Assembly: GCA_019359125.1 (NCBI GenBank)
Contig: JAHHHY010000001.1
Coordinates: 682,001-746,000 of the forward strand
From: Pleurocapsa minor GSE-CHR-MK 17-07R
Lineage (GTDB): Bacteria > Chloroflexota > Anaerolineae > Aggregatilineales > Phototrophicaceae
Length of the DNA stretch: 64,000 nt
Reading direction: 5' to 3'
Positions 1-64,000 of this stretch are shown here, piece by piece. The notes below the pieces were generated by a model. It made no database searches. It had not been told where the DNA came from and was given only the letters and a program-made list of their open reading frames with translations. How positions within the stretch are numbered: position 1 is the stretch's first letter; every line of letters begins with the position of its first letter. Position numbers and translations under genes: made by a program.

Positions 1-1
1 T

Positions 2-430
2 AACGCCGTCGGAGAAAGTGATCCGCTGGCAGCGGTCACGTCTGGCGCGATCAATCTGCGCGACACGCTGGTTCTGGAAGCAGATGCCTCACTCGCCAAC
101 GCGTCATCGGCGTCACCACAGCCCGCCGAGGTCATCTCGTTTGCGCCGGAACGCATTGTCATCCGGGCCCAGACCGATCGGCCCGGCTGGCTGTCAGTCG
201 CGCTGGTGCATTATCCCGGCTGGCAGGCAGACATCGACGGCCAACCTGTGCCGCTGCTGCGCGCCTATGGCATCGCCAGCGCCATACAGCTTCCCTCCGG
301 TGAGCATATCGTGACCTTGTCGTATACCCCGGCCAGTTTTACACTCGGGTCGCTACTATCGCTTTTCTCGCTCGGAATCATCGGCGTCTGGCTGGTGATT
401 GTTATGTTCAGGCGAAGGCAGGGCGCATGA
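2..430 (+). CDS. YfhO-like membrane protein, C-terminal part (5' truncated)
   Basis: The reading frame enters from the left edge and stops at 428-430, so only the last 142 residues are visible. The tail has the beta-rich extracytoplasmic block typical of YfhO-type multi-pass membrane proteins (PGWLSVALVHYPGWQADIDG, then a phrase with LRAYGIASA and a closing LSYTP). One last transmembrane helix (SLLSLFSLGIIGVWLVIVMF) and a basic cytoplasmic end follow. YfhO proteins are large polytopic proteins linked to glycosylation of envelope polymers; the exact substrate here is unknown. The stop overlaps the start of the O-antigen ligase gene by 4 nt (ATGA), which implies one transcript and a shared polysaccharide role. 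The family call rests on the C-terminus alone. Confidence 0.7.
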   Translation, partial: NAVGESDPLAAVTSGAINLRDTLVLEADASLANASSASPQPAEVISFAPERIVIRAQTDRPGWLSVALVHYPGWQADIDGQPVPLLRAYGIASAIQLPSGEHIVTLSYTPASFTLGSLLSLFSLGIIGVWLVIVMFRRRQGA

Positions 431-1884
431 CGCCAACAATCAACGGACTACAACAGCGCGTCGCAGGCATGGACCCGCGCTCTTACGCGCTCGTCATCGG
501 CGGGACCATTGGCCTGTCGGCAGTGGGCATCGGGCTGCTGCTGGCCATCGGCGGTCCGATTATCGCGGCAGGCGCGGTGCTGGGCGTGCTGGCCGGGCTG
601 TATCTGCTCACCAGCCTGAGCGCGGCCCTGTATGGCATCATCCTGGTGATGGCGCTGCTGCCGTTTGGCACGTTCCCTTTTCGCATCGGCTTCACCCCCA
701 CCCTGCTTGACGCCACGTTTGGCGCTTTTCTGGTGGTCTATATCGTCCAGTTTATGACCGGACGCAGACGCGGCATCCGCTTCACGCCGGTGCATGGCTT
801 CATCGCGCTGTATATGGCATGGCTGATTCTATCTTTTGTGCTTGGGCTGCGCTGGGCCCGCCCCACCAGCGCCGACTTGCGCCAGTTTGCCGAAACGCTG
901 CTCGCCATCAGCATGACGTTTATCCTGGTGGATGTGCTGCGCGACAAAATCGCGCTGCGGCGCATGCTGCTCATCTTCGTGGTCGCGGCGGCATTACAGG
1001 GGGCGACCACGCTTGTGCTGTATGGCATGAATGACCAGACTGCCGAGCGCACGCTGGTTCGCCTCAGCCGCATCGGCTATCCGGACGGCGGCGTTATTCG
1101 CTATATCGAGGACAATCCAGACGAGGCGGAACGGGCCATCGGCACCTGGGTGGATCCGAACGCGCTGGGCGGCTTCCTGGCCATCTGCGCCGCGCTGATC
1201 GCCCCGCAGCTGCGTGCGCGCCGACCTGTGCTGCGTCCACGCTGGCTGCTCTGGATGGTCATGGGGATGCTGGGACTGGGCCTGGTGCTGACCTTCTCGC
1301 GCGCATCGCTGCTGGCGTTCGCGGTCGGGCTGGCGTTTATCGGGCTGTTCAGGGGAAACCGCATCTTCCTGCTGCTGCTGGCTGCGGGTGCCGGGCTGAT
1401 TCTGGTGCTGCCGCAGACGCAGGACCTGGTCACCCGCTTTATAGAGGCCTTCACCGGCACAGACCTGGCCACGCAAATGCGCATCGGCGAATACAGTGAC
1501 GCCCTGGAACTTATCAGCCGTTACCCCATCACAGGCATCGGTTTCACCGGGTCGCCCAGCATCGACCTGTACAGCGATGTCGCCAGCATGTACCTGATTA
1601 TGGCCAACCAGATCGGACTGGTCGGGGTGGGTATCTTTGCGGCGACCATGATCGCCAGCCTGAGCTACAGCATTTCGCGCTGGCGCGCCGCCCAGCAGGA
1701 TGATGACCTGTGGCCCTTGCAGCTGGGCGCATCGGCGGCGCTCATCACGGCACTCGTCAACGCGGTCGCTGACCTGTATTTCTTCAGGACAGACTTTCAG
1801 GGCAGCATCACCCTGTTCTGGCTGATTGTCGCGCTGCTGCTGGCCACAGCACACACGACCCGCGCCGATGCCCACGCGAAGTGA
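427..1884 (+). CDS. O-antigen ligase / Wzy-type polymerase family membrane protein
   Basis: This is a 485-residue polytopic protein with about 11-12 hydrophobic helices. The central hydrophobic core (residues ~285-325, including TFSRASLLAFAVGLAFIGLF) and the following hydrophilic loop with RIGEYSDALELI match the Wzy_C/O-antigen ligase-like architecture. Family members join or polymerise undecaprenyl-linked glycans at the outer face of the membrane. It is translationally coupled (ATGA) to the upstream YfhO-like gene. No lipid A genes are seen, so ligation to LPS is not implied; polymerisation or ligation of a surface glycan or teichoic-like polymer is more likely. The specific substrate cannot be read from sequence. 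The promoter of the rpsF operon begins right after its stop. Confidence 0.8.
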   Translation: MTPTINGLQQRVAGMDPRSYALVIGGTIGLSAVGIGLLLAIGGPIIAAGAVLGVLAGLYLLTSLSAALYGIILVMALLPFGTFPFRIGFTPTLLDATFGAFLVVYIVQFMTGRRRGIRFTPVHGFIALYMAWLILSFVLGLRWARPTSADLRQFAETLLAISMTFILVDVLRDKIALRRMLLIFVVAAALQGATTLVLYGMNDQTAERTLVRLSRIGYPDGGVIRYIEDNPDEAERAIGTWVDPNALGGFLAICAALIAPQLRARRPVLRPRWLLWMVMGMLGLGLVLTFSRASLLAFAVGLAFIGLFRGNRIFLLLLAAGAGLILVLPQTQDLVTRFIEAFTGTDLATQMRIGEYSDALELISRYPITGIGFTGSPSIDLYSDVASMYLIMANQIGLVGVGIFAATMIASLSYSISRWRAAQQDDDLWPLQLGASAALITALVNAVADLYFFRTDFQGSITLFWLIVALLLATAHTTRADAHAK

Positions 1885-1887
1885 CCG

Positions 1888-1916
1888 TTGATTCAGCTAT
1901 GCGCATCATGTAACAT
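1888..1916 (+). promoter_or_regulatory. sigma70-like promoter of rpsF-ssb-rpsR
   Basis: The -35 is TTGATT (1888-1893) and the -10 is TAACAT (1911-1916), with a 17-bp spacer. A start near 1923 would give a leader of about 100 nt before rpsF. This is long enough for ribosomal-protein autoregulation, but I could not identify a convincing S6:S18 binding motif. Confidence 0.5.
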
Positions 1917-2025
1917 GAGGGATGCGTCGCCCGCACCCAAGAGCGACGTTTTCCATGCTTTCCGCTCTCTGCTGCCATCCTGGCACGGCGGGCAATCCCG
2001 GGGAAAGGAGAATAGTGTTACCCCG

Positions 2026-2322
2026 ATGAAACGTCCATACGAAGTTACGATTATCGTTCGTCTCGACAATGCCGACGAGAACCTGGTCAACAATACGATC
2101 GATCAGGTGCGCGCCTGGATTGAAGCTGGCGAACAGGGTCAGGTCTCCAAGATCGACCGCTGGGGCCGTAAGAAGCTCGCCTACGAAATCGACAAGCAGC
2201 GCGAAGGCTATTATGTGATGATGGAATCGCAGATTGAATCGCGCTCCATTCCAGAGCTGGAACGCAATCTGAATCTGTCGCCCTACATCATGCGTTATCT
2301 GGTCGTCCGCACAGACGAATAA
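2026..2322 (+). CDS. rpsF: 30S ribosomal protein S6
   Basis: The 98-residue protein starts MKRPYEVTIIVRLDNADENL and contains WGRRKLAYEI-type sequence (WGRKKLAYEIDKQREGYYVM) and the LSPYIMRYLVV end typical of bacterial S6. S6 pairs with S18 on the 30S platform. I chose ATG 2026 because the S6 homology begins there and AAAGGAG lies at 2004-2010; the frame stays open upstream but is non-homologous. It is first in the classic rpsF-ssb-rpsR order, in its own transcription unit with a promoter at 1888-1916 and a terminator at 3152-3200. Confidence 0.97.
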   Translation: MKRPYEVTIIVRLDNADENLVNNTIDQVRAWIEAGEQGQVSKIDRWGRKKLAYEIDKQREGYYVMMESQIESRSIPELERNLNLSPYIMRYLVVRTDE

Positions 2323-2369
2323 CCCCTGAGACACAGTCTGTTTGCTCAGGTGGTTCGGGAGATTCAGTC

Positions 2370-2762
2370 ATGCCACGCGGCCTCAATAAAGTCATTCTGA
2401 TTGGCAGTGTCGGGCGCGACCCTGAAATGCGCTATACCCCCAGTGGTCGCCCGGTCACCAGCTTTTCAATGTCTGTCAGCCGCACGTGGTTGTCTTCCGA
2501 AGGTGAGCGCCGCGAGGAAACAGAGTGGTTCAATATCGTGGCCTGGGGCCAGCTGGCAGAAATCTGCAAGCAGCACCTGACACGAGGCCAGTTTGTCTAT
2601 ATTGAAGGCCGTCTGCAAACGCGCGGATGGGAAGATGATCAGGGCAAAAAGCATTTTCGCACTGAAGTGGTGGCCAACGAAATGCTGATGCTCGGCGAGC
2701 GCCGGGCGCAGGAAGACGAAGACTTCCTGAATGACCTTGACGATGGCGATTACGCCTTCTAG
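2370..2762 (+). CDS. ssb: single-stranded DNA-binding protein
   Basis: The 130-residue protein has an N-terminal OB fold (LNKVILIGSVGRDPEMRYTP, WFNIVAWGQLAEICKQHL, YIEGRLQTRGWEDDQGKKHF). SSB tetramers coat ssDNA during replication and repair. The spacer between the OB fold and the tip is very short, so the protein is smaller than the ~160-180 aa of most bacterial SSBs. The tip is acidic (EDEDFLNDLDDGDYAF), keeping the terminal Phe, but the usual Pro of the DDxPF partner-binding peptide is Ala. It lies between rpsF and rpsR, as in many bacteria. Confidence 0.96.
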   Translation: MPRGLNKVILIGSVGRDPEMRYTPSGRPVTSFSMSVSRTWLSSEGERREETEWFNIVAWGQLAEICKQHLTRGQFVYIEGRLQTRGWEDDQGKKHFRTEVVANEMLMLGERRAQEDEDFLNDLDDGDYAF

Positions 2763-2805
2763 CACCTAACCCGAACACTGAAAGTGTCGATCTGGAGAGT
2801 ATAAA

Positions 2806-3141
2806 GTGACCGACCGTCCTGTCGAAACAACCGATGTCGATGCACGTCCGCCGCGTGAACCCCGCGAAGGGCGTGAGTCTCGTGACCGTGATGATGATGA
2901 TCGTGGCGAACGCCGCGAACGTGGCCCTCGTGGCCGCTTTCGCAACACGGTCTACTGCCCGTCCGGCCGCTGCTTCAACTACAAAGATGTGGATACGCTG
3001 CGCCGCTATGTGACCGAAACCGGCAAAATCAAGCCGCGCCGCCAGACCTACAACTGCGCGCGCTGCCAGCGCGAGCTCGCCCGCGAAATCAAGCGTGCGC
3101 GCCACCTGGCCCTGCTGCCGTTCGTGCTGGTCACCGACTAG
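2806..3141 (+). CDS. rpsR: 30S ribosomal protein S18, zinc-binding form with acidic/basic N-terminal extension
   Basis: The start is GTG 2806, with GGAG at 2794-2797. The 111-residue product has about 45 extra N-terminal residues of alternating Arg/Glu/Asp ([20 protein letters not shown]). A standard S18 core follows, with [19 protein letters not shown] and [10 protein letters not shown]. Four cysteines (CPSGRC and CARC) would form a zinc site, the C+ type of S18. The charged extension probably reaches the S6 or mRNA side of the 30S platform, but its role is unknown. It is the last gene of the rpsF operon. Confidence 0.96.
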
Positions 3142-3151
3142 CCATTCCATC

Positions 3152-3200
3152 GGGCACAGTGATTGGCCAGCCCGGCCAGCCCTGTGCCCCTTCTTTTATT
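3152..3200 (+). terminator. intrinsic terminator after rpsR
   Basis: The 8-bp outer stem is GGGCACAG (3152-3159) with CTGTGCCC (3182-3189). It encloses a second 5-bp stem, TGGCC/GGCCA (3164-3168 and 3174-3178). The T-rich tract TTCTTTTATT (3191-3200) follows. It closes the rpsF-ssb-rpsR unit. Confidence 0.75.
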
Positions 3201-3239
3201 CTGTCCTAACCATTTGCTTTCCCCGGGAGCCCTTTTATT

Positions 3240-4631
3240 ATGGCGAAACGCGGACAAACCAGCGGCGTGCCAAAGCCAAAAACGCCGTCTGAGCCAACTA
3301 CGGGGGCAACCCCCCCGGCAAAACCAAATCCCCGCCTGCAACCGCGACTGATGCAGTCATATCGCTCAAAAGCTGAGCGCGAAGCGCTGGTTCAGCGTAG
3401 GCTGCTGCTGGGCCTGGGCATTCTCGGGGCAGTTGTTGCCGTGCTCGTCATCGGTGCGCTGATCGTCGACCAGGTCATTACCCCCTCGCAGAATGCGGTC
3501 ATCGTCAACGGTGATGCGATTACCGTGGGCGAATTTCAGGATGAAGTCCGCCTGACCCGCGCCCTGCGCAACTATGAAATCAACAATGCCGTGGCCCAGT
3601 ACCAGTCGTTCGGCATCGGCAACGACCAGATCATCGAATTCCTGCAAAGCCAGCCGCCCTTCTCCACCTGGATCAATGAGAGCCAGGTGCCAGACCAGCT
3701 GGGCAACACCGTGCTGAATCAGATTATCGATGACACGCTTGTGCGCCAGCAGGCCGAAGCATTGGGCATCACCGTGACCGACGAAGACATCGACGCCCAG
3801 ATTGAGGATTTCTTCGGCTACGACCCGATTGCCGCCTCCGGCACGGCGACGCCGACCTCGGAACCTTCGATCACGCCGACGCCGATCGTCTCGCCAACTG
3901 CTTCACCCACGCTGCCGCCGACCGCCACGCCTGAAGCGACGGCCGAGGCCACCATCGACGCCACGCCGACCATTTCCGTGACTGCTGCGCCGACCAATAC
4001 GGCCGTGCCCACGCTCAATCCCACCGAGATTGCCGAGCAGTACGTGGAAGTGCGTGACGATGTGCTGGGCTCGATCCGCAGCCTGGCCGGTATCGATGAT
4101 ACGCTGCTGCGCCGTCACTTCGAAACCCTGGCCCTGCGCGAAGCCCTGACTGAATCGCTTTCGGCAGAGATGGGCACGACCGCGCCGTTTGTGAATGCGC
4201 GCCTCATCGTGGTGGCCACCAGTGACGAAGCCAATACCATCATCGCCTCACTGGAAGCCGGTGAGTCGTTTGCCGAGCTGGCCCGTGCCAACTCGACCGA
4301 TGAATCCGCAGCGAACGGTGGCGAGCTGGACTGGGTGACCCTCGAAAACATCGAATCGACCTACGGCGCAGATCTGTCTGCTGCCGTAGCCGAAGCTGCC
4401 ATCGGTGACACCATCGGCCCGGTGACGACCACCACCAGCACCTACGCCATTATGCAGGTGCGTGGCCGTGAAGAACGCGACATGGACGAGCAGGCGCAGG
4501 ACGCTCAAAAGAGCGATACTTTCGAGGCCTTCCTCGATTCGACCCGCGAAGCCGCGGCGATCGAACGCTTCAATACGTGGATCGATTACATCCCCAGCTC
4601 TCCGGCGCTGGTCGTTCAGGGGCTTGGCTAA
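3240..4631 (+). CDS. membrane-anchored PpiC/SurA-type peptidyl-prolyl isomerase
   Basis: The 463-residue protein has a basic cytoplasmic N-terminus, one transmembrane helix (residues ~55-78) and an extracytoplasmic SurA_N-like helical region (~85-195). A Thr/Pro/Ala-rich insert (~199-263) follows, then a C-terminal parvulin domain (~314-410) with ARLIVVATSDEANTIIASLE and STDESAANGGELDWV, close to the PpiC consensus. It should catalyse proline isomerisation or act as a chaperone on secreted proteins outside the membrane. The mucin-like insert splits the chaperone part from the rotamase domain, which is unusual for SurA/PrsA. The start ATG has GGGAG at 3225-3229. It forms a single-gene unit ending in the terminator at 4657-4691. 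Confidence 0.9.
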   Translation: MAKRGQTSGVPKPKTPSEPTTGATPPAKPNPRLQPRLMQSYRSKAEREALVQRRLLLGLGILGAVVAVLVIGALIVDQVITPSQNAVIVNGDAITVGEFQDEVRLTRALRNYEINNAVAQYQSFGIGNDQIIEFLQSQPPFSTWINESQVPDQLGNTVLNQIIDDTLVRQQAEALGITVTDEDIDAQIEDFFGYDPIAASGTATPTSEPSITPTPIVSPTASPTLPPTATPEATAEATIDATPTISVTAAPTNTAVPTLNPTEIAEQYVEVRDDVLGSIRSLAGIDDTLLRRHFETLALREALTESLSAEMGTTAPFVNARLIVVATSDEANTIIASLEAGESFAELARANSTDESAANGGELDWVTLENIESTYGADLSAAVAEAAIGDTIGPVTTTTSTYAIMQVRGREERDMDEQAQDAQKSDTFEAFLDSTREAAAIERFNTWIDYIPSSPALVVQGLG

Positions 4632-4656
4632 CCCTACTCCAAAGCACTGATTACCC

Positions 4657-4691
4657 GATGAGCCGGACCTGATTCCGGCTCATCGCTTTTT
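4657..4691 (+). terminator. intrinsic terminator after PpiC gene
   Basis: A 10-bp perfect stem, GATGAGCCGG (4657-4666) with CCGGCTCATC (4675-4684), has an 8-nt loop. GC and five T (4687-4691) follow. Confidence 0.85.
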
Positions 4692-4721
4692 AGCCGTTCG
4701 CGCAAGCGGCGCCCTGTCGTT

Positions 4722-4727
4722 TATAAT
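4722..4727 (+). promoter_or_regulatory. consensus -10 box 8 nt before fhaA start (leaderless-type promoter)
   Basis: TATAAT at 4722-4727 is a perfect -10. The fhaA ATG is at 4736, so initiation 6-8 nt downstream would place the transcript 5' end at or next to the start codon. No good -35 is visible, and no Shine-Dalgarno fits in the gap. Confidence 0.5.
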
Positions 4728-4735
4728 AGGCAGTC

Positions 4736-5497
4736 ATGACAGACTATAAGCTCAATCGGCTGGAAGCCGGCATCGAACAGCTTATCGAGGGTGCATTCGC
4801 GCAGATTTTTGGCAAATCTGTGCAGCCGCACGACCTCGCGCTGGCGCTTGCCCGGGCGATGGAAGCCTCCGCTGCCCCCGCCGCCAATCCACTTGAATCC
4901 CCTACTGCCCCCAACAGTTTCGTCATCCACCTGTGTCCGGACGAACATGCCCGGCTGATGGAGTCGGCCCCGGACCTCGAAAACAGATTCGGAAATCATC
5001 TGGTTCATCTGGCTGGCGACCTTGGCCTGCGCATGCCCCGACGCCCGCAGGTGCATATGATCGCAGACCTCACCCTGGCACGCGGCGAAGTGCAGGTGCA
5101 TGCCGGGCATGTGACGCAGAAAAAGACCGACACCAGTTTACTGGAACCTGTGTACAGTCCGGCTGTGCCCGCCGCACCATCGGCCACGCTGTATCTGGAA
5201 AGCGGCAACGACTTTGCGCTCCATATGCCTTTCGTGACGATCGGGCGCGCTTTGGACAATCAGCTGGTGCTGGAAGACCAGCACGTCTCGCGCCACCACG
5301 CGCAGATTCGCCTGCGTTTTGGCCGCTATACGCTGTTTGATCTGGGCAGCCAGTCGGGCACCTTTGTGAACGAGTCCCGCGTGCGCGAGGTCCTGCTGCA
5401 ATCCGGCGACGTCATCCGGCTGGGGAAAACCCGCATCGTGTACATGGACGATGTCGAACATGAAGCCACAGCCGCTTTTTCCCCGCTGGATGAGTGA
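4736..5497 (+). CDS. fhaA: FhaA-like protein: DUF3662 domain + FHA domain
   Basis: The 253-residue protein has an N-terminal DUF3662/FhaA_N region (residues ~1-115: LNRLEAGIEQLIEGAFAQIF, VQPHDLALALARAME). A short linker leads to a C-terminal FHA domain (~150-240) with the phosphothreonine-binding signature GRALDNQLVLEDQHVSRHHA and GSQSGTFVNE. In mycobacteria FhaA binds phosphorylated partners of the cell-wall machinery, including MurJ. Here the next genes are a second FHA protein and, further on, a SEDS/PBP pair, as in the actinobacterial fhaA-fhaB-pstP-rodA-pbpA-pknA-pknB cluster. No kinase or phosphatase gene is present in this stretch. MurJ lies about 7 kb downstream. The stop overlaps the next gene by 4 nt. 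Confidence 0.85.
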   Translation: MTDYKLNRLEAGIEQLIEGAFAQIFGKSVQPHDLALALARAMEASAAPAANPLESPTAPNSFVIHLCPDEHARLMESAPDLENRFGNHLVHLAGDLGLRMPRRPQVHMIADLTLARGEVQVHAGHVTQKKTDTSLLEPVYSPAVPAAPSATLYLESGNDFALHMPFVTIGRALDNQLVLEDQHVSRHHAQIRLRFGRYTLFDLGSQSGTFVNESRVREVLLQSGDVIRLGKTRIVYMDDVEHEATAAFSPLDE

Positions 5498-5949
5498 GCA
5501 GGTCCCCCGTGAACATCGAGCTCATCACCCTGCTGCGCGCGATATCAGGCGTCCTGCTGTTTACCCTGCTGCTGGCCCTGATGTGGCTGGTCTGGCGTGA
5601 CCTGAAAGCGACCGAACAGCAGGTCAGCTCCGGGCGACGCCCGCTGGGCCGCCTGACTGTAGTCGAGCCGGTCGGCAAGACATTTATTCCCACAGGGCAG
5701 ATTTATCCCCTGCTCACCGTCACCACCATCGGTCGCTCACCCGGCAGCACCATCATGATCGACGACTCGTTTGTGAGCAGTGAACACGCGGTCATCGCGA
5801 TGCGCGGCGGGCAATGGTGGCTGGAAGACCGGGGCAGCCGCAACGGCACGCAGCTCAACGACATGACCATCGCCCAGCCCGTCATCGTCACCAACGGCGA
5901 CATCGTGTGCGTGGGGCAAAAACGCTTCCGCATAGAACTGGAGCACTGA
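5494..5949 (+). CDS. fhaB: FhaB-like protein: transmembrane helix + FHA domain
   Basis: The 151-residue protein has one N-terminal membrane helix (residues ~6-32, LLRAISGVLLFTLLLALMWL) and a C-terminal FHA domain (~65-151) with GRSPGSTIMIDDSFVSSEHA and RGSRNGTQLND. The start is GTG 5494, overlapping fhaA's stop (GTGA); an in-frame GTG at 5509 is an alternative. FhaB/FipA-like proteins recruit phosphorylated division or wall proteins at the membrane in mycobacteria, and the gene order here supports a similar role. The phospho-ligand and its kinase are not visible in the window. Confidence 0.85.
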   Translation: MSRSPVNIELITLLRAISGVLLFTLLLALMWLVWRDLKATEQQVSSGRRPLGRLTVVEPVGKTFIPTGQIYPLLTVTTIGRSPGSTIMIDDSFVSSEHAVIAMRGGQWWLEDRGSRNGTQLNDMTIAQPVIVTNGDIVCVGQKRFRIELEH

Positions 5950-5953
5950 GAAC

Positions 5954-6745
5954 ATGGACCTGCAGCTTCGCGGTGCGCGCGTGCTGGTGACGGCGGCCAG
6001 CCAGGGCCTCGGCGCAGCCACAGCCGCACAGTTCAGCCGGGAAAACGCGGCGGTCGTCATCAGCAGCCGCACGCTGGCGGATTTGCAGGCGACCGCATCC
6101 GCCATTAACAGTGAAACCGGCAACGCGGTCTTCACCCTGCCAGCGGATGTCAGCGATCCCGTCTCGGCCGAAAAGCTGGTGCGCAATACGGCGGAAATGC
6201 TGGGCGGGCTGGATATCCTGGTCATCAACGCGGGCGGGCCGCCGGGCGGCTCCTTCGACGATTTTGACCTGGCAGCGTGGCAGAAAGCAGTCGATCTCAC
6301 GCTGATGAGCGCGGTCACGCTCACCCGTGCTGTCCTGCCCTACCTGAAAAAGTCAAAGCGCGCCGCCGTGCTGGCCATCGTCTCGATCGCCGGAAAGCAG
6401 CCGGTCGCCAATCTGACGCTCTCCAATGTGCTGCGGCCCGCCGTCATCGGCCTGACCAAAACGCTCTCGCTGGAGTATGCGCCCTTCGGCATCCGTTTCA
6501 ACAGCCTGCTGCCTGGCATGCACGAGACCGGCCGCATCGAGAAGCTGCTGGCATCGCGCGCGCAGAAATCCGGCGCCACATCCGATGAGGAACGTGCCCG
6601 CATGACCGCTGACATCCCGCTGGGCAGGCTGGGTACGCCCGGTGAATTCGGGGCAGCGGCAGTCTTTCTGTGCTCGCCAGTCGCAGGCTTTATCACAGGT
6701 GTCGCCCTGCCTGTTGACGGCGGCGCCAGCAGGTCGATTCTGTAA
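5954..6745 (+). CDS. atypical short-chain dehydrogenase/reductase lacking the catalytic Tyr/Lys
   Basis: The 263-residue protein has the SDR Rossmann fold: nucleotide motif TAASQGLG near residue 13, NAGGPPGG, and a C-terminal PVDGG. The active site departs from the family. The Ser in AIVSIAGKQP is present, but thirteen residues later, where YxxxK should sit, the sequence is SNVLR, so the Tyr position is Ser and the Lys position is Arg. Cofactor binding may persist while normal Tyr-dependent hydride transfer is unlikely. It is usually annotated as 3-oxoacyl-ACP reductase-like, which I would not assume. It is placed between fhaB (4-nt gap) and the MTA phosphorylase gene in one apparent operon. 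Confidence 0.85.
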   Translation: MDLQLRGARVLVTAASQGLGAATAAQFSRENAAVVISSRTLADLQATASAINSETGNAVFTLPADVSDPVSAEKLVRNTAEMLGGLDILVINAGGPPGGSFDDFDLAAWQKAVDLTLMSAVTLTRAVLPYLKKSKRAAVLAIVSIAGKQPVANLTLSNVLRPAVIGLTKTLSLEYAPFGIRFNSLLPGMHETGRIEKLLASRAQKSGATSDEERARMTADIPLGRLGTPGEFGAAAVFLCSPVAGFITGVALPVDGGASRSIL

Positions 6746-6756
6746 AGGAAGTCACT

Positions 6757-7635
6757 ATGTCTGACAATATTCACATTGGCATCATCGGTGGGTCTGGCCT
6801 GTATGACATGCCCGGCCTGACGGATATTGCGCGGGTCAGCGTCGATACCCCGTTTGGTTCGCCCAGCGGCGAGATCGTGACTGGCACACTGCGCGGCAAA
6901 CGCGTGGCCTTTCTGCCGCGCCACGGCGTCGGCCACGTCTTCACCCCCTCGACCGTGCCCTATCGCGCCAATATCTGCGCGCTCAAGATGCTCGGCGTCC
7001 GCTTTATCGTGGCGGTCAATGCGTGCGGATCGCTGCGCGAAGACTATGCGCCCGGCGACATCGTCATTCCCGACCAGCTGATCGACATGACGAAAAACGA
7101 GCGTGACCGCACCTTTTTCGATACCGGGCTGGTCGGCCATGTCACGATGGCGGAGCCCTTCAGCCCGCAGATGAACAAGGTCCTCGCGCAGGCTGTGCGC
7201 GCTGCGGGCGGGCGCGCCCATGAAGGCGGCACATTTGTCACCATTGAGGGGCCGCGCTTCAGCACGCGCGGGGAAAGCCATCTGTTCCGCCAGTGGGGAT
7301 GCAGCATCATCGGCATGACCACCTGCCCGGAGGCATTTCTGGCGCGCGAGGCAGAAATCGCCTATGCCACCATGTCGCATGTCACCGATTACGATGTGTG
7401 GCACACATCTGAAGAGGCCGTCACCGTGGAGATGGTGATCGCCACCTTCAACAAAAACGTGGCCCTGGCGCGCCAGGCCGTGGCTGAGGCCGTCGCTCTG
7501 ATTGATAAATCCGCCGACTGGCCGGCACATCATGCCCTGGATGGCGTTGTGATGACGCATCCAGAGAAGATTCCGGCATCTGTCAAGTCGCGCCTGGGGC
7601 CCGTGATGGGCAGGCTGTTCACCAGCGCGCCATGA
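6757..7635 (+). CDS. mtnP: S-methyl-5'-thioadenosine phosphorylase
   Basis: The 292-residue protein is of the PNP/MTAP family. IGIIGGSGLYDMPGL, FLPRHGVGHVFTPSTVPYRA and NACGSL form the phosphate and ribose sites. GMTTCPEAFLAREAEI and TDYDVW carry the Asp that marks adenine over hypoxanthine preference in MTAP. It converts methylthioadenosine and phosphate to adenine and methylthioribose-1-phosphate in methionine salvage and polyamine by-product recycling. AAGGAAG precedes the ATG. The stop overlaps the SEDS gene start by 4 nt, so salvage and wall genes share a transcript. This is probably organisational rather than functional. Confidence 0.93.
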   Translation: MSDNIHIGIIGGSGLYDMPGLTDIARVSVDTPFGSPSGEIVTGTLRGKRVAFLPRHGVGHVFTPSTVPYRANICALKMLGVRFIVAVNACGSLREDYAPGDIVIPDQLIDMTKNERDRTFFDTGLVGHVTMAEPFSPQMNKVLAQAVRAAGGRAHEGGTFVTIEGPRFSTRGESHLFRQWGCSIIGMTTCPEAFLAREAEIAYATMSHVTDYDVWHTSEEAVTVEMVIATFNKNVALARQAVAEAVALIDKSADWPAHHALDGVVMTHPEKIPASVKSRLGPVMGRLFTSAP

Positions 7636-8945
7636 GCACGCTGTCCGCAGTCCCCCTCGCCGCCCCGGCCGTCGTGCAGACCCGGCAGCCGCGCCACAGC
7701 GCGCTTTACCTGCTGGTGCTGGCGGGCGTGTTTCTGGTCGTCAACGCGCTCCAGGTCACCCTGGTCACCGGCAATCCGCGCGTATGGCTGGGCATCGCCA
7801 CCTGGATTGCCTGCACGGGCATTGGCTGGATCCTGACGCGTCGGCTGCTGGCAGGCACAGACCGGCTGATTTTCGCGACATGTATGGTGATGTCTGGCTG
7901 GGGACTGCTGATGATCTACCGCCTGCTGCCCAATTTTGGCGATCGGCAGGCCGTCTGGCTGGTCGTCGGCACAGTCGCCATGCTGACGGCCTTGCGCTTC
8001 CCTGACCTGCTCGGCCGAATGAGACGCTATCGCTACAGCATCCTGTTGGGCGGGACGCTGCTGCTGCTGGCGACAATTCTGTTTGGCACCAATCCCAGTG
8101 GCTTCGCATCTGCACCCGCCCTGTGGCTGGGCACGGGCAGCGTCTTCTTTCAACCCAGCGAGCTGCTTAAAATCGTGCTGGTGGTGTTTCTGGCCAGCTA
8201 TCTCGCCGAACAGTATCCAGTCCTGCGCAGCGCGGCATTGTTCGAGCGCAAACGGCGCCTGTTCCTCGCCCCGCGCATCGCCGGGCCAGTGGTGCTGATG
8301 TGGGGCATCTGTGTGGTTATTCTGGTCTGGCAGCGCGACCTGGGCACGGCGATTCTGTTTTTCGCGCTGTTCGTCTGCCTGCTCTATGTCGCCAGCGGAT
8401 CAAACTGGGTGCTGGTGGCTGCGGCGGGCCTGATTCTGGCTGCCGGGGCCGTCGCCTATTTTCTGTTTGATGTGGTGCAGTTGCGCGTCGATATCTGGGT
8501 TAATCCGTGGATCGACCCGGACAATCGCGCCTACCAGATCGTGCAAAGCCTGATGACCTTCTCGGCAGGGGGCGTATTCGGCCAGGGCATCGGCCTCGGC
8601 TATCCGTCATACGTGCCGGTCATCCATTCAGACTTCATGTTCGCCGCCATTGCCGAGGAGTTCGGCTTTCTGGGCGTCATCACCGTGATCGCGCTGCTGA
8701 TGGTGCTGGTCTCGCGCAGTTTTCGAATTGCTGCGCTTCAGCAGGGCAAGCCTTACCAGACGCTGCTGGCAGTAGGTTTTTGCAGCCTGATTGCCGTGCA
8801 AAGCCTGATGATCATGGGGGGCGTCGTGAAAATCATCCCGCTGACTGGCGTCACCCTGCCGTTTATCAGCTATGGGGGCAGCTCGCTGGTCGTCAGCTTC
8901 TTCATGGTGGGCATCCTGCTGCGCCTGTCCGCGGTGAAAGGATAG
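7632..8945 (+). CDS. rodA: SEDS-family peptidoglycan glycosyltransferase (RodA/FtsW type)
   Basis: The 437-residue protein has about 10-12 membrane helices. The SEDS signature regions are conserved: QRDLGTAILFFALFVCLLYV, a DPDNRAYQIVQSLMTFSAGG loop, GQGIGLG and HSDFMFAAIAEEFGFLG (Asp at residue 334), ending with SYGGSSLVVSFFMVGILLRL. SEDS proteins polymerise lipid II together with a cognate class B PBP. The neighbouring gene 7 nt downstream is such a PBP homologue but catalytically dead (see 8953-10371). Gene order with FHA genes resembles actinobacterial rodA-pbpA; FtsW versus RodA cannot be decided from sequence. Confidence 0.93.
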   Translation: MSTLSAVPLAAPAVVQTRQPRHSALYLLVLAGVFLVVNALQVTLVTGNPRVWLGIATWIACTGIGWILTRRLLAGTDRLIFATCMVMSGWGLLMIYRLLPNFGDRQAVWLVVGTVAMLTALRFPDLLGRMRRYRYSILLGGTLLLLATILFGTNPSGFASAPALWLGTGSVFFQPSELLKIVLVVFLASYLAEQYPVLRSAALFERKRRLFLAPRIAGPVVLMWGICVVILVWQRDLGTAILFFALFVCLLYVASGSNWVLVAAAGLILAAGAVAYFLFDVVQLRVDIWVNPWIDPDNRAYQIVQSLMTFSAGGVFGQGIGLGYPSYVPVIHSDFMFAAIAEEFGFLGVITVIALLMVLVSRSFRIAALQQGKPYQTLLAVGFCSLIAVQSLMIMGGVVKIIPLTGVTLPFISYGGSSLVVSFFMVGILLRLSAVKG

Positions 8946-8952
8946 CCCGTCG

Positions 8953-10371
8953 ATGGTGCCTTTCGCGCGCGAATCCCAGCGTATCATGCTGGCCATCCTG
9001 GTCGGATTCATCGTCATTGCGATTGGCGCGTTCCAATGGGCCGTCATCATGCCCGACAGCCTGAACACCCGCGATGACAATCCGCGCGCTGTCGAACGTG
9101 AGCGCCGTATCGTGCGCGGCGACATTTATTCCGCCGACGGACTGCTACTGGCCCATACAGACGTCAACGATGCAGGTATCGTCACGCGCCAGTATTCAGT
9201 CGCCGAGGCATGGCCCGGCCTGGGCTATTACAGCATGGTCCGCGGGGCTGCGCGCATCGAAGGCGCCTTTGACACAATATTGCGCGGTGACAGCGCCGAG
9301 GCTGCGCTCTCCAATCGGCTGCTGCATACGCCCATTCAGGGGACCAACATTCGCGTCACCCTGGACAGCGCCGTGCAGCGCATGGTATCCGAAAGACTGG
9401 ATGGGCAGGCCGGAGCGGCGGTGGCCATCAGCATCCCGGACGGGCGTATGCTCGGTATCAGCAGCGCGCCAGTCTTTGACCCGAATTCCATTGATGCTGA
9501 CTACGAGAGACTGCGTGAAGACGCGGCGATGCAGCTGCTGGACCGGGCCACCGAGCGCCGCTATCCGCTGGGCACCGCCATTCAGCCCGTGCTGATGATC
9601 GCCAGCCTGCTCACCGGCCAGCCGCTGGATGCCATGATCGACAACGCCACCGAGCCGGTCGATCTGTCTGACGCACTATCGATAGGATGTGCCGTTCGCC
9701 TGCCAGCACTCTCGCTGACCCTGCGCGAGGCCTTCGCCTTCGCCTGTCCCACGCCCTTCATCGGCGCGACCAACGCCGTGGGCGAGACCGCCATGAACAC
9801 AATTTTTGAGCAGGTGGACGCGCTCACTGCCGTGCGTATTTCCGGGTACGAAAGCGCGGCTCCGGCAGCGCAGATACGTGGCTACACCCCGATAGAAGGG
9901 ATGGAAGCCGTCGTCACTGGACAGGCAGACCTGACCGTCTCGCCGCTGGCGATGGCCATCCTCACAGGAGCGATCGTGAATGATGGCAACACACCCGTGC
10001 CGTTCATGCTCGATGCGACGCTTGCCCCTGGCGCGTCTACATGGGTGCATGCACCTCGTCCAACGCGTACCATCGCCTTCACGACAGCGACGACGGCGCG
10101 GCGTTTGCAGGACCTGATGCGCTATAACGTGGTCAATGGTGCGGCGCAGAATGCTGCCCGACCCAATATCGACATCGGCGGACATGTGGGCCTCGCCTAT
10201 GTCGATGGCCGCCCGATGTCATGGTTCATCGGCTTTGTCACCGCATCCGGTCGACAGGCCGGCGCAGTGGCTATCCTGCTGGAGGACACCTCAGATACCG
10301 GCCTTGCAGCAGACATCGGCGGCGATATTTTGGCGGCTGTCCACGCCTCACTACTGGCAGAGAACCCTTAG
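8953..10371 (+). CDS. pbpA: PbpA-like class B penicillin-binding protein homologue, catalytically degenerate and lysine-free
   Basis: The 472-residue protein has one N-terminal membrane helix (~11-33) and a PbpA-type fold (RRIVRGDIYSADGLLLAHT, then a transpeptidase-like domain to the end). Flanking sequence aligns well with PbpA, but each catalytic motif is lost. The SxxK site is TAIQ (208-211, in RYPLGTAIQP), the SxN site is ACP (264-266), and KTG is HVG (411-413, before LAYVDGRPMSWFIGF). I find no lysine anywhere in the protein, so neither catalytic Lys can exist. The frame is intact and packed 7 nt after the SEDS gene, so it is a maintained pseudoenzyme, not a decayed gene. A structural or activating partner of the SEDS enzyme is the natural inference. 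It overlaps the convergent PHP gene by 4 nt. Confidence 0.9.
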   Translation: MVPFARESQRIMLAILVGFIVIAIGAFQWAVIMPDSLNTRDDNPRAVERERRIVRGDIYSADGLLLAHTDVNDAGIVTRQYSVAEAWPGLGYYSMVRGAARIEGAFDTILRGDSAEAALSNRLLHTPIQGTNIRVTLDSAVQRMVSERLDGQAGAAVAISIPDGRMLGISSAPVFDPNSIDADYERLREDAAMQLLDRATERRYPLGTAIQPVLMIASLLTGQPLDAMIDNATEPVDLSDALSIGCAVRLPALSLTLREAFAFACPTPFIGATNAVGETAMNTIFEQVDALTAVRISGYESAAPAAQIRGYTPIEGMEAVVTGQADLTVSPLAMAILTGAIVNDGNTPVPFMLDATLAPGASTWVHAPRPTRTIAFTTATTARRLQDLMRYNVVNGAAQNAARPNIDIGGHVGLAYVDGRPMSWFIGFVTASGRQAGAVAILLEDTSDTGLAADIGGDILAAVHASLLAENP

Positions 10372-11051
10372 CCGCCCGGCCACTGTCGCTTCACCAGCCC
10401 CAGCTTCTTCGACCACTTGGCCGTTTTGCTGTTCACATGCACAAACCACGGGCTCAGCCGGTCAATCGACTGCGCCGTGCTGAGAGATGCACGCATTTCG
10501 TCCGCTGTATGAAACGGATCCATCAGCATGCCAGAGCGCCCGTACTCGACTTGGCTGTGCGCATCAGAGCCCGCCGTGCCGATAGCCCCATGCGCCTGCG
10601 CAAACGCCAGCGCACGGGTATTATCCTCAGCGAACATGCAGCGCGCATTGAATACCTCAATCGCGTCCACCAGCGGCAGAATACGCGCCAGGTCGCTCTC
10701 TTCCCAGGCGCCCTTGCGCAGCCGGTCAAACGGATGCGAAACGCTGATGACGGCCCCCTGTGCGCGCAGGCGGGTGATCGTCTCCTCAGGAGACAATCCA
10801 GCGGGGATGCTCTCTTTCATAAAGTAGCCCAGCAGTTCTCCCTGTGGCGTCATGATTTCTTCGCCCACGATCACCAGCTCCGGATACAGGCGCTGCATCT
10901 CCAGCGCGCCGTCCGCGGTGTTGTGGTCGGTAATCGCGATTTTATCGATGCCCAGCGCAGCGCAGCGGGCAGCAATTCGCCCAAAAGACACCACGCAGTC
11001 TTTCGACCACAGCGTGTGACTGTGCAGCTCGACGCGCCATTTTTCGGTCAT
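10368..11051 (-). CDS. PHP-domain metal-dependent phosphoesterase
   Basis: The 227-residue protein begins with the PHP metal motif (VELHSHT, His10/His12) followed by ITDHNTADG. Later ligands lie in VSHPFDR and GSDAHS. Stand-alone PHP proteins hydrolyse small phosphoesters such as nucleoside 3',5'-bisphosphates or histidinol phosphate; the substrate is not readable here. It is convergent with the pbpA homologue, with the two stop codons overlapping. It has no operon partner, and the divergent gene is the C39-TPR gene across a 205-nt intergenic region. Confidence 0.85.
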   Translation of the reverse strand: MTEKWRVELHSHTLWSKDCVVSFGRIAARCAALGIDKIAITDHNTADGALEMQRLYPELVIVGEEIMTPQGELLGYFMKESIPAGLSPEETITRLRAQGAVISVSHPFDRLRKGAWEESDLARILPLVDAIEVFNARCMFAEDNTRALAFAQAHGAIGTAGSDAHSQVEYGRSGMLMDPFHTADEMRASLSTAQSIDRLSPWFVHVNSKTAKWSKKLGLVKRQWPGG

Positions 11052-11132
11052 TGCACTTATTCCTGAGCATTATTCCTGGAAACGCCCCTCATTGTAGCGC
11101 ACAACAGAACCAATAGTTGCGCAAAATCGATG

Positions 11133-11141
11133 TGTTATAAT
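11133..11141 (+). promoter_or_regulatory. extended -10 promoter upstream of the C39-TPR gene
   Basis: TGTTATAAT at 11133-11141 is a TGn-extended consensus -10. The -35 region is weak, which is normal for extended -10 promoters. The leader to the ATG at 11257 would be about 110 nt; I see no riboswitch-like fold in it. Confidence 0.5.
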
Positions 11142-11256
11142 GGCCCAGACTCCAGGCACGAAGCGCATTCGCATAACGGCCGTCAGGTAAACAGCATGCG
11201 AGTGTGGCACACTTAGTGCCAGGATTTCGTATTGTGAGTGTAGAGTAATTCAGCCC

Positions 11257-12867
11257 ATGACTTCGACATACCCTGAAAACGACCACTTCCATGGCCCCCC
11301 GCGCCTGCTGATCTGGTTCGCAGTTGTGTTCATCGTGGCGGTGCTGCTGGCCGTCATCGGTGTGTTTCTCTTTGCCACAGGCGGCGGACGCCTGGGCGTG
11401 ACGATTCCATTTGTCGCCGTAGCTGCGGTCATCCTGCCCGTCGTCAGCATTGGCAGCGCCCTGCTGCTGCGTAAAGGCCTGCCGCGCCGGATGTGGCTGT
11501 GGCTGGTTGTGCTGTGGGGTGTGATTGCCCTGGGCGGCATTGTCGGCGGCGTGTTCTTCTTCCGCGATTCGCTGGAGCCACGCTACCAGGCCGAGCTGCT
11601 GAACTATGCCCCGTTCATGCGCCAGTTTATGCGCCCCACGCCGGCCGGCGGCGTCGTGCCAACTTCGGCAGCGGCGGTCAATAATCCCATTTCACCGGAG
11701 GACCTGCTCAATATGACGGTGGGCACGGCTACGCCACAACCTGAAGCCACAGGCGAGACGACATCACAGCCCACCCCTGAGCCCAGCGCCACCCTGGCAC
11801 CCAGCAGCACGCCGACACCCAGCCCACAGCCCACAGAAGCCGCGCTCGTGTCCACGGCCGAGACAGCCCTGGTGCCGGTCAGTGTACCCACGCTGTCGCC
11901 GCTGGTCAGCCAGGCGGCCAGCGTGCCCACCACCGCATTCATGTATGGTTTCCGCTGGGAGCGCCAGGAATGGAACAACTGCGGTCCGACCAACATCACC
12001 ATCGCACTGTCTCATTTCGGTTGGCAGGAAGACCAGAACTATGCCCAGCAGTTCCTGCGCCCGAATGCCGAAGACAAGAATGTCAGCCCGATTGAGCTGG
12101 TCAATTTCGTCAACACGCAGACAGGTGTGCGAGCGATTACGCGCCTTGGGGGCGATATGTTGCTGCTGAAGACGCTGATTGCCAATAACTTCCCCGTGCT
12201 GGTAGAGACTACGTTTACACCCGAAGGCTCCGACTGGCTGGGGCATTACCAGACAGTCGTGGGCTACGATGACAGCTCGCGCAATTTCTTCGTCTACGAC
12301 AGCTACCTGGGCACAGGCAGCGCCAACAGCGGCGTCCCGGAGCCCTACGAGCAGTTTGACCGCGACTGGCAGGCCTTCAACCGCGTGTTCATTGTGCTCT
12401 ACGAGCAGTCGCGCGAGGCCGAGCTGATCGGGCTGCTGGGCCCGCTGGCAGATGTAGAAGCAGCCGCAGAACGTGCGCTGGAAGTGGCACGGCAGGAAGC
12501 CCAGGCCGACCCCACCAGCCCGTTCCCCTGGTTCAATATGGGCACTTCCCTGGTGCGCCTCGGTGAATACGAACAGGCAGCGGCCGCCTATGATGCCGCC
12601 ACCCAGCGTCAGCTTCCCTTCCGCATGCTGTGGTACCAGTTCGGGCCATTTGAAGCCTACTTCAATACCGGTCGTTACGACGATGTAATGGGCCTGGTGC
12701 GCAACAATATCAACAATGCCGGCTCGTTCATCGAGGAAACCTACTACTGGGAAGGCCGGGTGCATGCCGCGCGTGGTGACATCGGCGCAGCCACCTCCTC
12801 GTTCCAGCGCGCACTAAACAACAATCCGCTGTTTACGCAGGCACAGGAAGCCCTGGACGATCTATAA
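11257..12867 (+). CDS. membrane protein with extracytoplasmic C39-like cysteine peptidase and TPR domain
   Basis: The 536-residue protein has three N-terminal membrane helices (~17-42, 47-70, 79-102), a Thr/Pro/Ser stalk (~155-225), and a papain-fold C39_2-type peptidase (~230-385). Cys242 lies in NNCGPTNITIA, His330 in LGHYQTVVGYD and Asp348 in FVYDSY. A TPR-like tail (~400-536) follows, with PFPWFNMGTSLVRLGEYEQA. There is no ABC transporter domain, so it is not a bacteriocin exporter. It is more likely a surface protease or transglutaminase-like enzyme presented outside the cell. It has its own promoter; murJ follows 46 nt later. Substrate unknown. Confidence 0.8.
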   Translation: MTSTYPENDHFHGPPRLLIWFAVVFIVAVLLAVIGVFLFATGGGRLGVTIPFVAVAAVILPVVSIGSALLLRKGLPRRMWLWLVVLWGVIALGGIVGGVFFFRDSLEPRYQAELLNYAPFMRQFMRPTPAGGVVPTSAAAVNNPISPEDLLNMTVGTATPQPEATGETTSQPTPEPSATLAPSSTPTPSPQPTEAALVSTAETALVPVSVPTLSPLVSQAASVPTTAFMYGFRWERQEWNNCGPTNITIALSHFGWQEDQNYAQQFLRPNAEDKNVSPIELVNFVNTQTGVRAITRLGGDMLLLKTLIANNFPVLVETTFTPEGSDWLGHYQTVVGYDDSSRNFFVYDSYLGTGSANSGVPEPYEQFDRDWQAFNRVFIVLYEQSREAELIGLLGPLADVEAAAERALEVARQEAQADPTSPFPWFNMGTSLVRLGEYEQAAAAYDAATQRQLPFRMLWYQFGPFEAYFNTGRYDDVMGLVRNNINNAGSFIEETYYWEGRVHAARGDIGAATSSFQRALNNNPLFTQAQEALDDL

Positions 12868-12913
12868 AAGCGCCGATTCGCACGGATTCCGCCGATTCCG
12901 GGAAAGCACGCCG

Positions 12914-14533
12914 ATGACCGAACCATCCCGCACCGCGCAGCTTACGAGTTCTACCCTGATTGTCATGATCGCCTTCACCGCAGCGAAGGCGATCAGTTTT
13001 TTGCAGACCTTCATCATCGCCCGTTCGTTTGGCATCAGCGCCGAATATGATGCGTTCGTGGCCGCCAACCGGCTGCCGGAAGTCATCTTCAATCTGATTG
13101 CGGGCGGGGCGGTCGCATTCGCATTCATCCCGGTCTTCGCCGGGCTGCTGGCCAAAGACGATCGTTCAACTGCGTGGCGCACGGCCAGCACCGTGCTGAA
13201 CACTATCTTTGGCCTGACCGCAGTCGTCAGCATTCTCGCGTTTATCCTGTCACCGTGGCTGGTGCAAAACGCGATTGCGCCGGGTTTCCCGCCAGAAGTG
13301 CAGCAGCAGACGGCCGACATGATGCGCATCCTGCTGCTCAGCACGCTGATCTTCTCGATCAGCGGCACCGTCATGGGCATCCTGCAAAGCTTCAATCGGT
13401 TCCTGCTGCCGGCGCTGGCGCCCATCCTGTTTGACGTTGGCATCCTCATCGGCGTGATTTTCCTGCTGCCTGTGCTGGGTATCTATGGGCTGGCATGGGG
13501 CGCCGTGCTCGGTGCAGCGATGCATCTGGCGATTCAGGTGCCGGGACTGCTGCGCGTCGGCATTCGCTGGTCGGCCTCGCTGGACTGGCGCGCCCCGGAA
13601 TTCCGCCGCATCCTCATCCTGTTTGTCCCGCGCATGCTCGATCTTGCGCTCGTCAGCGTGAGCAGCATCGTCGTCACCAACCTGCTCTCGCGCCTCGGCG
13701 AAGGGGCCACCAGCGCCTATGACTGGGGCTGGCGGCTGATGCAGATTCCCGAAACCCTGATTGGTACGGCGATGGGCATCGTGATATTCCCCACGCTGGC
13801 GTCGCTCAGTGCGCTGGGTGACGTCAGCGGCAAACGCGCTGCGTTTTCCGGCTCACTGCGTTTCATCCTCATCGCGACCATCCCCAGCGCGGTGCTGCTG
13901 ATCGCGGCGGGACTGCCCATCCTCAGCCTGCTGGAAGGCGGCGCCTTTGACGCCTCGGCCACGCAGCTGGTGTATTCGGCGCTGGTTTGGTTCTCGTTTG
14001 GCATTGTCGTCCATTCCATCCTGGAAGTCGTCGCGCGCAGTTTTTATGCGGACAAAGACACGCTCGTGCCGCTTTTGGTTGCTGTCGGCGGCGCAGCCGT
14101 GAACATCATCGTCGCACTCGTCTTCAGCGGCGTGCTGACCGGTGATGTGCGCCCGGAAAATGTGGGTGCGCTGGCGCTGGCCAATACGCTCGGCGTGCTG
14201 TTCGAGGTGATCGCGCTGGGAATCGTGCTGCGCAAACGCTGGCATGGCCTGGATGAAACACATATCGGCCGCGTGATGGTGAAGGCGATTGCGGCCAGCA
14301 TCGTCATGGGTGCGGTCGCGTTTGGCGTGAATCTTGTCCTGGAAACCGTCGGGCTGACCGGCGGCGTGGTCGTGACCGTGATTCGCGTGGGATTGATCGT
14401 GGCGGCTGCGCTGGTCACCTTCATCGGCGCATCTTATCTGCTGCGCATCGAGGAAGTTAAGATTTTCCTGTCACAAAGCGTCAGTAAAATTCGCGACACC
14501 ATCACGCGCAAACCGGCGCAGGCGGCAGCATGA
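12914..14533 (+). CDS. murJ: lipid II flippase MurJ
   Basis: The 539-residue polytopic protein (about 14 helices) is of the MviN/MurJ family, with FLQTFIIARSFGISAEYDAF, AANRLPEVIFNLIAGGAVAFA and the conserved SRLGEGATSAYDWGWRLMQIP helix. It flips lipid II to the outer face for the SEDS/PBP system encoded nearby. In mycobacteria MurJ is regulated through FhaA, and a FhaA homologue lies about 7 kb upstream. The stop overlaps the downstream metallo-hydrolase by 4 nt. Confidence 0.92.
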   Translation: MTEPSRTAQLTSSTLIVMIAFTAAKAISFLQTFIIARSFGISAEYDAFVAANRLPEVIFNLIAGGAVAFAFIPVFAGLLAKDDRSTAWRTASTVLNTIFGLTAVVSILAFILSPWLVQNAIAPGFPPEVQQQTADMMRILLLSTLIFSISGTVMGILQSFNRFLLPALAPILFDVGILIGVIFLLPVLGIYGLAWGAVLGAAMHLAIQVPGLLRVGIRWSASLDWRAPEFRRILILFVPRMLDLALVSVSSIVVTNLLSRLGEGATSAYDWGWRLMQIPETLIGTAMGIVIFPTLASLSALGDVSGKRAAFSGSLRFILIATIPSAVLLIAAGLPILSLLEGGAFDASATQLVYSALVWFSFGIVVHSILEVVARSFYADKDTLVPLLVAVGGAAVNIIVALVFSGVLTGDVRPENVGALALANTLGVLFEVIALGIVLRKRWHGLDETHIGRVMVKAIAASIVMGAVAFGVNLVLETVGLTGGVVVTVIRVGLIVAAALVTFIGASYLLRIEEVKIFLSQSVSKIRDTITRKPAQAAA

Positions 14534-15177
14534 CCCTCAAAATCAGGATGACGACACTTGGCCCTGTGTCGACCAATGCCTATCTGATCGGCGACGAAGA
14601 TACCAAACGGGCGATTCTGATCGATCCGGTGGATGATGCCCCTGCCCTGCTGAAGATGGCGCAGGACGCAGGCTGGACAATTGCCCTGATTCTGGCGACG
14701 CACGCGCACTTTGATCACGTGCTGGCCAGCGCACCCCTGAAAGAGGCCACCCGCGCGCCATTTGCCATTCATGCAGATGCCGCGGCCACCCTGCCGGACA
14801 TGCCCGCACGGGGCAAGCTCTACTTTGGCATCGAGTTCCCTGAAGCGGCCGTGCCTGACCGCCTGCTGACGACCGAACCGGAAACCATCACGCTGGATGG
14901 CATCCGCCTGGAGACGCTGTTCACACCCGGCCATGCGCCCGGCCATATCGCCTTCTACATGCGCGAGCAGGACATCGTCTTCAGCGGCGATGCGCTGTTC
15001 AAAGGCAGTGTCGGCCGCACCGACCTGCCCGGCAGCGATCACGACCTGCTGATGGAATCGATTGCCACAAAGCTGATGGCCCTGCCGGACAATGTCATCG
15101 TCCTCAGCGGACACGGCGAACCGACGACCATTGGTGCCGAACGCGCCACCAACCCCTTCCTGCAGCACGACCAGTAA
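14530..15177 (+). CDS. metallo-beta-lactamase fold hydrolase (glyoxalase II-like)
   Basis: The 215-residue protein has the zinc motif HAHFDH (His58, His60, Asp62, His63), a TPGHAPGHI turn, FSGDALF and the C-terminal SGHGEPTTIGAERATNPFL that typifies YcbL/GloB-like enzymes. It probably hydrolyses a thioester or related small substrate; without the C-terminal HAGH domain true glyoxalase II activity is not assured. It is translationally coupled to murJ (ATGA), with the next gene 11 nt downstream. Confidence 0.85.
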   Translation: MTLKIRMTTLGPVSTNAYLIGDEDTKRAILIDPVDDAPALLKMAQDAGWTIALILATHAHFDHVLASAPLKEATRAPFAIHADAAATLPDMPARGKLYFGIEFPEAAVPDRLLTTEPETITLDGIRLETLFTPGHAPGHIAFYMREQDIVFSGDALFKGSVGRTDLPGSDHDLLMESIATKLMALPDNVIVLSGHGEPTTIGAERATNPFLQHDQ

Positions 15178-15188
15178 ACAGATCGAAC

Positions 15189-16118
15189 ATGGACAAACAC
15201 GTATTGCTTATCTTTCTGGATGGTGTGGGCCTCGCGCCAGACGATCCAGCTTCAAATCCGTTCAGCACGGCAGAAACGCCCACGCTGAATGCGCTGGCCA
15301 ACGGCCATCGCTGGCTGTCTGAAACCGGTATCCAGCATTCAGACAGGGCTACCTTTGTGCCGACTGACCCGCGCCTGGGCATGCCTGGTCGCCCGCAAAG
15401 CGCCAGCGGCCAGGCCACCATCCTGACCGGCCTCAATATTCCGCAGACGATCGGCGAACATTACGGCCCGCGCCCAAACCTCGCCATCCGGTCGATTCTC
15501 GCGGAAGATAACCTGTTCAAGCGGGTGGTCGCACGCGGCGGCACTGCTGTCATGCTAGAGGCCTATCCCCCTCCCTTTCACGATGCTGTAAACAGCGGCA
15601 AGCGCCTGTTGTCCAGCTATCAGCAGGCCTATGCCGAGGCGGGCTACAAGCTGTTTGGCGAGTCGGATATTTTCAGCGGTGACGCGCTCTCGGTCGACTG
15701 GACGGGCGAAGCATGGCGGGCGCATCTGGGCTACGAAAAAAGCCCGGTGTATACGCCCATTGAGGCTGGCCGCAAGATGGTCGAGTTATCACGCCGGGCG
15801 ACATTTGCGTTTTTCTCGCACTGGTGGTCAGATACTGTGGGGCATCGCGGCACGCTGAGCGAAGGCAAAGCCCTGCTGGAGCTGTTCGACGGGGTGATGG
15901 CCGGCGCGCTGGAAGCATGGGATGATGATGAAGGCCTGATGATCATCACCAGCGATCATGGCAACCTGGAAGACCTGAGCCACGGCAAGCACACAGAAAA
16001 CGACGTGGCCACCGTGGTCATCGGCCGTGATGCGCGCGCCTTTGCTTCAGGCATCCGCACGCTGGCGGATATCGCCCCGCGTGTGGAACGCTACTTATTT
16101 GAACCTGCGGCCTTGTAA
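15189..16118 (+). CDS. alkaline-phosphatase-superfamily metalloenzyme (phosphoglycerate mutase-like)
   Basis: The 309-residue protein starts with MDKHVLLIFLDGVGL (metal-binding Asp11). It contains SASGQATILTG in the nucleophile region and ends with ITSDHGNLEDLSHGKHTEND, the paired-metal motif of the superfamily. It is too short for an iPGM (about 510 aa) and lacks the phosphopentomutase cap, so it belongs to the poorly characterised 'metalloenzyme' group. It sits in the murJ-MBL run; its function is unassigned. Confidence 0.75.
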   Translation: MDKHVLLIFLDGVGLAPDDPASNPFSTAETPTLNALANGHRWLSETGIQHSDRATFVPTDPRLGMPGRPQSASGQATILTGLNIPQTIGEHYGPRPNLAIRSILAEDNLFKRVVARGGTAVMLEAYPPPFHDAVNSGKRLLSSYQQAYAEAGYKLFGESDIFSGDALSVDWTGEAWRAHLGYEKSPVYTPIEAGRKMVELSRRATFAFFSHWWSDTVGHRGTLSEGKALLELFDGVMAGALEAWDDDEGLMIITSDHGNLEDLSHGKHTENDVATVVIGRDARAFASGIRTLADIAPRVERYLFEPAAL

Positions 16119-16150
16119 GCCGCATATACACCGGAAAGCACGACTCAACT

Positions 16151-16648
16151 ATGGATGCAAACGCAATGCGCGAGACGCTGCGCCTGTGGGCAAGCGGCGT
16201 CTCGGTAGTTACCACAGCTCACGAAGGCCGCCGTGCAGGCATGACCGTCAGCGCGTTCAACTCGCTCTCGCTCGATCCCCCACAGATTCTGGTTTGTCTG
16301 TCGAAAGATGCCAGCACAGCGCAGGTGATTCAGCAGTCCGGCATTTTCGCCGTGAACATCCTCGGCGCGGACCAGGCAGAAATCTCCAATCGCTTTGCCG
16401 GGCGCGTGCCGCTGGCCACTCCGGAAGACCGCTTTGATGGACTAGAGACATCTACGCATGTGACAGGTGCCCCCGTGCTGGCCGACGCTATTGGCTGGCT
16501 GGACTGCCGCATCTCCGAGGTGCATGACGGCCATTCACACTGGATCGTGGTCGGCAGCGTGCAGGCCACCGGCAAGGGCAGCAGCAGCGCGCCCCTGCTC
16601 TATTTCGACCGGGCCTATCGGGCGCTGGCCGAGGTTACGGGCACCTAA
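16151..16648 (+). CDS. flavin reductase-like FMN-binding protein
   Basis: The 165-residue protein is a split-barrel flavin reductase domain: LRLWASGVSVVTTAHEGRRA, MTVSAFNSLSLDPPQILVCL, GIFAVNILGADQAEISNRFA and HWIVVGSVQATG. Such proteins reduce FMN/FAD with NAD(P)H or act as the reductase half of two-component monooxygenases; no oxygenase partner is nearby. It starts 32 nt after the preceding gene and is followed by the ffh promoter. Confidence 0.85.
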   Translation: MDANAMRETLRLWASGVSVVTTAHEGRRAGMTVSAFNSLSLDPPQILVCLSKDASTAQVIQQSGIFAVNILGADQAEISNRFAGRVPLATPEDRFDGLETSTHVTGAPVLADAIGWLDCRISEVHDGHSHWIVVGSVQATGKGSSSAPLLYFDRAYRALAEVTGT

Positions 16649-16655
16649 CCACGCC

Positions 16656-16684
16656 TTGACGTGCATTTTTCGCTCCACTACAAT
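16656..16684 (+). promoter_or_regulatory. sigma70-like promoter of ffh
   Basis: TTGACG (16656-16661), a 17-bp spacer and TACAAT (16679-16684) form a near-consensus promoter. The expected start is around 16691, giving a leader of about 28 nt. Confidence 0.75.
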
Positions 16685-16718
16685 GGCCGATAGTCTGAAA
16701 CCAGGTTAAACCACACAC

Positions 16719-18056
16719 ATGTTCGAACAACTTTCAAACCGCCTGCAAAGCGTCTTCGATAATCTGGGGCGCGTGGGTAAACTGACCGAGAAAGACGTGG
16801 ACACAGCGATGCGCGAAGTGCGCATGGCGCTGCTGGAAGCGGACGTCTCGCTGCCGGTTGTGAAAGAATTCGTGCGCAAGGTGAAGGAACAGGCCGTTGG
16901 CGCGGATGTGGCCAAAAGCCTGAAACCCAGCCAGCAGGTCGTCAAGATCGTGCACGATGAACTGCTCGTCATGCTGGGCGAAGGCGGCCGGCTGAATTTC
17001 AATTCCAGCCAGAAGCCGCACGTCATCATGCTGGTGGGCCTGCAAGGCTCTGGCAAGACGACGACTGCCGCCAAGCTCGCGGTGCATATGCGCCGTGAAG
17101 GCCGCACGCCGTTCCTGGTGGCCGCCGACACGTATCGCCCGGCCGCCGTCGATCAGCTTGTCACGCTGGCCAAACAGGTCAACGTCGGTCACTGGCAGGA
17201 AGGCACCAAAGCCAGCCCGCCGGATATCTGCGTGCATGGTGTGGATGCGGCCCGCGCTGCCAATGCAGCGGTCGTCATTCTGGACACGGCAGGCCGCCTG
17301 CAAATCGACGACAACCTGATGAACGAGCTGGAAGAAATCAAGCGGCGCACCAAACCCGCTGAAATCCTGCTCGTCGCAGACGCCATGACCGGCCAGGAAG
17401 CGGTCAATATCGCGGACGGTTTCAACAAGCGCTTGGGCATCACCGGCCTGATCCTGACCAAAGTGGACGGGGATGCACGCGGTGGCGCGGCGCTCTCGAT
17501 GCGCGCTGTCACCGGCGTGCCGATCAAGTTCCTCGGTACAGCGGAAAAGATCGACGGGTTCGAGGTATTCCACCCTGATCGACTGGCGCAGCGCATCCTC
17601 GGCATGGGCGACGTGATGACGCTCATCGAGAAGGCGCAGGAAACCTTCGACGAGGAAGAAGCCAAAAAGCTGCAAAAGAAGCTGATGCAGAATCAGTTCA
17701 CGCTGCAGGACTTCCTTGAGCAGATGCAGAAGGTCAAAAAGCTGGGCTCGATCACCCAGCTCATGGGCATGGTGCCCGGCCTGAACAAGCTGAAAGACCA
17801 GATCGACCCTGAAGAAGCCAATCAGCGCATGAGGCGCGTGGAAGCGATTATCAGCTCCATGACGATTCATGAACGGAACAATCCGAAAGTCCTGGATGCC
17901 AGCCGCAAGAAGCGCATCGCGCGCGGCTCTGGCGTCGAAGTACGCGATGTCAATGACCTGCTCAAGCAGTTTGCCGACATGCAGCGTTTAATGGGTGAAA
18001 TGCGCAAAGGAAGGTTCAAGATGCCACCCAACCTTCCTGGCGGATTCATGCGCTAA
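16719..18056 (+). CDS. ffh: signal recognition particle GTPase Ffh
   Basis: The 445-residue protein has an N domain, a G domain with P-loop GLQGSGKTTTAAKL (~107-120), DTAGR and TKVDGDARGGAALSM. A Met-rich M domain ends in MPPNLPGGFMR. It binds 4.5S RNA and signal sequences for co-translational targeting. The order ffh-rpsP-khpA-rimM is widely conserved. It has its own strong promoter upstream. Downstream, 18057-18217 carries two small inverted repeats (AAAGCGG/CCGCTTT and AAACAC/GTGTTT) but no clear terminator. Confidence 0.98.
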   Translation: MFEQLSNRLQSVFDNLGRVGKLTEKDVDTAMREVRMALLEADVSLPVVKEFVRKVKEQAVGADVAKSLKPSQQVVKIVHDELLVMLGEGGRLNFNSSQKPHVIMLVGLQGSGKTTTAAKLAVHMRREGRTPFLVAADTYRPAAVDQLVTLAKQVNVGHWQEGTKASPPDICVHGVDAARAANAAVVILDTAGRLQIDDNLMNELEEIKRRTKPAEILLVADAMTGQEAVNIADGFNKRLGITGLILTKVDGDARGGAALSMRAVTGVPIKFLGTAEKIDGFEVFHPDRLAQRILGMGDVMTLIEKAQETFDEEEAKKLQKKLMQNQFTLQDFLEQMQKVKKLGSITQLMGMVPGLNKLKDQIDPEEANQRMRRVEAIISSMTIHERNNPKVLDASRKKRIARGSGVEVRDVNDLLKQFADMQRLMGEMRKGRFKMPPNLPGGFMR

Positions 18057-18217
18057 AGCGGCCAACCCGCTTTACCGCAACTGAAACACGAGCCGCGAGT
18101 GTTTTGAATTAAGTGCGGTATTTTCGTGACAGTGGCTTTCCGTCCACGCCCCTGCGAAGGAGCATCACGCAGGTTGTGGATGCATGAAAGCGCGTATATT
18201 CTGGGAGAACATCAGCT

Positions 18218-18598
18218 ATGGTCCGTATTCGTCTTCGCCGCATGGGTCTCAAGGGTCAGCCGAGCTATCGCGTGGTTGTCACCGATCAGCGCAGCCCCCG
18301 TAACGGCAGCTTTATCGAAATCATTGGTTTCCACAACCCGCGTACCCAGCCGAGCACCGACATCATCCAGGAAGCCCGTGCTCTGTACTGGCTGAGCGTC
18401 GGCGCCCAGCCCAGCGAGGCCGTGCAATCGATTCTCAAGCGCACGGGCACCCTGGATCGTCTGGCACGCATGCGCGCCGGCGAATCCGTCGAGGTTCTGG
18501 CTGCTGAAGCCGAAGCCAATTTCAAGCCTGTCAGCCCGAAGACGTCGTACCCGGCGCCGGAAGCTGGCAAGGGCACGATGAAGAAGGCCAGCAAGTAG
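18218..18598 (+). CDS. rpsP: 30S ribosomal protein S16 with C-terminal extension
   Basis: The start region [20 protein letters not shown] and [16 protein letters not shown] are canonical S16. The protein has 126 residues, about 40 more than a minimal S16. The extra tail is Ala/Glu/Lys-rich ([17 protein letters not shown], ending in KKASK). The position after ffh and before khpA/rimM is standard. An intrinsic terminator follows at 18621-18666. Confidence 0.97.
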
Positions 18599-18620
18599 GC
18601 CACGCATCATCTGGCGGTTG

Positions 18621-18666
18621 TGCATGGGGCCGTGTGAACACTGCGCGGCCCTGTGCATTCTTTATT
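18621..18666 (+). terminator. intrinsic terminator between rpsP and khpA
   Basis: The 12-bp stem TGCATGGGGCCG (18621-18632) with CGGCCCTGTGCA (18646-18657), including two G-T pairs, is followed by TTCTTTATT (18658-18666). It may be partial read-through control, because khpA-rimM has no obvious promoter of its own. Confidence 0.65.
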
Positions 18667-18686
18667 GAAAAGGATGCACCCAAATC

Positions 18687-18950
18687 ATGGCGCAGAATCG
18701 CAATAACACCGACCAGGATCTGGCGGGACTGATTGAATACGTGGCCAAGAGCCTCGTGGATGATCCCACCCAGGTGAAGGTCAAAGAACGGAATTCCAGC
18801 AACGCGACCGTGATTGAACTCAAAGTCGCCCAGCCAGACACCGGCCGCATCATCGGCAAGGGTGGCCGCGTGGCCAACGCCCTGCGCTCACTACTGCGCG
18901 TGGCCGAAGCCGAAAATCGCGGACGCCGCATCATCCTTAAAATTCAGTAA
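18687..18950 (+). CDS. khpA: KH-domain RNA-binding protein KhpA
   Basis: The 87-residue single type II KH domain carries the GxxG loop in GRIIGKGGRVANALRSLLRV, and DLAGLIEYVAKSLVDDPTQV at the N-terminus. KhpA (YlqC) pairs with KhpB/Jag to bind RNAs and influences cell size and division in Gram-positives. It lies between rpsP and rimM, as in most Firmicutes and Chloroflexota. Confidence 0.93.
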   Translation: MAQNRNNTDQDLAGLIEYVAKSLVDDPTQVKVKERNSSNATVIELKVAQPDTGRIIGKGGRVANALRSLLRVAEAENRGRRIILKIQ

Positions 18951-18963
18951 GGCACTTGCATAC

Positions 18964-19545
18964 TTGACGACCAACAAAGTCCCCTCACCCATCGAAACAC
19001 CATCCCATCTGATCCTGGGTGAGATCCTGCGTCCCCACGGGGTGCGTGGTGAGCTGCGTGTCAAACTGCTGACCGCGCATCCCGACCATCTGAAACAACT
19101 CAAAACTGTGTTTGTAGGTGCCGGTATCGGCGCACGCAATGTCAAGCCCTACACGCTGTCCAGCATCAAAATCCTGGGCGACGGCTATGCCATTATCCGG
19201 CTGGAAGAAGTGCCGGACCGTAATGCCGCCGATCGTTTTCGCATGCAGATGCTGATGGTGGCGCTGGCCGATGCCGTGCCGCTGGAAGACGGCGAATTCT
19301 ACCTGTACCAGCTCATCGGCATGAAAGTGCAGCAGGAAGACGGCAGCCCGCTGGGCACGCTGATTGAAGTGCTGGAAACCGGCGCCAATGACGTGTATGT
19401 CGTACGCGGTGATGCCCACGGCGAAGTGCTGATTCCGGTAATCGACGGCGTCATCCTCAGCACCGACGTGGAAAACAGCCTGCTGACGGTGCGCCTGCCC
19501 GAAGGCCTGCTGGACACCGTTTCAGACGCTGACGAAGAAGACTAA
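18964..19545 (+). CDS. rimM: 16S rRNA processing protein RimM
   Basis: I chose TTG 18964 as the start because khpA ends at 18950 and AAGG lies at 18949-18952; the longer frame would run inside khpA with unrelated sequence. The 193-residue product has the RimM N-domain (LILGEILRPHGVRGELRVKL) and the PRC-barrel (YQLIGMKVQQEDG, LIEVLETGANDVYVV, PVIDGVI). It assists 30S head maturation by binding S19. Confidence 0.93.
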   Translation: MTTNKVPSPIETPSHLILGEILRPHGVRGELRVKLLTAHPDHLKQLKTVFVGAGIGARNVKPYTLSSIKILGDGYAIIRLEEVPDRNAADRFRMQMLMVALADAVPLEDGEFYLYQLIGMKVQQEDGSPLGTLIEVLETGANDVYVVRGDAHGEVLIPVIDGVILSTDVENSLLTVRLPEGLLDTVSDADEED

Positions 19546-19601
19546 CGCCAGCGTACCCGCGACAACCGCTTCTTTCTGTCCCCCATGAGGTGAGTCGACC
19601 T

Positions 19602-20699
19602 GTGATCAGCGAATCGCATGCCTGGTTAGCCTTCAGCCTGATGCCAGACATCGGCTACAAGCGCATGCGCCACATCGAGCACCTGTTTGGCAGCCTGCAG
19701 GGCGCGTTTCACGCCAGCATTGCCGAGATGCGCGATGCCGGGCTGGATCACCGTCTGGCCAATACCATCCTCGCTGCCCAGGACGGCAAAGCCTTGCAGG
19801 CCGCGCTGAAGAAGATCGAGGCGCTGGATGTCACGCTGCTCCCTTTCATTGATGACCGCTATCCCGCCCTGCTGAAGCAGATTCCAGACCCACCCCCGGT
19901 GCTGTATGTGCGCGGGGCGTTATCACCCGACGACGCGCTGGCGCTGGCCGTCATCGGCACCCGCCGCGCCACCAGCTATGGAAAAGACGCCGCCCTGTAT
20001 TTCGCGCGCCATCTCGCCCAGGCACGGGTGACCGTCGTCAGCGGGCTGGCGCAGGGCATCGACGCTGTGGCACACACCGCTGCGCTGGACAATAACGGCC
20101 GCACGATTGCCGTGCTGGGCACTGGCGTCGATGTGATTTATCCGCGCGAGCACGCCCGTCTCGCGAGTCGCATCATCGAACATGGCGCGCTGCTGAGCGA
20201 ATTTCCCATGGGCACGCAGCCGGAGCCGTTCAACTTCCCGCGCCGCAACCGCATCATCAGCGGCATCAGCCTCGGCGTGCTGATTGCAGAAGCGCCCGTC
20301 AAAAGCGGCGCGCTCATTACTGCCGCCACCGCCGCCGAACAGGGTCGCGATGTGTTCGCAGTGCCGGGCAATATCTTCAGCGCCAGCGCGGCCGGTGGCA
20401 ACCGTCTGATTCAGGACGGCGCCAAGCTGGTCATGACGATTGACGATATCCTGTCCGAACTGAATGTGGCGCACGAGCATGTGCAAACGCGCCAGATCGC
20501 CAATGACATCAGCCCGATGAGCGACGACGAGCGCGCCATCATCGCCCTGCTCTCGCACGAGCCGCTGCATGTCGATGAAATTTGCCGGACATCCGGACTG
20601 CCAATCCATGTGATTACGGGAACGCTGACCATGCTTGAGCTAAAAGGTCTTGCGCGAATGATAGGACACATGCAATATAGCCTGAGTGTTGATCGCTAA
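19602..20699 (+). CDS. dprA: DNA-processing protein DprA
   Basis: I chose GTG 19602 because GAGGTGA lies at 19587-19593; a GTG at 19590 in the same frame is the alternative. The 365-residue product has an N-terminal helical/HhH region, the Rossmann-like DNA-binding core (AVIGTRRATSYG, VSGLAQGIDAVAHTAALDN, GTGVDVIYPREH, FPRRNRIISGIS) and a C-terminal winged helix (LLSHEPLHVDEICRTSGLPI). DprA loads RecA on incoming ssDNA in natural transformation. No other competence gene is in the window. Confidence 0.95.
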   Translation: MISESHAWLAFSLMPDIGYKRMRHIEHLFGSLQGAFHASIAEMRDAGLDHRLANTILAAQDGKALQAALKKIEALDVTLLPFIDDRYPALLKQIPDPPPVLYVRGALSPDDALALAVIGTRRATSYGKDAALYFARHLAQARVTVVSGLAQGIDAVAHTAALDNNGRTIAVLGTGVDVIYPREHARLASRIIEHGALLSEFPMGTQPEPFNFPRRNRIISGISLGVLIAEAPVKSGALITAATAAEQGRDVFAVPGNIFSASAAGGNRLIQDGAKLVMTIDDILSELNVAHEHVQTRQIANDISPMSDDERAIIALLSHEPLHVDEICRTSGLPIHVITGTLTMLELKGLARMIGHMQYSLSVDR

Positions 20700-20748
20700 G
20701 GTGGTCACAAACACGGCATTTCTGTCAGGATAAACCGGAAAGAAGCGC

Positions 20749-21831
20749 ATGGAACATTATTACGCACTCATCATGGCAGGCGGCGGCGGGACCAGACTGT
20801 GGCCAATGAGCCGCAGCGAGACGCCCAAGCAAATGCTGCCTCTGATTGAGGAAGCGTCGATGTTCCAGGTCAGCGTGCAGCGCCTGGCTCCCCTGTTTAC
20901 AGCGGATCAGATCTATGTCGTCACCGGCGAGAAGTATGTGGACCAGCTGCGCGAACAGACCCCTGAAATTCCGGCGGAGAACTTTATCGCCGAGCCCTAT
21001 GGTCGTGACAGCGGCCCGGCGGCGGCCCTCGGCGTCGCCATCATTCAGCAGCGTGATCCGGATGCGACGATTGCCCTGCTGACTGCCGACCATCACATCA
21101 CTGATAAAGAAGGTTTCAGGAATGCGCTGCATGCCTGCTTTGATGTGGCGCAGCGCGGCTATATCGTCACGCTGGGTATTTCACCCTCCCTGCCATCGAC
21201 TGCATTCGGGTATATTCAACGCAGCGAAAAGCTGGGGGTAGAGCGCGGCCTGAATGTGTTTGAAGCGGCGCGCTTCAAGGAAAAGCCCAATCTGGAGACG
21301 GCGGTCAGCTACCTGCGCTCTGGCACCTACAGCTGGAATTCCGGCATGTTTGTGTGGCGTGCAGACCGCGCCATGAGCGAATTCGAGCAGCAGCAGCCCG
21401 CCATCTATCAGGCCATGCACCAGCTTCAGCCCACAGTCGGCACCCCGACCTACGCCAGCACACTCCAGGCTGTATGGGAGACGATTCCCAAAAAATCGCT
21501 CGATTACGCCGTGATGGAGGGTGCCAAAAATATCGCCATCCTGCCTGTTGATATCGGCTGGAGCGATGTTGGGAGCTGGGATGCCCTGTTTGATGTGCTG
21601 GAGCTGGACGAAGAAGGAAACGGCTTCAAGGGAGCCAGCGCCAACCGGCTGATGCTGAAGACGAAAAACTCGCTCGTCTACAGCGACAAGCTCACCGTGA
21701 CGATCGGCGTCGAAAATCTGGTCATCGTCGACACCGCGGACGTCCTGCTGGTGTGTCATCGCGACAACGCACAGGATGTCAAAGAAGTCGTTAATATGTT
21801 GAAAGACCAGCCGGGTCACAATTACCTGTAA
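20749..21831 (+). CDS. manC: mannose-1-phosphate guanylyltransferase
   Basis: The 360-residue nucleotidyltransferase contains ALIMAGGGGTRLWPMSRSET followed by PKQ, the GDP-mannose pyrophosphorylase signature, then AEPYGRDSGPAAALG, TADHHI and YSWNSGMFVWRA. It makes GDP-mannose from Man-1-P and GTP for surface glycans. It lacks the C-terminal isomerase domain of bifunctional ManC, so a separate Man-6-P isomerase is needed. It is isolated from the glycosyltransferase cluster at 34-40 kb, and the gene stands alone. Confidence 0.93.
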   Translation: MEHYYALIMAGGGGTRLWPMSRSETPKQMLPLIEEASMFQVSVQRLAPLFTADQIYVVTGEKYVDQLREQTPEIPAENFIAEPYGRDSGPAAALGVAIIQQRDPDATIALLTADHHITDKEGFRNALHACFDVAQRGYIVTLGISPSLPSTAFGYIQRSEKLGVERGLNVFEAARFKEKPNLETAVSYLRSGTYSWNSGMFVWRADRAMSEFEQQQPAIYQAMHQLQPTVGTPTYASTLQAVWETIPKKSLDYAVMEGAKNIAILPVDIGWSDVGSWDALFDVLELDEEGNGFKGASANRLMLKTKNSLVYSDKLTVTIGVENLVIVDTADVLLVCHRDNAQDVKEVVNMLKDQPGHNYL

Positions 21832-21929
21832 CGTAAGATTGATGGGACCAGGTCTCATCTGAACCACCTGCCCGGCACACTGCTTTGCGGCAGTGTTCGT
21901 CCATCACGATCACATAACGAGTAAAGCCC

Positions 21930-24485
21930 ATGCAGGCATACTGTGTAAAATGCAAGACTAAACGCGATATGGTGAACCCCCGTGCGGAATATTCCGCCTC
22001 AGGGCGCGCCTTCACACGGGGAAGCTGTGCCGTGTGCGGCACCGCGCTGACGCTGTTCGGGGCCACGCCAGCGCACGAAGGTGTCGCCAGGCCTGATCCG
22101 GCAACGGCATCGGCCAAGCCTGCTGCCAAGAAATCAGCAGCCAAAAAGAAGCCGGCGAAGAAGAGCGCCAGCAAATCCAGCACAAAGTCCGCTGTAAAGA
22201 CAGGCACCAAAGCAGCGACGTCAGGCACAGCGGCCAAAAAGACGACCGCTGCAAAGAAGGCACCAGCCAAAAAGTCTGCGTCGTCGAAAGCGGACAGCAG
22301 CCCGGCCCGCCGTACCACCAAGCTGGTCATCGTGGAATCACCGGCCAAAGCACGTACTGTGGGCAATTTCCTCGGCGCGGGCTATACCGTGAAGGCCTCC
22401 AAGGGCCATGTGCGCGACCTGCTGGTGTCGCAGCTCTCGGTCGATGTCGAGAATAATTTCGCGCCCAAGTATCGCGTGCCTAACGACAAGAAAGACACGG
22501 TCAAAGACCTGGTCTCGTCGGTGCAGCGCGCCAAGGAAATTTTCCTCGCCACCGACCCTGACCGCGAAGGCGAAGCGATCGCCTGGCATCTGCTGGCCGC
22601 CACCGAAATCGACAAGAATGGCCCGCAGATACCGGTCAAGCGCGTCGTCTTTCACGAGATTACCAAGCCGGCTATCCAGGAAGCCTTTGACCACCCGCGC
22701 GAACTGGATATGGACCTGGTGAATGCGCAGCAGGCGCGGCGCATCCTCGACCGCCTGGTGGGCTACACGATCACCGAGCTGCTGTGGGACAAGGTGCAGG
22801 GCGGGCGCTATCGCCTGTCGGCTGGCCGCGTGCAAAGCATCGCCACCCGCCTGATCGTCGACCGCGAGCGCGAAATTGAAGCCTTCGTCACGCGAGAATA
22901 CTGGACGATCGACGCCGAGCTGCAAAAGCAGGAAGCGAAGAACAAGTTCGATGCGCGCCCATTTCTGGCACGCCTGGTCACGGTCAAGGGCGAAGAGCCT
23001 GTTTTCGAGAATCAGGCCAGCGTGACACCCGTGCTGACCGCGCTGGAAAAGTCGCGCTATCGCGTGGCCGATATCAAACGCGGCGAACGCCAGCGCAAGC
23101 CGTCTGCTCCCTTCACGACCAGCACGCTCCAGCAGGAGGCCTCACGTCGACTGGGTTTTTCCGCCAGCCGCACGATGGCCATCGCGCAGCAGCTCTACGA
23201 AGGCATCAACCTTCAGGGCGAAGGCGATGTCGGCCTGATCACGTACATGCGTACAGACAGCATGTCGGTGTCGCCACAGGCGCAGAAAGATGCGCGTGAC
23301 TATGTGACGTCCCGTTTTGGCAAGTCGTTCCTGCCCGACCGCGCGCCCACCTACAAGACCAAATCGAAGGGCGCACAGGAAGCACACGAGGCCGTCCGCC
23401 CAACCCTGGTCAGCCGTGATCCGGCCGCCATCAAGAGCGCGCTCAGCAGCGACCAGTTCAAACTGTATAACCTGATCTGGCAGCGCTTTGTCGCCAGCCA
23501 GATGAGCCCTGCCGTGTACAATACCCTGCGTGTCGATATCGCCGCCGGGGACAAACCAGGCAGCGAGCCGTACGGCCTGCGCGTCAGCGGCAGCACAATC
23601 AAGTTTCAGGGCTTTCTGGTGTTGTATGAAGATGCCCGCGACGACGATGCCGCGCTGGATGAAGATGACGGCCGCATCCTTCCGGAAATGGATGTGAACG
23701 AACTGCTGAGCATGGTGAGCCTGAAGCCGGAACAGCATTTCACCCAGCCACCGCCGCGCTATACCGAAGCCACGCTGGTGCGCACGCTGGAGGAATTCGG
23801 CATTGGCCGCCCCAGCACGTATGCCCCCACAGTATCGGTCATTCAGGACCGCGACTATGTGACCAAACAGGACAAGCGCCTGGTGCCCACGGATACCGGC
23901 AAGCTGGTCAATGACCTGCTGGTGAAGCACTTCCCGGACATCATGGATTACCAGTTCACGGCGCGCATGGAAGACAATCTGGACGAAGTGGCCGAAGGGG
24001 ATGTCGAATGGCAGCCGATGCTGGGCGAATTCTACCGCCCGTTTGAGGCCAGTCTGAAGACCGCCCGCGAGACCATCGAGACCATCAAACAGGAAGAACC
24101 CGTCGGGCGCACCTGCCCCACCTGCGGCACGGGTGACCTGATGTATCGCTACGGCAAGTTTGGTAAGTTTATCGCGTGCAGCAACTATCCCGAATGCCGC
24201 TATACCGAGCAGATTCGTGAGCGCATCGGGGTATCCTGCCCCACCTGCGGCCCGACCGCTGGCGGTGACATCATCGTCAAGCGCACGCGCACTGGCCGCG
24301 AATTCTACGGCTGCTCACGCTATCCGGAATGCGACTTCACAAGCTGGCAGAAGCCGCTGGCGATGCCCTGCCCGCACTGCGGTGGCGCGATGGTTCAGGT
24401 GGGCAAGTCGACCGCCAAATGCACCGTGTGCGGCAAAACGACCAAACTGGCAGGTGAGGCCAGCACCTCGATGGAAACCGCCTGA
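21930..24485 (+). CDS. topA: DNA topoisomerase I with N-terminal Cys4 ribbon and Lys/Ala-rich linker
   Basis: This is an 851-residue type IA topoisomerase. Residues 1-50 form a small zinc-ribbon-like module (YCVKCKTKRDMVNP and CAVCGTALTLFG) resembling the DUF5679 family. Residues ~57-130 are a Lys/Ala/Ser linker like histone H1 tails. The Toprim domain starts at ~131 (KLVIVESPAKARTVGNFLGA, ATDPDREGEAIAWHLL). Catalytic Tyr439 lies in GLITYMRTDSMSVS. Three C-terminal zinc fingers follow (CPTCGTG, CPTCGPT, CPHCGG). It relaxes negative supercoils. The upstream hairpin ACACTGC/GCAGTGT (21877-21896) lacks a T-tract. A strong terminator follows. Confidence 0.97.
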   Translation: MQAYCVKCKTKRDMVNPRAEYSASGRAFTRGSCAVCGTALTLFGATPAHEGVARPDPATASAKPAAKKSAAKKKPAKKSASKSSTKSAVKTGTKAATSGTAAKKTTAAKKAPAKKSASSKADSSPARRTTKLVIVESPAKARTVGNFLGAGYTVKASKGHVRDLLVSQLSVDVENNFAPKYRVPNDKKDTVKDLVSSVQRAKEIFLATDPDREGEAIAWHLLAATEIDKNGPQIPVKRVVFHEITKPAIQEAFDHPRELDMDLVNAQQARRILDRLVGYTITELLWDKVQGGRYRLSAGRVQSIATRLIVDREREIEAFVTREYWTIDAELQKQEAKNKFDARPFLARLVTVKGEEPVFENQASVTPVLTALEKSRYRVADIKRGERQRKPSAPFTTSTLQQEASRRLGFSASRTMAIAQQLYEGINLQGEGDVGLITYMRTDSMSVSPQAQKDARDYVTSRFGKSFLPDRAPTYKTKSKGAQEAHEAVRPTLVSRDPAAIKSALSSDQFKLYNLIWQRFVASQMSPAVYNTLRVDIAAGDKPGSEPYGLRVSGSTIKFQGFLVLYEDARDDDAALDEDDGRILPEMDVNELLSMVSLKPEQHFTQPPPRYTEATLVRTLEEFGIGRPSTYAPTVSVIQDRDYVTKQDKRLVPTDTGKLVNDLLVKHFPDIMDYQFTARMEDNLDEVAEGDVEWQPMLGEFYRPFEASLKTARETIETIKQEEPVGRTCPTCGTGDLMYRYGKFGKFIACSNYPECRYTEQIRERIGVSCPTCGPTAGGDIIVKRTRTGREFYGCSRYPECDFTSWQKPLAMPCPHCGGAMVQVGKSTAKCTVCGKTTKLAGEASTSMETA

Positions 24486-24506
24486 CCGATGTCACAATCC
24501 TTAAAC

Positions 24507-24541
24507 AAAACGGCGTATGTCACTGGCATACGCCGTTTTAT
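24507..24541 (+). terminator. intrinsic terminator after topA
   Basis: The 13-bp perfect stem AAAACGGCGTATG (24507-24519) with CATACGCCGTTTT (24527-24539) has a 7-nt loop. The A-rich/T-rich arms make it potentially active on both strands. Confidence 0.9.
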
Positions 24542-24566
24542 ATCCCGGTGGCATCAGGCGCACTGT

Positions 24567-24596
24567 TTGCAACTTATCAGCGTTCGCGTGTAGACT
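24567..24596 (+). promoter_or_regulatory. possible promoter of the two-TM hypothetical gene
   Basis: TTGCAA (24567-24572), an 18-bp spacer and TAGACT (24591-24596) lie between the topA terminator and the ATG at 24649. The match is moderate. Confidence 0.4.
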
Positions 24597-24648
24597 ATGC
24601 GTAAATAAGCGTTCGTAGCACGCGTGCCACTACGAAAGGTCACCGCGC

Positions 24649-26091
24649 ATGACCAAGTTTCTTCAGGACAGCTATAACGGCATCTACAAAATTGTGCTGG
24701 AACCGTACATGCCCAGGCTCAAGACAATCCTGCTGCTGGTGGCAGGCGTGGTCATCGGGTTGTTCTGGGCATATGTGCTCGCTCCCACAATCTTTTTTGA
24801 CGGCGATCCCAGTTCGCTCCAGCAAAGCTGGCAGGATGAATGGGTGAAGCTGCTGGCAGACCGCAACGCGGCCGCCAATTTTGATGTGTCTCAAAACCTG
24901 GTCGACCTGCTCGGCCGTATTGATGACCCGCTTGAAGTGGTTGATCGGCTGGCCATCACGCCCGGTGAAGAACTGAATGCAGACCGCCTGCAGGCGATTC
25001 GCCCGCTGGCCGAACAGGCGCAGGCCAGCGCAGCCGCAGCGCCCAGCCCCAGCCTGCTGGGGAACCTGGTGCCGTTCATCATCGCGCCCCTGATTGCGAC
25101 GATTATCGCGGTCGTGGTGGCGCTGCTGTGGGGATTGCTGCTCAAGGGCAACGTGTATGATCCGCTGATGCGTCGCCTGCGTGGTGAAAAAGACAGCGCC
25201 GAAGCGATTGCCATCCGCCAGGTGACGGCAGCCGCCAAACAGGCCGAGGCCACGTCGCGCACTGACTTTGCCACATCCTCGCTCGGTGCGCCGATTATCC
25301 AGCGCATGACCACGTATCTGCCCGCCTACAACTCGTTTGACGAGACCTTCAGCGTGGAAGATGCGGCCGATAAGTTTTTGGGTGAATGCGGCGTCAGCAT
25401 CGCTGAGGATATCGGCACCGACGGCAGCACCAAGCCGACTGCCTTTGAAGTGTGGCTGTTTGACAAGGACGACTATGTGCGCACGATGACGCACACCTAT
25501 GCGTCGGGCTATGCGTATAACGACCCGGCCATGCGCGCACGTTTCCAGCAGAAGGGCCCCGTCACACAGATTACGCCGGGAGCCACCGTCACGGTAGAAA
25601 CAGCGTCACTGCGGTTACAGGCGCGCATCGTCGATATCAAGCTGGGCAGCGACCCGTCTCTGCCTGCCAACAGCTATTTTGAGAAGGTCACGTTTGAGCT
25701 GGCTGTGTGGCCGAAGCAGTCGACCACTGCGCCCACGCCAGTCACGGTGCCGGTTTCCGCCGCAGCGGCAGCACCGAACACTGGCTTCGCCGCGCCAGTC
25801 ATGACGCCGCCGCCTGCACCCGTGCAGGCCCCGCCTACGGTCTCATACATGCCGCCGCCGGCAGCGCCGTATATGCCGCCCAGCCAGCAGCCTGCTGCCC
25901 CCAAGGCAGCTCCGCAGGTGGTGCCGCTGTCACCACCGCCACTGCGGCCGCTGACGCCGCCCCAAAACCTGCCTGCGCAACACCCCGGCTCACTGGGCGA
26001 CCTCGCTCGTCCACCACGGCCGGCTCCGCCGCCCATCAACGACGAGGAAGACCCATTCGGTGGCACGGGTGATTTCACGCCGGTCAATTAA
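24649..26091 (+). CDS. hypothetical two-transmembrane protein with proline-rich tail
   Basis: I do not recognise this 480-residue protein. It has a short N-terminus, a first membrane helix (~24-46, ILLLVAGVVIGLFWAYVLAP) and a ~90-residue loop. A second helix follows (~137-160, VPFIIAPLIATIIAVVVALL), then a soluble globular region (~190-360: TSSLGAPIIQRMTTYLPAYN, GECGVSIAEDIG, FEVWLFDKDDYVRTM). The last ~115 residues are Pro/Ala-rich (many PPP and AAP) and end with an acidic DEEDPFGGTGDF. A membrane-tethered cytoplasmic scaffold is one possibility. It is a single gene between two terminators, and the frame has normal codon use. Confidence 0.75.
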   Translation: MTKFLQDSYNGIYKIVLEPYMPRLKTILLLVAGVVIGLFWAYVLAPTIFFDGDPSSLQQSWQDEWVKLLADRNAAANFDVSQNLVDLLGRIDDPLEVVDRLAITPGEELNADRLQAIRPLAEQAQASAAAAPSPSLLGNLVPFIIAPLIATIIAVVVALLWGLLLKGNVYDPLMRRLRGEKDSAEAIAIRQVTAAAKQAEATSRTDFATSSLGAPIIQRMTTYLPAYNSFDETFSVEDAADKFLGECGVSIAEDIGTDGSTKPTAFEVWLFDKDDYVRTMTHTYASGYAYNDPAMRARFQQKGPVTQITPGATVTVETASLRLQARIVDIKLGSDPSLPANSYFEKVTFELAVWPKQSTTAPTPVTVPVSAAAAAPNTGFAAPVMTPPPAPVQAPPTVSYMPPPAAPYMPPSQQPAAPKAAPQVVPLSPPPLRPLTPPQNLPAQHPGSLGDLARPPRPAPPPINDEEDPFGGTGDFTPVN

Positions 26092-26110
26092 TCAGGGGAT
26101 CAACAATATA

Positions 26111-26148
26111 AAACGGGGAGGCTGCTTGTTTCGCAGACCTCCCCGTTT
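26111..26148. terminator. bidirectional intrinsic terminator between hypothetical gene and greA
   Basis: The 11-bp stem AAACGGGGAGG (26111-26121) with CCTCCCCGTTT (26138-26148) carries an inner CTGC/GCAG extension. The A/T-rich arms provide a T-tract in both directions, serving the convergent genes. Confidence 0.85.
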
Positions 26149-26182
26149 CTATGATGATGTTATGCCTGGTTGACGCTCAGCC

Positions 26183-26650
26183 TTACTCCACCTTTTTGAT
26201 TTTGAAGGTGATAACGCCACCCGGCGTAGTCACCTTGACCTTATCGCCCTTTTTGTGGCCCAGCAGCGCCGAACCGACCGGGCTCTGATTGGAGATTTTG
26301 CCATCTTTCGGGCTGGCCTCGGCAGCGCCCACGATCGTATACACTTCCTCGTCGCTGGTGCCATCTTCCACGATGGTCACGCGCGAACCCACGCCGACCG
26401 CGGTCGCGCCATTCTGCGTCTCAACGACGACTGCGCCGCGCAGAATCGCCTCGATGTGTTTGATGCGCCCCTCGATGAAGCCCTGCTGCTCTTTTGCATC
26501 GTGATAGTCAGCGTTTTCCTTCAGGTCACCCATCGAGACAGCTTCCGCCAGCTTGATCGACAGTTCCGGTCGACGAACATTCTTCAGTTCGTTCAACTCG
26601 CGTTCCAGGTTTTCCTTGCCTTCTACGGTCAGATACTGGACTTCAGCCAT
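26183..26650 (-). CDS. greA: transcription elongation factor GreA
   Basis: The 155-residue protein has an N-terminal coiled coil (LTVEGKENLERELNELKNVR, MGDLKENADYHDAKEQQGFI with the acidic tip) and a C-terminal FKBP-like domain (SPVGSALLGHKKGDKVKV). It stimulates RNA polymerase transcript cleavage during backtracking. ATG at 26650 was chosen because AAGGAAG lies 8 nt upstream on the minus strand; a GTG two codons earlier is too close to it. It has its own promoter (26804-26832) and an unusually long leader of about 147 nt with a short non-conserved frame. Confidence 0.96.
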   Translation of the reverse strand: MAEVQYLTVEGKENLERELNELKNVRRPELSIKLAEAVSMGDLKENADYHDAKEQQGFIEGRIKHIEAILRGAVVVETQNGATAVGVGSRVTIVEDGTSDEEVYTIVGAAEASPKDGKISNQSPVGSALLGHKKGDKVKVTTPGGVITFKIKKVE

Positions 26651-26803
26651 GCTCACTGCTTCCTTGGATTACTCTTACCCTGCGTGTTCACGAAGACACT
26701 TTGCCTGCTGGCCATCATCGACAAAACCAAACTCCCCGCCAGGCGCATCACTGCGACATCGTGCTGGTGTTCGGTTAGATTTTTTCAGACAAGTGACAAG
26801 ACC

Positions 26804-26832
26804 AGTATATGAATTACTGGCGCAAAGGTCAA
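26804..26832 (-). promoter_or_regulatory. sigma70-like promoter of greA
   Basis: On the minus strand, TTGACC (26832-26827), a 17-bp spacer and TATACT (26809-26804) form a strong promoter. The -35 box overlaps the stop codon of the upstream M23 gene. Confidence 0.7.
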
Positions 26833-27923
26833 CCCGCGCGTACCTCCAGCCACGTCGTCCTGCCATTCGGCACGTACACCGTCTCGCGGAACAGCACACG
26901 GCCATTATCGCTCAGCGTCACCTGATAATAGCCCGCCGGCAGGTCGCCCAGCACATAATTTTCGCCAAACACGCTGTCGCCATTCACCGAGTTATCGGCA
27001 TAGCTGAAGGCATAACGAATCGCGCGCGACGTCCCGCCCTGTGGCTCGACAATCAGCGTGGCGTCATACAGCAGGTTGCCCGCGGCATCCACGATGCGCC
27101 CGGCCAGCGTGCCAAACGAGAAGTACGGCCGCATCCACAGCGCCGGATTGCGCGTGGCATTGAAGTCATACGGGTTGCCCACGCGCACTTCAAAATGCAG
27201 GTGTGGCCCCTGCGCGATGCCAGTGCCACCCACTTCGCCAATCTTGCTGCCCGCCGAAACCCCCTGCCCCGGCGCGACATCCACCGTGCTCAGGTGGCCA
27301 TACAGCGTATAGACCGGCTGGCCAGCGCCATCCGTCAGGTTATGCTGGATGACGATCATATTGCCATAGTAGTTGTTGTAGGGGCCGTACAGCGTGGACA
27401 GGTCGTCACCGGCATACAACACCGTGCCGTCCGCAGGGGCCAGCACATCCGTGCCAGTCGGATTCACCAGGTCGACACCACGATGCACCTGCAGGCGGCC
27501 ACCAGCCGTATTGCCATACGGGTACGTCCACGCGATGTAATTCACGTTCTGGTCAGAGATCGGCCGCTGGAAGAAATAGTGGTCAGCGATCTGTGAGGCC
27601 GGATCAATCTGCGCGGGCGGCGTCCAGGTCGCCCCCGGCGGCGCGTCGCTGGTCGGTGTATAGGTCGGCGGGCCGGATGTTGGCGACGTGCTGGGCGTGA
27701 CAGATGCGCGCGGCGTGTTGGTGGGCAGCAGGAACAGCGTGGCAGTCGGGCTGGGAGTGGCGCTGGCAATCGGGCGCATACGCGGCGTATTGGTGGGCAG
27801 CAGCACGATGGTAGGCGTGGCTGATGCCTGGGGTGCACCCTGGGCATAGGTGATCAGGGCGGCGCCCAGCGACAACGAAAACGATACGGCCAGAGCCGCT
27901 GCAAAACCAATCTGTCGATTCAT
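26829..27923 (-). CDS. secreted M23-family metallopeptidase with Thr/Pro stalk
   Basis: The 364-residue protein has an N-terminal signal or anchor helix (~5-25) and a Thr/Pro-rich stalk (~30-105) with two LLPTNTPR repeats. The LytM/M23 domain (~125-260) has zinc ligands His147 and Asp151 (VHRGVDL) and His243 in GPHLHFE, with His210 in LYGHLS. A beta-rich C-terminal domain (~275-364, carboxypeptidase-regulatory-like: AGRIVDAAGNLLYDATLIVE) ends it. It likely cleaves peptidoglycan cross-bridges or recognises peptidoglycan. ATG 27923 overlaps the stop of ftcD (ATGA). The catalytic residues are intact. Confidence 0.9.
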   Translation of the reverse strand: MNRQIGFAAALAVSFSLSLGAALITYAQGAPQASATPTIVLLPTNTPRMRPIASATPSPTATLFLLPTNTPRASVTPSTSPTSGPPTYTPTSDAPPGATWTPPAQIDPASQIADHYFFQRPISDQNVNYIAWTYPYGNTAGGRLQVHRGVDLVNPTGTDVLAPADGTVLYAGDDLSTLYGPYNNYYGNMIVIQHNLTDGAGQPVYTLYGHLSTVDVAPGQGVSAGSKIGEVGGTGIAQGPHLHFEVRVGNPYDFNATRNPALWMRPYFSFGTLAGRIVDAAGNLLYDATLIVEPQGGTSRAIRYAFSYADNSVNGDSVFGENYVLGDLPAGYYQVTLSDNGRVLFRETVYVPNGRTTWLEVRAG

Positions 27924-28840
27924 TCGAAAATACACTCGCTATAGTCGTTCGTGATTTCGCCGATACGATCTTCCAGAATCTGGGCGCGGGCGCCCTGCGG
28001 AAGTCGCAGGCTCTTGAAGGCATAGTCCGCCAGGGCGGCACGCGGCGTCAGGCCAATCAGCTCAGACTCCGTCACCTGCACACCGTAGGATGCAGCCAGC
28101 TCGTGCAGGCGCGTCATCACCTCAAACAGGCCGTTGACACGGAAATCAGTCAGATTCATCGAGACCTGCGCCCGGCCATCCACCAGCAGCCCCAACGCCT
28201 TGACAGCACGCAGGCCGCCGCCAGATTCGCGAATCGCCAGTGCAATTTCCCGCGCAATCGAGACATCGCGCGTGGACAAGTACACGTTGAACGCGATCAA
28301 CGGACCGCGTGCGCCCACGATCATACCGCCGCCTGTGCCCACCAGAGACGGTCCCTCGTCTGGATGCCAGCGCGGGTCGTGGCCGATGCCATCGCGCAGA
28401 GACTCAAAACCGCCCTGGCGCACATGCGCCAGATTCACGCGATCGGCCTGCCGTGCTGCCGACTCATAGTAGTACACAGGCACGCTGAAGGATTGGGCAG
28501 CGCGCGCGCCAAAGGTGTGCGCCAGCGCGACGCAGGCCTCCAGGCTGATATTGCGTAAGGGGACAAACGGCACCACATCGACAGCGCCAATACGCGGGTG
28601 TACCCCCGTGTGCGCGCGGATATCAATCTCGCGCAGGGCCACCGCCGCGCCGCGCAGCATGCCCTCCACAACTGTGTCCGGGGACCCGATAAAGGTCACC
28701 ACGCTGCGGTGATGGTCGGCATCCAGGTTGACATTCAGCACCTGGGCGCCAGCGGACGCAATCGCTTCAGCAATGCCCTGCACCACGTCCATGCGGCGGC
28801 CTTCGCTGAAATTAGGGATGCACTCAACCAGCTGCGTCAT
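27920..28840 (-). CDS. ftcD: glutamate formimidoyltransferase
   Basis: The 306-residue protein covers both formiminotransferase subdomains: QLVECIPNFSEGRRMDVVQ, LDADHHRSVVTFIGSPDTVV, HTGVHPRIGAVDVVPFVPL and SMNLTDFRV. It transfers the formimino group from formiminoglutamate to tetrahydrofolate in histidine degradation. It lacks the cyclodeaminase domain found in the mammalian fusion. No hut genes are nearby. It is wedged between two cell-surface genes with overlaps of 17 nt (upstream) and 4 nt (downstream). Confidence 0.92.
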   Translation of the reverse strand: MTQLVECIPNFSEGRRMDVVQGIAEAIASAGAQVLNVNLDADHHRSVVTFIGSPDTVVEGMLRGAAVALREIDIRAHTGVHPRIGAVDVVPFVPLRNISLEACVALAHTFGARAAQSFSVPVYYYESAARQADRVNLAHVRQGGFESLRDGIGHDPRWHPDEGPSLVGTGGGMIVGARGPLIAFNVYLSTRDVSIAREIALAIRESGGGLRAVKALGLLVDGRAQVSMNLTDFRVNGLFEVMTRLHELAASYGVQVTESELIGLTPRAALADYAFKSLRLPQGARAQILEDRIGEITNDYSECIFE

Positions 28841-30485
28841 CGTCTTTTCGGTGTGACTTCAGGGCGGAGACGGCGTGCAGCTTAGCCAGCTGCTCATTGC
28901 GGATGACCTTATTATTCCACTTCTGATACAGGGGCTGGTTGACCAGCGGATCGACCGCGTAACGCCATTCGCCCTCCCCAACTTCGCGCAGCACTGAACG
29001 ACAGTTTGTGCAGCGGATCGTGTGCGTAGGGCGAGGAATGCCCAGCACGCGCCCGGTACGCGTTTCAGGCACCAGAGTACCTGTTTCACAGGCCGGACAC
29101 TGGTCAATGACGAAACCTTGCGAGAATCGCTCGGAACGGGTGACGCCGCGCCAATAGAACGCGGCATAGGTGACCACGCCGGCCAGCGCAATCACCGCAA
29201 TTACTGCCTCAAGCGGCACGCCCCCGCCCTGTTCCGTGGGCCCATCGGCCTGCGCCGGGATGAGCGCTGGCGTCCCGGAGGCGGCAGCTTCCGGTGCTGA
29301 GGACGCTGTCGGGCTGGCTGGAGCCTCTGTCGGCATGACCGGCGCGGTGGAGGGCGCATTCGTCGGGCTAGGCTCATCCGTGGGCACATCTGTTGCGATG
29401 GGCACCAGCGCCTGGGCGGTCTGCGTGAGCATTGTATTGACGACTGCCGTCTCCAGCACAATGCGCGTTGCCGTCGCCGCATTGTTCGACAGGGTCGGCG
29501 GAGATGTTTGGGTCGGGGGGGCGGTCTGAGTTGGCAGCACTGTTTCGGTAGGAGGCACATCCGTCGCCGTCGGCGGCACACGAGTTTCCGTCGGCAGCAC
29601 TACTGTTTCCGTGGGGGGGACAGCCGTATTTGTCGCCGTCGGCGGCATCAGGCTGGGCGTCAGCGTGTTGGTTAGCGGAAGCTGTGTGCGGGTGCGCGTT
29701 GCAACCGGCGTATGAGAGGGCGTCTCGCTGGCGGTGGCCGATGGCGCGATGGTGGCCGTAGCCTGCTGCGGCAGTGGCGTGCGCGTTGGCCGGGCGGTGC
29801 GGGTGCTGGTCGGGGCCTGTATGTCTGTGGGCGCAGCGGTCTGCGTGGCCGGGTGCGATGCCGTCTGCGTCGGGCGCAATGTGGGCGTTAAAGACGGAGT
29901 CAGCGTGGGCGTATGCGTCGCTGTCGCCGTCATAGTAAAAGAAGCTGTCAGGGTGGGTGTTGATGTGCGCGTCGGCGTAGCTGTCGCGGTTCGCGTGGCT
30001 GAAGCAGTCACCGTGGGCGTATGGGTAATGGTGCTGGTGCGCGTCGCCGTGCGTGACTGGGTGAAAGTGGGGCTGGGCGTCAGTGCGCCCGGCACCAGCA
30101 CCGGCAGTGACGCAGGGGTGATGATCCACTGCACCAGCGTACGCGAAATCCAGGCGAAGCCGTCTGCTGTGCGAATTAGCACCCAGCCATTATCGATGTC
30201 ACGAGAGACTGGCTCGACCAGTGCGCCCGCATCCAGAAAACCCACCACTGGAAATCGCTGGCCGGGGCCGCTGCGCAAAAACGCGCCTTCCTCACCGACG
30301 TTGACCCAGTTGGCATTTGGGGTATTGGTGGCCGCGAAGCGGGGCGTTGCGGAGGGCACCAGCGTGTTGGTGGCAAAACCTGTCTCAGGCGTTTCCTGCG
30401 CAGAGGCCTGCCCCATGACAAAAACGGTCACCACGGCGGCGGCAATCAGGCGCGAGACAGACAACTTACGGGCCAACTGTGGCAT
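28824..30485 (-). CDS. SH3-domain surface protein with long Thr/Pro stalk, TM helix and C-terminal zinc ribbon
   Basis: The 553-residue protein has a signal sequence (~1-30) and a bacterial SH3 domain (~57-118: VGEEGAFLRSGPGQRFPVVG, ISRTLVQWI). A ~275-residue Thr/Pro/Ala stalk (~135-410) made of TPT/TAT-like units follows. One membrane helix (~424-446, EAVIAVIALAGVVTYAAFYW) leads to a C-terminal region with a Cys4 ribbon (CPAC at 463-466, CTNC at 492-495). Topology predicts the SH3 domain and stalk outside, zinc ribbon inside. SH3b domains usually bind cell-wall peptides, so it could report wall contact to the cytoplasm. I chose ATG 30485; GTG 30491 is also possible. Confidence 0.8.
   Translation of the reverse strand: MPQLARKLSVSRLIAAAVVTVFVMGQASAQETPETGFATNTLVPSATPRFAATNTPNANWVNVGEEGAFLRSGPGQRFPVVGFLDAGALVEPVSRDIDNGWVLIRTADGFAWISRTLVQWIITPASLPVLVPGALTPSPTFTQSRTATRTSTITHTPTVTASATRTATATPTRTSTPTLTASFTMTATATHTPTLTPSLTPTLRPTQTASHPATQTAAPTDIQAPTSTRTARPTRTPLPQQATATIAPSATASETPSHTPVATRTRTQLPLTNTLTPSLMPPTATNTAVPPTETVVLPTETRVPPTATDVPPTETVLPTQTAPPTQTSPPTLSNNAATATRIVLETAVVNTMLTQTAQALVPIATDVPTDEPSPTNAPSTAPVMPTEAPASPTASSAPEAAASGTPALIPAQADGPTEQGGGVPLEAVIAVIALAGVVTYAAFYWRGVTRSERFSQGFVIDQCPACETGTLVPETRTGRVLGIPRPTHTIRCTNCRSVLREVGEGEWRYAVDPLVNQPLYQKWNNKVIRNEQLAKLHAVSALKSHRKDDDAAG
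29256..30083 (-). repeat. low-complexity Thr/Pro codon repeat inside the SH3 stalk gene
   Basis: About 830 bp encode imperfect TPT, TAT and PTET units; a PPTETVxLPTxT block recurs near residues 290-325. It is a coding repeat, not intergenic, and is prone to slippage and length variation between strains. Confidence 0.8.
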
Positions 30486-30530
30486 GTACACCCTGCATCA
30501 GGTGAAAAACGCATTCAAGGTCAAGCGAAC

Positions 30531-30539
30531 ATCTTAGCA
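30531..30539 (-). promoter_or_regulatory. extended -10 promoter of the SH3-M23 cluster
   Basis: On the minus strand, TGCTAAGAT (30539-30531) is a TGn-extended -10 about 45 nt before the SH3-protein start. The -35 is weak. Confidence 0.4.
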
Positions 30540-30576
30540 CAGTCGGCACCCCGCGGCTATGGCGCAGGGACCATCG

Positions 30577-31308
30577 TCAGGGAGTCATCGTGAAGACTGC
30601 CGTCTGCCCGGTCGGCTGGTTGTTGACCAGAAACTGCACTTCCCATGTACCAGGGCTGAACGTCACATCGGTCGGCTCGATATAGAACCACAGACAGAAA
30701 TCGGCATCATCCTGGGGAATCTGATAAGCGCTGTTGGAATAGACCACCTGCCCGGCTGTGCTCCATGTCGCGCTGATGGCTGTGCCGCCCAGCGCATTGA
30801 TGATGCGCGTCGTCGCATACAGCCGCGCGGAACCTGCACCCACCGTTGACTGTATCGAGACCGCGCAGCCATCGGAATCACGCACCGTCAGCGCCACCCC
30901 CACCTGTGTGAGCTGATTGACCGCGCCGCCTTCGGGAATAGGCTGATTCGGGTCCGCGGTGGGCATCGCATCAATCGGCCCCATCATGCCGGGCGTCACC
31001 GGGCCGGAATTGGCGACGATCTGCTGTGTCGGCGGAATAGCCGCACGCATGGTGGAGGCAAGCTGCACATTGACCCCATCCACGTTGGCGGCTTCTGTGC
31101 GGGCAACAGCAGCAGTTGCAGCCACCAGCGTGGCGCGCGCATTGATGCCCAGCGCAATCTGCGTGCTTTCGTCAGCGAATGCAGTCACCTCGGCGGCCAG
31201 CGTGGCGCGGGTATCGTTACTGTTCACAATGCCACAGCCAGCCACCAATACACACAGCAGCCACAAGCCCAGCAGCCGTACAATTCTGGAAGAAACGAAG
31301 GGTCGCAA
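30577..31308 (-). CDS. putative lipoprotein of unknown function
   Basis: The start is TTG 31308, with AGGA about 7 nt upstream. The 243-residue protein begins with a lipoprotein signal peptide (LLGLWLLCVLVAGC, Cys25 as lipidation site). An Ala/Thr-rich helical segment (~35-85) and a Pro-rich patch precede a beta-sandwich-like C-terminal domain (~130-243: SDGCAVSIQSTVGAG, WFYIEPTDVTFSPGTWEVQF). No enzymatic motif is seen. Its position upstream of the SH3 and M23 genes suggests an envelope role. Confidence 0.7.
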   Translation of the reverse strand: MRPFVSSRIVRLLGLWLLCVLVAGCGIVNSNDTRATLAAEVTAFADESTQIALGINARATLVAATAAVARTEAANVDGVNVQLASTMRAAIPPTQQIVANSGPVTPGMMGPIDAMPTADPNQPIPEGGAVNQLTQVGVALTVRDSDGCAVSIQSTVGAGSARLYATTRIINALGGTAISATWSTAGQVVYSNSAYQIPQDDADFCLWFYIEPTDVTFSPGTWEVQFLVNNQPTGQTAVFTMTP

Positions 31309-31347
31309 GCAGGTGTCCTGTCGGCATATGCGAGCACAATGCCCGCT

Positions 31348-31356
31348 ATTCTACCA
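31348..31356 (-). promoter_or_regulatory. extended -10 promoter of the lipoprotein gene
   Basis: On the minus strand, TGGTAGAAT (31356-31348) lies 40 nt before the TTG start. It is back-to-back with the tRNA promoter. Confidence 0.4.
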
Positions 31357-31367
31357 TCTGGCGTCGC

Positions 31368-31396
31368 TTGCACCACTGCCGTCTGACTGATACAAT
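31368..31396 (+). promoter_or_regulatory. sigma70-like promoter of tRNA-Arg
   Basis: TTGCAC (31368-31373), a 17-bp spacer and TACAAT (31391-31396) form the promoter. Initiation near 31403 is 7 nt before the mature tRNA 5' end. Confidence 0.65.
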
Positions 31397-31409
31397 ACCT
31401 TCACTATCC

Positions 31410-31481
31410 GCCCCCATAGCTCAGAGGATAGAGCGTCGCCCTCCGGAGGCGAAGGCGCAGGTTCGATTCCTGCTGGGGGCA
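31410..31481 (+). tRNA. tRNA-Arg (anticodon CCG)
   Basis: The cloverleaf folds fully. The acceptor stem is GCCCCCA (31410-31416) with TGGGGGC (31474-31480), and A is the discriminator. The D stem is GCTC/GAGC. The anticodon stem is TCGCC/GGCGA, with loop CTCCGGA (31441-31447) giving anticodon CCG. The T stem is GCAGG/CCTGC with loop TTCGATT. It reads CGG codons. The 3' CCA is not encoded. Confidence 0.97.
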
Positions 31482-31495
31482 CTACAGCCTTTCGT

Positions 31496-31516
31496 CCAGC
31501 CTCGGCTGGCGTTTTT
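31496..31516 (+). terminator. short intrinsic terminator after tRNA-Arg
   Basis: CCAGC (31496-31500), loop CTCG, GCTGG (31505-31509), then CGTTTTT. The stem is only 5 bp, but the T-tract is good. Confidence 0.6.
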
Positions 31517-31539
31517 GTTTCAGGTGAGGACGCCCTATC

Positions 31540-32745
31540 ATGACCCTGCGTGCCTACTATACCGATTCGTATACCCATCAGTTTGAGGCCCGCGTGGCAG
31601 GGCGCACCCGCCATCAGGATCGTCCGGCGCTCGTGCTGGACCATACCTATTTCTATCCCAGCAGCGGCGGCCAGCCCCATGATATCGGCCTGATCAATGG
31701 CCTGCGCGTCATCGACGTCATCACCCGCGACGAGGATGCCGCGGTGCTGCATGTCCTGGAGGGCGAACTTCCCGAAGACGTCGATGCGATTTCCGGCCAC
31801 GTCGACTGGGGGCGCCGTTTCGACCATATGCAGCATCACACGGGCCAGCACATCCTCACGCAGGCGTTTGTCCAGATCGCTGGTGTGCCGACAGTCGGCT
31901 TTCACCTGAGCAGTGGCACCGTGACCATCGACCTTGAGACGCCTTCCCTGGCCGATGCACACATTGCCGAGGCAGAGGCGCTGGCCAACCGCATCATCTG
32001 GGAGAATCATCCTGTCAGCGCGACGATTGTCGACCTGAACGACACGGCCAACGTGCGCATCCGCCGGCTGCCGCCGCATCTGCTGACGGGCGGCCTGCGC
32101 GTAATCGATATCGATGGCTTCGATGTCACGGCCTGCGGCGGCACGCATGTCGCAGGGACGGGTGAAATTGGCCTGCTCAAGGTCATTCGCGCCGAAAAGC
32201 GTGGCGACAAAACGCGCATCGAATTCTGCTGCGGCGGACGCGCCCTGCAGGATTATCGTGCCCGCCATGACGTGACCTCTGCGCTGGCTGCATCGCTCTC
32301 GGTGGGTCTGGGTGATATTCCCGCTTCGGTGGCACGGTTGCAGGATGCGTTCCGTAGCGCACAGCGCGAGCTGAAAGCGGCGGCTTCCGCCCTGCTGATG
32401 CACGAGGCGCAGGCCATTCTGGCCGCCCTGGAGCCTGACACACGCGCCGTGCTGGTGCACGTGTACGAGCGGCGGGCGGCTGATGACCTGAAGACGCTGG
32501 CAAACGCGCTGGTCGCCCGGCCGGGCACCGTCGCGCTGCTGGCCTCGGTGGATGATAAAACAAACTGCGTGTTCGCCCGCTCGGCAGACCTCAACGCTGA
32601 CATGGGCGCGCTGCTGAAGACGACGTTGGCGGCATTAGGCGGGCGCGGCGGCGGACAGCCAACCCTGGCACAGGGCGCCGCGCCGACCGTCGATGCCAGT
32701 GCCGTGCGTGCCGCGCTCGATCAGGCAGCTGCATCGCTGGCATAA
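31540..32745 (+). CDS. alaX: alanyl-tRNA editing protein (AlaX-type, with DHHA1 tail)
   Basis: The 401-residue protein is homologous to the editing domain of AlaRS. YFYPSSGGQPHDIG is the substrate pocket, and zinc ligands His100/His104 lie in HHTGQH and Cys199/His203 in ACGGTH. A coiled region and a DHHA1-like C-terminal domain end in GGRGGGQPTLAQGA. It deacylates Ser- or Gly-mischarged tRNA-Ala in trans. AGGTGAGG precedes the ATG. It follows a tRNA gene but has a terminator between. It is convergent with the YcaQ-like gene, 6 nt apart. Confidence 0.92.
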   Translation: MTLRAYYTDSYTHQFEARVAGRTRHQDRPALVLDHTYFYPSSGGQPHDIGLINGLRVIDVITRDEDAAVLHVLEGELPEDVDAISGHVDWGRRFDHMQHHTGQHILTQAFVQIAGVPTVGFHLSSGTVTIDLETPSLADAHIAEAEALANRIIWENHPVSATIVDLNDTANVRIRRLPPHLLTGGLRVIDIDGFDVTACGGTHVAGTGEIGLLKVIRAEKRGDKTRIEFCCGGRALQDYRARHDVTSALAASLSVGLGDIPASVARLQDAFRSAQRELKAAASALLMHEAQAILAALEPDTRAVLVHVYERRAADDLKTLANALVARPGTVALLASVDDKTNCVFARSADLNADMGALLKTTLAALGGRGGGQPTLAQGAAPTVDASAVRAALDQAAASLA

Positions 32746-32751
32746 CGCGCA

Positions 32752-34014
32752 TCAGGCTTTCAGGGCGCGTTTCCAGATGGACGGCACGCGTTCCGTGAAG
32801 GTGAGTTCGTGCGCGCCAAGGAACTGCGCCAGCTGGCCAATTGCGCCGCGCACAGCTTTCGCGGTATCCGCTGATGCCGGCGCATCGTCCTCGGCAAATA
32901 CCGCGTGCACATCGTAGCGTTTCGACTTCTTGTCATACGACGAATCGACGCGCCCGATCAGCCGGTCTTCGTGCACAATCGGCAGCACGTAGTAACCGAA
33001 TTTACGTTTGTCCTTCGGCACATAAATCTCAATATTGAAGTCAAAGCTGAACAGCTGGCGGGTGCGCTCGCGGTCGCAGATCAGATTGTCGAACGGCGAA
33101 AGCAGCGTCGTGCGCGGGCCGTAATCGTCGCCGCGTTCCAGCTTTTCAATCAGCGGCACGTCTGAGGCCAGCACATAATGCGGCCCGATCGGGGAGCGGC
33201 CATCGTCGCCAATGATGCGGGCGGCCAGCAGACGGCCTTTGGCCTGCAAACGGTCCAACGACGCGCGCATGTCGCCATAACGGTTCCGGATGAAGTGATA
33301 GTTGATCTCTTTCGGCCGTCCGATGCCCATCGCCCCCAGCGCCAGCACAATCGCCTCGTCAGTCACTTGATCTGAAGGCGGCGGTAATGCACCGGCGATA
33401 TGCGGAAACACGCGCTCTGTCAGGTCCCACTGCTTCTGGCCGCCCACGCGCCCGGCCACGCAGATTTCGCCCGTCACCCACAAATGATCGAGCATCCGGC
33501 TGACGTTGCGGCCGCTGGTCCAGCCCGTGCTCACCCAGTCAGATGGATGAATGCCCTCCCCTTCGAGCTGGCGCGACAGACGCGGCCCTTTCTCACGAAT
33601 CTCATCGAGAATGAACTGGCGCAGCGGCGCATTGGCGTCCGCCCACTCACGCACCTTGCGCTCCCAGTCGGTGTCGCCCTGGTAGCGCTGGCGCATCATC
33701 GGCAGGTGCAGCGGGTAATCTTCGGTCAGCACAATCGATGCTGCATGCGCCCAGTACTCAAACAGGGCGCGGCGCTGCCACAACAGCTCATCCAGCGCCT
33801 GCGGGGCATACGGCCCCACCCGGCTGAACGTGACCAGCGTGTGACTGCGCGCCACTGCGCTGATCGGATCGAGTTGCAAACAGCGGATCGAACGCACGAC
33901 ATCGAGGATGCCGTCGGCCGTGGGAGGAGCCTGTTCGCCGGCCAGGCGCTGCTTTACCAGCGACAGACGGCGGGCGGTCTGTGTTGAAAGGGTCAGTTGA
34001 TGCGTGTGTGTCAT
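32752..34014 (-). CDS. ycaQ: YcaQ/AlkX-like winged-helix DNA glycosylase
   Basis: The 420-residue protein is of the HTH_42/DUF1006 family. Repeated winged helices include LSLVKQRLAG, the catalytic-region motif CLQLDPISAVARSHTLVTFS with QLD at residues 47-49 (the Gln-x-Asp form associated with YcaQ), and YYVLPIVHEDRLIGRVDSSY near the C-terminus. E. coli YcaQ unhooks interstrand crosslinks and removes alkylated bases. ATG 34014 was chosen because homology begins there; the longer frame would run into the divergent GH gene promoter. No lesion-producing biosynthetic genes are adjacent. Confidence 0.85.
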   Translation of the reverse strand: MTHTHQLTLSTQTARRLSLVKQRLAGEQAPPTADGILDVVRSIRCLQLDPISAVARSHTLVTFSRVGPYAPQALDELLWQRRALFEYWAHAASIVLTEDYPLHLPMMRQRYQGDTDWERKVREWADANAPLRQFILDEIREKGPRLSRQLEGEGIHPSDWVSTGWTSGRNVSRMLDHLWVTGEICVAGRVGGQKQWDLTERVFPHIAGALPPPSDQVTDEAIVLALGAMGIGRPKEINYHFIRNRYGDMRASLDRLQAKGRLLAARIIGDDGRSPIGPHYVLASDVPLIEKLERGDDYGPRTTLLSPFDNLICDRERTRQLFSFDFNIEIYVPKDKRKFGYYVLPIVHEDRLIGRVDSSYDKKSKRYDVHAVFAEDDAPASADTAKAVRGAIGQLAQFLGAHELTFTERVPSIWKRALKA

Positions 34015-34128
34015 GAGGGCCACCCCGCACGCCGCAAGCATGCGCGTCAAGAAAATATGTTCTATAGGGTATCCAAACAGTCGGGCAAGCGCAAGGATGA
34101 CCCTCGTGCAATTGCGCCCCGGCCCGGC

Positions 34129-34134
34129 TATCAT
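34129..34134 (+). promoter_or_regulatory. -10 box 7 nt before the glycoside hydrolase start (leaderless-type)
   Basis: TATCAT lies at 34129-34134, with the start ATG at 34142 and no Shine-Dalgarno between them. No good -35. Confidence 0.35.
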
Positions 34135-34141
34135 CCCGTGC

Positions 34142-35314
34142 ATGCGCAATAGACTCTCGCTCCCAAGCAGATTTCAGATTTCGTGGCTGGTGCTGGTGGC
34201 CTGCGTGACCGCGCTGGTCATCGCGACGTTTCCGCCGCCCCCGGTCGTCACGCTGACCGGCCCGCATGAGGTCATCACGCAGGTGCCGCAAATGTGCGTG
34301 CACACCCGCCTGATCGACGAAGTGGAAGAATGGAAAATCCAGCGCACGCTGGAGATGGTACGCCAGATGGGCAGCCCCACGATTGTCGAATTCTTCCCCT
34401 GGGCCTATGCCGAGCCCACCGAGGGCGAATACAACTGGGCCAGCTTTGACCGCATCGTACGACATGCCTCCGACCAGGGCATCACGGTCATCGCGCGGCT
34501 TGGGCTGGTGCCCGCGTGGGCACAGCCCGACGATGATACGCGCGTCACCATCAACACGCTCACTGCTGACCGCTTCCCCGATTTTGCCCGCTTTGCCGGG
34601 GCCTTTGCGGCACGCTATGCCGGCGTCATCGATCGCATCATCATCTGGAACGAGCCAAATCTCGCCTTTGAATGGGGCTACCGACAGGTCGACCCAGCAG
34701 CTTACGCCGACCTGCTGCGGGCCGTGTATCCGGCCATTCATGCAGCCAACCCGGGTGCGGAAGTGATCGCTGCGGGCCTGGCGCCTAATCTGGAGCCGCC
34801 CGAAAGCGCCGCCGCCATGAGCGACCTGCTGTATCTGGAACAGTTTTACGAGGCTGGCGCAGCAAACTATTTTGATGCGCTGTCGATGCATCCGTATGGC
34901 CTGCTGACCGGCCCGCTGGATGCCCCAGACGAAACCCTGCTGAATTTCCGGCGCGCAGAGCTTCAGCGCGACATCATGGTGCGCAACGGAGACGCGGACA
35001 AGCCGGTCTATGTGACCGAGATGGGCTGGAACGACAGTGACCGCTGGACATTTGGCGTCAGCCCAGCACAGCGCATCGCCTACACGCTGGGCGCGCTGGA
35101 ATATGCGACAGCAGAATGGCCCTGGGCGCAGGCGCTTTGTATCTGGGTGATGCGCTATCCCGCACCCACTTTCAGCTATCCTGATCATTTCACCCTGCTC
35201 GATACCGAGTTTCGGCCGCATCCACTCTATCTTGAGCTACGCGCCTTTGCCGCAGGCGAAAGCCATACCGACGCGCTGTGGCTGCCCGCCCCAGTCATGG
35301 AGGCCGGATCATGA
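34142..35314 (+). CDS. membrane-anchored glycoside hydrolase (clan GH-A, GH5/GH39-like)
   Basis: The 390-residue protein has an N-terminal signal/anchor helix (~12-31) and a TIM-barrel hydrolase. The acid/base Glu171 lies in IIIWNEPNLAFEWGY and the nucleophile Glu293 in VYVTEMGWND, both in the clan GH-A arrangement. ATG 34142 fits the homology and the signal peptide. Substrate unknown, but it heads a cluster of three glycosyltransferases, so trimming of a surface or storage glycan is plausible. The stop overlaps the solute-binding gene by 4 nt. Confidence 0.83.
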   Translation: MRNRLSLPSRFQISWLVLVACVTALVIATFPPPPVVTLTGPHEVITQVPQMCVHTRLIDEVEEWKIQRTLEMVRQMGSPTIVEFFPWAYAEPTEGEYNWASFDRIVRHASDQGITVIARLGLVPAWAQPDDDTRVTINTLTADRFPDFARFAGAFAARYAGVIDRIIIWNEPNLAFEWGYRQVDPAAYADLLRAVYPAIHAANPGAEVIAAGLAPNLEPPESAAAMSDLLYLEQFYEAGAANYFDALSMHPYGLLTGPLDAPDETLLNFRRAELQRDIMVRNGDADKPVYVTEMGWNDSDRWTFGVSPAQRIAYTLGALEYATAEWPWAQALCIWVMRYPAPTFSYPDHFTLLDTEFRPHPLYLELRAFAAGESHTDALWLPAPVMEAGS

Positions 35315-36072
35315 AGCGGCTGAGTGCGCTGATCGTGCTGCTGATGGCTATACTGGTCGTCATCGCCCTCGCGCTGCGTGAATCCAATCCCCCTGCCCCG
35401 GCGCTGGCAAACAACACGCTGCGTGTCGGCATCGATACCAGCTATGCGCCCTTCGGGATGCTGGCTGACGGTCAGGTCACGGGCGCAGACGCAGATATCG
35501 CGCGCGGGGTGGCGGCGCATTTGGGCGTCGGCATTCAGTTCGTGCCGCTGGGGTTCGACGGACTGTACGACGCGCTGCTCACTGACCAGGTCGATGTGCT
35601 GTTTTCCGCCATCATCGAGAATCCGGCACGCCGCGACCGCGTGAACTATTCGCAGGGCTACTTCAATGCTGGCCTGGTGCTGGTCAGCCCGGCGAGCCAG
35701 CCGATCATGCGCATGGACGGGCTGGCCGGCGCCCGGCTGAGCTTTGGCTATGGCACCTCGGCGCATACCGTGGCCGAACGCTGGCATCGCCCGCGCAGGG
35801 CGTTTGAGCTGCGTCCCTACGAGACGCAGGCCGTCGCGCTGGAGGCGGTGCGCGCTGGCGCGTCAGACGCTGCGCTGGTGGATAACATCGCTGCGCGCAC
35901 CTACCTGCGCGTAAATCCGGACTGGGAAGCGATCGTCAGCGATGTCACGGTGCTGCCCTATGTGGCCGCCACCCGTGCCGAACGCTCTGATGTCTCAGTG
36001 GCGATTGACCGTGCGCTGGACATGATGCTGTCTGACGGCAGCCTGGAGCGCATTCTCGACGCCTGGCTGTGA
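35311..36072 (+). CDS. family 3 extracellular solute-binding protein (orphan)
   Basis: The 253-residue protein has an N-terminal signal helix (~5-22) and the SBP_bac_3 fold (LRVGIDTSYAPFGMLADGQV, GADADIARGVAAHLG, DQVDVLFSAIIENPARRDRV). The family binds amino acids or similar polar solutes for ABC import, or serves as a sensor domain. No permease or ATPase gene is adjacent. ATG 35311 overlaps the stop of the hydrolase gene and has GGAGG upstream. The coupling to a glycosidase is unusual for this family. Confidence 0.85.
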   Translation: MKRLSALIVLLMAILVVIALALRESNPPAPALANNTLRVGIDTSYAPFGMLADGQVTGADADIARGVAAHLGVGIQFVPLGFDGLYDALLTDQVDVLFSAIIENPARRDRVNYSQGYFNAGLVLVSPASQPIMRMDGLAGARLSFGYGTSAHTVAERWHRPRRAFELRPYETQAVALEAVRAGASDAALVDNIAARTYLRVNPDWEAIVSDVTVLPYVAATRAERSDVSVAIDRALDMMLSDGSLERILDAWL

Positions 36073-36104
36073 AGCAGCAAGTGGAAAACCCGCCTCGCGG
36101 CGGC

Positions 36105-36110
36105 TATACT
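36105..36110 (+). promoter_or_regulatory. -10 box 6 nt before the GT4 start
   Basis: TATACT at 36105-36110 is followed by GAGGGA touching the ATG (36117). It could drive a leaderless mRNA for the glycosyltransferase genes, though read-through from upstream is also possible. Confidence 0.35.
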
Positions 36111-36116
36111 GAGGGA

Positions 36117-37226
36117 ATGGCACACATCGGCATCGACCACCGCCTGACGTATTATCGGACCGGTGGCATCAGCACCTATATCGCACGCCTCACGCACAGC
36201 CTCAGCCTGCTGGATGGCGCCTCTGCACATCGCTGGACGGCGCTGCACAGCCGTAAAGACGCGGGCTTCGTCGCGCCATCGGGCTTCCACGCTGCGCCGT
36301 TGTGGACGCCGTGCCATCATCGCATCGAGCGGCTGGCGCTCAGCGTCGAGCTGGCGCGTTTTCAGCTGGATGTACTGCACAGCCCGGACTTCATCCCGCC
36401 TTACCGGGGTGCGCGCCGCCACGTCATTACCGTGCACGACCTGACCTTCCTGCATTACCCGCAGTATCTGACCGCCGAAAGCCGCCGCTACTATAACGGC
36501 CAGATTGAAACGGCAGTGCGCCAGGCTGACCACATCCTGACCGACAGCGAGAGCAGCAAGCGCGATATGATCGCTATGCTGGGCGTACCCTCAGACAAAA
36601 TCACCGTGCACATGCTGGGGGTCGACCCGCTGTTCCGCCCGCCTTCGCCGGAAGAAATCGCCCGCGTCAGCGCGCAGGACAGCCTGCCTGAACGCTACTG
36701 GCTGGCGCTGGGCACCTTCGAGCCGCGCAAGAATATCATCGGCCTGCTGCATGCCTACAAGTCTATCCGTGACAAATATCCTGGTGCGCCGCCGCTGCTG
36801 CTGGCTGGCACACGCGGCTGGCTGTATGACGAAACGCTGGCCACAATCAGCGCATTGGGTCTGGATGCAAGCGTGCAAGTGCGCGAAAATGTAGCGCGCG
36901 AGCATCTTCCCGTGCTGTATGCCCGTTCGATTGCCATCGTGACGCCCAGTTTCTATGAGGGATTCGGGCTGCCCACGCTTGAAGGCATGGCCTGCGGCAC
37001 CGTACCCATTATCAGCAACCGGTCATCGCTGCCGGAAGTTGCCGGGGATGTGGGCTTGCAGGTGGAGCCTGAAGACAGCGAAGCCATTGCGGCGGCGATG
37101 CTGCGTGCCGAACAGGACAGCGCCTGGCGTGATGCCCAGAGTAAAGCCGGTATCACGCGGGCGGCGGGCTTCCGCTGGGAGAACACGGCGCGCATCGCGC
37201 TCTCAACGTACGAAAGAGTGTTATAA
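36117..37226 (+). CDS. glycosyltransferase family 4
   Basis: The 369-residue GT-B enzyme has MAHIGIDHRLTYYRTGGIST at the N-terminus, VHDLTFLHYPQYL, the second-domain start YWLALGTFEPRKNIIGLLHA, and the donor-binding EX7E region SFYEGFGLPTLEGMACG. It transfers a sugar, often mannose or rhamnose, from a nucleotide donor to a lipid-linked glycan. ATG 36117 is used because GT4 homology starts there; a GTG at 36069 overlaps the previous stop. It is 5 nt before the next glycosyltransferase. Confidence 0.9.
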   Translation: MAHIGIDHRLTYYRTGGISTYIARLTHSLSLLDGASAHRWTALHSRKDAGFVAPSGFHAAPLWTPCHHRIERLALSVELARFQLDVLHSPDFIPPYRGARRHVITVHDLTFLHYPQYLTAESRRYYNGQIETAVRQADHILTDSESSKRDMIAMLGVPSDKITVHMLGVDPLFRPPSPEEIARVSAQDSLPERYWLALGTFEPRKNIIGLLHAYKSIRDKYPGAPPLLLAGTRGWLYDETLATISALGLDASVQVRENVAREHLPVLYARSIAIVTPSFYEGFGLPTLEGMACGTVPIISNRSSLPEVAGDVGLQVEPEDSEAIAAAMLRAEQDSAWRDAQSKAGITRAAGFRWENTARIALSTYERVL

Positions 37227-37231
37227 GCGGC

Positions 37232-38464
37232 ATGCGTGTACTGTTTGTCACCCCCAATGTACCCTTTCCTCCACAGAGCGGCAGCGGACTGCGTGCATAC
37301 GGCCTGATTCGCGGGCTGAAGACGATGGCCTCATCCCTGAAAGATGTCACCATCGACCTGCTGGCCTTTCACGACAAGCCCGATATTCCCGAAGACTCGC
37401 CCCTGTATAGTCTGTGCGACCGGGTGGAAGTCATCCAGACACCGACGCGTTCGACATCTGAGCGCCTGAAAATGCTGCTGACCACGCGCAGGGCAGATAT
37501 GGCCTCGCGGCTGGACTCAGAGACCGCACGGGCTGCGCTGCGTCGGCTGACGGAAAAGAACCAATATCAGGCTGCCATCTATATCGGGCTGGAGTCGGCC
37601 ATCTACATGGATGAAATGCGTCGGCTTCAGCCGGCCTGCAAGCAGATTTACGACGCGGCCAATGTCGAGCATCTGCTGCAAAAACGCATCTCGCAGGTGG
37701 ACCGTGGTAAGGCAAAACGCATGCCCGCGGCCCTATACTCGTCGCTTCAGGTGGGACGCATTCTGCGTGCAGAGCAGGACCTGTGTGCGGCTGCCGACGC
37801 GGTCATTTCTGTCAGTGAGGAAGACGCCCGTCAGCTGCGCGCCTTCGACCGAAGCAAGCCGGTCACGGTGGTGCAAAACGGCATCTTCGTCAGCGATTAT
37901 GCTGATGCCTCTGACGCGGTACAGGTCGATCAGCATGCGCTGGTCTTTACCGGCAAGATGGACTATCGCCCTAACGTGGACGCTGTGACCTGGTTCACGC
38001 GCGACATTTTCCCGCAGATACTCGACAATGCGCCCGATGCCCGGCTGTATGTGGTCGGACAGAAGCCGCACGCCAGCCTGCTCGACCTCTCGGGCAGCGC
38101 GCACATCGAGCTGACCGGCTGGGTGCCCAGCGTGGTTCCCTTCCTGAAGAGCGCGTGCGTGTTTGTGACGCCGCTGCGCATGGGCTCCGGCACACGGCTG
38201 AAGCTCCTCGAAGCGATGGCCGCATCGTGCGCCATCGTCAGCACCCGTCTGGGGGCTGAGGGCCTGTCTGACGACGCGCTGAGTAGTATGATCCTGGTGG
38301 AGGATGCATCGGCGTTTGCGCAGGCCGTTTTGTCGCTGTTCAACGACGAAGCGCGGCGGCGTGATCTAGGCAATCGCGCCTATGACGTGGTCTCACGCCA
38401 GTACGACTGGTCGGTCATCATCCCTGAGCTGGAGCGCTGTCTTGCAGGACTTTCCCGTGGATAG
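37232..38464 (+). CDS. glycosyltransferase family 4 (second)
   Basis: The 410-residue GT-B protein starts VLFVTPNVPFPPQSGSGLRA. It has VVQNGIFVSDYADASDA, LVFTGKMDYRPNVDAVTWF and the donor motif FVTPLRMGSGTRLKLLEAMA. It resembles the GT4 subgroup found in exopolysaccharide clusters. Its end overlaps the next gene by 8 nt, in a three-gene glycosyltransferase operon. Confidence 0.9.
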   Translation: MRVLFVTPNVPFPPQSGSGLRAYGLIRGLKTMASSLKDVTIDLLAFHDKPDIPEDSPLYSLCDRVEVIQTPTRSTSERLKMLLTTRRADMASRLDSETARAALRRLTEKNQYQAAIYIGLESAIYMDEMRRLQPACKQIYDAANVEHLLQKRISQVDRGKAKRMPAALYSSLQVGRILRAEQDLCAAADAVISVSEEDARQLRAFDRSKPVTVVQNGIFVSDYADASDAVQVDQHALVFTGKMDYRPNVDAVTWFTRDIFPQILDNAPDARLYVVGQKPHASLLDLSGSAHIELTGWVPSVVPFLKSACVFVTPLRMGSGTRLKLLEAMAASCAIVSTRLGAEGLSDDALSSMILVEDASAFAQAVLSLFNDEARRRDLGNRAYDVVSRQYDWSVIIPELERCLAGLSRG

Positions 38465-39671
38465 GGCCGCGCTGTCGGCGCGCAATCAGTCCATGGCAGA
38501 TGCCTTCCACAGGCTGTCTGTCAAGCACCGCATACGCGAACAACTGATGCATGCCGCGGCGCAGGTCCCCGTGCCTCATGCCCGCCCGACGCGTGAGCGT
38601 ATCCTCGTGAAGCGCCCCGATCACCTGGGCGATGTGCTGCTGATTACCCCGGCCCTTGCAGTGCTCAGAGCGCGCTATCCAGACGCGATTATCGATGTGC
38701 TTGTAGGCCCGTGGGCAGCCGACGTACTCGCGCACAATCAGGACATCGACCATGTGCTGACGCTGCCGTTTCCGGGCTTTTCGCGTGGCGGGGCCGGCAA
38801 AGTCTATGACCCGTATGTGCTGGCCGTGAACGCCGCGCGACGGCTGCGCCGCGTCGGCTATTCACGCGCCTTTATCCTGCGGCCGGATCACTGGTGGGGC
38901 GCGGCCGTTGCCAAATGGGCGGGCATTCCCGTTCGTGTCGGCTATGCGCACGCCCAGACAGCCCCGTTTCTGACGCATGCCGCGCCGCTGCACGACATCC
39001 ATGCGGCCGCCCAGAATGTCTGGCTGGCGGGCGAAGACTTCTCACAATTGCGCCCCGCCAGGCCAGAAAGCGCGCCACTACGCCTGACGGTGACACAGGA
39101 TGCTGCCGATTGGGTGAACGGTTACCTGGGTGAGTTCGGCATCGGCGCTTCCAGACCGATCATTGTGATTCATCCTGGATCAGGCGCGGCGGTCAAGCTG
39201 TGGAATGATGCGGACTGGGCGACGACAGCCGGAATCCTTGCCGAAGAAATCGACGCCTGCATCGTCCTGACAGGGTCAGACAGCGAATCCCCGCTCACGC
39301 ACCGTATCATCAGCACGCTCAGCGAGCGCAAAGGCGTGCAGTGGCTGGATATGACCGGCGAAACCACGCTGGACACGCTGGCCGCCCTGTATCAGCGCGC
39401 CCGGCTGGTCATGGGCCCTGACAGCGGCCCGCTGCACGTAGCCGCCGCAGTCGGCACGCCCAGCGTCGTCCTGTATGGCCCCGCCTCCATGATTGAGTTC
39501 GGGCCGTGGGGGCCGGGCAGCCGGCACATCGGCCTGCGCAGCACGATGATGGCCTGCATCCCCTGCCGCGTGCTGAACTGGGAAGGCGATAATCTGTCCA
39601 ATCATCCATGTGTACGTGACATTCATGTGTCAGCGGTGCTGGATGCTGCCCGCCGGGCGCTGCGTGCCTGA
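38457..39671 (+). CDS. glycosyltransferase family 9 (heptosyltransferase-like)
   Basis: I chose GTG 38457 because AGGA lies 7 nt upstream; ATG 38493 is the alternative. The 404-residue protein has ILVKRPDHLGDVLLITPALA at the nucleotide/acceptor side, IVIHPGSGAAVKLWNDADWA and MGPDSGPLHVAAAVGTPSVV, all typical of GT9. Heptosyltransferases of this type also occur in organisms without LPS, where they act on S-layer or exopolysaccharide glycans. A CIPCRVLNWEGDNLSNHPC segment gives three late cysteines. Confidence 0.9.
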   Translation: MDRAALSARNQSMADAFHRLSVKHRIREQLMHAAAQVPVPHARPTRERILVKRPDHLGDVLLITPALAVLRARYPDAIIDVLVGPWAADVLAHNQDIDHVLTLPFPGFSRGGAGKVYDPYVLAVNAARRLRRVGYSRAFILRPDHWWGAAVAKWAGIPVRVGYAHAQTAPFLTHAAPLHDIHAAAQNVWLAGEDFSQLRPARPESAPLRLTVTQDAADWVNGYLGEFGIGASRPIIVIHPGSGAAVKLWNDADWATTAGILAEEIDACIVLTGSDSESPLTHRIISTLSERKGVQWLDMTGETTLDTLAALYQRARLVMGPDSGPLHVAAAVGTPSVVLYGPASMIEFGPWGPGSRHIGLRSTMMACIPCRVLNWEGDNLSNHPCVRDIHVSAVLDAARRALRA

Positions 39672-39704
39672 CCAGCATTGGGACTCTTCGCACAAGCGTA
39701 TTCA

Positions 39705-39734
39705 TTGATTGAACTCAGCCATAAGGCATACAAT
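39705..39734 (+). promoter_or_regulatory. sigma70-like promoter of the TPR-histidine kinase gene
   Basis: TTGATT (39705-39710), an 18-bp spacer and TACAAT (39729-39734) form the promoter. Initiation near 39741 favours GTG 39769 (AGGAG at 39757-39761) over the ATG at 39739. Confidence 0.6.
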
Positions 39735-39768
39735 ACGCATGTGGAGTCGATCGTTCAGGAGTCCCCCT

Positions 39769-41496
39769 GTGCCGCAGCCCGAACTATCCGAACTGGCCAC
39801 CAAGACCGATGCCTTGCTGGCAGAGGCACTATCCCTCAAATTTGACGATCCCAATCGTCTGCTGGCGGTGGCAGAAGAAGCCGCCCAGCTGGCCCAGCAA
39901 CTGGGCGATTTCAGGCGTTTTGCGCGTGCGCTGGTGCATCAGGCCTGGGCACACAGCTTTCTCAACAAGTTTGAGGTATCGCTGAGCTGTGCGCTGGAAG
40001 CCCTCAGCCTGTCGCATGACTTTCAGTTGAAAGAGGTGGAAGCGCTGGCTGTCGGCATGATCGCCATCGACTTCCTGAAATGCGGACTACTGCATGAAGC
40101 CAGCCTGCTGTTTGAACACCAGATCAGGCTGGGTGAGCAGTTAGGCAGCGCACCCATCATCTGCATGGCCTACAACGATCTCTCCGTTGTTAAGATGGAA
40201 CAGAATGATTTCGTTACGGCCACCTACCTGCTGAGGCAGTCGCTGGCGCATGCACCGGAAAATGGCACCGGAACGCTGGAAGGTCTGATCGCACATCTGA
40301 ATCTGGCCTGGGGCTGCGTCAAGACCGGACAGTACGAGGAAGGGATCAGGCATGCCCAGATCGTGCTGGAGCGCATGCATAACTATCCCAGATACCAGTC
40401 CGACGCGCATCTGTGGGTCGCCACAGCGCATCTGGCGCAGGGAGACCTGGAGCAGGCCAGTGAGCGTATCGCTACAGCACGGGCAGTCGTCGAAAATGCG
40501 CAACCGCCCGTCTATAACGTCAATGTCGAGTCGCTTACAGCGCAGCTCCATATGGCCCGGGGCCAGTATGAAGAGGCGGCAAACGTGTGGGAACGTGTCC
40601 TGAAAACGGCTACCGATCAGGCCGAGGTCTTCGCGGCTATTACAGCCCTGAACGACCTGAAAACCGTTTACGAATTGAGTGGGGATACGGAAGGCCTGAT
40701 ACGGACCTACAAGCGACTGGCCGAAGACATCCCGGCCCAGCAGAAGCACACCAATGACCTGCGCTTCTCCGTGCTGCGCACGGTATTTTCACGCGAAAAA
40801 GAGGCCATGGAAGCGCAGCTTGATCTGGGCAAGCAGAAAAGCACGATCCTGAGGCGGCTGTCCCATGAATTCAGGACACCACTGGCAATCATCGAATCAT
40901 CATCGAATATGCTCTCGACCTACCTGGATCGCATGTCCCTGCAGCAGCGCCAGGAACACCTGAAAAACATCAATCAGCAGGTCGGCTGGATGACCGTCAT
41001 GCTCGATGACATCCTCAATATGCTGAGCTGGGACGACGCCACCGTCTATCAGAAATCCACATTTTCGATCGATGAGCTCGTGGCCGGGGCGCTGGAGCAT
41101 CTGGCCCGTTACCGCATCTCAGGTGATCGGCTGAGAGTGACCCAGGGGGATGGCGCGCACCGTATCACGGCTCCACGGACGGCCCTGCAAATCATCGTGG
41201 TACATCTGCTGTCTAACGGCATCAAGTTTTCGAGGGACGAGGTGAGGCTCGATGTCTCGTGGATGGCAGAGCAATTGACAATCAGCGTGGTCGATCACGG
41301 GATTGGCATCCCAGACAAAGAACACCAGGAGGTCTTTCTGCCGCTGGTGCGGGCCAGCAATCTGGATGAAATCAACGGGATCGGGGCGGGATTGGCAATC
41401 GTGTCCAGGCTGGTCAGAAACATGCATGGCCATATTCGCATGGACAGTGAACTAGGAAAGGGAACCAGCGTCCAGATACAAATTCCGCTGTACTGA
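39769..41496 (+). CDS. soluble TPR-domain sensor histidine kinase
   Basis: The 575-residue protein has an N-terminal array of TPR-like helices (~1-330: LGDFRRFARALVHQAWAHSF, YLLRQSLAHAP, LEGLIAHLNLAWGCVKTGQY). A dimerisation/phosphoacceptor domain has His366 in RLSHEFRTPLAIIE, and the HATPase has LLSNGIKFSRDEV, VVDHGIGIPDKEH and NGIGAGLAIVSRLV. No membrane helix is present, so the signal is cytoplasmic and probably protein-borne. GTG 39769 has a good SD (AGGAG). No response regulator is adjacent. It is convergent with rqcH, 11 nt apart. Confidence 0.88.
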   Translation: MPQPELSELATKTDALLAEALSLKFDDPNRLLAVAEEAAQLAQQLGDFRRFARALVHQAWAHSFLNKFEVSLSCALEALSLSHDFQLKEVEALAVGMIAIDFLKCGLLHEASLLFEHQIRLGEQLGSAPIICMAYNDLSVVKMEQNDFVTATYLLRQSLAHAPENGTGTLEGLIAHLNLAWGCVKTGQYEEGIRHAQIVLERMHNYPRYQSDAHLWVATAHLAQGDLEQASERIATARAVVENAQPPVYNVNVESLTAQLHMARGQYEEAANVWERVLKTATDQAEVFAAITALNDLKTVYELSGDTEGLIRTYKRLAEDIPAQQKHTNDLRFSVLRTVFSREKEAMEAQLDLGKQKSTILRRLSHEFRTPLAIIESSSNMLSTYLDRMSLQQRQEHLKNINQQVGWMTVMLDDILNMLSWDDATVYQKSTFSIDELVAGALEHLARYRISGDRLRVTQGDGAHRITAPRTALQIIVVHLLSNGIKFSRDEVRLDVSWMAEQLTISVVDHGIGIPDKEHQEVFLPLVRASNLDEINGIGAGLAIVSRLVRNMHGHIRMDSELGKGTSVQIQIPLY

Positions 41497-41507
41497 CATA
41501 CGCGCTG

Positions 41508-43214
41508 CTACCCTTTGGGGACGGGCGCAGGCTCCACATTCAGTGTGCGCTCGTTGCGATAAGTCACCATTCCGGGTCCGGCCCCGCGCATCTTGCGCAC
41601 ATGCCTGCGCTCGGTCACATCCACTTCAGCCCGTGATTCGCCCTGCAATCCGCTGTAATACGCGGCAAAACCAGCCGCCTGCACGATGACTTCGTCCGGT
41701 ACTCTGCGCCCGTCGAACTTAATGATTACGTGCGCACCGGGGACGCCGCGGGCATGCAGCCACAGATCGGCGGCCGTGCCCTTTTCAAACGTCACCTGTT
41801 CGTTCTGGCGGCTGTTGCGGCCGATGTAAATCAAAAACTCATCGTCCGTCACATGCTTGAGCGGGCCGGTCTTGCCGCCGCCCATTTTCTGGACATGCTT
41901 GCCCTTCCACTGGCCAGACGCCTGCAATGCCTGCTGCACCTCGTCAATTTCGGGCCAGTTGGTCGCCAGCACCAGGTCCATTTCCAACTGCTGCAAAGTG
42001 GCAATCTCAGCACGCGTTTCGGCCAGCAGCGTCGGCACGTCATCCAGCGCACGCTTGGCCTTGTTATAGCGTTCAAAATAGCGCTGGGCATTCTCCAGCG
42101 GCGTCAGCTCTGCATCCAGCGGAATGACCAGCTCCGGCCCATCCACGTCATAGGCTGTGCGCAGTTCGGTCTGTCCCTTCAGCCCATACTGATAGGCGAG
42201 GATCAGCTCGCCGCTCTGGCGCAGGACTTCGCGTTCGCTGTCATCTTTCAACGCCGATTCCAGCGATGCTTCCTTCCCACGCAGTCGCGCCAGCGCATCG
42301 ACGATAGCTGCGTGCACCGGCTCTTTGGCAGCGTTGTACGAATCGATGCCCGTAGGCGCGGTGTAGTAGGCAGACATCGCCGCGCTGATGCCCGACGTCC
42401 GTTCCCAGCCAGCCACGCTCGTCAGCGGATACACGCTGAACGCACGCGGAATCCCGGCCTCGCGGGCCATGCCCGCGTCCCAGGTACGCGCCCGGAAGTT
42501 CGTCATCTGCGCAGACAGTACGTCAAACAGGTGCGTGGGATTGGTCTGCTCCGCTTTTGTATTGGTGTCCCCAGTGGCACGATGCACGACTTCTTTCGCC
42601 AGCAGCGGACTGAACCCAAGCAGCGAGGCCGTCAGCGCCTGCTGGGCTTTCTGGCCATTGACGGCAGCGGTCGCCAGCATCGCGACCAACGCATCTTCTG
42701 TCAGGTCATACGGCGATATTTTGGTCGTCTGCGGCGGGGGGAGCTTATACGGCTGATTCGGCAGCGCCACACGATAACGGTTCACGGCTGGCGTGACCCG
42801 GCGCATGCAGTCCTGCACCGTCTCGCCCTGAAGCAGCAGCACATTGGCGCGGCGCTCCATCGGCTCGACGACAATCTGCACCGGGCCTTCGGGACCCTCA
42901 ATATCCAGCATGAGGATGCGTTCCCACGGCGGCTGGCTGACATGCGCGATGATGCCGCCCTCCACCATGCGCCGGAACAACAGGCCCAATTGGGTCGGCT
43001 TTGGCAAGCCGCGGCGCAGCTTTTCCGGCACCAGATGTACGCGCGGCACCTGATTATTCGCGCTCATCAGCAGATAGTGGCGCTTGCGTCCGGCGTAAAT
43101 TTCCATGCCGATGGCGTCTTCTTCCACATCCACCGAGTCCTGGATGCGCCCACCCACGATGGTATCCATCAGTTCATCGACAAGCGCGGAGATGGTAAAG
43201 GCATCCAGATACAT
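41508..43214 (-). CDS. rqcH: RqcH / NFACT-family ribosome quality control factor
   Basis: The 568-residue protein has NFACT-N (MYLDAFTISALVDELMDTIV, GRIQDSVDVEEDAIGMEIYA), a HhH-like middle, coiled coils and NFACT-R (FLIYIGRNSRQNEQVTFEKG, DLWLHARGVPGAHVIIKFDG). RqcH binds stalled 50S-nascent chain complexes and recruits tRNA-Ala to add alanine tails that mark peptides for degradation. It was formerly annotated as fibronectin-binding protein. It lies 33 nt downstream of the cytochrome c gene on the same strand. Confidence 0.94.
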   Translation of the reverse strand: MYLDAFTISALVDELMDTIVGGRIQDSVDVEEDAIGMEIYAGRKRHYLLMSANNQVPRVHLVPEKLRRGLPKPTQLGLLFRRMVEGGIIAHVSQPPWERILMLDIEGPEGPVQIVVEPMERRANVLLLQGETVQDCMRRVTPAVNRYRVALPNQPYKLPPPQTTKISPYDLTEDALVAMLATAAVNGQKAQQALTASLLGFSPLLAKEVVHRATGDTNTKAEQTNPTHLFDVLSAQMTNFRARTWDAGMAREAGIPRAFSVYPLTSVAGWERTSGISAAMSAYYTAPTGIDSYNAAKEPVHAAIVDALARLRGKEASLESALKDDSEREVLRQSGELILAYQYGLKGQTELRTAYDVDGPELVIPLDAELTPLENAQRYFERYNKAKRALDDVPTLLAETRAEIATLQQLEMDLVLATNWPEIDEVQQALQASGQWKGKHVQKMGGGKTGPLKHVTDDEFLIYIGRNSRQNEQVTFEKGTAADLWLHARGVPGAHVIIKFDGRRVPDEVIVQAAGFAAYYSGLQGESRAEVDVTERRHVRKMRGAGPGMVTYRNERTLNVEPAPVPKG

Positions 43215-43247
43215 TACGCCCTCCCGTCAGCAGCTGGCAAATGCCGG

Positions 43248-43709
43248 TTAACGCGCATCAGGTTGCAGCAGGTAAGCGATGACGTCGCCCATTTCCTGAT
43301 CGGTCATGCGCGTGCCGTAATTCTGCGGCATGGCATTGACATAGCCTTCGACGAGAAATGCGCCCGGCTGCGCGATTGACTGGTAGATATAGGCGGCCGC
43401 ACTGAGCTGCAAATCGCGCTCGGCGGATCGTGCAGCGATGCCCTCAAACGCCGGGGCAATCCCGTTTGCAGCGCCTTCGCGATGGCAGGACGTGCAGGCG
43501 TAGGTCACCACCAGGGCCGCACCGCGCTCTGGATCCGCATCGACCAGCAGCGCATCGGCGCGGTCTTTCAGCTCAGCGACGCTGAGCGTCTCCACGCCAT
43601 TGGCAGTCTGGCTGCCGAGGGCGAAAACCGCCATAAACGCGACAGTCACGACGACAAACAATACCAGCGCCACGACAACCGGGGCGCCAGTAAGTGGATT
43701 CTTCTTCAC
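43248..43709 (-). CDS. membrane-anchored monoheme cytochrome c
   Basis: The 153-residue protein has an N-terminal membrane helix (~9-33) and a class I cytochrome c domain. The heme site CTSCH is at residues 72-76 and the axial Met127 lies in NAMPQNYG. The domain resembles the small cytochrome c modules of cytochrome oxidase or alternative complex III systems. It is placed after ctaB in the heme A gene run, which suggests an electron donor to a heme-copper oxidase whose subunits are outside the window. Confidence 0.9.
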   Translation of the reverse strand: MKKNPLTGAPVVVALVLFVVVTVAFMAVFALGSQTANGVETLSVAELKDRADALLVDADPERGAALVVTYACTSCHREGAANGIAPAFEGIAARSAERDLQLSAAAYIYQSIAQPGAFLVEGYVNAMPQNYGTRMTDQEMGDVIAYLLQPDAR

Positions 43710-43742
43710 GGGGTGTAATCCTGTCTGGGATGCGTCTGGCGG

Positions 43743-44657
43743 CTACAGAATGAGCACGTCAAGAATCATCACCAGGAAAAGATAGGCCAGATACATGGTG
43801 GAATACTTATAGGTCTTCCTGGCCGTGGCGCCGTCCTTCAGCTTCATCAGGCGCAGCGCATGCCAGATCAGGCCCAGGCCCAGGCCCGCTGCCGCCAGAA
43901 AGTAAATAGCGCCCAGAATGCCAAACGGAACCGGAAGCAGGCTGACGATCAGCAGCTGCACAGAGTACCACAGAATCTGCTGGCGGGTGACTTCCTCGCC
44001 ACGCGCCACCGGCATCATCGGCACCTTGGCGCGGGCATAGTCGCTGTTTACCAGCAGCGCCAGCGCCCAGCTGTGCGGCGGCGTCCAGTAGAAGATAATC
44101 GCAAACAGGATGAACGGCTCATATGACAGCGTACCCGTCACGGCCGCCCAACCGACCAGCACGGGCATTGCGCCTGCCCCGCCGCCAATCAGGATGTTCA
44201 GCACGGTATTGCGCTTGAGCAGCATGGTGTAGATGACGACATAGTAAATTGCGCCGCCCAGCGCCAGCATCGACGTGAGCGGATTCACCAGCACCCACAG
44301 GATCAGTGTGGACCAGGCGATCAGGCCCAGGCCAAACAGCAGCGCATTCACCGGGGCCACGCGGCCGGACGGAATGGGCCGACGCGCCGTGCGCGACATG
44401 CGGCCATCCATATCGCGATCGATGTACTGGTTAATCACACTGGCGCCACCCGCGGACAGCGCACCACCGATAATCGTCGGCAGCAGCACGGTCAGCTGCG
44501 GGATGCCATCGGCCGCCACGACCATCGCCACGACAGTGGTGAACAGCAGCAGCAGCACGATGCGGAGCTTTGCTAGCTCCATATACGTACGCAGCCTGGT
44601 TGAAACGCCCGCAGGCTGCGTGGTTAGTTGAGTGCCGGACTGGATTGTGGTTGCCAC
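43743..44657 (-). CDS. ctaB: protoheme IX farnesyltransferase (heme O synthase)
   Basis: This is a 304-residue UbiA-family prenyltransferase with about nine helices. The prenyl-diphosphate motif lies in NQYIDRDMDGRMSRTARRPI, with RTARRPIPSGRVAP following. It farnesylates heme B to heme O. The start is GTG 44657 with AGGAGG just upstream; it overlaps ctaA by 34 nt, so translational coupling is likely. An internal ATG at 44582 is a less likely start. Confidence 0.94.
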   Translation of the reverse strand: MATTIQSGTQLTTQPAGVSTRLRTYMELAKLRIVLLLLFTTVVAMVVAADGIPQLTVLLPTIIGGALSAGGASVINQYIDRDMDGRMSRTARRPIPSGRVAPVNALLFGLGLIAWSTLILWVLVNPLTSMLALGGAIYYVVIYTMLLKRNTVLNILIGGGAGAMPVLVGWAAVTGTLSYEPFILFAIIFYWTPPHSWALALLVNSDYARAKVPMMPVARGEEVTRQQILWYSVQLLIVSLLPVPFGILGAIYFLAAAGLGLGLIWHALRLMKLKDGATARKTYKYSTMYLAYLFLVMILDVLIL

Positions 44658-45568
44658 GTGGCCTCCTGAGTCTGAACCTGGCGCGTATTGATCGCTTCAA
44701 CCACGCAGACAGTGACAAGTGCGGCCCAGGTGAGCGCCGCAAACAATACATGCAGGGCACCCCATGCAGGGGCTGCACTGGAAAGTACAAACATCGCTCC
44801 AACGCCAGCCTGCGCAAAATAAGTCGCGCCTGCCAGCACAGCCAGCTGGCGCACACCGCGCTCACTGCGGCTGGCAAAGGCCAGCCACACCAGAATCACT
44901 ACCGTGATGCCCAGCGCGCCCACCGCCAGCCGATGGAACATGTGAATCAGCGCCCACTGCCCCTGCTCTACCGGCAGCACCGATCCGTTACACAGCGGCC
45001 AGGTGGTGCAGGCCAGCGTGGCGCCGCTGCCGCGCACCAGCGCACCTGTCAGAATGATGACGAGGGACAATGCCGCCGTAATATAGGCTAGCGCGGTGAA
45101 GCGGTCAGGCTTGTAAATGCGGGCGGGCTTGTGCATCGAAAAGAGTGCAGCCGTCAGCAGGGCGGCCAGCAGCAGCATCGCCGTACCCAGATGCAGGGTG
45201 ACAAACGTCGGCGGCAGGTCCATCACCACGACGATCGCGCCCAGCGTGCTCTGCACAAAAAACAGGACAGCGGCGATGGCCGTGGCAGTAATCACAGGGC
45301 GATTGCGGCGGCGGTAGGCGGCGATCGCTACACCCAGCGTCACCATGCCAAATGCCCCAATCAGTAGCGCAAACAGGCGATGCAGCCATTCAATCCAGGC
45401 GGTGACATTATCCAGCGGGGGGATGATCGTGCCATTGCACAGCGGCCAGGTATTCTTGCAGCCCAGCCCGGAGTCCGTCACACGGACGACCGCGCCAAAC
45501 ACAATCAGGCCAAGCGTGAGCGACGCCGTAATGAGGGCGAGCAGCGTAAACCATCGCGTACGCGACAT
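44624..45568 (-). CDS. ctaA: heme A synthase
   Basis: The 314-residue protein has eight helices in two four-helix halves, each with heme-ligand His residues (WIEWLHRLFALLIGAFGMVT, VTLHLGTAMLLLAALLTAAL, LIHMFHRLAVGALG). The SGLGCKNTWPLCNG and TLACTTWPLCNG loops supply the Cys pairs. It oxidises heme O to heme A. ATG 45568 is preferred over a TTG five codons earlier. Together with ctaB it implies an aa3- or ba3-type oxidase and aerobic respiration. Confidence 0.93.
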   Translation of the reverse strand: MSRTRWFTLLALITASLTLGLIVFGAVVRVTDSGLGCKNTWPLCNGTIIPPLDNVTAWIEWLHRLFALLIGAFGMVTLGVAIAAYRRRNRPVITATAIAAVLFFVQSTLGAIVVVMDLPPTFVTLHLGTAMLLLAALLTAALFSMHKPARIYKPDRFTALAYITAALSLVIILTGALVRGSGATLACTTWPLCNGSVLPVEQGQWALIHMFHRLAVGALGITVVILVWLAFASRSERGVRQLAVLAGATYFAQAGVGAMFVLSSAAPAWGALHVLFAALTWAALVTVCVVEAINTRQVQTQEATWQPQSSPALN

Positions 45569-45608
45569 TTTCCGATACCCCAACTATTGTCTTTGCTTAC
45601 GATTAGCG

Positions 45609-45630
45609 AGGCAGACGAAACCGTCTGCCT
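45609..45630. repeat. perfect inverted repeat upstream of ctaA
   Basis: AGGCAGACG (45609-45617) and CGTCTGCCT (45622-45630) flank a 4-nt loop, in the 88-nt gap between the small membrane protein gene and ctaA. No T-tract follows on either strand, so it is an operator or an RNA-stability hairpin rather than a plain terminator. Confidence 0.55.
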
Positions 45631-45671
45631 GCCAGAAGAACCAGTCCGGGAAAAACAGTGGGACAAGTGGT

Positions 45672-46046
45672 TTAGGAGGAAGTGATCGAGCTCTGTCCGC
45701 CGCCGAGATTCACCTTGTCGGCATTACGGACTTCCAGCGTGGTGCCGCTCTTGGGGATTTCGCCCGTCTCCTTCAGTTTGGTGTTCTGCATGCTGCGGTC
45801 CAGCAGCCACAGCACAATCGCCAGCGTGGCCGCGATGCCCACGATGTTAAAGGCGATGAAGCCGATCAGCAGCAGCATCTGCTCAGCCTTCCAGCCCTGC
45901 ATAATTTCGCGCGAGGCCGTCGGCTCGATCGTTGTGGTCAGCACGGGCAGCAGCGTATCCGTACCCCCGTTGATCAACAGAGATGTCAGACCACCGCCGA
46001 TGACCAGCAGCACAATGAAAAACGCCACAATGATAAGTCGCCGCAC
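45672..46046 (-). CDS. small two-TM protein heading the heme A gene cluster
   Basis: I do not recognise this 124-residue protein. It has two membrane helices (~3-24, IIVAFFIVLLVIGGGLTSLL; ~58-82, LLLIGFIAFNIVGIAATLAI) and a polar C-terminal tail with GTTLEVRNADKVNLGGG. The start is GTG 46046 with GGAGG 6 nt upstream. It has a clear promoter (46092-46120), and the order on the transcript is this gene, ctaA, ctaB, cytochrome c, rqcH. A role in oxidase assembly is inferred from position only. Confidence 0.7.
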   Translation of the reverse strand: MRRLIIVAFFIVLLVIGGGLTSLLINGGTDTLLPVLTTTIEPTASREIMQGWKAEQMLLLIGFIAFNIVGIAATLAIVLWLLDRSMQNTKLKETGEIPKSGTTLEVRNADKVNLGGGQSSITSS

Positions 46047-46091
46047 TGCCGACCTCCATTACCCTGAGAATTGACCAACAAAACTGCGAAC

Positions 46092-46120
46092 ATTGTACCG
46101 TTTATCACAACCCACTGCAA
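46092..46120 (-). promoter_or_regulatory. sigma70-like promoter of the ctaA/ctaB cluster
   Basis: On the minus strand, TTGCAG (46120-46115), a 17-bp spacer and TACAAT (46097-46092) form a good promoter. It is just downstream of the histidine kinase stop, with no visible terminator between. Confidence 0.65.
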
Positions 46121-46141
46121 GCGAGAGTAATACTGGTCTCA

Positions 46142-46846
46142 TCAGCCATACAGGGACTGAATCAGCGGCAGGCGAATAGTGATCGTCGTCCCCTCGCCCT
46201 CGACACTTGCCAGCGAGATGGTGCCGTCGTGTTGCTCGACGACTTCATGCACGATGTACAGCCCCATGCCGCCGCCTTCAATCCGGCTGTCAGCCACATT
46301 TGAGGCGCGGAAATTGCGATCAAACACATACGCCAGCTCATGCTCCGGGATACCAGCGCCATTGTCGGAGACCATCAGCACGACTTCCGATGTCTCCTGG
46401 TCGAGGAATGTAGAAACGTGTACATACCCTCCAGGGCGGCCGTACTTGATGGCATTGCCCATCAGGTTCAGCAGGATATGCTCACACTGCATGTAATTGG
46501 CTTCAAAATGAATTGATTCAGAAGGATGGATCAATTCCAGCGTGATATCTTTGGGGCGCGCATGCATTTCAAGCTGGCTGGCCACCTCGAAATAAATCGC
46601 TGTCCATGAGACCGTTGTAAAGGCCGAGTCTGCACGTTCATCGGCGTCCTCAACATTGAAGAACATGTTGATCGCCTCCAACATCTCATTCATGCAGCCA
46701 AAGGCCCTGGAGATACTGTTGGCCTGCCCGTCGTTGAGCGGACCGAACATCTCCACCAGCTCAATGTTCCCCTTAATCTGGCCGAGCTTGTTTTTCAGGT
46801 CATGCAGCAGGATGGTCAAATTAAGACCGGGCGAGCTCTCGGTCAC
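46142..46846 (-). CDS. minimal histidine kinase without sensor domain
   Basis: The 234-residue protein contains only the dimerisation and catalytic parts. His15 lies in LLHDLKNKLGQIKGNIEL, the N box in HILLNLMGNAIKYG, then VSDNGAGIPEHELAYVF and EGGGMGLYIVHEVV. Only 14 residues precede the phosphoacceptor His, so there is no sensing domain and no membrane helix. The GTG start overlaps the stop of a BtuF-like receptor gene by 4 nt (GTGA), which suggests the two proteins work together. No response regulator is nearby. Confidence 0.85.
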   Translation of the reverse strand: MTESSPGLNLTILLHDLKNKLGQIKGNIELVEMFGPLNDGQANSISRAFGCMNEMLEAINMFFNVEDADERADSAFTTVSWTAIYFEVASQLEMHARPKDITLELIHPSESIHFEANYMQCEHILLNLMGNAIKYGRPGGYVHVSTFLDQETSEVVLMVSDNGAGIPEHELAYVFDRNFRASNVADSRIEGGGMGLYIVHEVVEQHDGTISLASVEGEGTTITIRLPLIQSLYG

Positions 46847-47682
46847 AAGATGTCTCCTGTCCCCAAAAGCTGAGGCAGCACCTGAAAGGCATGGGCGATA
46901 CGGGTGCCCGCCCAGGTCAGGGTGGTCTCATCGACCATACGCACCAGCGGTCGAAACGCTTCCGGGATTCCAGCCGACGCTGCGGCTGCAACATCGCTGG
47001 CATAGCGATCGGGATCCACCACCGGCAGCAGGATGACGGTTGGCGCTGCCTGCGCAACCTGTTCCCAGGTCACGTGCGGATAGAGCCGGTCCATCCCGGC
47101 CGCATCAGCAGCGACAGGCACGACCATGCTGGCCCCGCCGCAGATGCGCAGCAGGTCACTGACATAGGTATCTGCGGCGCATGTGCGCAGGGGCTCAAGG
47201 CTGAGGGGCACAAAAACAGAACGCGGCTCACGCTGCGCGCTCAGGCGTTCCTGCCAGTCGCAGGTCCACTCGATAGCGCGCACACGCTCGACATACTTCC
47301 CTTCATCAAAAACGTGCATCATATTCCACAAAAGATTAAACATATCCCGGACTGAACGGGGATGTGTCACCCAAACGGGCAGGCCCATGGCCTGCAAGGC
47401 CTCAAGCTGCTGCGGGTCATTTTCGTCTGCGCTGGCGATGACCAGTTCTGGTCGCAGCGCACTGACGCGTTCCACATCAATCTGGCCCGGCATCCCCACA
47501 GTGGGAACCCGACCTATAATTTCCGGGGGCCGCACACACAGGTCCGTCACGCCACTCACGCGCGCACTCAGACCCAGGTCATAGAGCGATTCGGTCAGCG
47601 CCGGCACAAGTGAAACTACCCTGCGCGGCGGAAACTGTACCGGCGCATCCAGCTCTACAAAGTACGGCCGAAAATCGTCCAT
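46843..47682 (-). CDS. BtuF/FepB-like helical-backbone metal receptor without signal peptide
   Basis: The 279-residue protein is homologous to class III solute-binding proteins for cobalamin or iron chelates: RRVVSLVPALTESLYDLGLS, VGMPGQIDVERVSALRPELV and ATPTV-like end VAQAAPTVILLP. Canonical members are secreted or lipidated, but this one starts MDDFRPYFVELDAPVQFPPR with no hydrophobic segment. It should therefore stay in the cytoplasm. No permease or ATPase gene accompanies it; instead a sensorless histidine kinase is translationally coupled. An intracellular corrinoid or metal sensor is a reasonable inference. Confidence 0.8.
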   Translation of the reverse strand: MDDFRPYFVELDAPVQFPPRRVVSLVPALTESLYDLGLSARVSGVTDLCVRPPEIIGRVPTVGMPGQIDVERVSALRPELVIASADENDPQQLEALQAMGLPVWVTHPRSVRDMFNLLWNMMHVFDEGKYVERVRAIEWTCDWQERLSAQREPRSVFVPLSLEPLRTCAADTYVSDLLRICGGASMVVPVAADAAGMDRLYPHVTWEQVAQAAPTVILLPVVDPDRYASDVAAAASAGIPEAFRPLVRMVDETTLTWAGTRIAHAFQVLPQLLGTGDIL

Positions 47683-47715
47683 AGCCTTCTGCGGCAGCCT
47701 ATCTACTAATCAGCT

Positions 47716-47721
47716 AGTATA
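47716..47721 (-). promoter_or_regulatory. possible -10 box for the receptor-kinase pair
   Basis: TATACT on the minus strand (47721-47716) lies in the 46-nt gap after purA. It overlaps a short inverted repeat, TACTA/TAGTA (47704-47708 and 47715-47719). The -35 is weak. Confidence 0.3.
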
Positions 47722-47728
47722 CATGCTT

Positions 47729-49021
47729 TCAGCCGCGAAAACGCACCAGTTGTTCGCGCTCCGGGCCAACACTCAGCATCGTGATCGGAACACCCGCCAG
47801 GTCAGCAATCCGATCCACGTAATTCAGCAGCGCCTGGGGCAGATCTTCAGGACGGCGGACGCCGCTGACATCCTCGCTCCAGCCCGGCATCGTCTCGTAA
47901 ATCGGCACCACACGTTCCAGTTCGCGCACGGTGGCTGGCGGGCTGTCGATACGCTGGCCGTCCAGCTCATAGGCCACCGCGATATCGATCGTATCAAACC
48001 CGGACAGAATATCCAGTTTCGTAAGTACCAGCTCCGTAAACCCGCTGACCTGGGCGGTGTAGCGCAGCAGCACGCTGTCGATCCAGCCGCAGCGGCGCGG
48101 ACGCCCGGTTGTGGTGCCAAATTCGTCCCAGAAATTAGCTCCGGTGCCGCGCAAACGACTGGCCAGCGGGCCATCGAGTTCGGTCGGGAACGGACCACCA
48201 CCCACGCGCGTGGCAAACGCCTTGGCCACGCCGATCACGCGGTCCACATACGTCGGGCCGAAGCCGAGGCCGATCAGCGCACCGCCCGCTGTGGGCGATG
48301 AACTGGTCACAAACGGATAGTCACCGTGGTCGATGTCAAGCAGGCTGCCCTGCGCGCCCTCGCACAGCACGCGCTGTCCGGCAGTCAATGCATCATTCAC
48401 GAGGCTGGACGTGTCCTTCAGATACGGACGCAGACGTTCTGCTGCATCCACATAGTCCTGTGACGCCGTCGCGGGGTCCAGCGGCTCTGCGCCAAGCTGA
48501 ATCAGGCGCGCATTGGCGGCCTCAATATGCTGCTGAAGCGCCTCGACGAATCCTTCTACATCCATCATCTGGCCAGCGCGCAGGCCAGAACGCCCGGTCT
48601 TGTCCATATACGCCGGGCCAATGCCGCGCAGCGTGGTGCCGATGGCGTCTTTGCCACGGGCAGCCTCTGCCGCGCGATCCAGCGCGATATGCGCCGGTGT
48701 GATGATGTGTGCGCGAGTGCTCAGCGCCAGGCGGTCTGGCGAGATATCGACGCCCGTGGCAGCAAGCTCATCCATCTCCCGCAGCAGGGTTAACGGGTTC
48801 ACCACCAGGCCATTGCCCAGCACGCACAGCACATGCGGATGCAGAATGCCTGAGGGGATCAGGTGCAGCTTGTGGACATGTTCCCCCACAACCACCGTAT
48901 GCCCGGCATTGTCACCTCCCGCGTAACGGCCCACCAGCGCACTTTCAGCCGCTAGCGAATCCGCCACACGTCCCTTGCCTTCATCACCCCACTGCGCACC
49001 GATCAGAATCGTTGCCGGCAT
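47729..49021 (-). CDS. purA: adenylosuccinate synthetase
   Basis: The 430-residue protein has the GTP-binding start LIGAQWGDEGKGRVADSLAA, DNAGHTVVVGEHVHKLHLIP, GTTLRGIGPAYMDKTGRSG, LCEGAQGSLLDIDHGDYPFV and GRPRRCGWIDSVLLRYT. It makes adenylosuccinate from IMP and aspartate. Its start directly abuts the stop of the S51-like gene, in a run transcribed from ricT. Confidence 0.97.
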   Translation of the reverse strand: MPATILIGAQWGDEGKGRVADSLAAESALVGRYAGGDNAGHTVVVGEHVHKLHLIPSGILHPHVLCVLGNGLVVNPLTLLREMDELAATGVDISPDRLALSTRAHIITPAHIALDRAAEAARGKDAIGTTLRGIGPAYMDKTGRSGLRAGQMMDVEGFVEALQQHIEAANARLIQLGAEPLDPATASQDYVDAAERLRPYLKDTSSLVNDALTAGQRVLCEGAQGSLLDIDHGDYPFVTSSSPTAGGALIGLGFGPTYVDRVIGVAKAFATRVGGGPFPTELDGPLASRLRGTGANFWDEFGTTTGRPRRCGWIDSVLLRYTAQVSGFTELVLTKLDILSGFDTIDIAVAYELDGQRIDSPPATVRELERVVPIYETMPGWSEDVSGVRRPEDLPQALLNYVDRIADLAGVPITMLSVGPEREQLVRFRG

Positions 49022-49681
49022 TTATGTCTCTCCAAAGGCCTGAGAAAATTTCGCGCCGAGCTGAATGGTCACTTCGCCATCGCCCCACGTTTCAACACGT
49101 CCATCCGCCGAAAAAGCCAATGCGCCGCCGGACCCCAGCAGCAGCATGAATTTCTCCGGATATTCTATCAGCACCTGCGCCCCATACTCGCGCAGGTCAT
49201 CCAGCGTGCCGCCAGCAGCGATCAGCGCGCCTTCCAGCCATGCAAAGCCATCACGCACCTCGCCATCGACCACCGCATCGCCAAACATGGCGCAGGCACT
49301 GCCTTCCGCCAGGATGATGGCCCCGTTTGCATACGCCGCCTCCAGGCCCGCATACGCCGCACCGGTCATGGCAGAGCGGACTTCATTCGGGCCCAGATAT
49401 GAGTTTATGACGATGATGCTGGCCTCACCGATTCGGTCACGCACGAGATCGTCATCTTCTGAAAGCACGTCGACCAGATAGCCAGACGGCGCACCCAGAT
49501 CCTCAAGATCATCCAGCATGGCATCCGCCGCACCCGGATCGCTGCCGATGAATACGCATGCCACCGCGCCATCCGCCACATTGCGCATGAGTACCGTCGC
49601 GCGCACGTCGTCGCCTGGCGCGCCCGACAACACCAGCGTGCCTGCCCCTTCACGCCACGAAAATACGGTGAATCTGGGCAT
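49022..49681 (-). CDS. S51-like (peptidase E/cyanophycinase fold) protein, divergent
   Basis: The 219-residue protein has a class I glutamine-amidotransferase-like layout: TLVLSGAPGDDVRATVLM, VACVFIGSDPGAADAMLDDL, then IIVINSYLGPNEVRSA and a candidate nucleophile elbow ILAEGSACAMFGDAVVDG where peptidase S51 has GxSAGA. A C-terminal beta region (ALAFSADGRVETWG) follows. Family membership is tentative and activity uncertain. ATG 49681 follows the M20 gene stop by one nucleotide, and purA follows with no gap. Confidence 0.6.
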   Translation of the reverse strand: MPRFTVFSWREGAGTLVLSGAPGDDVRATVLMRNVADGAVACVFIGSDPGAADAMLDDLEDLGAPSGYLVDVLSEDDDLVRDRIGEASIIVINSYLGPNEVRSAMTGAAYAGLEAAYANGAIILAEGSACAMFGDAVVDGEVRDGFAWLEGALIAAGGTLDDLREYGAQVLIEYPEKFMLLLGSGGALAFSADGRVETWGDGEVTIQLGAKFSQAFGET

Positions 49682-49682
49682 T

Positions 49683-50879
49683 TCAGGCGTCCACGTCGTC
49701 AGGTATGACATAAGCGGCCACGGCAGTCACCAGCAGAGCTGCGCCCAGCGGAAGCGATGCCTCGTCAATCGTGAAGCGCGGATGATGATGCGGGTAATAT
49801 GCATCGGCTGTAGCATCACGGGCGCCGACGAAGAAATAAGTCCCTGGGATGTCGCGCATAAACAGGCCGACATCCTCGGCGCCCATCGTGCGCACTCCGG
49901 CATCAAGCTGGTCGGGCCCCACAATGTCGCCGAATTTCCGGGACAGCGTGGCCGTCACTTGCGGGTCATTGACCACGGGAAAGGTCATCGGTGTGACGAC
50001 CAGCTCCGCCGTGCAGCCCATCGCCATGGCAGTGTGTTCGGTCACTTCGCGCATCCGTCGCACCATCAGATCGCGCACGTCATCTTTGAAATAGCGCATC
50101 GTGCCGATCATCTCGGCGGATTGCGGGGTGACATTGTGCGTTTCGCCCGCCTTCACCACTGACACGCTGATGACGCCGCTTTCAAACGGGTCGACGTTGC
50201 GGCTGATGATCGACTGCAATCCCATCACGATCTGTGCAGCGCAGATCACCGGATCGATGCTCTGGTGAGGCGAGGCAGCATGTCCGCCGCGCCCCTGAAT
50301 CCGAATGATAAATGTAGACGCGCCCGCCATCACCGGCCCCGGCGCGATGCCCACCGTACCCACTGGCAGGCTGTTCCACAGGTGCAGGCCAACGCTGTAG
50401 TCAGGGCGCGGGTCTTCCAGCACGCCGTCAGACACCATGGCCTGCGCGCCGCGCCCCACCTCTTCAGCAGGCTGAAAGACGAACTTCACGCGACCATGGA
50501 TATCGTCGCGCAGGCCGGCCAGAATGCGGGCGACACCCAGCGCAATCGAGGTATGCCCGTCGTGGCCACAGGCGTGCATTTTGCCGCCTGTCGTCGAGAC
50601 ATAATCGACACTGTTTTCTTCGCGGATGGGCAGCGCATCCATATCGGCACGGACCAGCACGGTCGGCCCGTCATGCGCGCCTTCCAGGATGCCGACAACG
50701 CCGGTGCGCCCGACGCCGGTCTGCACTTCCATGCCCAGATCGGCCAGCACGCCAGCAACAATGCCCGCTGTGCGCACTTCTTCAAAGGCCGTCTCCGGAT
50801 GCCTGTGGAAGTCGCGCCGCACGGCAACCAGGTCTTCCTCCAGGGCATAAGCGAGAGACTTAAAATCCTGTGGTTTCAT
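49683..50879 (-). CDS. M20-family amidohydrolase (hippurate/N-acyl amino acid hydrolase-like)
   Basis: The 398-residue protein has RRDFHRHPETAFEEVRTAGI, GKMHACGHDGHTSIALGVAR (metal site), FVFQPAEEVGRGAQAMVSDG and GRGGHAASPHQSIDPVICAA (dimerisation domain). Such enzymes remove acyl groups from amino acids or cleave small peptides; N-acetyldiaminopimelate deacetylase is another possible specificity. It sits between ricT and the S51-like gene. Confidence 0.9.
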   Translation of the reverse strand: MKPQDFKSLAYALEEDLVAVRRDFHRHPETAFEEVRTAGIVAGVLADLGMEVQTGVGRTGVVGILEGAHDGPTVLVRADMDALPIREENSVDYVSTTGGKMHACGHDGHTSIALGVARILAGLRDDIHGRVKFVFQPAEEVGRGAQAMVSDGVLEDPRPDYSVGLHLWNSLPVGTVGIAPGPVMAGASTFIIRIQGRGGHAASPHQSIDPVICAAQIVMGLQSIISRNVDPFESGVISVSVVKAGETHNVTPQSAEMIGTMRYFKDDVRDLMVRRMREVTEHTAMAMGCTAELVVTPMTFPVVNDPQVTATLSRKFGDIVGPDQLDAGVRTMGAEDVGLFMRDIPGTYFFVGARDATADAYYPHHHPRFTIDEASLPLGAALLVTAVAAYVIPDDVDA

Positions 50880-50924
50880 AGCGATTCAGCGGCCTTTCCT
50901 CGCGGCAAGGGTATTTCCAGAATG

Positions 50925-51875
50925 CTATTCGTCATCTTCTGTTTCGGCAGGCGCCTGATTCTTCGCCGCCTTGCCGGGTTTTGCGCCGCAGTCGCACGGG
51001 CCGTCGCCATGCTTGGTGCACGGCTCTTTCGCCTTCTTGGCCAGCGCTTCCAGTTCTTCCAGCGGTTGCAGGTCTGCACGCTGCACGATGAAGCGGGTGT
51101 CTTCCACCAGCACCATCACGGCATCCTGCATCGGCAGCACATCCAGCACCTTGCCCTCGCCATGCGGCGTGCCAACGCGCTTGTTCTTGCGCGGCAGCTT
51201 GCTGCGTGCCTCCACATACTGCTCGTATTCATACACGAGACAGCAGCGCAGGCGGCCGCACATGCCGGTAATTTCGGTCGGATTGAGCGAAATTCCCTGC
51301 GCCTTGGCCATCTTGATGGAAACAGGGCTGAAGTCGGTCAGGAAGGTGGAGCAGCAGCGTTCAGTGCCGCACGCGCCATAGCCACCCAGCAGCTTGGCCA
51401 CGTCACGCGGACCAATCTGGCGCATATCGACCGGCACCTCGTACTGGCGCGACATCTCGTTGGTCAGGCGCGACAGGCTGGGCTTCTCATCGGCTGTGTA
51501 GAGGATGCTCAGCTGCGAACCGTCATAGTTGTACACCGCGCTCACGAATTTGGCCCCATGGACGCCGAGTGCTTTGGCGCGCATCTGCACGGCCATCAGC
51601 ACCTCGTCCTGCTTGGCTTCCCAGTGCTGGCGCAGCACCAGGTCGCGCGGTGTGGCCAGGCGCAGGATCTGCTGCACCTCGCGCTGCTCCACCGACTCGT
51701 AGGCCTTGAAGCTCTGCACCTGGCCCATCTGGCGGCCACGGGTCGTCTCTGCGATGATTTCATCGCCCACCTTCAGGTCGGGATAGGCCTGAGCGTCAAA
51801 AAAATACAGCTTTCCCACTTTGTGAAAGCGCACCCCGGCGACAAGTCGCTGGTTCTCGCGCGTGATCTCAGTCAT
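50925..51875 (-). CDS. ricT: PSP1-domain protein RicT (YaaT)
   Basis: The 316-residue protein has VAGVRFHKVGKLYFFDAQAY at the start. The Cys-rich PSP1 core carries YGACGTERCCSTFLTDFSPV and GMCGRLRCCLVYEYEQYVEA, and the tail has CTKHGDGPCDCGAKPG. In B. subtilis RicT with RicA/RicF holds [4Fe-4S] clusters and promotes RNase Y-dependent mRNA maturation. The extra C-terminal cysteines are in the tail only. It is first in the ricT-M20-S51-purA run. Confidence 0.92.
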   Translation of the reverse strand: MTEITRENQRLVAGVRFHKVGKLYFFDAQAYPDLKVGDEIIAETTRGRQMGQVQSFKAYESVEQREVQQILRLATPRDLVLRQHWEAKQDEVLMAVQMRAKALGVHGAKFVSAVYNYDGSQLSILYTADEKPSLSRLTNEMSRQYEVPVDMRQIGPRDVAKLLGGYGACGTERCCSTFLTDFSPVSIKMAKAQGISLNPTEITGMCGRLRCCLVYEYEQYVEARSKLPRKNKRVGTPHGEGKVLDVLPMQDAVMVLVEDTRFIVQRADLQPLEELEALAKKAKEPCTKHGDGPCDCGAKPGKAAKNQAPAETEDDE

Positions 51876-51946
51876 CCAGGCATCCTAGGATTGCATCTAC
51901 ATAAGTCATCACGATAATGTACTTGTGACCAGTATCTCCGAAAGTA

Positions 51947-51975
51947 TTGACAAAATTCGCTCAAAATGCTAGTTT
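51947..51975 (+). promoter_or_regulatory. strong promoter of the aspartate kinase gene
   Basis: TTGACA (51947-51952), a 17-bp spacer and TAGTTT (51970-51975) with a TGC extension (51967-51969) form a consensus -35 plus extended -10. The start should be near 51982. Confidence 0.7.
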
Positions 51976-52011
51976 CAGTTAGAAGTATGTGACCTAGACA
52001 AGCAAATTGCA

Positions 52012-52036
52012 AAGCGCGAGCCTGTGTCTCGCGTTT
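52012..52036 (+). promoter_or_regulatory. leader hairpin before the aspartate kinase gene
   Basis: AAGCGCGAG (52012-52020) pairs with CTCGCGTTT (52028-52036) around a 7-nt loop, with one G-T pair. GTCATTTATAA follows. It lies between the promoter and the ATG at 52061. It is terminator-like but with a poor T-tract, so attenuator function is uncertain. Confidence 0.35.
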
Positions 52037-52060
52037 GTCATTTATAAGGCCGGTGAGAGA

Positions 52061-53485
52061 ATGCGCACGCTGGTCATGAAGTTTGGGGGAACGTCGGTCG
52101 GTATGACGACGGGACTGACGCAGCTGCTCAGCATCGTGATGTATGAATACGAGCGCTGGGATCGGCTGATTCTGGTTGTCTCGGCGCTGGAAGGCGTGAC
52201 TGATGCCCTGCTGGAAGCTGCCCGCCTGGCACAGCTCGCCAATCGGCGTGGATACCGGCGCATCGTCGCCACGCTGCGCACACGCCATCTCGCCCTGATC
52301 GAGCATCTGCCGCTGGGTGTGAACGAGCGCATCGCCCTGCAGGCCGATATCGACCGCCTGCTGTTTGACATGCTGGATACCTGCCAGGCGCTGTCTGACC
52401 GACCGGAAAAGACCTCGCGCCAGGAAGCCGTGGACGCGATCATTGGCGTGGGTGAACGGCTGTCTGCCCGCATCGTCGCGGCCCTGCTGCGCCAGAATGA
52501 CCTGCGCAGCGTCGCCATCGACGGCACCGAAATCCTCATCACCGACAGCATCCATGGCAACGCCACGCCAAATTTCGCGCTCACCCGCGAACGCATTAAC
52601 ACCCTGCTCAGCCCGATGCTGGAGCGCCGCATCGTGCCCGTCGTCACCGGTTTCATCGCCAGCACGACAGCAGGCAAGCAGACCACGCTGGGACGCGGCG
52701 GCAGCGATTTGACCGCGTCGGTGATGGCCGTATGCACGGATGCCAGCGAAGTCTGGATCTGGACGGATGTGGACGGCCTGATGAGCGCCGACCCGCGTGA
52801 CACCGACCAGGCCCGCGTCGTGACCCAGCTCAGCTACAGCGAGGCCGCAGAACTGGCCTATTTCGGTGCACGCCTGCTGCACACGCGCATGATCGCGCCG
52901 CTTCAGGAACGCCGCATTCCACTGCGCGTCCGCAATATTTTCAAGCCCCAGAGCATCGGCACCCTGGTATCTGACTTCGTCGAGTCTGTCCCCGCGCTGA
53001 AAGCCGTCACGCTCATCAACGGGCTGGGCATGGCGTGCGCGCAGACCGGCGGCATCGGCAGGCTGATCGCCACCGTCGATGACGCGATGTTCGAGGTAGG
53101 CGGCGCGCACACGGATGTGATTTTCTCGTCCCAGTCGAGCTGGCAAAGCTTTCTGGCGTTCGTCGTGCCGACCAGCGCCGGCCTGGACGGCCTGCATTCG
53201 CTGGAGCTGGCGCTCGATGCCCGCGCGGCGCAGGATGAATTCCTGGCGAAGTGGGCCGCCCGTCCGGTGACGATCCTGACGATCGTCGGCACGCGCGTGA
53301 ACGAACTGCATACGCTGATCGCGGAGATTATCGCGTCACTGGCGGGCATTCGTCTGCTGGCGCTGTCCCAAAGCCCGTCGAATTGCAGCTTCTCGCTGGT
53401 CATCGACACGGGCGACGCCGAAGATGCGCTGGAGCGCGTGCATCAGGTCATCGTCGTGCCCCAGGGCGGACGCTCCACGCGCTGA
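52061..53485 (+). CDS. lysC: aspartate kinase with C-terminal ACT domains
   Basis: The 474-residue protein starts MRTLVMKFGGTSVGMTTGLT (catalytic Lys7). GRGGSDLTASVMAVC and VWIWTDVDGLMSADPR mark the kinase domain. Two ACT-like domains lie at ~330-470 (AVTLINGLGMACAQTGGIGR; VTILTIVGTRVNELHTLIAE). It phosphorylates aspartate for the Lys/Thr/Met/Ile pathway and is normally feedback-inhibited through ACT. ATG 52061 is chosen because homology starts there. It is a single gene, convergent with glnA. Confidence 0.92.
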   Translation: MRTLVMKFGGTSVGMTTGLTQLLSIVMYEYERWDRLILVVSALEGVTDALLEAARLAQLANRRGYRRIVATLRTRHLALIEHLPLGVNERIALQADIDRLLFDMLDTCQALSDRPEKTSRQEAVDAIIGVGERLSARIVAALLRQNDLRSVAIDGTEILITDSIHGNATPNFALTRERINTLLSPMLERRIVPVVTGFIASTTAGKQTTLGRGGSDLTASVMAVCTDASEVWIWTDVDGLMSADPRDTDQARVVTQLSYSEAAELAYFGARLLHTRMIAPLQERRIPLRVRNIFKPQSIGTLVSDFVESVPALKAVTLINGLGMACAQTGGIGRLIATVDDAMFEVGGAHTDVIFSSQSSWQSFLAFVVPTSAGLDGLHSLELALDARAAQDEFLAKWAARPVTILTIVGTRVNELHTLIAEIIASLAGIRLLALSQSPSNCSFSLVIDTGDAEDALERVHQVIVVPQGGRSTR

Positions 53486-53507
53486 GGCTCGCCCCACATA
53501 GGCAGGA

Positions 53508-54845
53508 TTAATAGCGACTGAAGTAGCGCGCCAGCTCCCACTCGGTAATCTGCTGGTGATATTCTTCCAGTTCCTGCATCTTGGCGGCCACATAGCGGTC
53601 CGCCACATACGGCCCCAGCGCGTGCATCATCACATCGTCCTGCGATAGTGCGTCGACGGCCTCGTCCAGCGATTTCGGGAGCATCTCGACCTGGCGCATG
53701 CGCGACCGCTCGCGCCGCAGCACGGTTTCTTCCATCGCATCCGGCAGGGGCAGTTTCTGGCGGATACCGTCCAGGCCAGCGGCCAGCATGACTGCCGTGG
53801 CCAGATACGGATTTGCCGTGGGGTCGGGGCAGCGCAGCTCCAGGCGCGTGTGTTCCTCTTTGCCTGGCGTGATATGCGGCACCCGAATGAGCGCGGCACC
53901 CGCTCGATTAACGTGCGCCCATGTTACATAAATGGGCGCTTCAAAGCTGACCGACAGGCGCTTATAAGAATTCACCAGCGGGGCCAGAATCGCGCACATC
54001 GCCCGTGCATGCTGAAGCTGGCCCGCCAGGAACCAGCGCGCCGTTTCGCTCAGGCCATACTCGTGATTGACATCTGAAAATACATTTGCGCCGGTCGAAA
54101 AGTCGTGCAGGCTCTGATGCGTATGCATGCCGGAACCCGGCAGATTGGCAGACGGGCGCGGCATAAACGTGCAGTGCAGGTTATTACGCTGAGCGACCGT
54201 CTTCAGGGCGACGCGCGCGGTCAGCAGCTGGTCGGCACACACCAGCGAGTCGTTGTAGTCGAGGTCGATCTCATACTGCCCTGCCCCAATCTCGTGATGC
54301 GCCGAGTCCACGCGGATGCCGGTCGCATTCAGGATAGAGATCATGCGGCGGCGCATGCTCTGGGCGAAATCATTCGACATGTCAAAATAGCTGGCATCAT
54401 CGTATGGATGACTGGAACGCGTCGCGCCGTGGTCAGTACGAAACAGGAAGAATTCCAGCTCCATACCCGTCTTGAAGCTGAAACCCATCGATTCAGCTTC
54501 CTTCAGCACACGGATGAGCACGTTGCGCGGGTCGCCAATGAACGGATCCCCATCCGGCGTGCGCACCGAGCAGATCAGGCGGGCGGTGCGTTCTTCTTCG
54601 GGGTCCCACGGCAGCACGACAAAGGTGCTCAGGTCAGGAAGCAGCACCATATCGCTTTCGGCCACCCGGGCAAAGCCCTCGATCGACGAACCGTCAAAAT
54701 GCAGGCCGTCATCGATCACGCTGGCAATCCGGTTCGCGGGCACCGTGACGCTTTTCACGATTCCCGTGATATCCGTAAACCACAGCACCACGAATCGCAC
54801 GTGCTGCTGCTCGATTTCTGCCAGAACCGTCTCTTTGGTCGCCAT
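53508..54845 (-). CDS. glnA: glutamine synthetase type I (alpha subgroup)
   Basis: The 445-residue protein has VLWFTDITGIVKSVTVP, FDGSSIEGFARVAESDM, EIGAGQYEIDL, FMPRPSANLPGSGMHTHQSL and LRCPDPTANPYLATAVMLAA. The C-terminus WELARYFSRY and the length match the GSI-alpha form, and no adenylylation-loop NLYDLP motif is present, so control should be by feedback. ATG 54845 is where homology begins. It has its own promoter about 47 nt upstream. Confidence 0.95.
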   Translation of the reverse strand: MATKETVLAEIEQQHVRFVVLWFTDITGIVKSVTVPANRIASVIDDGLHFDGSSIEGFARVAESDMVLLPDLSTFVVLPWDPEEERTARLICSVRTPDGDPFIGDPRNVLIRVLKEAESMGFSFKTGMELEFFLFRTDHGATRSSHPYDDASYFDMSNDFAQSMRRRMISILNATGIRVDSAHHEIGAGQYEIDLDYNDSLVCADQLLTARVALKTVAQRNNLHCTFMPRPSANLPGSGMHTHQSLHDFSTGANVFSDVNHEYGLSETARWFLAGQLQHARAMCAILAPLVNSYKRLSVSFEAPIYVTWAHVNRAGAALIRVPHITPGKEEHTRLELRCPDPTANPYLATAVMLAAGLDGIRQKLPLPDAMEETVLRRERSRMRQVEMLPKSLDEAVDALSQDDVMMHALGPYVADRYVAAKMQELEEYHQQITEWELARYFSRY

Positions 54846-54891
54846 AAGCTGCTCACATTTTCCAGTCAGGAATTCTTGTCGTGCGTTCAAG

Positions 54892-54897
54892 AGTATA
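54892..54897 (-). promoter_or_regulatory. -10 box of glnA
   Basis: TATACT on the minus strand (54897-54892) is followed by a ~40-nt leader to ATG 54845. A clear -35 is not seen, which may indicate activator-dependent expression. Confidence 0.4.
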
Positions 54898-54978
54898 GTC
54901 AGAATGCCGCCACGCACACAGTGGAACTGACCAAATCGCGTGATGGCCGTGTTGGTCAGCGGTTACAAAGCCGGGCGA

Positions 54979-55437
54979 TCAGCCGCCTGTCAGATGACCC
55001 ACCAGCGCATCGATGCCCAGCAGATAGCTGCGCCAGCCAAAGCCGCAAATCTGCCCGACGCACACCGGCGCCAGCAGGCTGGTATGGCGGAACGCCTCAC
55101 GCGCATGAATATTCGACAGATGCACCTCGACGACCGGCAGGCTGACCGACGAAATCGCATCGCGCAGGGCGATCGATGTGTGCGTATACGCGCCCGGATT
55201 AATGACGACGCCGTCGACTTTCTGGAAAGCCTCATGCAGCCAGTCGATCAGCTGGCCCTCATGATTGGACTGATGCGCGGTCAGATGAAACCCGTATTCG
55301 CGTGTATGCACATCGGCGCGCTGGTTGATATCCGCCAGCGTCATCGCGCCATACACGCCTGGCTCGCGAATACCCAGCATGTTCAGGTTGGGCCCGTGCA
55401 GCAGCAGGATCTTTTTCTTCAGTTCGGCATCCATCAC
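54979..55437 (-). CDS. aroQ: 3-dehydroquinate dehydratase, type II
   Basis: The 152-residue protein has [20 protein letters not shown] (conserved first strand), the catalytic Tyr in [45 protein letters not shown] and [18 protein letters not shown]. It dehydrates dehydroquinate to dehydroshikimate as a dodecamer. It is the last gene of the nine-gene aro operon, 12 nt after aroB; no clear terminator follows. Confidence 0.96.
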
Positions 55438-55449
55438 ACTGTCTCCCGC

Positions 55450-56544
55450 TCAGGCAAGGTCTTGCAGCACAGCCAGCACATCGTCGGCGGGCACACCCTC
55501 GCGCACGACGGGCTTGCCGACGCCCTTCAGCAGCACAAAGCGCGACTTGCCCGCCTGCCACTTCTTGTCCGTGGCCATCGCCTGATAGATGGCGTCTGGG
55601 TCCATACCACGCGTGGTCATCGGCAGGGCGACAGCACGCAGCGCCGTGCGCACGGTGTCGATCGTCTCGGTGCTGCACAGCCCCACCCGCAGCGACAGCA
55701 GCGCCGCCGCAATCAGCCCAACGCCGACGGCTTCCCCATGCGGCCACGCATAACCGGAGACGCGTTCGATGGCATGCGCAAACGTATGCCCGAGGTTCAG
55801 GTGGGCGCGGATACCCTTCTCGTACGGATCTTCCTGCACCACGTTGATTTTGACCTGAATCATGCGCGGCAGCAGTCCGGCCAGTGCCTCGAAATAGGAA
55901 GCTGAGTTCATCATGCGATCATCCAGCCAGTGCGGCGGGCTGTGCAGCGCAATGATTTCCTCTACCAACCCGCTGTCGGCAATCAGGCCGTGCTTGATCG
56001 CCTCGGCCATACCGCAGCGCAGTTCGCGTTCAGGCAGTGTCGGCAGCACAGTCGGGTCGATCAGCACATGTTCCGGTTGCTTGAACGCGCCGACCAGATT
56101 CTTTCCCTGCGGCAGATCGACGCCCACTTTTGCGCCCACGCTGGAATCGACGATCGCCAGCAGCGATGTCGGCCATTGAATCAGGCGCACGCCGCGCATA
56201 TACGATGCAGCAGCAAACCCCACCGTGTCGCCCGTGACGCCGCCGCCCAGCGCGATCACCGTGGACGAACGATCAAGTCCAGCCGCGACAAAATCGCCAT
56301 ACAGCTTTTCGACTGTGGCCAGCGTCTTGTACTGCTCGCCATCGGGGATGGTGATGAGCGTCGCATTGGGCAGCGCACGAGCGATCGTCTCGCCATACAG
56401 CGGCCCTACAGTCTCGTTGGCCACCACCGCGACGCGGCCGGTCAGCCCCAGCTTTTCGGCCACGGGCGCCAGACGGCGCACCAGCCCCGGCTCAATCAGG
56501 ATGTCGTAACGGCCTTCAGGGTTGTTTACCGGGAGCGTGACCAT
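55450..56544 (-). CDS. aroB: 3-dehydroquinate synthase
   Basis: The 364-residue protein has GLTGRVAVVANETVGPLYGE, VIALGGGVTGDTVGFAAASY, QWPTSLLAIVDSSVGAKVGV, GAFKQPEHVLID and HLNLGHTFAHAIERVSGYAW with HGEAVGVG. It converts DAHP to dehydroquinate using NAD and a divalent metal. It overlaps aroK's end by 19 nt. Confidence 0.97.
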   Translation of the reverse strand: MVTLPVNNPEGRYDILIEPGLVRRLAPVAEKLGLTGRVAVVANETVGPLYGETIARALPNATLITIPDGEQYKTLATVEKLYGDFVAAGLDRSSTVIALGGGVTGDTVGFAAASYMRGVRLIQWPTSLLAIVDSSVGAKVGVDLPQGKNLVGAFKQPEHVLIDPTVLPTLPERELRCGMAEAIKHGLIADSGLVEEIIALHSPPHWLDDRMMNSASYFEALAGLLPRMIQVKINVVQEDPYEKGIRAHLNLGHTFAHAIERVSGYAWPHGEAVGVGLIAAALLSLRVGLCSTETIDTVRTALRAVALPMTTRGMDPDAIYQAMATDKKWQAGKSRFVLLKGVGKPVVREGVPADDVLAVLQDLA

Positions 56545-57035
56545 AGCGAAATGATTTCCTCTACTGTTTCCTCAGGCGAGCGCGTCGAGGTGTCGACGTG
56601 GATGGGAATCGTGGCATACGCCTCACGACGCGCCTCGTACAACGGTCGCCAGGTTGACGCCAGCGGCCGCGCGGTGGAGCGCGACAGGCGCGCAGCCAGC
56701 ACATCAGGTGTCGCCTCCAGGCACACGACCCAGCAGCTCTGCGCCACCAGCTCGCGGTTTGCAGGGTCGACCAGCATCCCGCCGCCGGTGGCCACCACCA
56801 TCCCGTGGCTGGCGGCAATTTCACGGCACAGATCGCGCTCCATTTTGCGGAAGGCCGGCTCGCCCAGCGTCGCAAAAATCCGCGCAATCGGCATGCCCGC
56901 CCGCCTGACAATCACGGCATCGGTATCCATCAGCGGGCGGACCAGTCGGGTTGATAACCGGCTGGCAATCGTGCTCTTGCCGGTGCCCATAAAGCCGGTG
57001 ATGACGATCGTGCGCTCGTCAGACGGGGTAGCCAA
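56526..57035 (-). CDS. aroK: shikimate kinase
   Basis: I chose TTG 57035 as the start: it gives the usual 169-residue size and a GGAG upstream, and overlaps aroC's end by 17 nt. The P-loop GFMGTGKS is at residues 14-21, followed by MDTDAVIVRRAGMPIARIFA, GEPAFRKMERDLCREI and VVATGGGMLVDPANRELV. Lid Arg residues lie in RSTARPLAS. It phosphorylates shikimate. Confidence 0.94.
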   Translation of the reverse strand: MATPSDERTIVITGFMGTGKSTIASRLSTRLVRPLMDTDAVIVRRAGMPIARIFATLGEPAFRKMERDLCREIAASHGMVVATGGGMLVDPANRELVAQSCWVVCLEATPDVLAARLSRSTARPLASTWRPLYEARREAYATIPIHVDTSTRSPEETVEEIISLWSRSR

Positions 57036-58197
57036 AACGCCACTCCACGTTGTCCATCGGCAGATCCTCCAGCCGCGCACGGCGCAGCGCGTCAAAACGA
57101 GGCTTCATCTCGCCGATGCTGTCACCGCCCAACTTTTCCACCAGCGCATCGGCGATCACCAGCGCGACCATCGCCTCGCAGATCGGCACGGCCCGCGTAA
57201 CCGCGCAGAAGTCGCTGCGCTCATAGACCGTCTTTTCTTCTGCGCCGGTGGCCAGATTGACCGACCCCAGCGACTTCATCACCGTGGCAATCGGCTTCAT
57301 CGCCACCCGCGCAATGATCGGCTCACCAGTCGTGATGCCACCCTCGAACCCACCAGCGCGGTTAGATTTGCGCGTGATCACGCCGCCTTCTGCCAGGCCG
57401 ATTTCGTCATGGACTTCAGAGCCACGCCGCCCGGCATTCAGGAAGCCATCGCCGATTTCCGCGCCTTTCATGGCATGGATGCTGACCAGCGCGGCGACCA
57501 CACGGGCGTCCAGGCGCCGATCATGCTGTACGTGCGTGCCCAGCCCCACCGGCGCATTCAGCACCACCACTTCGATGATGCCGCCCAGGGTATCCTTGTC
57601 GATCTTCGCCTGGCGGATTTCCTCGTGCATGCGCTCGGCGCTGGCCAGGCTGGGCGTGCGCACATCGTTCGACTCGGCCAGCGCAAAACGCTCCGGATAC
57701 GAGAGTGCAGGATCAATGTCTGCAATTACACTGCCAATTTGCGTCACGTAGCCACCCACGACGATGCCAAAGGCGTCAAGTAGTTTCCGGGCGATAGCCC
57801 CGGCCGCCACACGCATCGTCGTTTCGCGGGCGCTGGCACGCTCCAGCGAGACGCGCAGGTCGCGATAGCCATACTTGACCGCGCCTGTCAGGTCAGCATG
57901 ACCCGGGCGCGGCGTGGTCATCGGCGCGATATCTTTTTCGCGCCAGTTCTTGAAGTCGCGATTTTCCACGGTCATAGCGATCGGCGCGCCAGTCGTCAGG
58001 CCAGCCGCCACGCCTGACGTAATCTGTACCTCGTCGCGCTCAATATTCATGCGTCCGCCGCTGCCATAGCCTTCCTGGCGGCGCGCCAGCTCGCGGTTGA
58101 TATCCTCCGGCCCCAGCGGCAGTCCCGCAGGAAGTCCGTCCATAATGGCCGTCAGGCGCGGCCCGTGCGATTCACCCGCGGTCAGAAATCGAATCAT
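57019..58197 (-). CDS. aroC: chorismate synthase
   Basis: The 392-residue protein has RFLTAGESHGPRLTAIMDGL, RRQEGYGSGGRMNIERDEVQ, TTPRPGHADLTGAVKYGYRD, RASARETTMRVAAGAIARKL and SNRAGGFEGGITTGEPIIAR. It is an FMN-dependent enzyme that makes chorismate from EPSP; all family signatures are intact. It is 4 nt downstream of aroE. Confidence 0.97.
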   Translation of the reverse strand: MIRFLTAGESHGPRLTAIMDGLPAGLPLGPEDINRELARRQEGYGSGGRMNIERDEVQITSGVAAGLTTGAPIAMTVENRDFKNWREKDIAPMTTPRPGHADLTGAVKYGYRDLRVSLERASARETTMRVAAGAIARKLLDAFGIVVGGYVTQIGSVIADIDPALSYPERFALAESNDVRTPSLASAERMHEEIRQAKIDKDTLGGIIEVVVLNAPVGLGTHVQHDRRLDARVVAALVSIHAMKGAEIGDGFLNAGRRGSEVHDEIGLAEGGVITRKSNRAGGFEGGITTGEPIIARVAMKPIATVMKSLGSVNLATGAEEKTVYERSDFCAVTRAVPICEAMVALVIADALVEKLGGDSIGEMKPRFDALRRARLEDLPMDNVEWRFGYPV

Positions 58198-58201
58198 ATG
58201 C

Positions 58202-59035
58202 TCAGCCCTTTGTCCCCGTCTGGCCGGACAAGCCGTCCAGCACGGCCTTCATCATCACATCAATCGGTGGCTCGACACCCGTCCACAAACGGAATGCCGC
58301 CGCGCCCTGCCGCACCAGCATACCCACCCCGCCAATCACGCGGCAGCCGACCCCATCCGCGCGCATCATCAGGCGGGTCTTTGCCGGGCGATACACCATA
58401 TCGTACACGGCGATGCCCTGCGGGAAAGGCAGCTCGTCCGGCCAGGGCGATTCATCAGCTTTCGGGCTCATGCCCACGCTGGTGGCGTTCACCAGCACAT
58501 CAAATGACAGACCAGACGCCTCTTCCAGCGAGAGCGCCCTGCCTGACGACTGCACATCCTGAAGCAGACGCTCGGCGCGCTCTGGCGTGCGGTTGACCAC
58601 GATGACTTCCGCGCCTGCCTGCGACAGCCCGTAGACGGCGGCACGTGCTGCCCCGCCCGCGCCCAGCACGACGACGCGCTTCCCGGCCACATCCACGCCA
58701 TGCGCCGCCAGATCATCCATAAAGCCAGACGCATCAGTGTTGGTGCCCACATTCTTGCGGAAGTCGATCGTGTTCACCGCGCCGATGGCCTTCGCCACAG
58801 CGTCGGACTTCACGAACGGCATGACCGCCTGCTTGAGCGGCACCGTCACGTTCAGGCCGATAAAGTTGTGATCGCGGAATTCCTTCAGGCTTTGCCGCAC
58901 AATATCCGGCGGAATCGCCATTTTGTCATACTGCCAGTCGGTCATGCCCAGCGCGGCGAAGGCAGCGTTGTGCATTGCCGGGCTGAGGCTGTGCTCGATG
59001 GGCCATCCAATCACACCGACTTTGTTCATACTCAT
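58202..59035 (-). CDS. aroE: shikimate dehydrogenase
   Basis: The 277-residue protein has VGVIGWPIEHSLSPAMHNAA, the catalytic Lys in NVTVPLKQAVMPF, GAVNTI, the NADP fold VVLGAGGAARAAVYGLSQAG, NATSVGMSP and YDMVYRPAKTRLM. It reduces 3-dehydroshikimate with NADPH. It overlaps aroA by 4 nt. Confidence 0.96.
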   Translation of the reverse strand: MSMNKVGVIGWPIEHSLSPAMHNAAFAALGMTDWQYDKMAIPPDIVRQSLKEFRDHNFIGLNVTVPLKQAVMPFVKSDAVAKAIGAVNTIDFRKNVGTNTDASGFMDDLAAHGVDVAGKRVVVLGAGGAARAAVYGLSQAGAEVIVVNRTPERAERLLQDVQSSGRALSLEEASGLSFDVLVNATSVGMSPKADESPWPDELPFPQGIAVYDMVYRPAKTRLMMRADGVGCRVIGGVGMLVRQGAAAFRLWTGVEPPIDVMMKAVLDGLSGQTGTKG

Positions 59036-60348
59036 GCGTCCGCGATCGCTTCTTCGACAACATCTGCGCCCAGCCCTTGCAGCGTGGCCGCAAAACCGGG
59101 AAACGAGTCAGACGCGCAGCGCGCATCCAGCACGGTTGTGTGGCCTTCTGCGGCCAGCCCGGCCACCGTCAGGCTCATCGAAATGCGATGATCGTCGTGG
59201 CCATATACGGTTGCCGCACGCAGTTTTTGCGGACCCTGCACGATGAAGCCGTCAGCAGTTTCCGTGATGACCGCCCCCATCTTCGCCAGTTCGTCGCTCA
59301 TCACCTTCAGGCGGTCGGTTTCCTTCACACGCAGCTCGCCCGCATCACGCACGAAAGTCTCGCCTTCGGCATGCAGCGCGGCCACCATGAAAATCGGGAA
59401 TTCGTCAATCATGCGCACGACGACTTCGCCGCCCACCTGCACGCCCTTTAACGTGCTGTGGCGGGCCACGATCGTGCCCACCGGGTCGCCCGCTTCCAGG
59501 CCGGTCTCGGTCACGGTCAGGTCTGCGCCCATCTGCTGGAACACATCCAGGATGCCCGTGCGCGTGTGGTTCAGGCTGACGCCCGTCAGCGTGACCTCGC
59601 TGCCCGGCAGAATCAGCGCAGCAGCCACCAGAAACGCCGCTGAGGACAGGTCGCCCGGCACGGTGAAATCGACCGCACGCAGGGGCGCCCCCGGCCGCAG
59701 TGTGACTTCGGTACCGGTGTCCGTTAAATCGGCGCCCATCGCCCGCAGCATACGCTCGGTGTGGTCGCGCGCCGGGCCCGGCTGGGTGACCAGGGTTTCG
59801 CCCTCGGCATACAACCCGGCCAGCAGAATCGCGCTCTTCACCTGCGCGCTGGCCATCGGCATGTCATAGCGGATGCCGTGAAGCTGCGCCGGACGCACAA
59901 TCAGCGGGCAGTAGCCATTCGTGCTCTCGATATCCGCGCCCATCAGCTTCAGCGGCTCGGTGATGCGTTTCATCGGACGGCGGCGCAGTTGACTACTGCC
60001 GTCGAGCACACTCTCAAATGCCTGCCCGGCCATGATGCCCGTCAGCAGGCGGATGCCCGTGCCCGCATTGACCAGATTCAGCGGCGCCTCAGGCTTGTGC
60101 AGCGTGCCGCCGTGAATCGTCATTTCGGTGGGCGAATGGCGCTCGATGGCCACGCCCAGGGCCTGTGCGCTGCGCAGCGAGGCCTCGGTATCGCCAGCCG
60201 GAAGCCAGCCGCGCACGTGAGCCGTCCCGTGAGCAATCGCGCTGAAGAACACGGCGCGATGCGAAATCGACTTGTCACCGGGGACGATTGTCTGTCCGCG
60301 CAGGGGCGCGCCCGGATGTACCTGAAAACAGTCTTTGGCCTGGTGCAT
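59032..60348 (-). CDS. aroA: 3-phosphoshikimate 1-carboxyvinyltransferase (EPSP synthase)
   Basis: The 438-residue protein has VPGDKSISHRAVFFSAIAHG (Lys26), NAGTGIRLLTG, SAQVKSAILLAGLYAEGETL, VPGDLSSAAFLVAAALILPG and the C-terminal DHRISMSLTVAGLAAEGHT. The DKSISHR and NAGTGIRLL forms are nearer to class II (bacterial, often glyphosate-insensitive) enzymes, which I infer only from these motifs. ATG 60348 lies one nucleotide after the tyrA stop. Confidence 0.96.
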   Translation of the reverse strand: MHQAKDCFQVHPGAPLRGQTIVPGDKSISHRAVFFSAIAHGTAHVRGWLPAGDTEASLRSAQALGVAIERHSPTEMTIHGGTLHKPEAPLNLVNAGTGIRLLTGIMAGQAFESVLDGSSQLRRRPMKRITEPLKLMGADIESTNGYCPLIVRPAQLHGIRYDMPMASAQVKSAILLAGLYAEGETLVTQPGPARDHTERMLRAMGADLTDTGTEVTLRPGAPLRAVDFTVPGDLSSAAFLVAAALILPGSEVTLTGVSLNHTRTGILDVFQQMGADLTVTETGLEAGDPVGTIVARHSTLKGVQVGGEVVVRMIDEFPIFMVAALHAEGETFVRDAGELRVKETDRLKVMSDELAKMGAVITETADGFIVQGPQKLRAATVYGHDDHRISMSLTVAGLAAEGHTTVLDARCASDSFPGFAATLQGLGADVVEEAIADA

Positions 60349-60349
60349 G

Positions 60350-61249
60350 TTATTTCGCCTGTGGTCGTTTCGAATCGTAATGTCTGGCCCAGTGATTGCG
60401 CGCCTCGCGTGCCGGGCGCAGGGTTTCGACGAGCTGTTCATACTCGCGCGAGATCAGTTTCGCCTCGATCATGGCCAGCTGCATGCGGAAATGCGCCAGC
60501 AGCGTCGCCACCGCCTGGGTATTCGTGCTGAGGATATCGCCCATCATATCCAGGTCCTGCGCGGCCAGGCGGGATGTGTCGCGGAAACCGCCCGCGGCCA
60601 GCCGCCACACCGCATCATCTTTCTCGCCTTCCTGCGCGACCGTCGCCACCAGCGCGGCGCTGAGCAGGTACGGCAGATGGCTGATAGCGGCCACGACGCG
60701 GTCGTGCTGGTGCGGATCCATCTCGATCGGCGTGGCCTGCAGGGCTTCCACCATCGCCAGCGCACGCAGGCGAACGGCCGGCGTGGTGCGGCGCGTGGGG
60801 CACAGCACAAAGGGCCGCCCGCGATACAGCGTGGCATCGCTCGACTCGACGCCGCTCGATTCTTTGCCCGTCATCGGGTGGCCACCCACAGCACCGACGC
60901 CAATCGGCAGCAGGCCCATCGCGTTACAAATATCCTCTTTTGTGCTGCCGATGTCAATCAACAGCGTATTGGCGCGCAGGTAAGAGCCAATGCGCCCGCG
61001 CACCACGTCGATGATGGTGCGCACGGGAGCGCACAGGAACACACAGTCGGCGTCATGCACGCCCGCCCGCAGATCATCGGTCGCTTCATCCACCATGCCC
61101 GTGCGCAGCGCATAGTCGCGCGTGGCGGCATTTAAATCTACCGCGACAATCTGTTCAGCATACGGCCTGAGGGCGAGTGCCAGCGACCCGCCCATCAGCC
61201 CCAGTCCCACGATAACGAGCCGACGGCTCTTAAAGCCACCTGCCGACAT
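60350..61249 (-). CDS. tyrA: prephenate dehydrogenase
   Basis: The 299-residue protein has the NAD motif LVIVGLGLMGGSLALALRPY, DCVFLCAPVRTIIDVV, DIGSTKEDI, GGHPMTGKESSGVESSDATL (active-site His) and HQHDRVVAAISHLPYLLSAA. It oxidatively decarboxylates prephenate to 4-hydroxyphenylpyruvate for tyrosine. There is no C-terminal ACT domain, so control probably lies in DAHP synthase and transcription. Its start shares one nucleotide with the aroF stop. Confidence 0.95.
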   Translation of the reverse strand: MSAGGFKSRRLVIVGLGLMGGSLALALRPYAEQIVAVDLNAATRDYALRTGMVDEATDDLRAGVHDADCVFLCAPVRTIIDVVRGRIGSYLRANTLLIDIGSTKEDICNAMGLLPIGVGAVGGHPMTGKESSGVESSDATLYRGRPFVLCPTRRTTPAVRLRALAMVEALQATPIEMDPHQHDRVVAAISHLPYLLSAALVATVAQEGEKDDAVWRLAAGGFRDTSRLAAQDLDMMGDILSTNTQAVATLLAHFRMQLAMIEAKLISREYEQLVETLRPAREARNHWARHYDSKRPQAK

Positions 61250-62265
61250 TATGCCGAACGCCCGACAGCTTCAGCGACCTTGCCCACGGCGTCCATCAGC
61301 TTCTGGAAGCCGGCATAGTCCAGGCTCTGGCGGCCATCACTGGCGGCCTTGGCCGGCGTGGGATGCACTTCCACGATCAGCCCGTCGGCGCCAGCCGCCA
61401 CCGCCGACAGCGCGATCGGGATGACATATTCGGAATAGCCGATAGCGTGGCTGGGGTCCGCGATGACCGGCAGGTGCGAGCGGTGCTTCATCACCGGGAT
61501 GGCATTCACGTCAAACGTGTTGCGGGTGTATTTCTCGAACGTGCGGATGCCGCGCTCACACAGCATGACATTGGCGTTGCCGTGCGACAGGATGTACTCC
61601 GCGCTCATCAGCAGGTCTTCAATCGTATTGGCCATGCCGCGCTTCAGCAGCACGGTCGTGCGGCTCTTGCCCACTTCGTTCAGCAGCACGAAATTCTGCA
61701 TATTGCGCGCGCCGATCTGCAGCACGTCGGCATATTCGGCGACCATCGGCACCAGCGCCGGGTCCATGACTTCGGTCACGATCGGCAGGCCGGAGGCCTC
61801 GCGCGCCTCGGCCAGCCACTTCAGGCCTTCTTCGCCGTGGCCCTGGAAGCTGTATGGCGATGTGCGCGGCTTGAATGCGCCGCCGCGCAGGGCCGTCGCG
61901 CCCATTTCCTTGACCGCGCAGGCGATTTCGATGATCTGCTCGCGGCTCTCGACCGAGCACGGACCGGCAATGACCGGGATTTTGCGCCCGCCCACCTGCG
62001 ACCCATTCAGCGGCACCAACGTATCCGCCGGGTGGAAGTCGCGCCCCGCCAGCTTGTACGGCGACGACACGCGCAGCACCTTCTGCACGCCTTCCATGGT
62101 GGCATAGTTCTCTTCGTGCAGGCCGGTCTTGCTCTCGCCCACCAGTCCGATGATGACCTGGTTTTCACCGCGCGTGATGGCCGGGATGTAGCCGTCGGCC
62201 TTCACCTGCGTGACCACTTCCTGAATCAATGCTTCAGACGCGCCATGCTGCATCACTACGATCAT
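61249..62265 (-). CDS. aroF: DAHP synthase, type I-beta, with N-terminal regulatory domain
   Basis: The 338-residue protein starts [20 protein letters not shown], a ferredoxin/ACT-like regulatory domain (~1-70) closely like Thermotoga maritima DAHP synthase, which is inhibited by Tyr and Phe. The barrel follows with [74 protein letters not shown] and [20 protein letters not shown]. It condenses PEP with erythrose-4-P. It overlaps aroH by 4 nt. Confidence 0.96.
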
Positions 62266-62666
62266 GAGTTTTCCTCGTGCTTCTTCTCGACGATTATCTT
62301 GTTATCCGGATACAGATCGGGACGCAGCACCATCGCCTCCCGCATATACACATGTACAATTTCGTCCAGCGACTTGGACGTGTTCCAGTGGATCAGGATG
62401 CGGATGGCAAAGCGGATGCCGTCCGGCACATCCATCTCCTGCGCGCCCATCAGGGCGGTGCGCCGCCAGCCAAAGTCGCGCGCAGCCCTGGCCGGAAACG
62501 CCGCCGTCAGGTCTGGCGTCGTGGTGAAAATGATGCTGGCGACATCGTCTTCCTCGATGTCATTCTGGCTGACAAGCGCCTCCAGCAGTTCCCGTGTCGC
62601 CAGCAGAATCGCCTCGGCGCTGTTGCCTTCGGCGGTCGTGGCTCCTCTCACTCCCCTGAATTTCAT
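62262..62666 (-). CDS. aroH: chorismate mutase, AroH type
   Basis: The 134-residue protein is a trimeric B. subtilis AroH-type mutase: [60 protein letters not shown] and [13 protein letters not shown]. It converts chorismate to prephenate. ATG 62666 has GGAGGTG at 62682-62676; a GTG four codons upstream overlaps that SD and is rejected. It is the first structural gene of the aro operon, directly after the leader attenuator. Confidence 0.94.
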
Positions 62667-62695
62667 GACGTGATGCACCTCCCGAAAAAACGCAA

Positions 62696-62728
62696 TAAAA
62701 AAGGCGCAGTGCGTTTGCTCTGCGCCTT
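62696..62728 (-). terminator. leader intrinsic terminator (attenuator) of the aro operon
   Basis: On the minus strand, AAGGCGCAG (62728-62720) and CTGCGCCTT (62709-62701) form a 9-bp perfect stem. The transcript then continues into TTTTTTATT. The T-tract exists only in the aroH direction, and the hairpin lies 30 nt before aroH's ATG but after the operon promoter. Its loop (62719-62710), plus the last stem G, can instead pair with GCGTTGCTC at 62777-62769 inside the leader peptide frame. Confidence 0.8.
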
Positions 62729-62747
62729 CATCGTGAACTGTGTTATT

Positions 62748-62843
62748 TCAGCACGAACTGCCGGAAACGAGCAACGCCCTACCCTCGACTATGTAGCCGC
62801 TAAAGTAATAATAGTAAGAGGCGCTGCTGAGGTGGCGAAGCAA
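62748..62843 (-). CDS. putative aro operon leader peptide with Tyr codon run
   Basis: A 31-residue frame from TTG 62843 to TGA 62748, with AGGGTGAT (62859-62852, matching the 16S 3' end over GGTGAT) 8 nt upstream. The peptide reads MLRHLSSASYYYYFSGYIVE and continues for 11 residues. Codons 10-13 are TAC TAT TAT TAC, codon 14 is TTT and codon 17 is TAC. Five Tyr and one Phe within eight codons, directly upstream of an intrinsic terminator and the shikimate/tyrosine operon, is the classic layout of amino-acid-dependent attenuation. The TTG start is the weakest point. Confidence 0.6.
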   Translation of the reverse strand: MLRHLSSASYYYYFSGYIVEGRALLVSGSSC

Positions 62844-62880
62844 GATGAAAGATCACCCTGTGTGAACCGTGCTGCCACAG

Positions 62881-62910
62881 AACATAGCATGCCCGCGCTG
62901 GTTTTGTCAA
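62881..62910 (-). promoter_or_regulatory. strong promoter of the aro operon
   Basis: On the minus strand, TTGACA (62910-62905), an 18-bp spacer and TATGTT (62886-62881) with a TGC extension form the promoter. The expected start is near 62874, giving a ~208-nt leader to aroH. That leader holds the Tyr-rich frame and the terminator. Confidence 0.75.
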
Positions 62911-62975
62911 CAGATTGGATGAAGCGATGAGACAGGAGCGATTTGTGGGTTGTCCTCACCCGCATTTTGCCCGCC

Positions 62976-63004
62976 TTGACACTGTTTCACCGGAACTGCA
63001 TAAT
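62976..63004 (+). promoter_or_regulatory. promoter of the GT39-type gene
   Basis: TTGACA (62976-62981), a 17-bp spacer and CATAAT (62999-63004) form the promoter, divergent from the aro promoter. The ATG is at 63034. Apart from the aro leader and the two promoters, the gene-free stretch 62667-63033 shows nothing else. Confidence 0.65.
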
Positions 63005-63033
63005 GACTTCTGGAAAATTCAACTGGGTCAAAC

Positions 63034-64000
63034 ATGAATCTAAACCAAAGATCCCTTCTGGTTCCAGGCCTGAAATGGTGGGCCGCCCTCGTCGTATTGT
63101 TGCTAGCGGCTGGTATGCTCCGTTACACTGGGTACAATTTTAGTCTGCCTTATATCGACCATGTCGATGAAGCCTCGTATAACATTGCTGCCCAGATGAT
63201 TATTGACTCTGGTTCAGCAAGGCCGATCGGTATGCATGGCTATCCACCAGGCATCGTTTATGTAAACTACGTATTGCTGAATCTCTTTCATGATCCAACC
63301 ACCCCACCAGGTACGATTCTCTGGATGGTTCGGCTGATCTCTGTGACGTTTTCGATGGGCACCATCGTCGCAATTGCCCTGCTCGGTTTCCGTATCGCAT
63401 CACCACTGACTGGTTTATTGGCCGCCGCAGCCTGGACATTCAATCCGACCGTCGTTGAATTCAGCCGTTATGGCACAGCCGACAATTTTGTCACGTTTTT
63501 CGTGATCTTTGGCCTGTATCTGCTCATTACAGGAGTGCAGTTAAATCGCCAGGGATGGATCTATTCGGCGCTGATTGCGTCTATATTGTCCATTCTGTTC
63601 AAGTATCAGGCCATTTTTGTCCTGCCCATCTTCTTCCTCTTTCCCCTATGGCGATTGACCAATCCTGAAATTCAAAAGTCCACAGTACTGTTGAATTTTC
63701 TGCGTTCCTTCATTATCGTGGCGCTGTTTGGCTTCTGGCTGGTCTTTTTATTTCCCGCACTCGAAGCAACCTCATCACCAGACTGGAGCGCACCCACCTC
63801 CGATCTGACATTTCCAACGCCACAGGCATTCATAAACAACACAGGCATTTTCTATCCGTTAATCGCCAATGATTGGCTGTGGCTGCTGGGCTGGGCAGGG
63901 TTATTCCTGGTCGTTGCTTTGCGATTCGCCCGTCGTCACATAAATATTATCGGCCTTGCGGTGCTGGCACTGTCGCTCTTGTTCTGGGTGCTAGGCATGA
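63034..64000 (+). CDS. GT39/ArnT-like membrane glycosyltransferase, N-terminal part (3' truncated by window end)
   Basis: The frame is open from ATG 63034 to the window edge (322 codons). An N-terminal helix (WWAALVVLLLAAGMLRYTG) is followed by an extracytoplasmic loop with YIDHVDEASYNIAAQ, the acidic motif of PMT/ArnT-type glycosyltransferases. Multiple helices follow (AIALLGFRIASPLTGLLAAA, FFVIFGLYLLITGVQ, FIIVALFGFWLVFLF). These enzymes transfer sugars from polyprenyl-phosphate donors outside the membrane. Base composition looks less GC-rich than the aro genes, but I have not measured it. Confidence 0.85.
   Translation, partial: MNLNQRSLLVPGLKWWAALVVLLLAAGMLRYTGYNFSLPYIDHVDEASYNIAAQMIIDSGSARPIGMHGYPPGIVYVNYVLLNLFHDPTTPPGTILWMVRLISVTFSMGTIVAIALLGFRIASPLTGLLAAAAWTFNPTVVEFSRYGTADNFVTFFVIFGLYLLITGVQLNRQGWIYSALIASILSILFKYQAIFVLPIFFLFPLWRLTNPEIQKSTVLLNFLRSFIIVALFGFWLVFLFPALEATSSPDWSAPTSDLTFPTPQAFINNTGIFYPLIANDWLWLLGWAGLFLVVALRFARRHINIIGLAVLALSLLFWVLGM

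Follow-up and report, generated by a model that had tools for sequence, protein, structure and literature searches.

A PbpA-type class B penicillin-binding protein without catalytic motifs as the likely structural partner of a SEDS glycan polymerase in Anaerolineae

The locus was examined within a window of 64,000 nucleotides, by which we mean the whole stretch of DNA analysed, from Pleurocapsa minor GSE-CHR-MK 17-07R (Chloroflexota, Anaerolineae, Aggregatilineales). Two FHA genes and a phosphorylase gene precede a SEDS gene of the RodA/FtsW family, and the end of this gene at 8945 is separated by 7 bases from the ATG at 8953 of a gene for a class B penicillin-binding protein, or PBP (Table 1). 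Downstream of the pair lie genes for a C39-like peptidase/TPR protein (11257–12867, plus strand) and for MurJ (12914–14533, plus strand), which are also found after the PBP gene in some near relatives.

Table 1. Coordinates of the genes and protein features of the SEDS–PBP cluster in the window.
Feature	Position	Strand	Evidence
FhaA-like gene of the cluster	4736..5497	+	FhaA_N 76.3 bits, FHA 75.9 bits; upstream again in many relatives
FhaB-like FHA gene	5494..5949	+	Pfam; recurrence in relatives
Phosphorylase (MTAP/PNP family), overlapping the SEDS start	6757..7635	+	PF01048 165.6 bits; precedes SEDS in many dead and intact relatives
SEDS glycan polymerase (RodA/FtsW family), 437 aa	7632..8945	+	PF01098 247 bits
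SEDS Asp334, corresponding to the catalytic Asp262 in E. coli RodA	8631..8633	+	Alignment to 8tj3
Transpeptidase-dead PbpA-type class B PBP (pseudo-bPBP), 472 aa	8953..10371	+	Pfam, AF2, fold matches
N-terminal helix, presumed membrane anchor (residues 3–32)	8959..9048	+	Helix H3–32, AF2 model
Pedestal / PbpA dimerisation region (about residues 33–125)	9049..9327	+	PBP_dimer_2 at residues 55–121
Transpeptidase-fold domain without catalytic motifs (residues 154–456)	9412..10320	+	PF00905 match
SxxK position, TAIQ (208–211)	9574..9585	+	Sequence, alignment
Cys246, invariant in 39/39 rows of order-level alignment A1	9688..9690	+	Alignment
SxN position, ACP (264–266)	9742..9750	+	Sequence, alignment
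Cys265, invariant in 39/39 rows of order-level alignment A1	9745..9747	+	Alignment
KTG position, HVG (411–413)	10183..10191	+	Sequence, alignment

Translation of the PBP gene gave an open frame of 472 residues with no lysine and 34 arginines. The SxxK, SxN and KTG motifs are replaced by TAIQ (T208–Q211), ACP (A264–P266) and HVG (H411–G413), respectively, and a scan of the whole 472-residue protein found neither SxxK nor K[TS]G. A sequence-only reading of this DNA had described just such a lysine-free PBP, in an intact frame tightly spaced to a SEDS gene, and this description was confirmed by the translation, by the 7-base gap and by the PF01098 match and Asp334 of the neighbouring protein. The register of the motifs was taken from a HMMER alignment of a 39-orthologue profile to PbpA of Mycobacterium tuberculosis (3un7), which is independent of our own alignment. 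It placed YqpGgalQ under YPPGSTFK, fgCPapf under KSCNTAF and GhaalA under SKTGTA, in agreement with the earlier claim that the catalytic motifs are lost. The known mechanism together with the loss of these motifs implies loss of transpeptidase activity, and with the residues of acylation gone the protein should neither cross-link nor bind penicillin covalently.

Despite this loss the protein has the traits of a class B PBP of the PbpA type, with an N-terminal helix, a pedestal and a transpeptidase fold all present by Pfam, AF2, Foldseek and VIA. Pfam gave matches to Transpeptidase (54.7 bits, cut-off 22.1) and to PBP_dimer_2, the PbpA dimerisation domain (31.7 bits, cut-off 27). The AF2 model had a pLDDT of 91.7 and a pTM of 0.88, corresponding to a confident predicted PBP fold. 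Fold searches were carried out with the model of the window PBP only, and the best solved folds were PbpA-type PBPs, with Foldseek TM values of 0.64–0.74, normalised by query length, and VIA Z values of 40–42. The actinobacterial pbpA neighbourhood contains RodA and FHA genes, as does the cluster in the window. The window PBP resembles its actinobacterial counterparts of the PbpA type (M. tuberculosis PbpA, 3un7; Eggerthella, 4mnr; Atopobium, 4n1x) in its fold and PBP_dimer_2 pedestal, but M. tuberculosis PbpA has all three motifs while the window PBP has none, and according to their entry titles several of the actinobacterial proteins were solved in complex with beta-lactams. Catalytic residues that are gone, a fold retained in the predicted model and purifying selection, measured in relatives as given below, are together what is found in a pseudoenzyme.

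An order-level protein search of 41 genomes, including that of the window, gave a match in all 41. One was a weak match to another PBP (G038) and in a second genome the gene was split across two contigs and was not counted (G006; L029, L049). None of the 39 order orthologues, the window included, had intact motifs when the loci were read through, and the consensus at the three positions was YQPGGxLQT, GCPxPF or ACPxPF, and GGHAALAY. The nearest relative of the window PBP had 48% identity at best. The orthologue profile was searched against 298 class genomes and 251 phylum genomes, and 80 class loci (L053–L132) and 20 loci of other classes (L164–L183) were fetched by hand for match strength and family spread. 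Among the 119 class loci (39 + 80), 105 were transpeptidase-dead and 14 intact, and in the other classes 19 of the 20 fetched loci were intact and one (L175) was dead and fused, both being biased frequencies from hand-picked loci. Two of the intact loci from other classes have KSG in place of KTG (L181, L183). By architecture the class loci comprised 54 separate and 28 fused dead untruncated forms, 11 separate and 12 fused dead truncated forms, and 14 separate intact forms. Among named genome contigs 31 loci were found, 23 of them under Chloroflexi or Anaerolineae-type titles (one Aggregatilineales); the others were one on a contig titled Bacteroidetes (L150, 38% identity) and seven weak ones (22–28%) in Clostridia, Clostridium and Planobispora. 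Loss of the motifs throughout the related loci, which the sequence-only reading had proposed to look for, was thus found across the order and in most of the class loci, and the intact close relatives that it named as contrary evidence were absent from the order set.

The residues that replaced the motifs were compared in 82 untruncated dead proteins including that of the window, two of which (L089, L106) are cut by contig ends. The column of the SxxK lysine contained lysine in 0 of 82, glutamine in 52 and glutamate in 20; that of the SxN asparagine contained proline in 80; and that of the KTG lysine contained histidine in 56, with no lysine or arginine and two rows gapped. This pattern of replacement indicates that the motif loss is more than chance. 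The absence of lysine from the protein as a whole was considered as a key trait of the clade and rejected, with zero lysines in only 20 of the 82 proteins (range 0–8; 0–5 among the order orthologues). The frames of the window are lysine-poor overall, with a median of 1.9% Lys in 40 long frames. A second long lysine-free frame of 257 codons from stop to stop, a putative gene at most, occurs at 30580–31350 on the minus strand.

The history of the loss was followed on a SEDS tree of 124 rows, from which L018, L094 (short SEDS), L172 and L173 were omitted and which was rooted on the intact loci of other classes. Dead and intact states required three changes. The 98 main dead rows lay on one side of a branch with an SH-aLRT of 93.6, which is moderate and not decisive, and two dead loci, L105 and L175, were placed among the intact rows. 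Provided that the rooting on other classes is correct, this gives one old loss, covering the 98 rows with moderate support, and two further losses. Rooting on the two other SEDS proteins of the genome nested the intact rows within the dead, giving several losses, and was set aside in view of branches of 3.4 and 4.1. L105 adjoins the intact L059 with a support of 100, lacks the region from SxxK through SxN and retains KTG, and represents either a recent repeat-linked loss or an assembly artefact. A short tandem repeat with periods of 9–27 is present near 2038–2106 of L105, at the missing transpeptidase core.

The PBP of the window is encoded by a separate gene, but single SEDS–PBP frames were found in 40 of the 105 dead class loci, which are all 40 fusions among the 119 class loci. 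Fused and separate states required nine changes on the SEDS tree. L043 is the sole fusion among the 39 order orthologues, and an AF2 model of it gave a pTM of 0.73, with no inter-domain error map. Three frames of 900-odd codons (L030, L034, L039) were considered as fusions and rejected when their SEDS was read in another frame. Outside the class, L179 is a natural SEDS–PBP fusion that has all three catalytic motifs. The transpeptidase domain was shortened in 23 of the 105 dead class loci, and these truncated PBPs retain the N-terminal part of the profile, which corresponds to the helix and pedestal; truncated lineages lack the SxN region and the replacement signature. Several truncated proteins (L108–L111, L113–L115, L119, L120) have a pattern of their own that differs from that of the untruncated dead proteins, with a YPVGDLAR-like sequence at the former SxxK position and, beyond the former KTG, an end resembling TPxETG or PVETG. 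The sequence-only reading was confined to the one locus; the loss reaches far past it, arose more than once and accompanies fusion and truncation.

The equivalent of RodA Asp262, a residue required for the activity of E. coli RodA according to PMC10449877, was aspartate in every readable SEDS row, comprising 79 of 80 dead untruncated rows (one gap), 20 of 20 dead truncated rows, 11 of 11 intact class rows, 16 of 16 intact rows of other classes, and L175. Upstream of SEDS, dead loci such as L057, L109 and L128 carry FhaA, FhaB and the MTAP-like gene, and so do intact loci such as L059 and L168–L171; in many other loci the set is partial or missing. This synteny, shared by dead and intact loci, supports their orthology. 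The SEDS gene was present in the same stretch as the PBP gene in 111 of the 119 class loci. Of the eight others, two end at a contig edge (L098, L116) and one has only 717 bases upstream (L085), while in five, three dead (L037, L108, L121) and two intact (L084, L092), SEDS was absent from the 1.4–6 kb upstream. At least three SEDS matches lie elsewhere in each of these five genomes, and the five unlinked loci show that the pair can come apart.

Selection on the PBP was estimated as dN/dS by the Nei-Gojobori method in pairs of relatives. Of the 16 pairs of dead PBPs, 15 gave 0.10–0.25 and the remaining pair 0.47; dS was saturated (above 1.5) in two of the 16. The SEDS neighbours of the 16 dead pairs gave 0.04–0.32, which was below the value of the PBP in all 16. 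Four intact pairs gave PBP values of 0.05–0.27, similar to or lower than SEDS in the three that include a SEDS, and the mixed pair L059/L105 gave 0.23. The earlier claim that selection keeps the gene was therefore upheld for the relatives, whereas the window copy is too diverged for an estimate of its own. A pseudogene was ruled out by the low dN/dS of the relatives together with the unbroken frames in the loci read.

Constraint on the parts of the protein was compared in bins of SEDS p-distance, using non-independent pairs (1284 dead and 89 intact at 0.4–0.5; 1274 and 232 at 0.5–0.6). At SEDS distances of 0.4–0.5 the pedestal distance was 0.546 in dead and 0.578 in intact pairs, compared to 0.690 and 0.587 for the C-terminal transpeptidase part and 0.550 and 0.480 for the N-terminal transpeptidase part. 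At 0.5–0.6 the corresponding values for dead and intact pairs were 0.607 and 0.621, 0.732 and 0.616, and 0.597 and 0.513. In the 0.6–0.7 bin the dead pedestal was slightly looser, at 0.680 compared to 0.639 (119 and 22 pairs). By these matched-distance figures, constraint on the pedestal is about the same in dead and intact PBPs, and the transpeptidase domain of the dead proteins is looser, though not free. Relaxed selection, which the sequence-only reading had regarded as evidence against a retained function, thus applies in part to the transpeptidase domain and not, or hardly, to the pedestal, whose conservation it had singled out for examination.

These data bear on two other readings of the dead domain. 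The first is that the dead active site acts as a ligand-binding sensor, which binds a stem peptide or other ligand unreacted and regulates the polymerase. The maintenance of the replacement signature (Gln or Glu in 72 of 82 proteins, Pro in 80, His in 56) and the invariance of Cys246 and Cys265, a possible disulphide pair, in the 39 rows of A1 are in its favour, but the 23 truncated dead loci of 105 lack the SxN region and the signature, and constraint on the transpeptidase part is weaker than in intact PBPs; a sensor is considered unlikely. The second is that catalysis became dispensable and the gene is a relic, slowly decaying on its way out. Greater divergence of the transpeptidase domain than in intact PBPs for a given SEDS distance, its truncation in several lineages and a PBP that evolves faster than its SEDS neighbour in 16 of 16 dead pairs would all fit such decay. 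The low dN/dS in 15 of the 16 pairs, the nearly unchanged constraint on the pedestal and the retention of the product of an old loss in many families argue against it and make a relic very improbable.

The genome of the window contains three SEDS genes, including the partner of the dead PBP. One of the two others adjoins MurG and Mur ligase family genes and the other is close to an intact PBP2-like gene and to genes for MinC and a MinD-like ATPase. The genome encodes four class B and two class A PBPs whose motifs are intact. Two of these class B proteins are of the MecA_N type, and a SEDS gene was not found on the contigs that carry them. A further class A PBP (L008:1–3201, plus strand; G000:C23 near 85030–85896; Transgly 123.6 bits, Transpeptidase 40.6 bits) carries GDAIQ and SYA at the places of GSTLK and SLN in its paralogue, with KTGT retained. 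It is a second case of a broken SxxK in the genome, this time next to a glycosyltransferase domain.

The MecA_N-type PBPs were counted in three groups of genomes: 75 dead-partner genomes chosen mostly for completeness, to which G046 was added; 33 intact-partner genomes; and 48 hand-chosen class genomes with a weak best profile match and no recognised locus. A match was found in 72 of 76 dead-partner genomes (71 of 75, plus G046), 16 of 33 intact-partner genomes and 22 of 48 genomes of the third group. The dead-partner genomes without a match were G338, which represents an independent loss, and G211, G112 and G324, and both G046 and its intact relative G114 have a MecA_N-type PBP. The raw counts are strong, but the Fisher tests of this association ignore ancestry, and because most of the dead group belongs to a single clade and G338 has no MecA_N match, the association is a lead only.

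It could be proposed from these counts that the dead partner was selected to make the polymerase pair insensitive to beta-lactams, as a PBP without SxxK should escape acylation and some MecA_N-type PBPs are of low affinity elsewhere. Most of the association can, however, be put down to shared ancestry, G338 has no MecA_N match, and the four other class B PBPs of the genome keep SxxK, so that there is little likelihood of this explanation. Least probable of all is an enzyme still active through an active site rebuilt with Cys, Thr or His chemistry, for although Cys265 occupies the former SxN position and the KTG lysine is often replaced by His, the nucleophile column (Gly, Ala, Ser, Thr, others) and the lysine column (Gln, Glu, others) are variable, and the presence of Cys at the Cys265 column in 9 of 14 intact relatives indicates that Cys265 is probably ancestral and structural.

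The most satisfactory explanation, and one we consider likely, is that a PbpA-type class B PBP was turned into a pseudoenzyme and retained as a structural activator of its SEDS glycan polymerase, with cross-links formed by other PBPs. The membrane helix and pedestal would hold and switch on the polymerase, the transpeptidase-fold domain would remain as a loosening shell that in some relatives has been cut down, and cross-links on the new strands would be made in trans by the other intact PBPs of the cell, perhaps those of the MecA_N type of class B. The role of activator or scaffold is inferred from constraint, from the fusions and from published pairs of SEDS and class B PBPs. It is suggested by the loss of motifs from a confidently predicted fold, the distribution of dead and intact loci, the conserved SEDS aspartate, purifying selection and pedestal constraint. 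The 40 fusions among 105 dead loci, the retention of helix and pedestal in truncated forms, the intact PBPs of the genome and published precedents point the same way. Against the activator role count at least three dead loci (L037, L108, L121) where 1.5–6 kb of upstream sequence contained no SEDS and the further SEDS genes of the genome lie on other contigs. The dead PBP also evolved faster than its SEDS neighbour in all 16 pairs, a difference absent from the few intact ones. The conserved replacement residues suggest that the pocket of the dead site may do something of its own, and the independent loss in G338, dead without a MecA_N match, counts against cross-linking by MecA_N-type PBPs in trans.

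Among the published precedents, RodA is stimulated by the helix of PBP2, and single SEDS–PBP frames occur in nature (PMC10449877); changes in the pedestal of PBP2 activate RodA (PMC6207328). In Bacillus subtilis an inactive PBP 2B supports division given PBP 3, a PBP2A-like enzyme (PMC5656894), and SpoVD can in part do without its catalysis where SpoVE and PBP3 are involved (PMC12713402). In the other direction, the transpeptidase activity of PBP1 is essential in Staphylococcus aureus (PMC9426605), and coupling has been argued to prevent the formation of toxic uncrosslinked glycan (PMC6207328), so that uncoupling should be costly.

When the locus was compared with these systems both likenesses and differences were apparent. 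As in the RodA–PBP2 and FtsW–FtsI synthases, a SEDS protein with the catalytic Asp is encoded next to a class B PBP partner; unlike in those synthases the partner is without cross-linking motifs, in a genome that has two more SEDS and four intact class B PBPs. The engineered B. subtilis PBP 2B (S309A), with PBP 3 in trans, would share with the window PBP a structural role without catalysis. There a PBP2A-like PBP supplies the activity and the inactive protein is a laboratory mutant (PMC5656894), whereas here the loss is natural and occurs in many families. The natural fusions mentioned in PMC10449877 have the same SEDS-then-PBP order as those in 40 of the 119 class loci, all of which are transpeptidase-dead. 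Searches of open-licence papers gave no account of a class B PBP that is dead by nature and partners SEDS across a clade, though an earlier description may exist; the synthase of SEDS and class B PBP is already known, and its natural clade-wide form with a dead partner appears to be new.

A broader account is conceivable, which we hold more tentatively than the activator role itself and place somewhat short of probable. In much of Anaerolineae a dedicated SEDS polymerase would have been permanently uncoupled from cross-linking by an old, fixed loss, leaving the class B PBP as a pure activator that was later fused several times and pared toward helix and pedestal, with cross-linking passed to MecA_N-type PBPs in trans.

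The locus also carries a caution for annotation, as a protein annotated as 'penicillin-binding protein' may bind no penicillin. Possible activation of SEDS by class B PBPs independent of cross-linking has been studied with mutants in model bacteria. In these genomes a single pair occurs naturally in intact, dead, fused and truncated versions. Their comparison can delimit the smallest part needed for activation, and whether polymerisation is separate from cross-linking can be tested on them directly.
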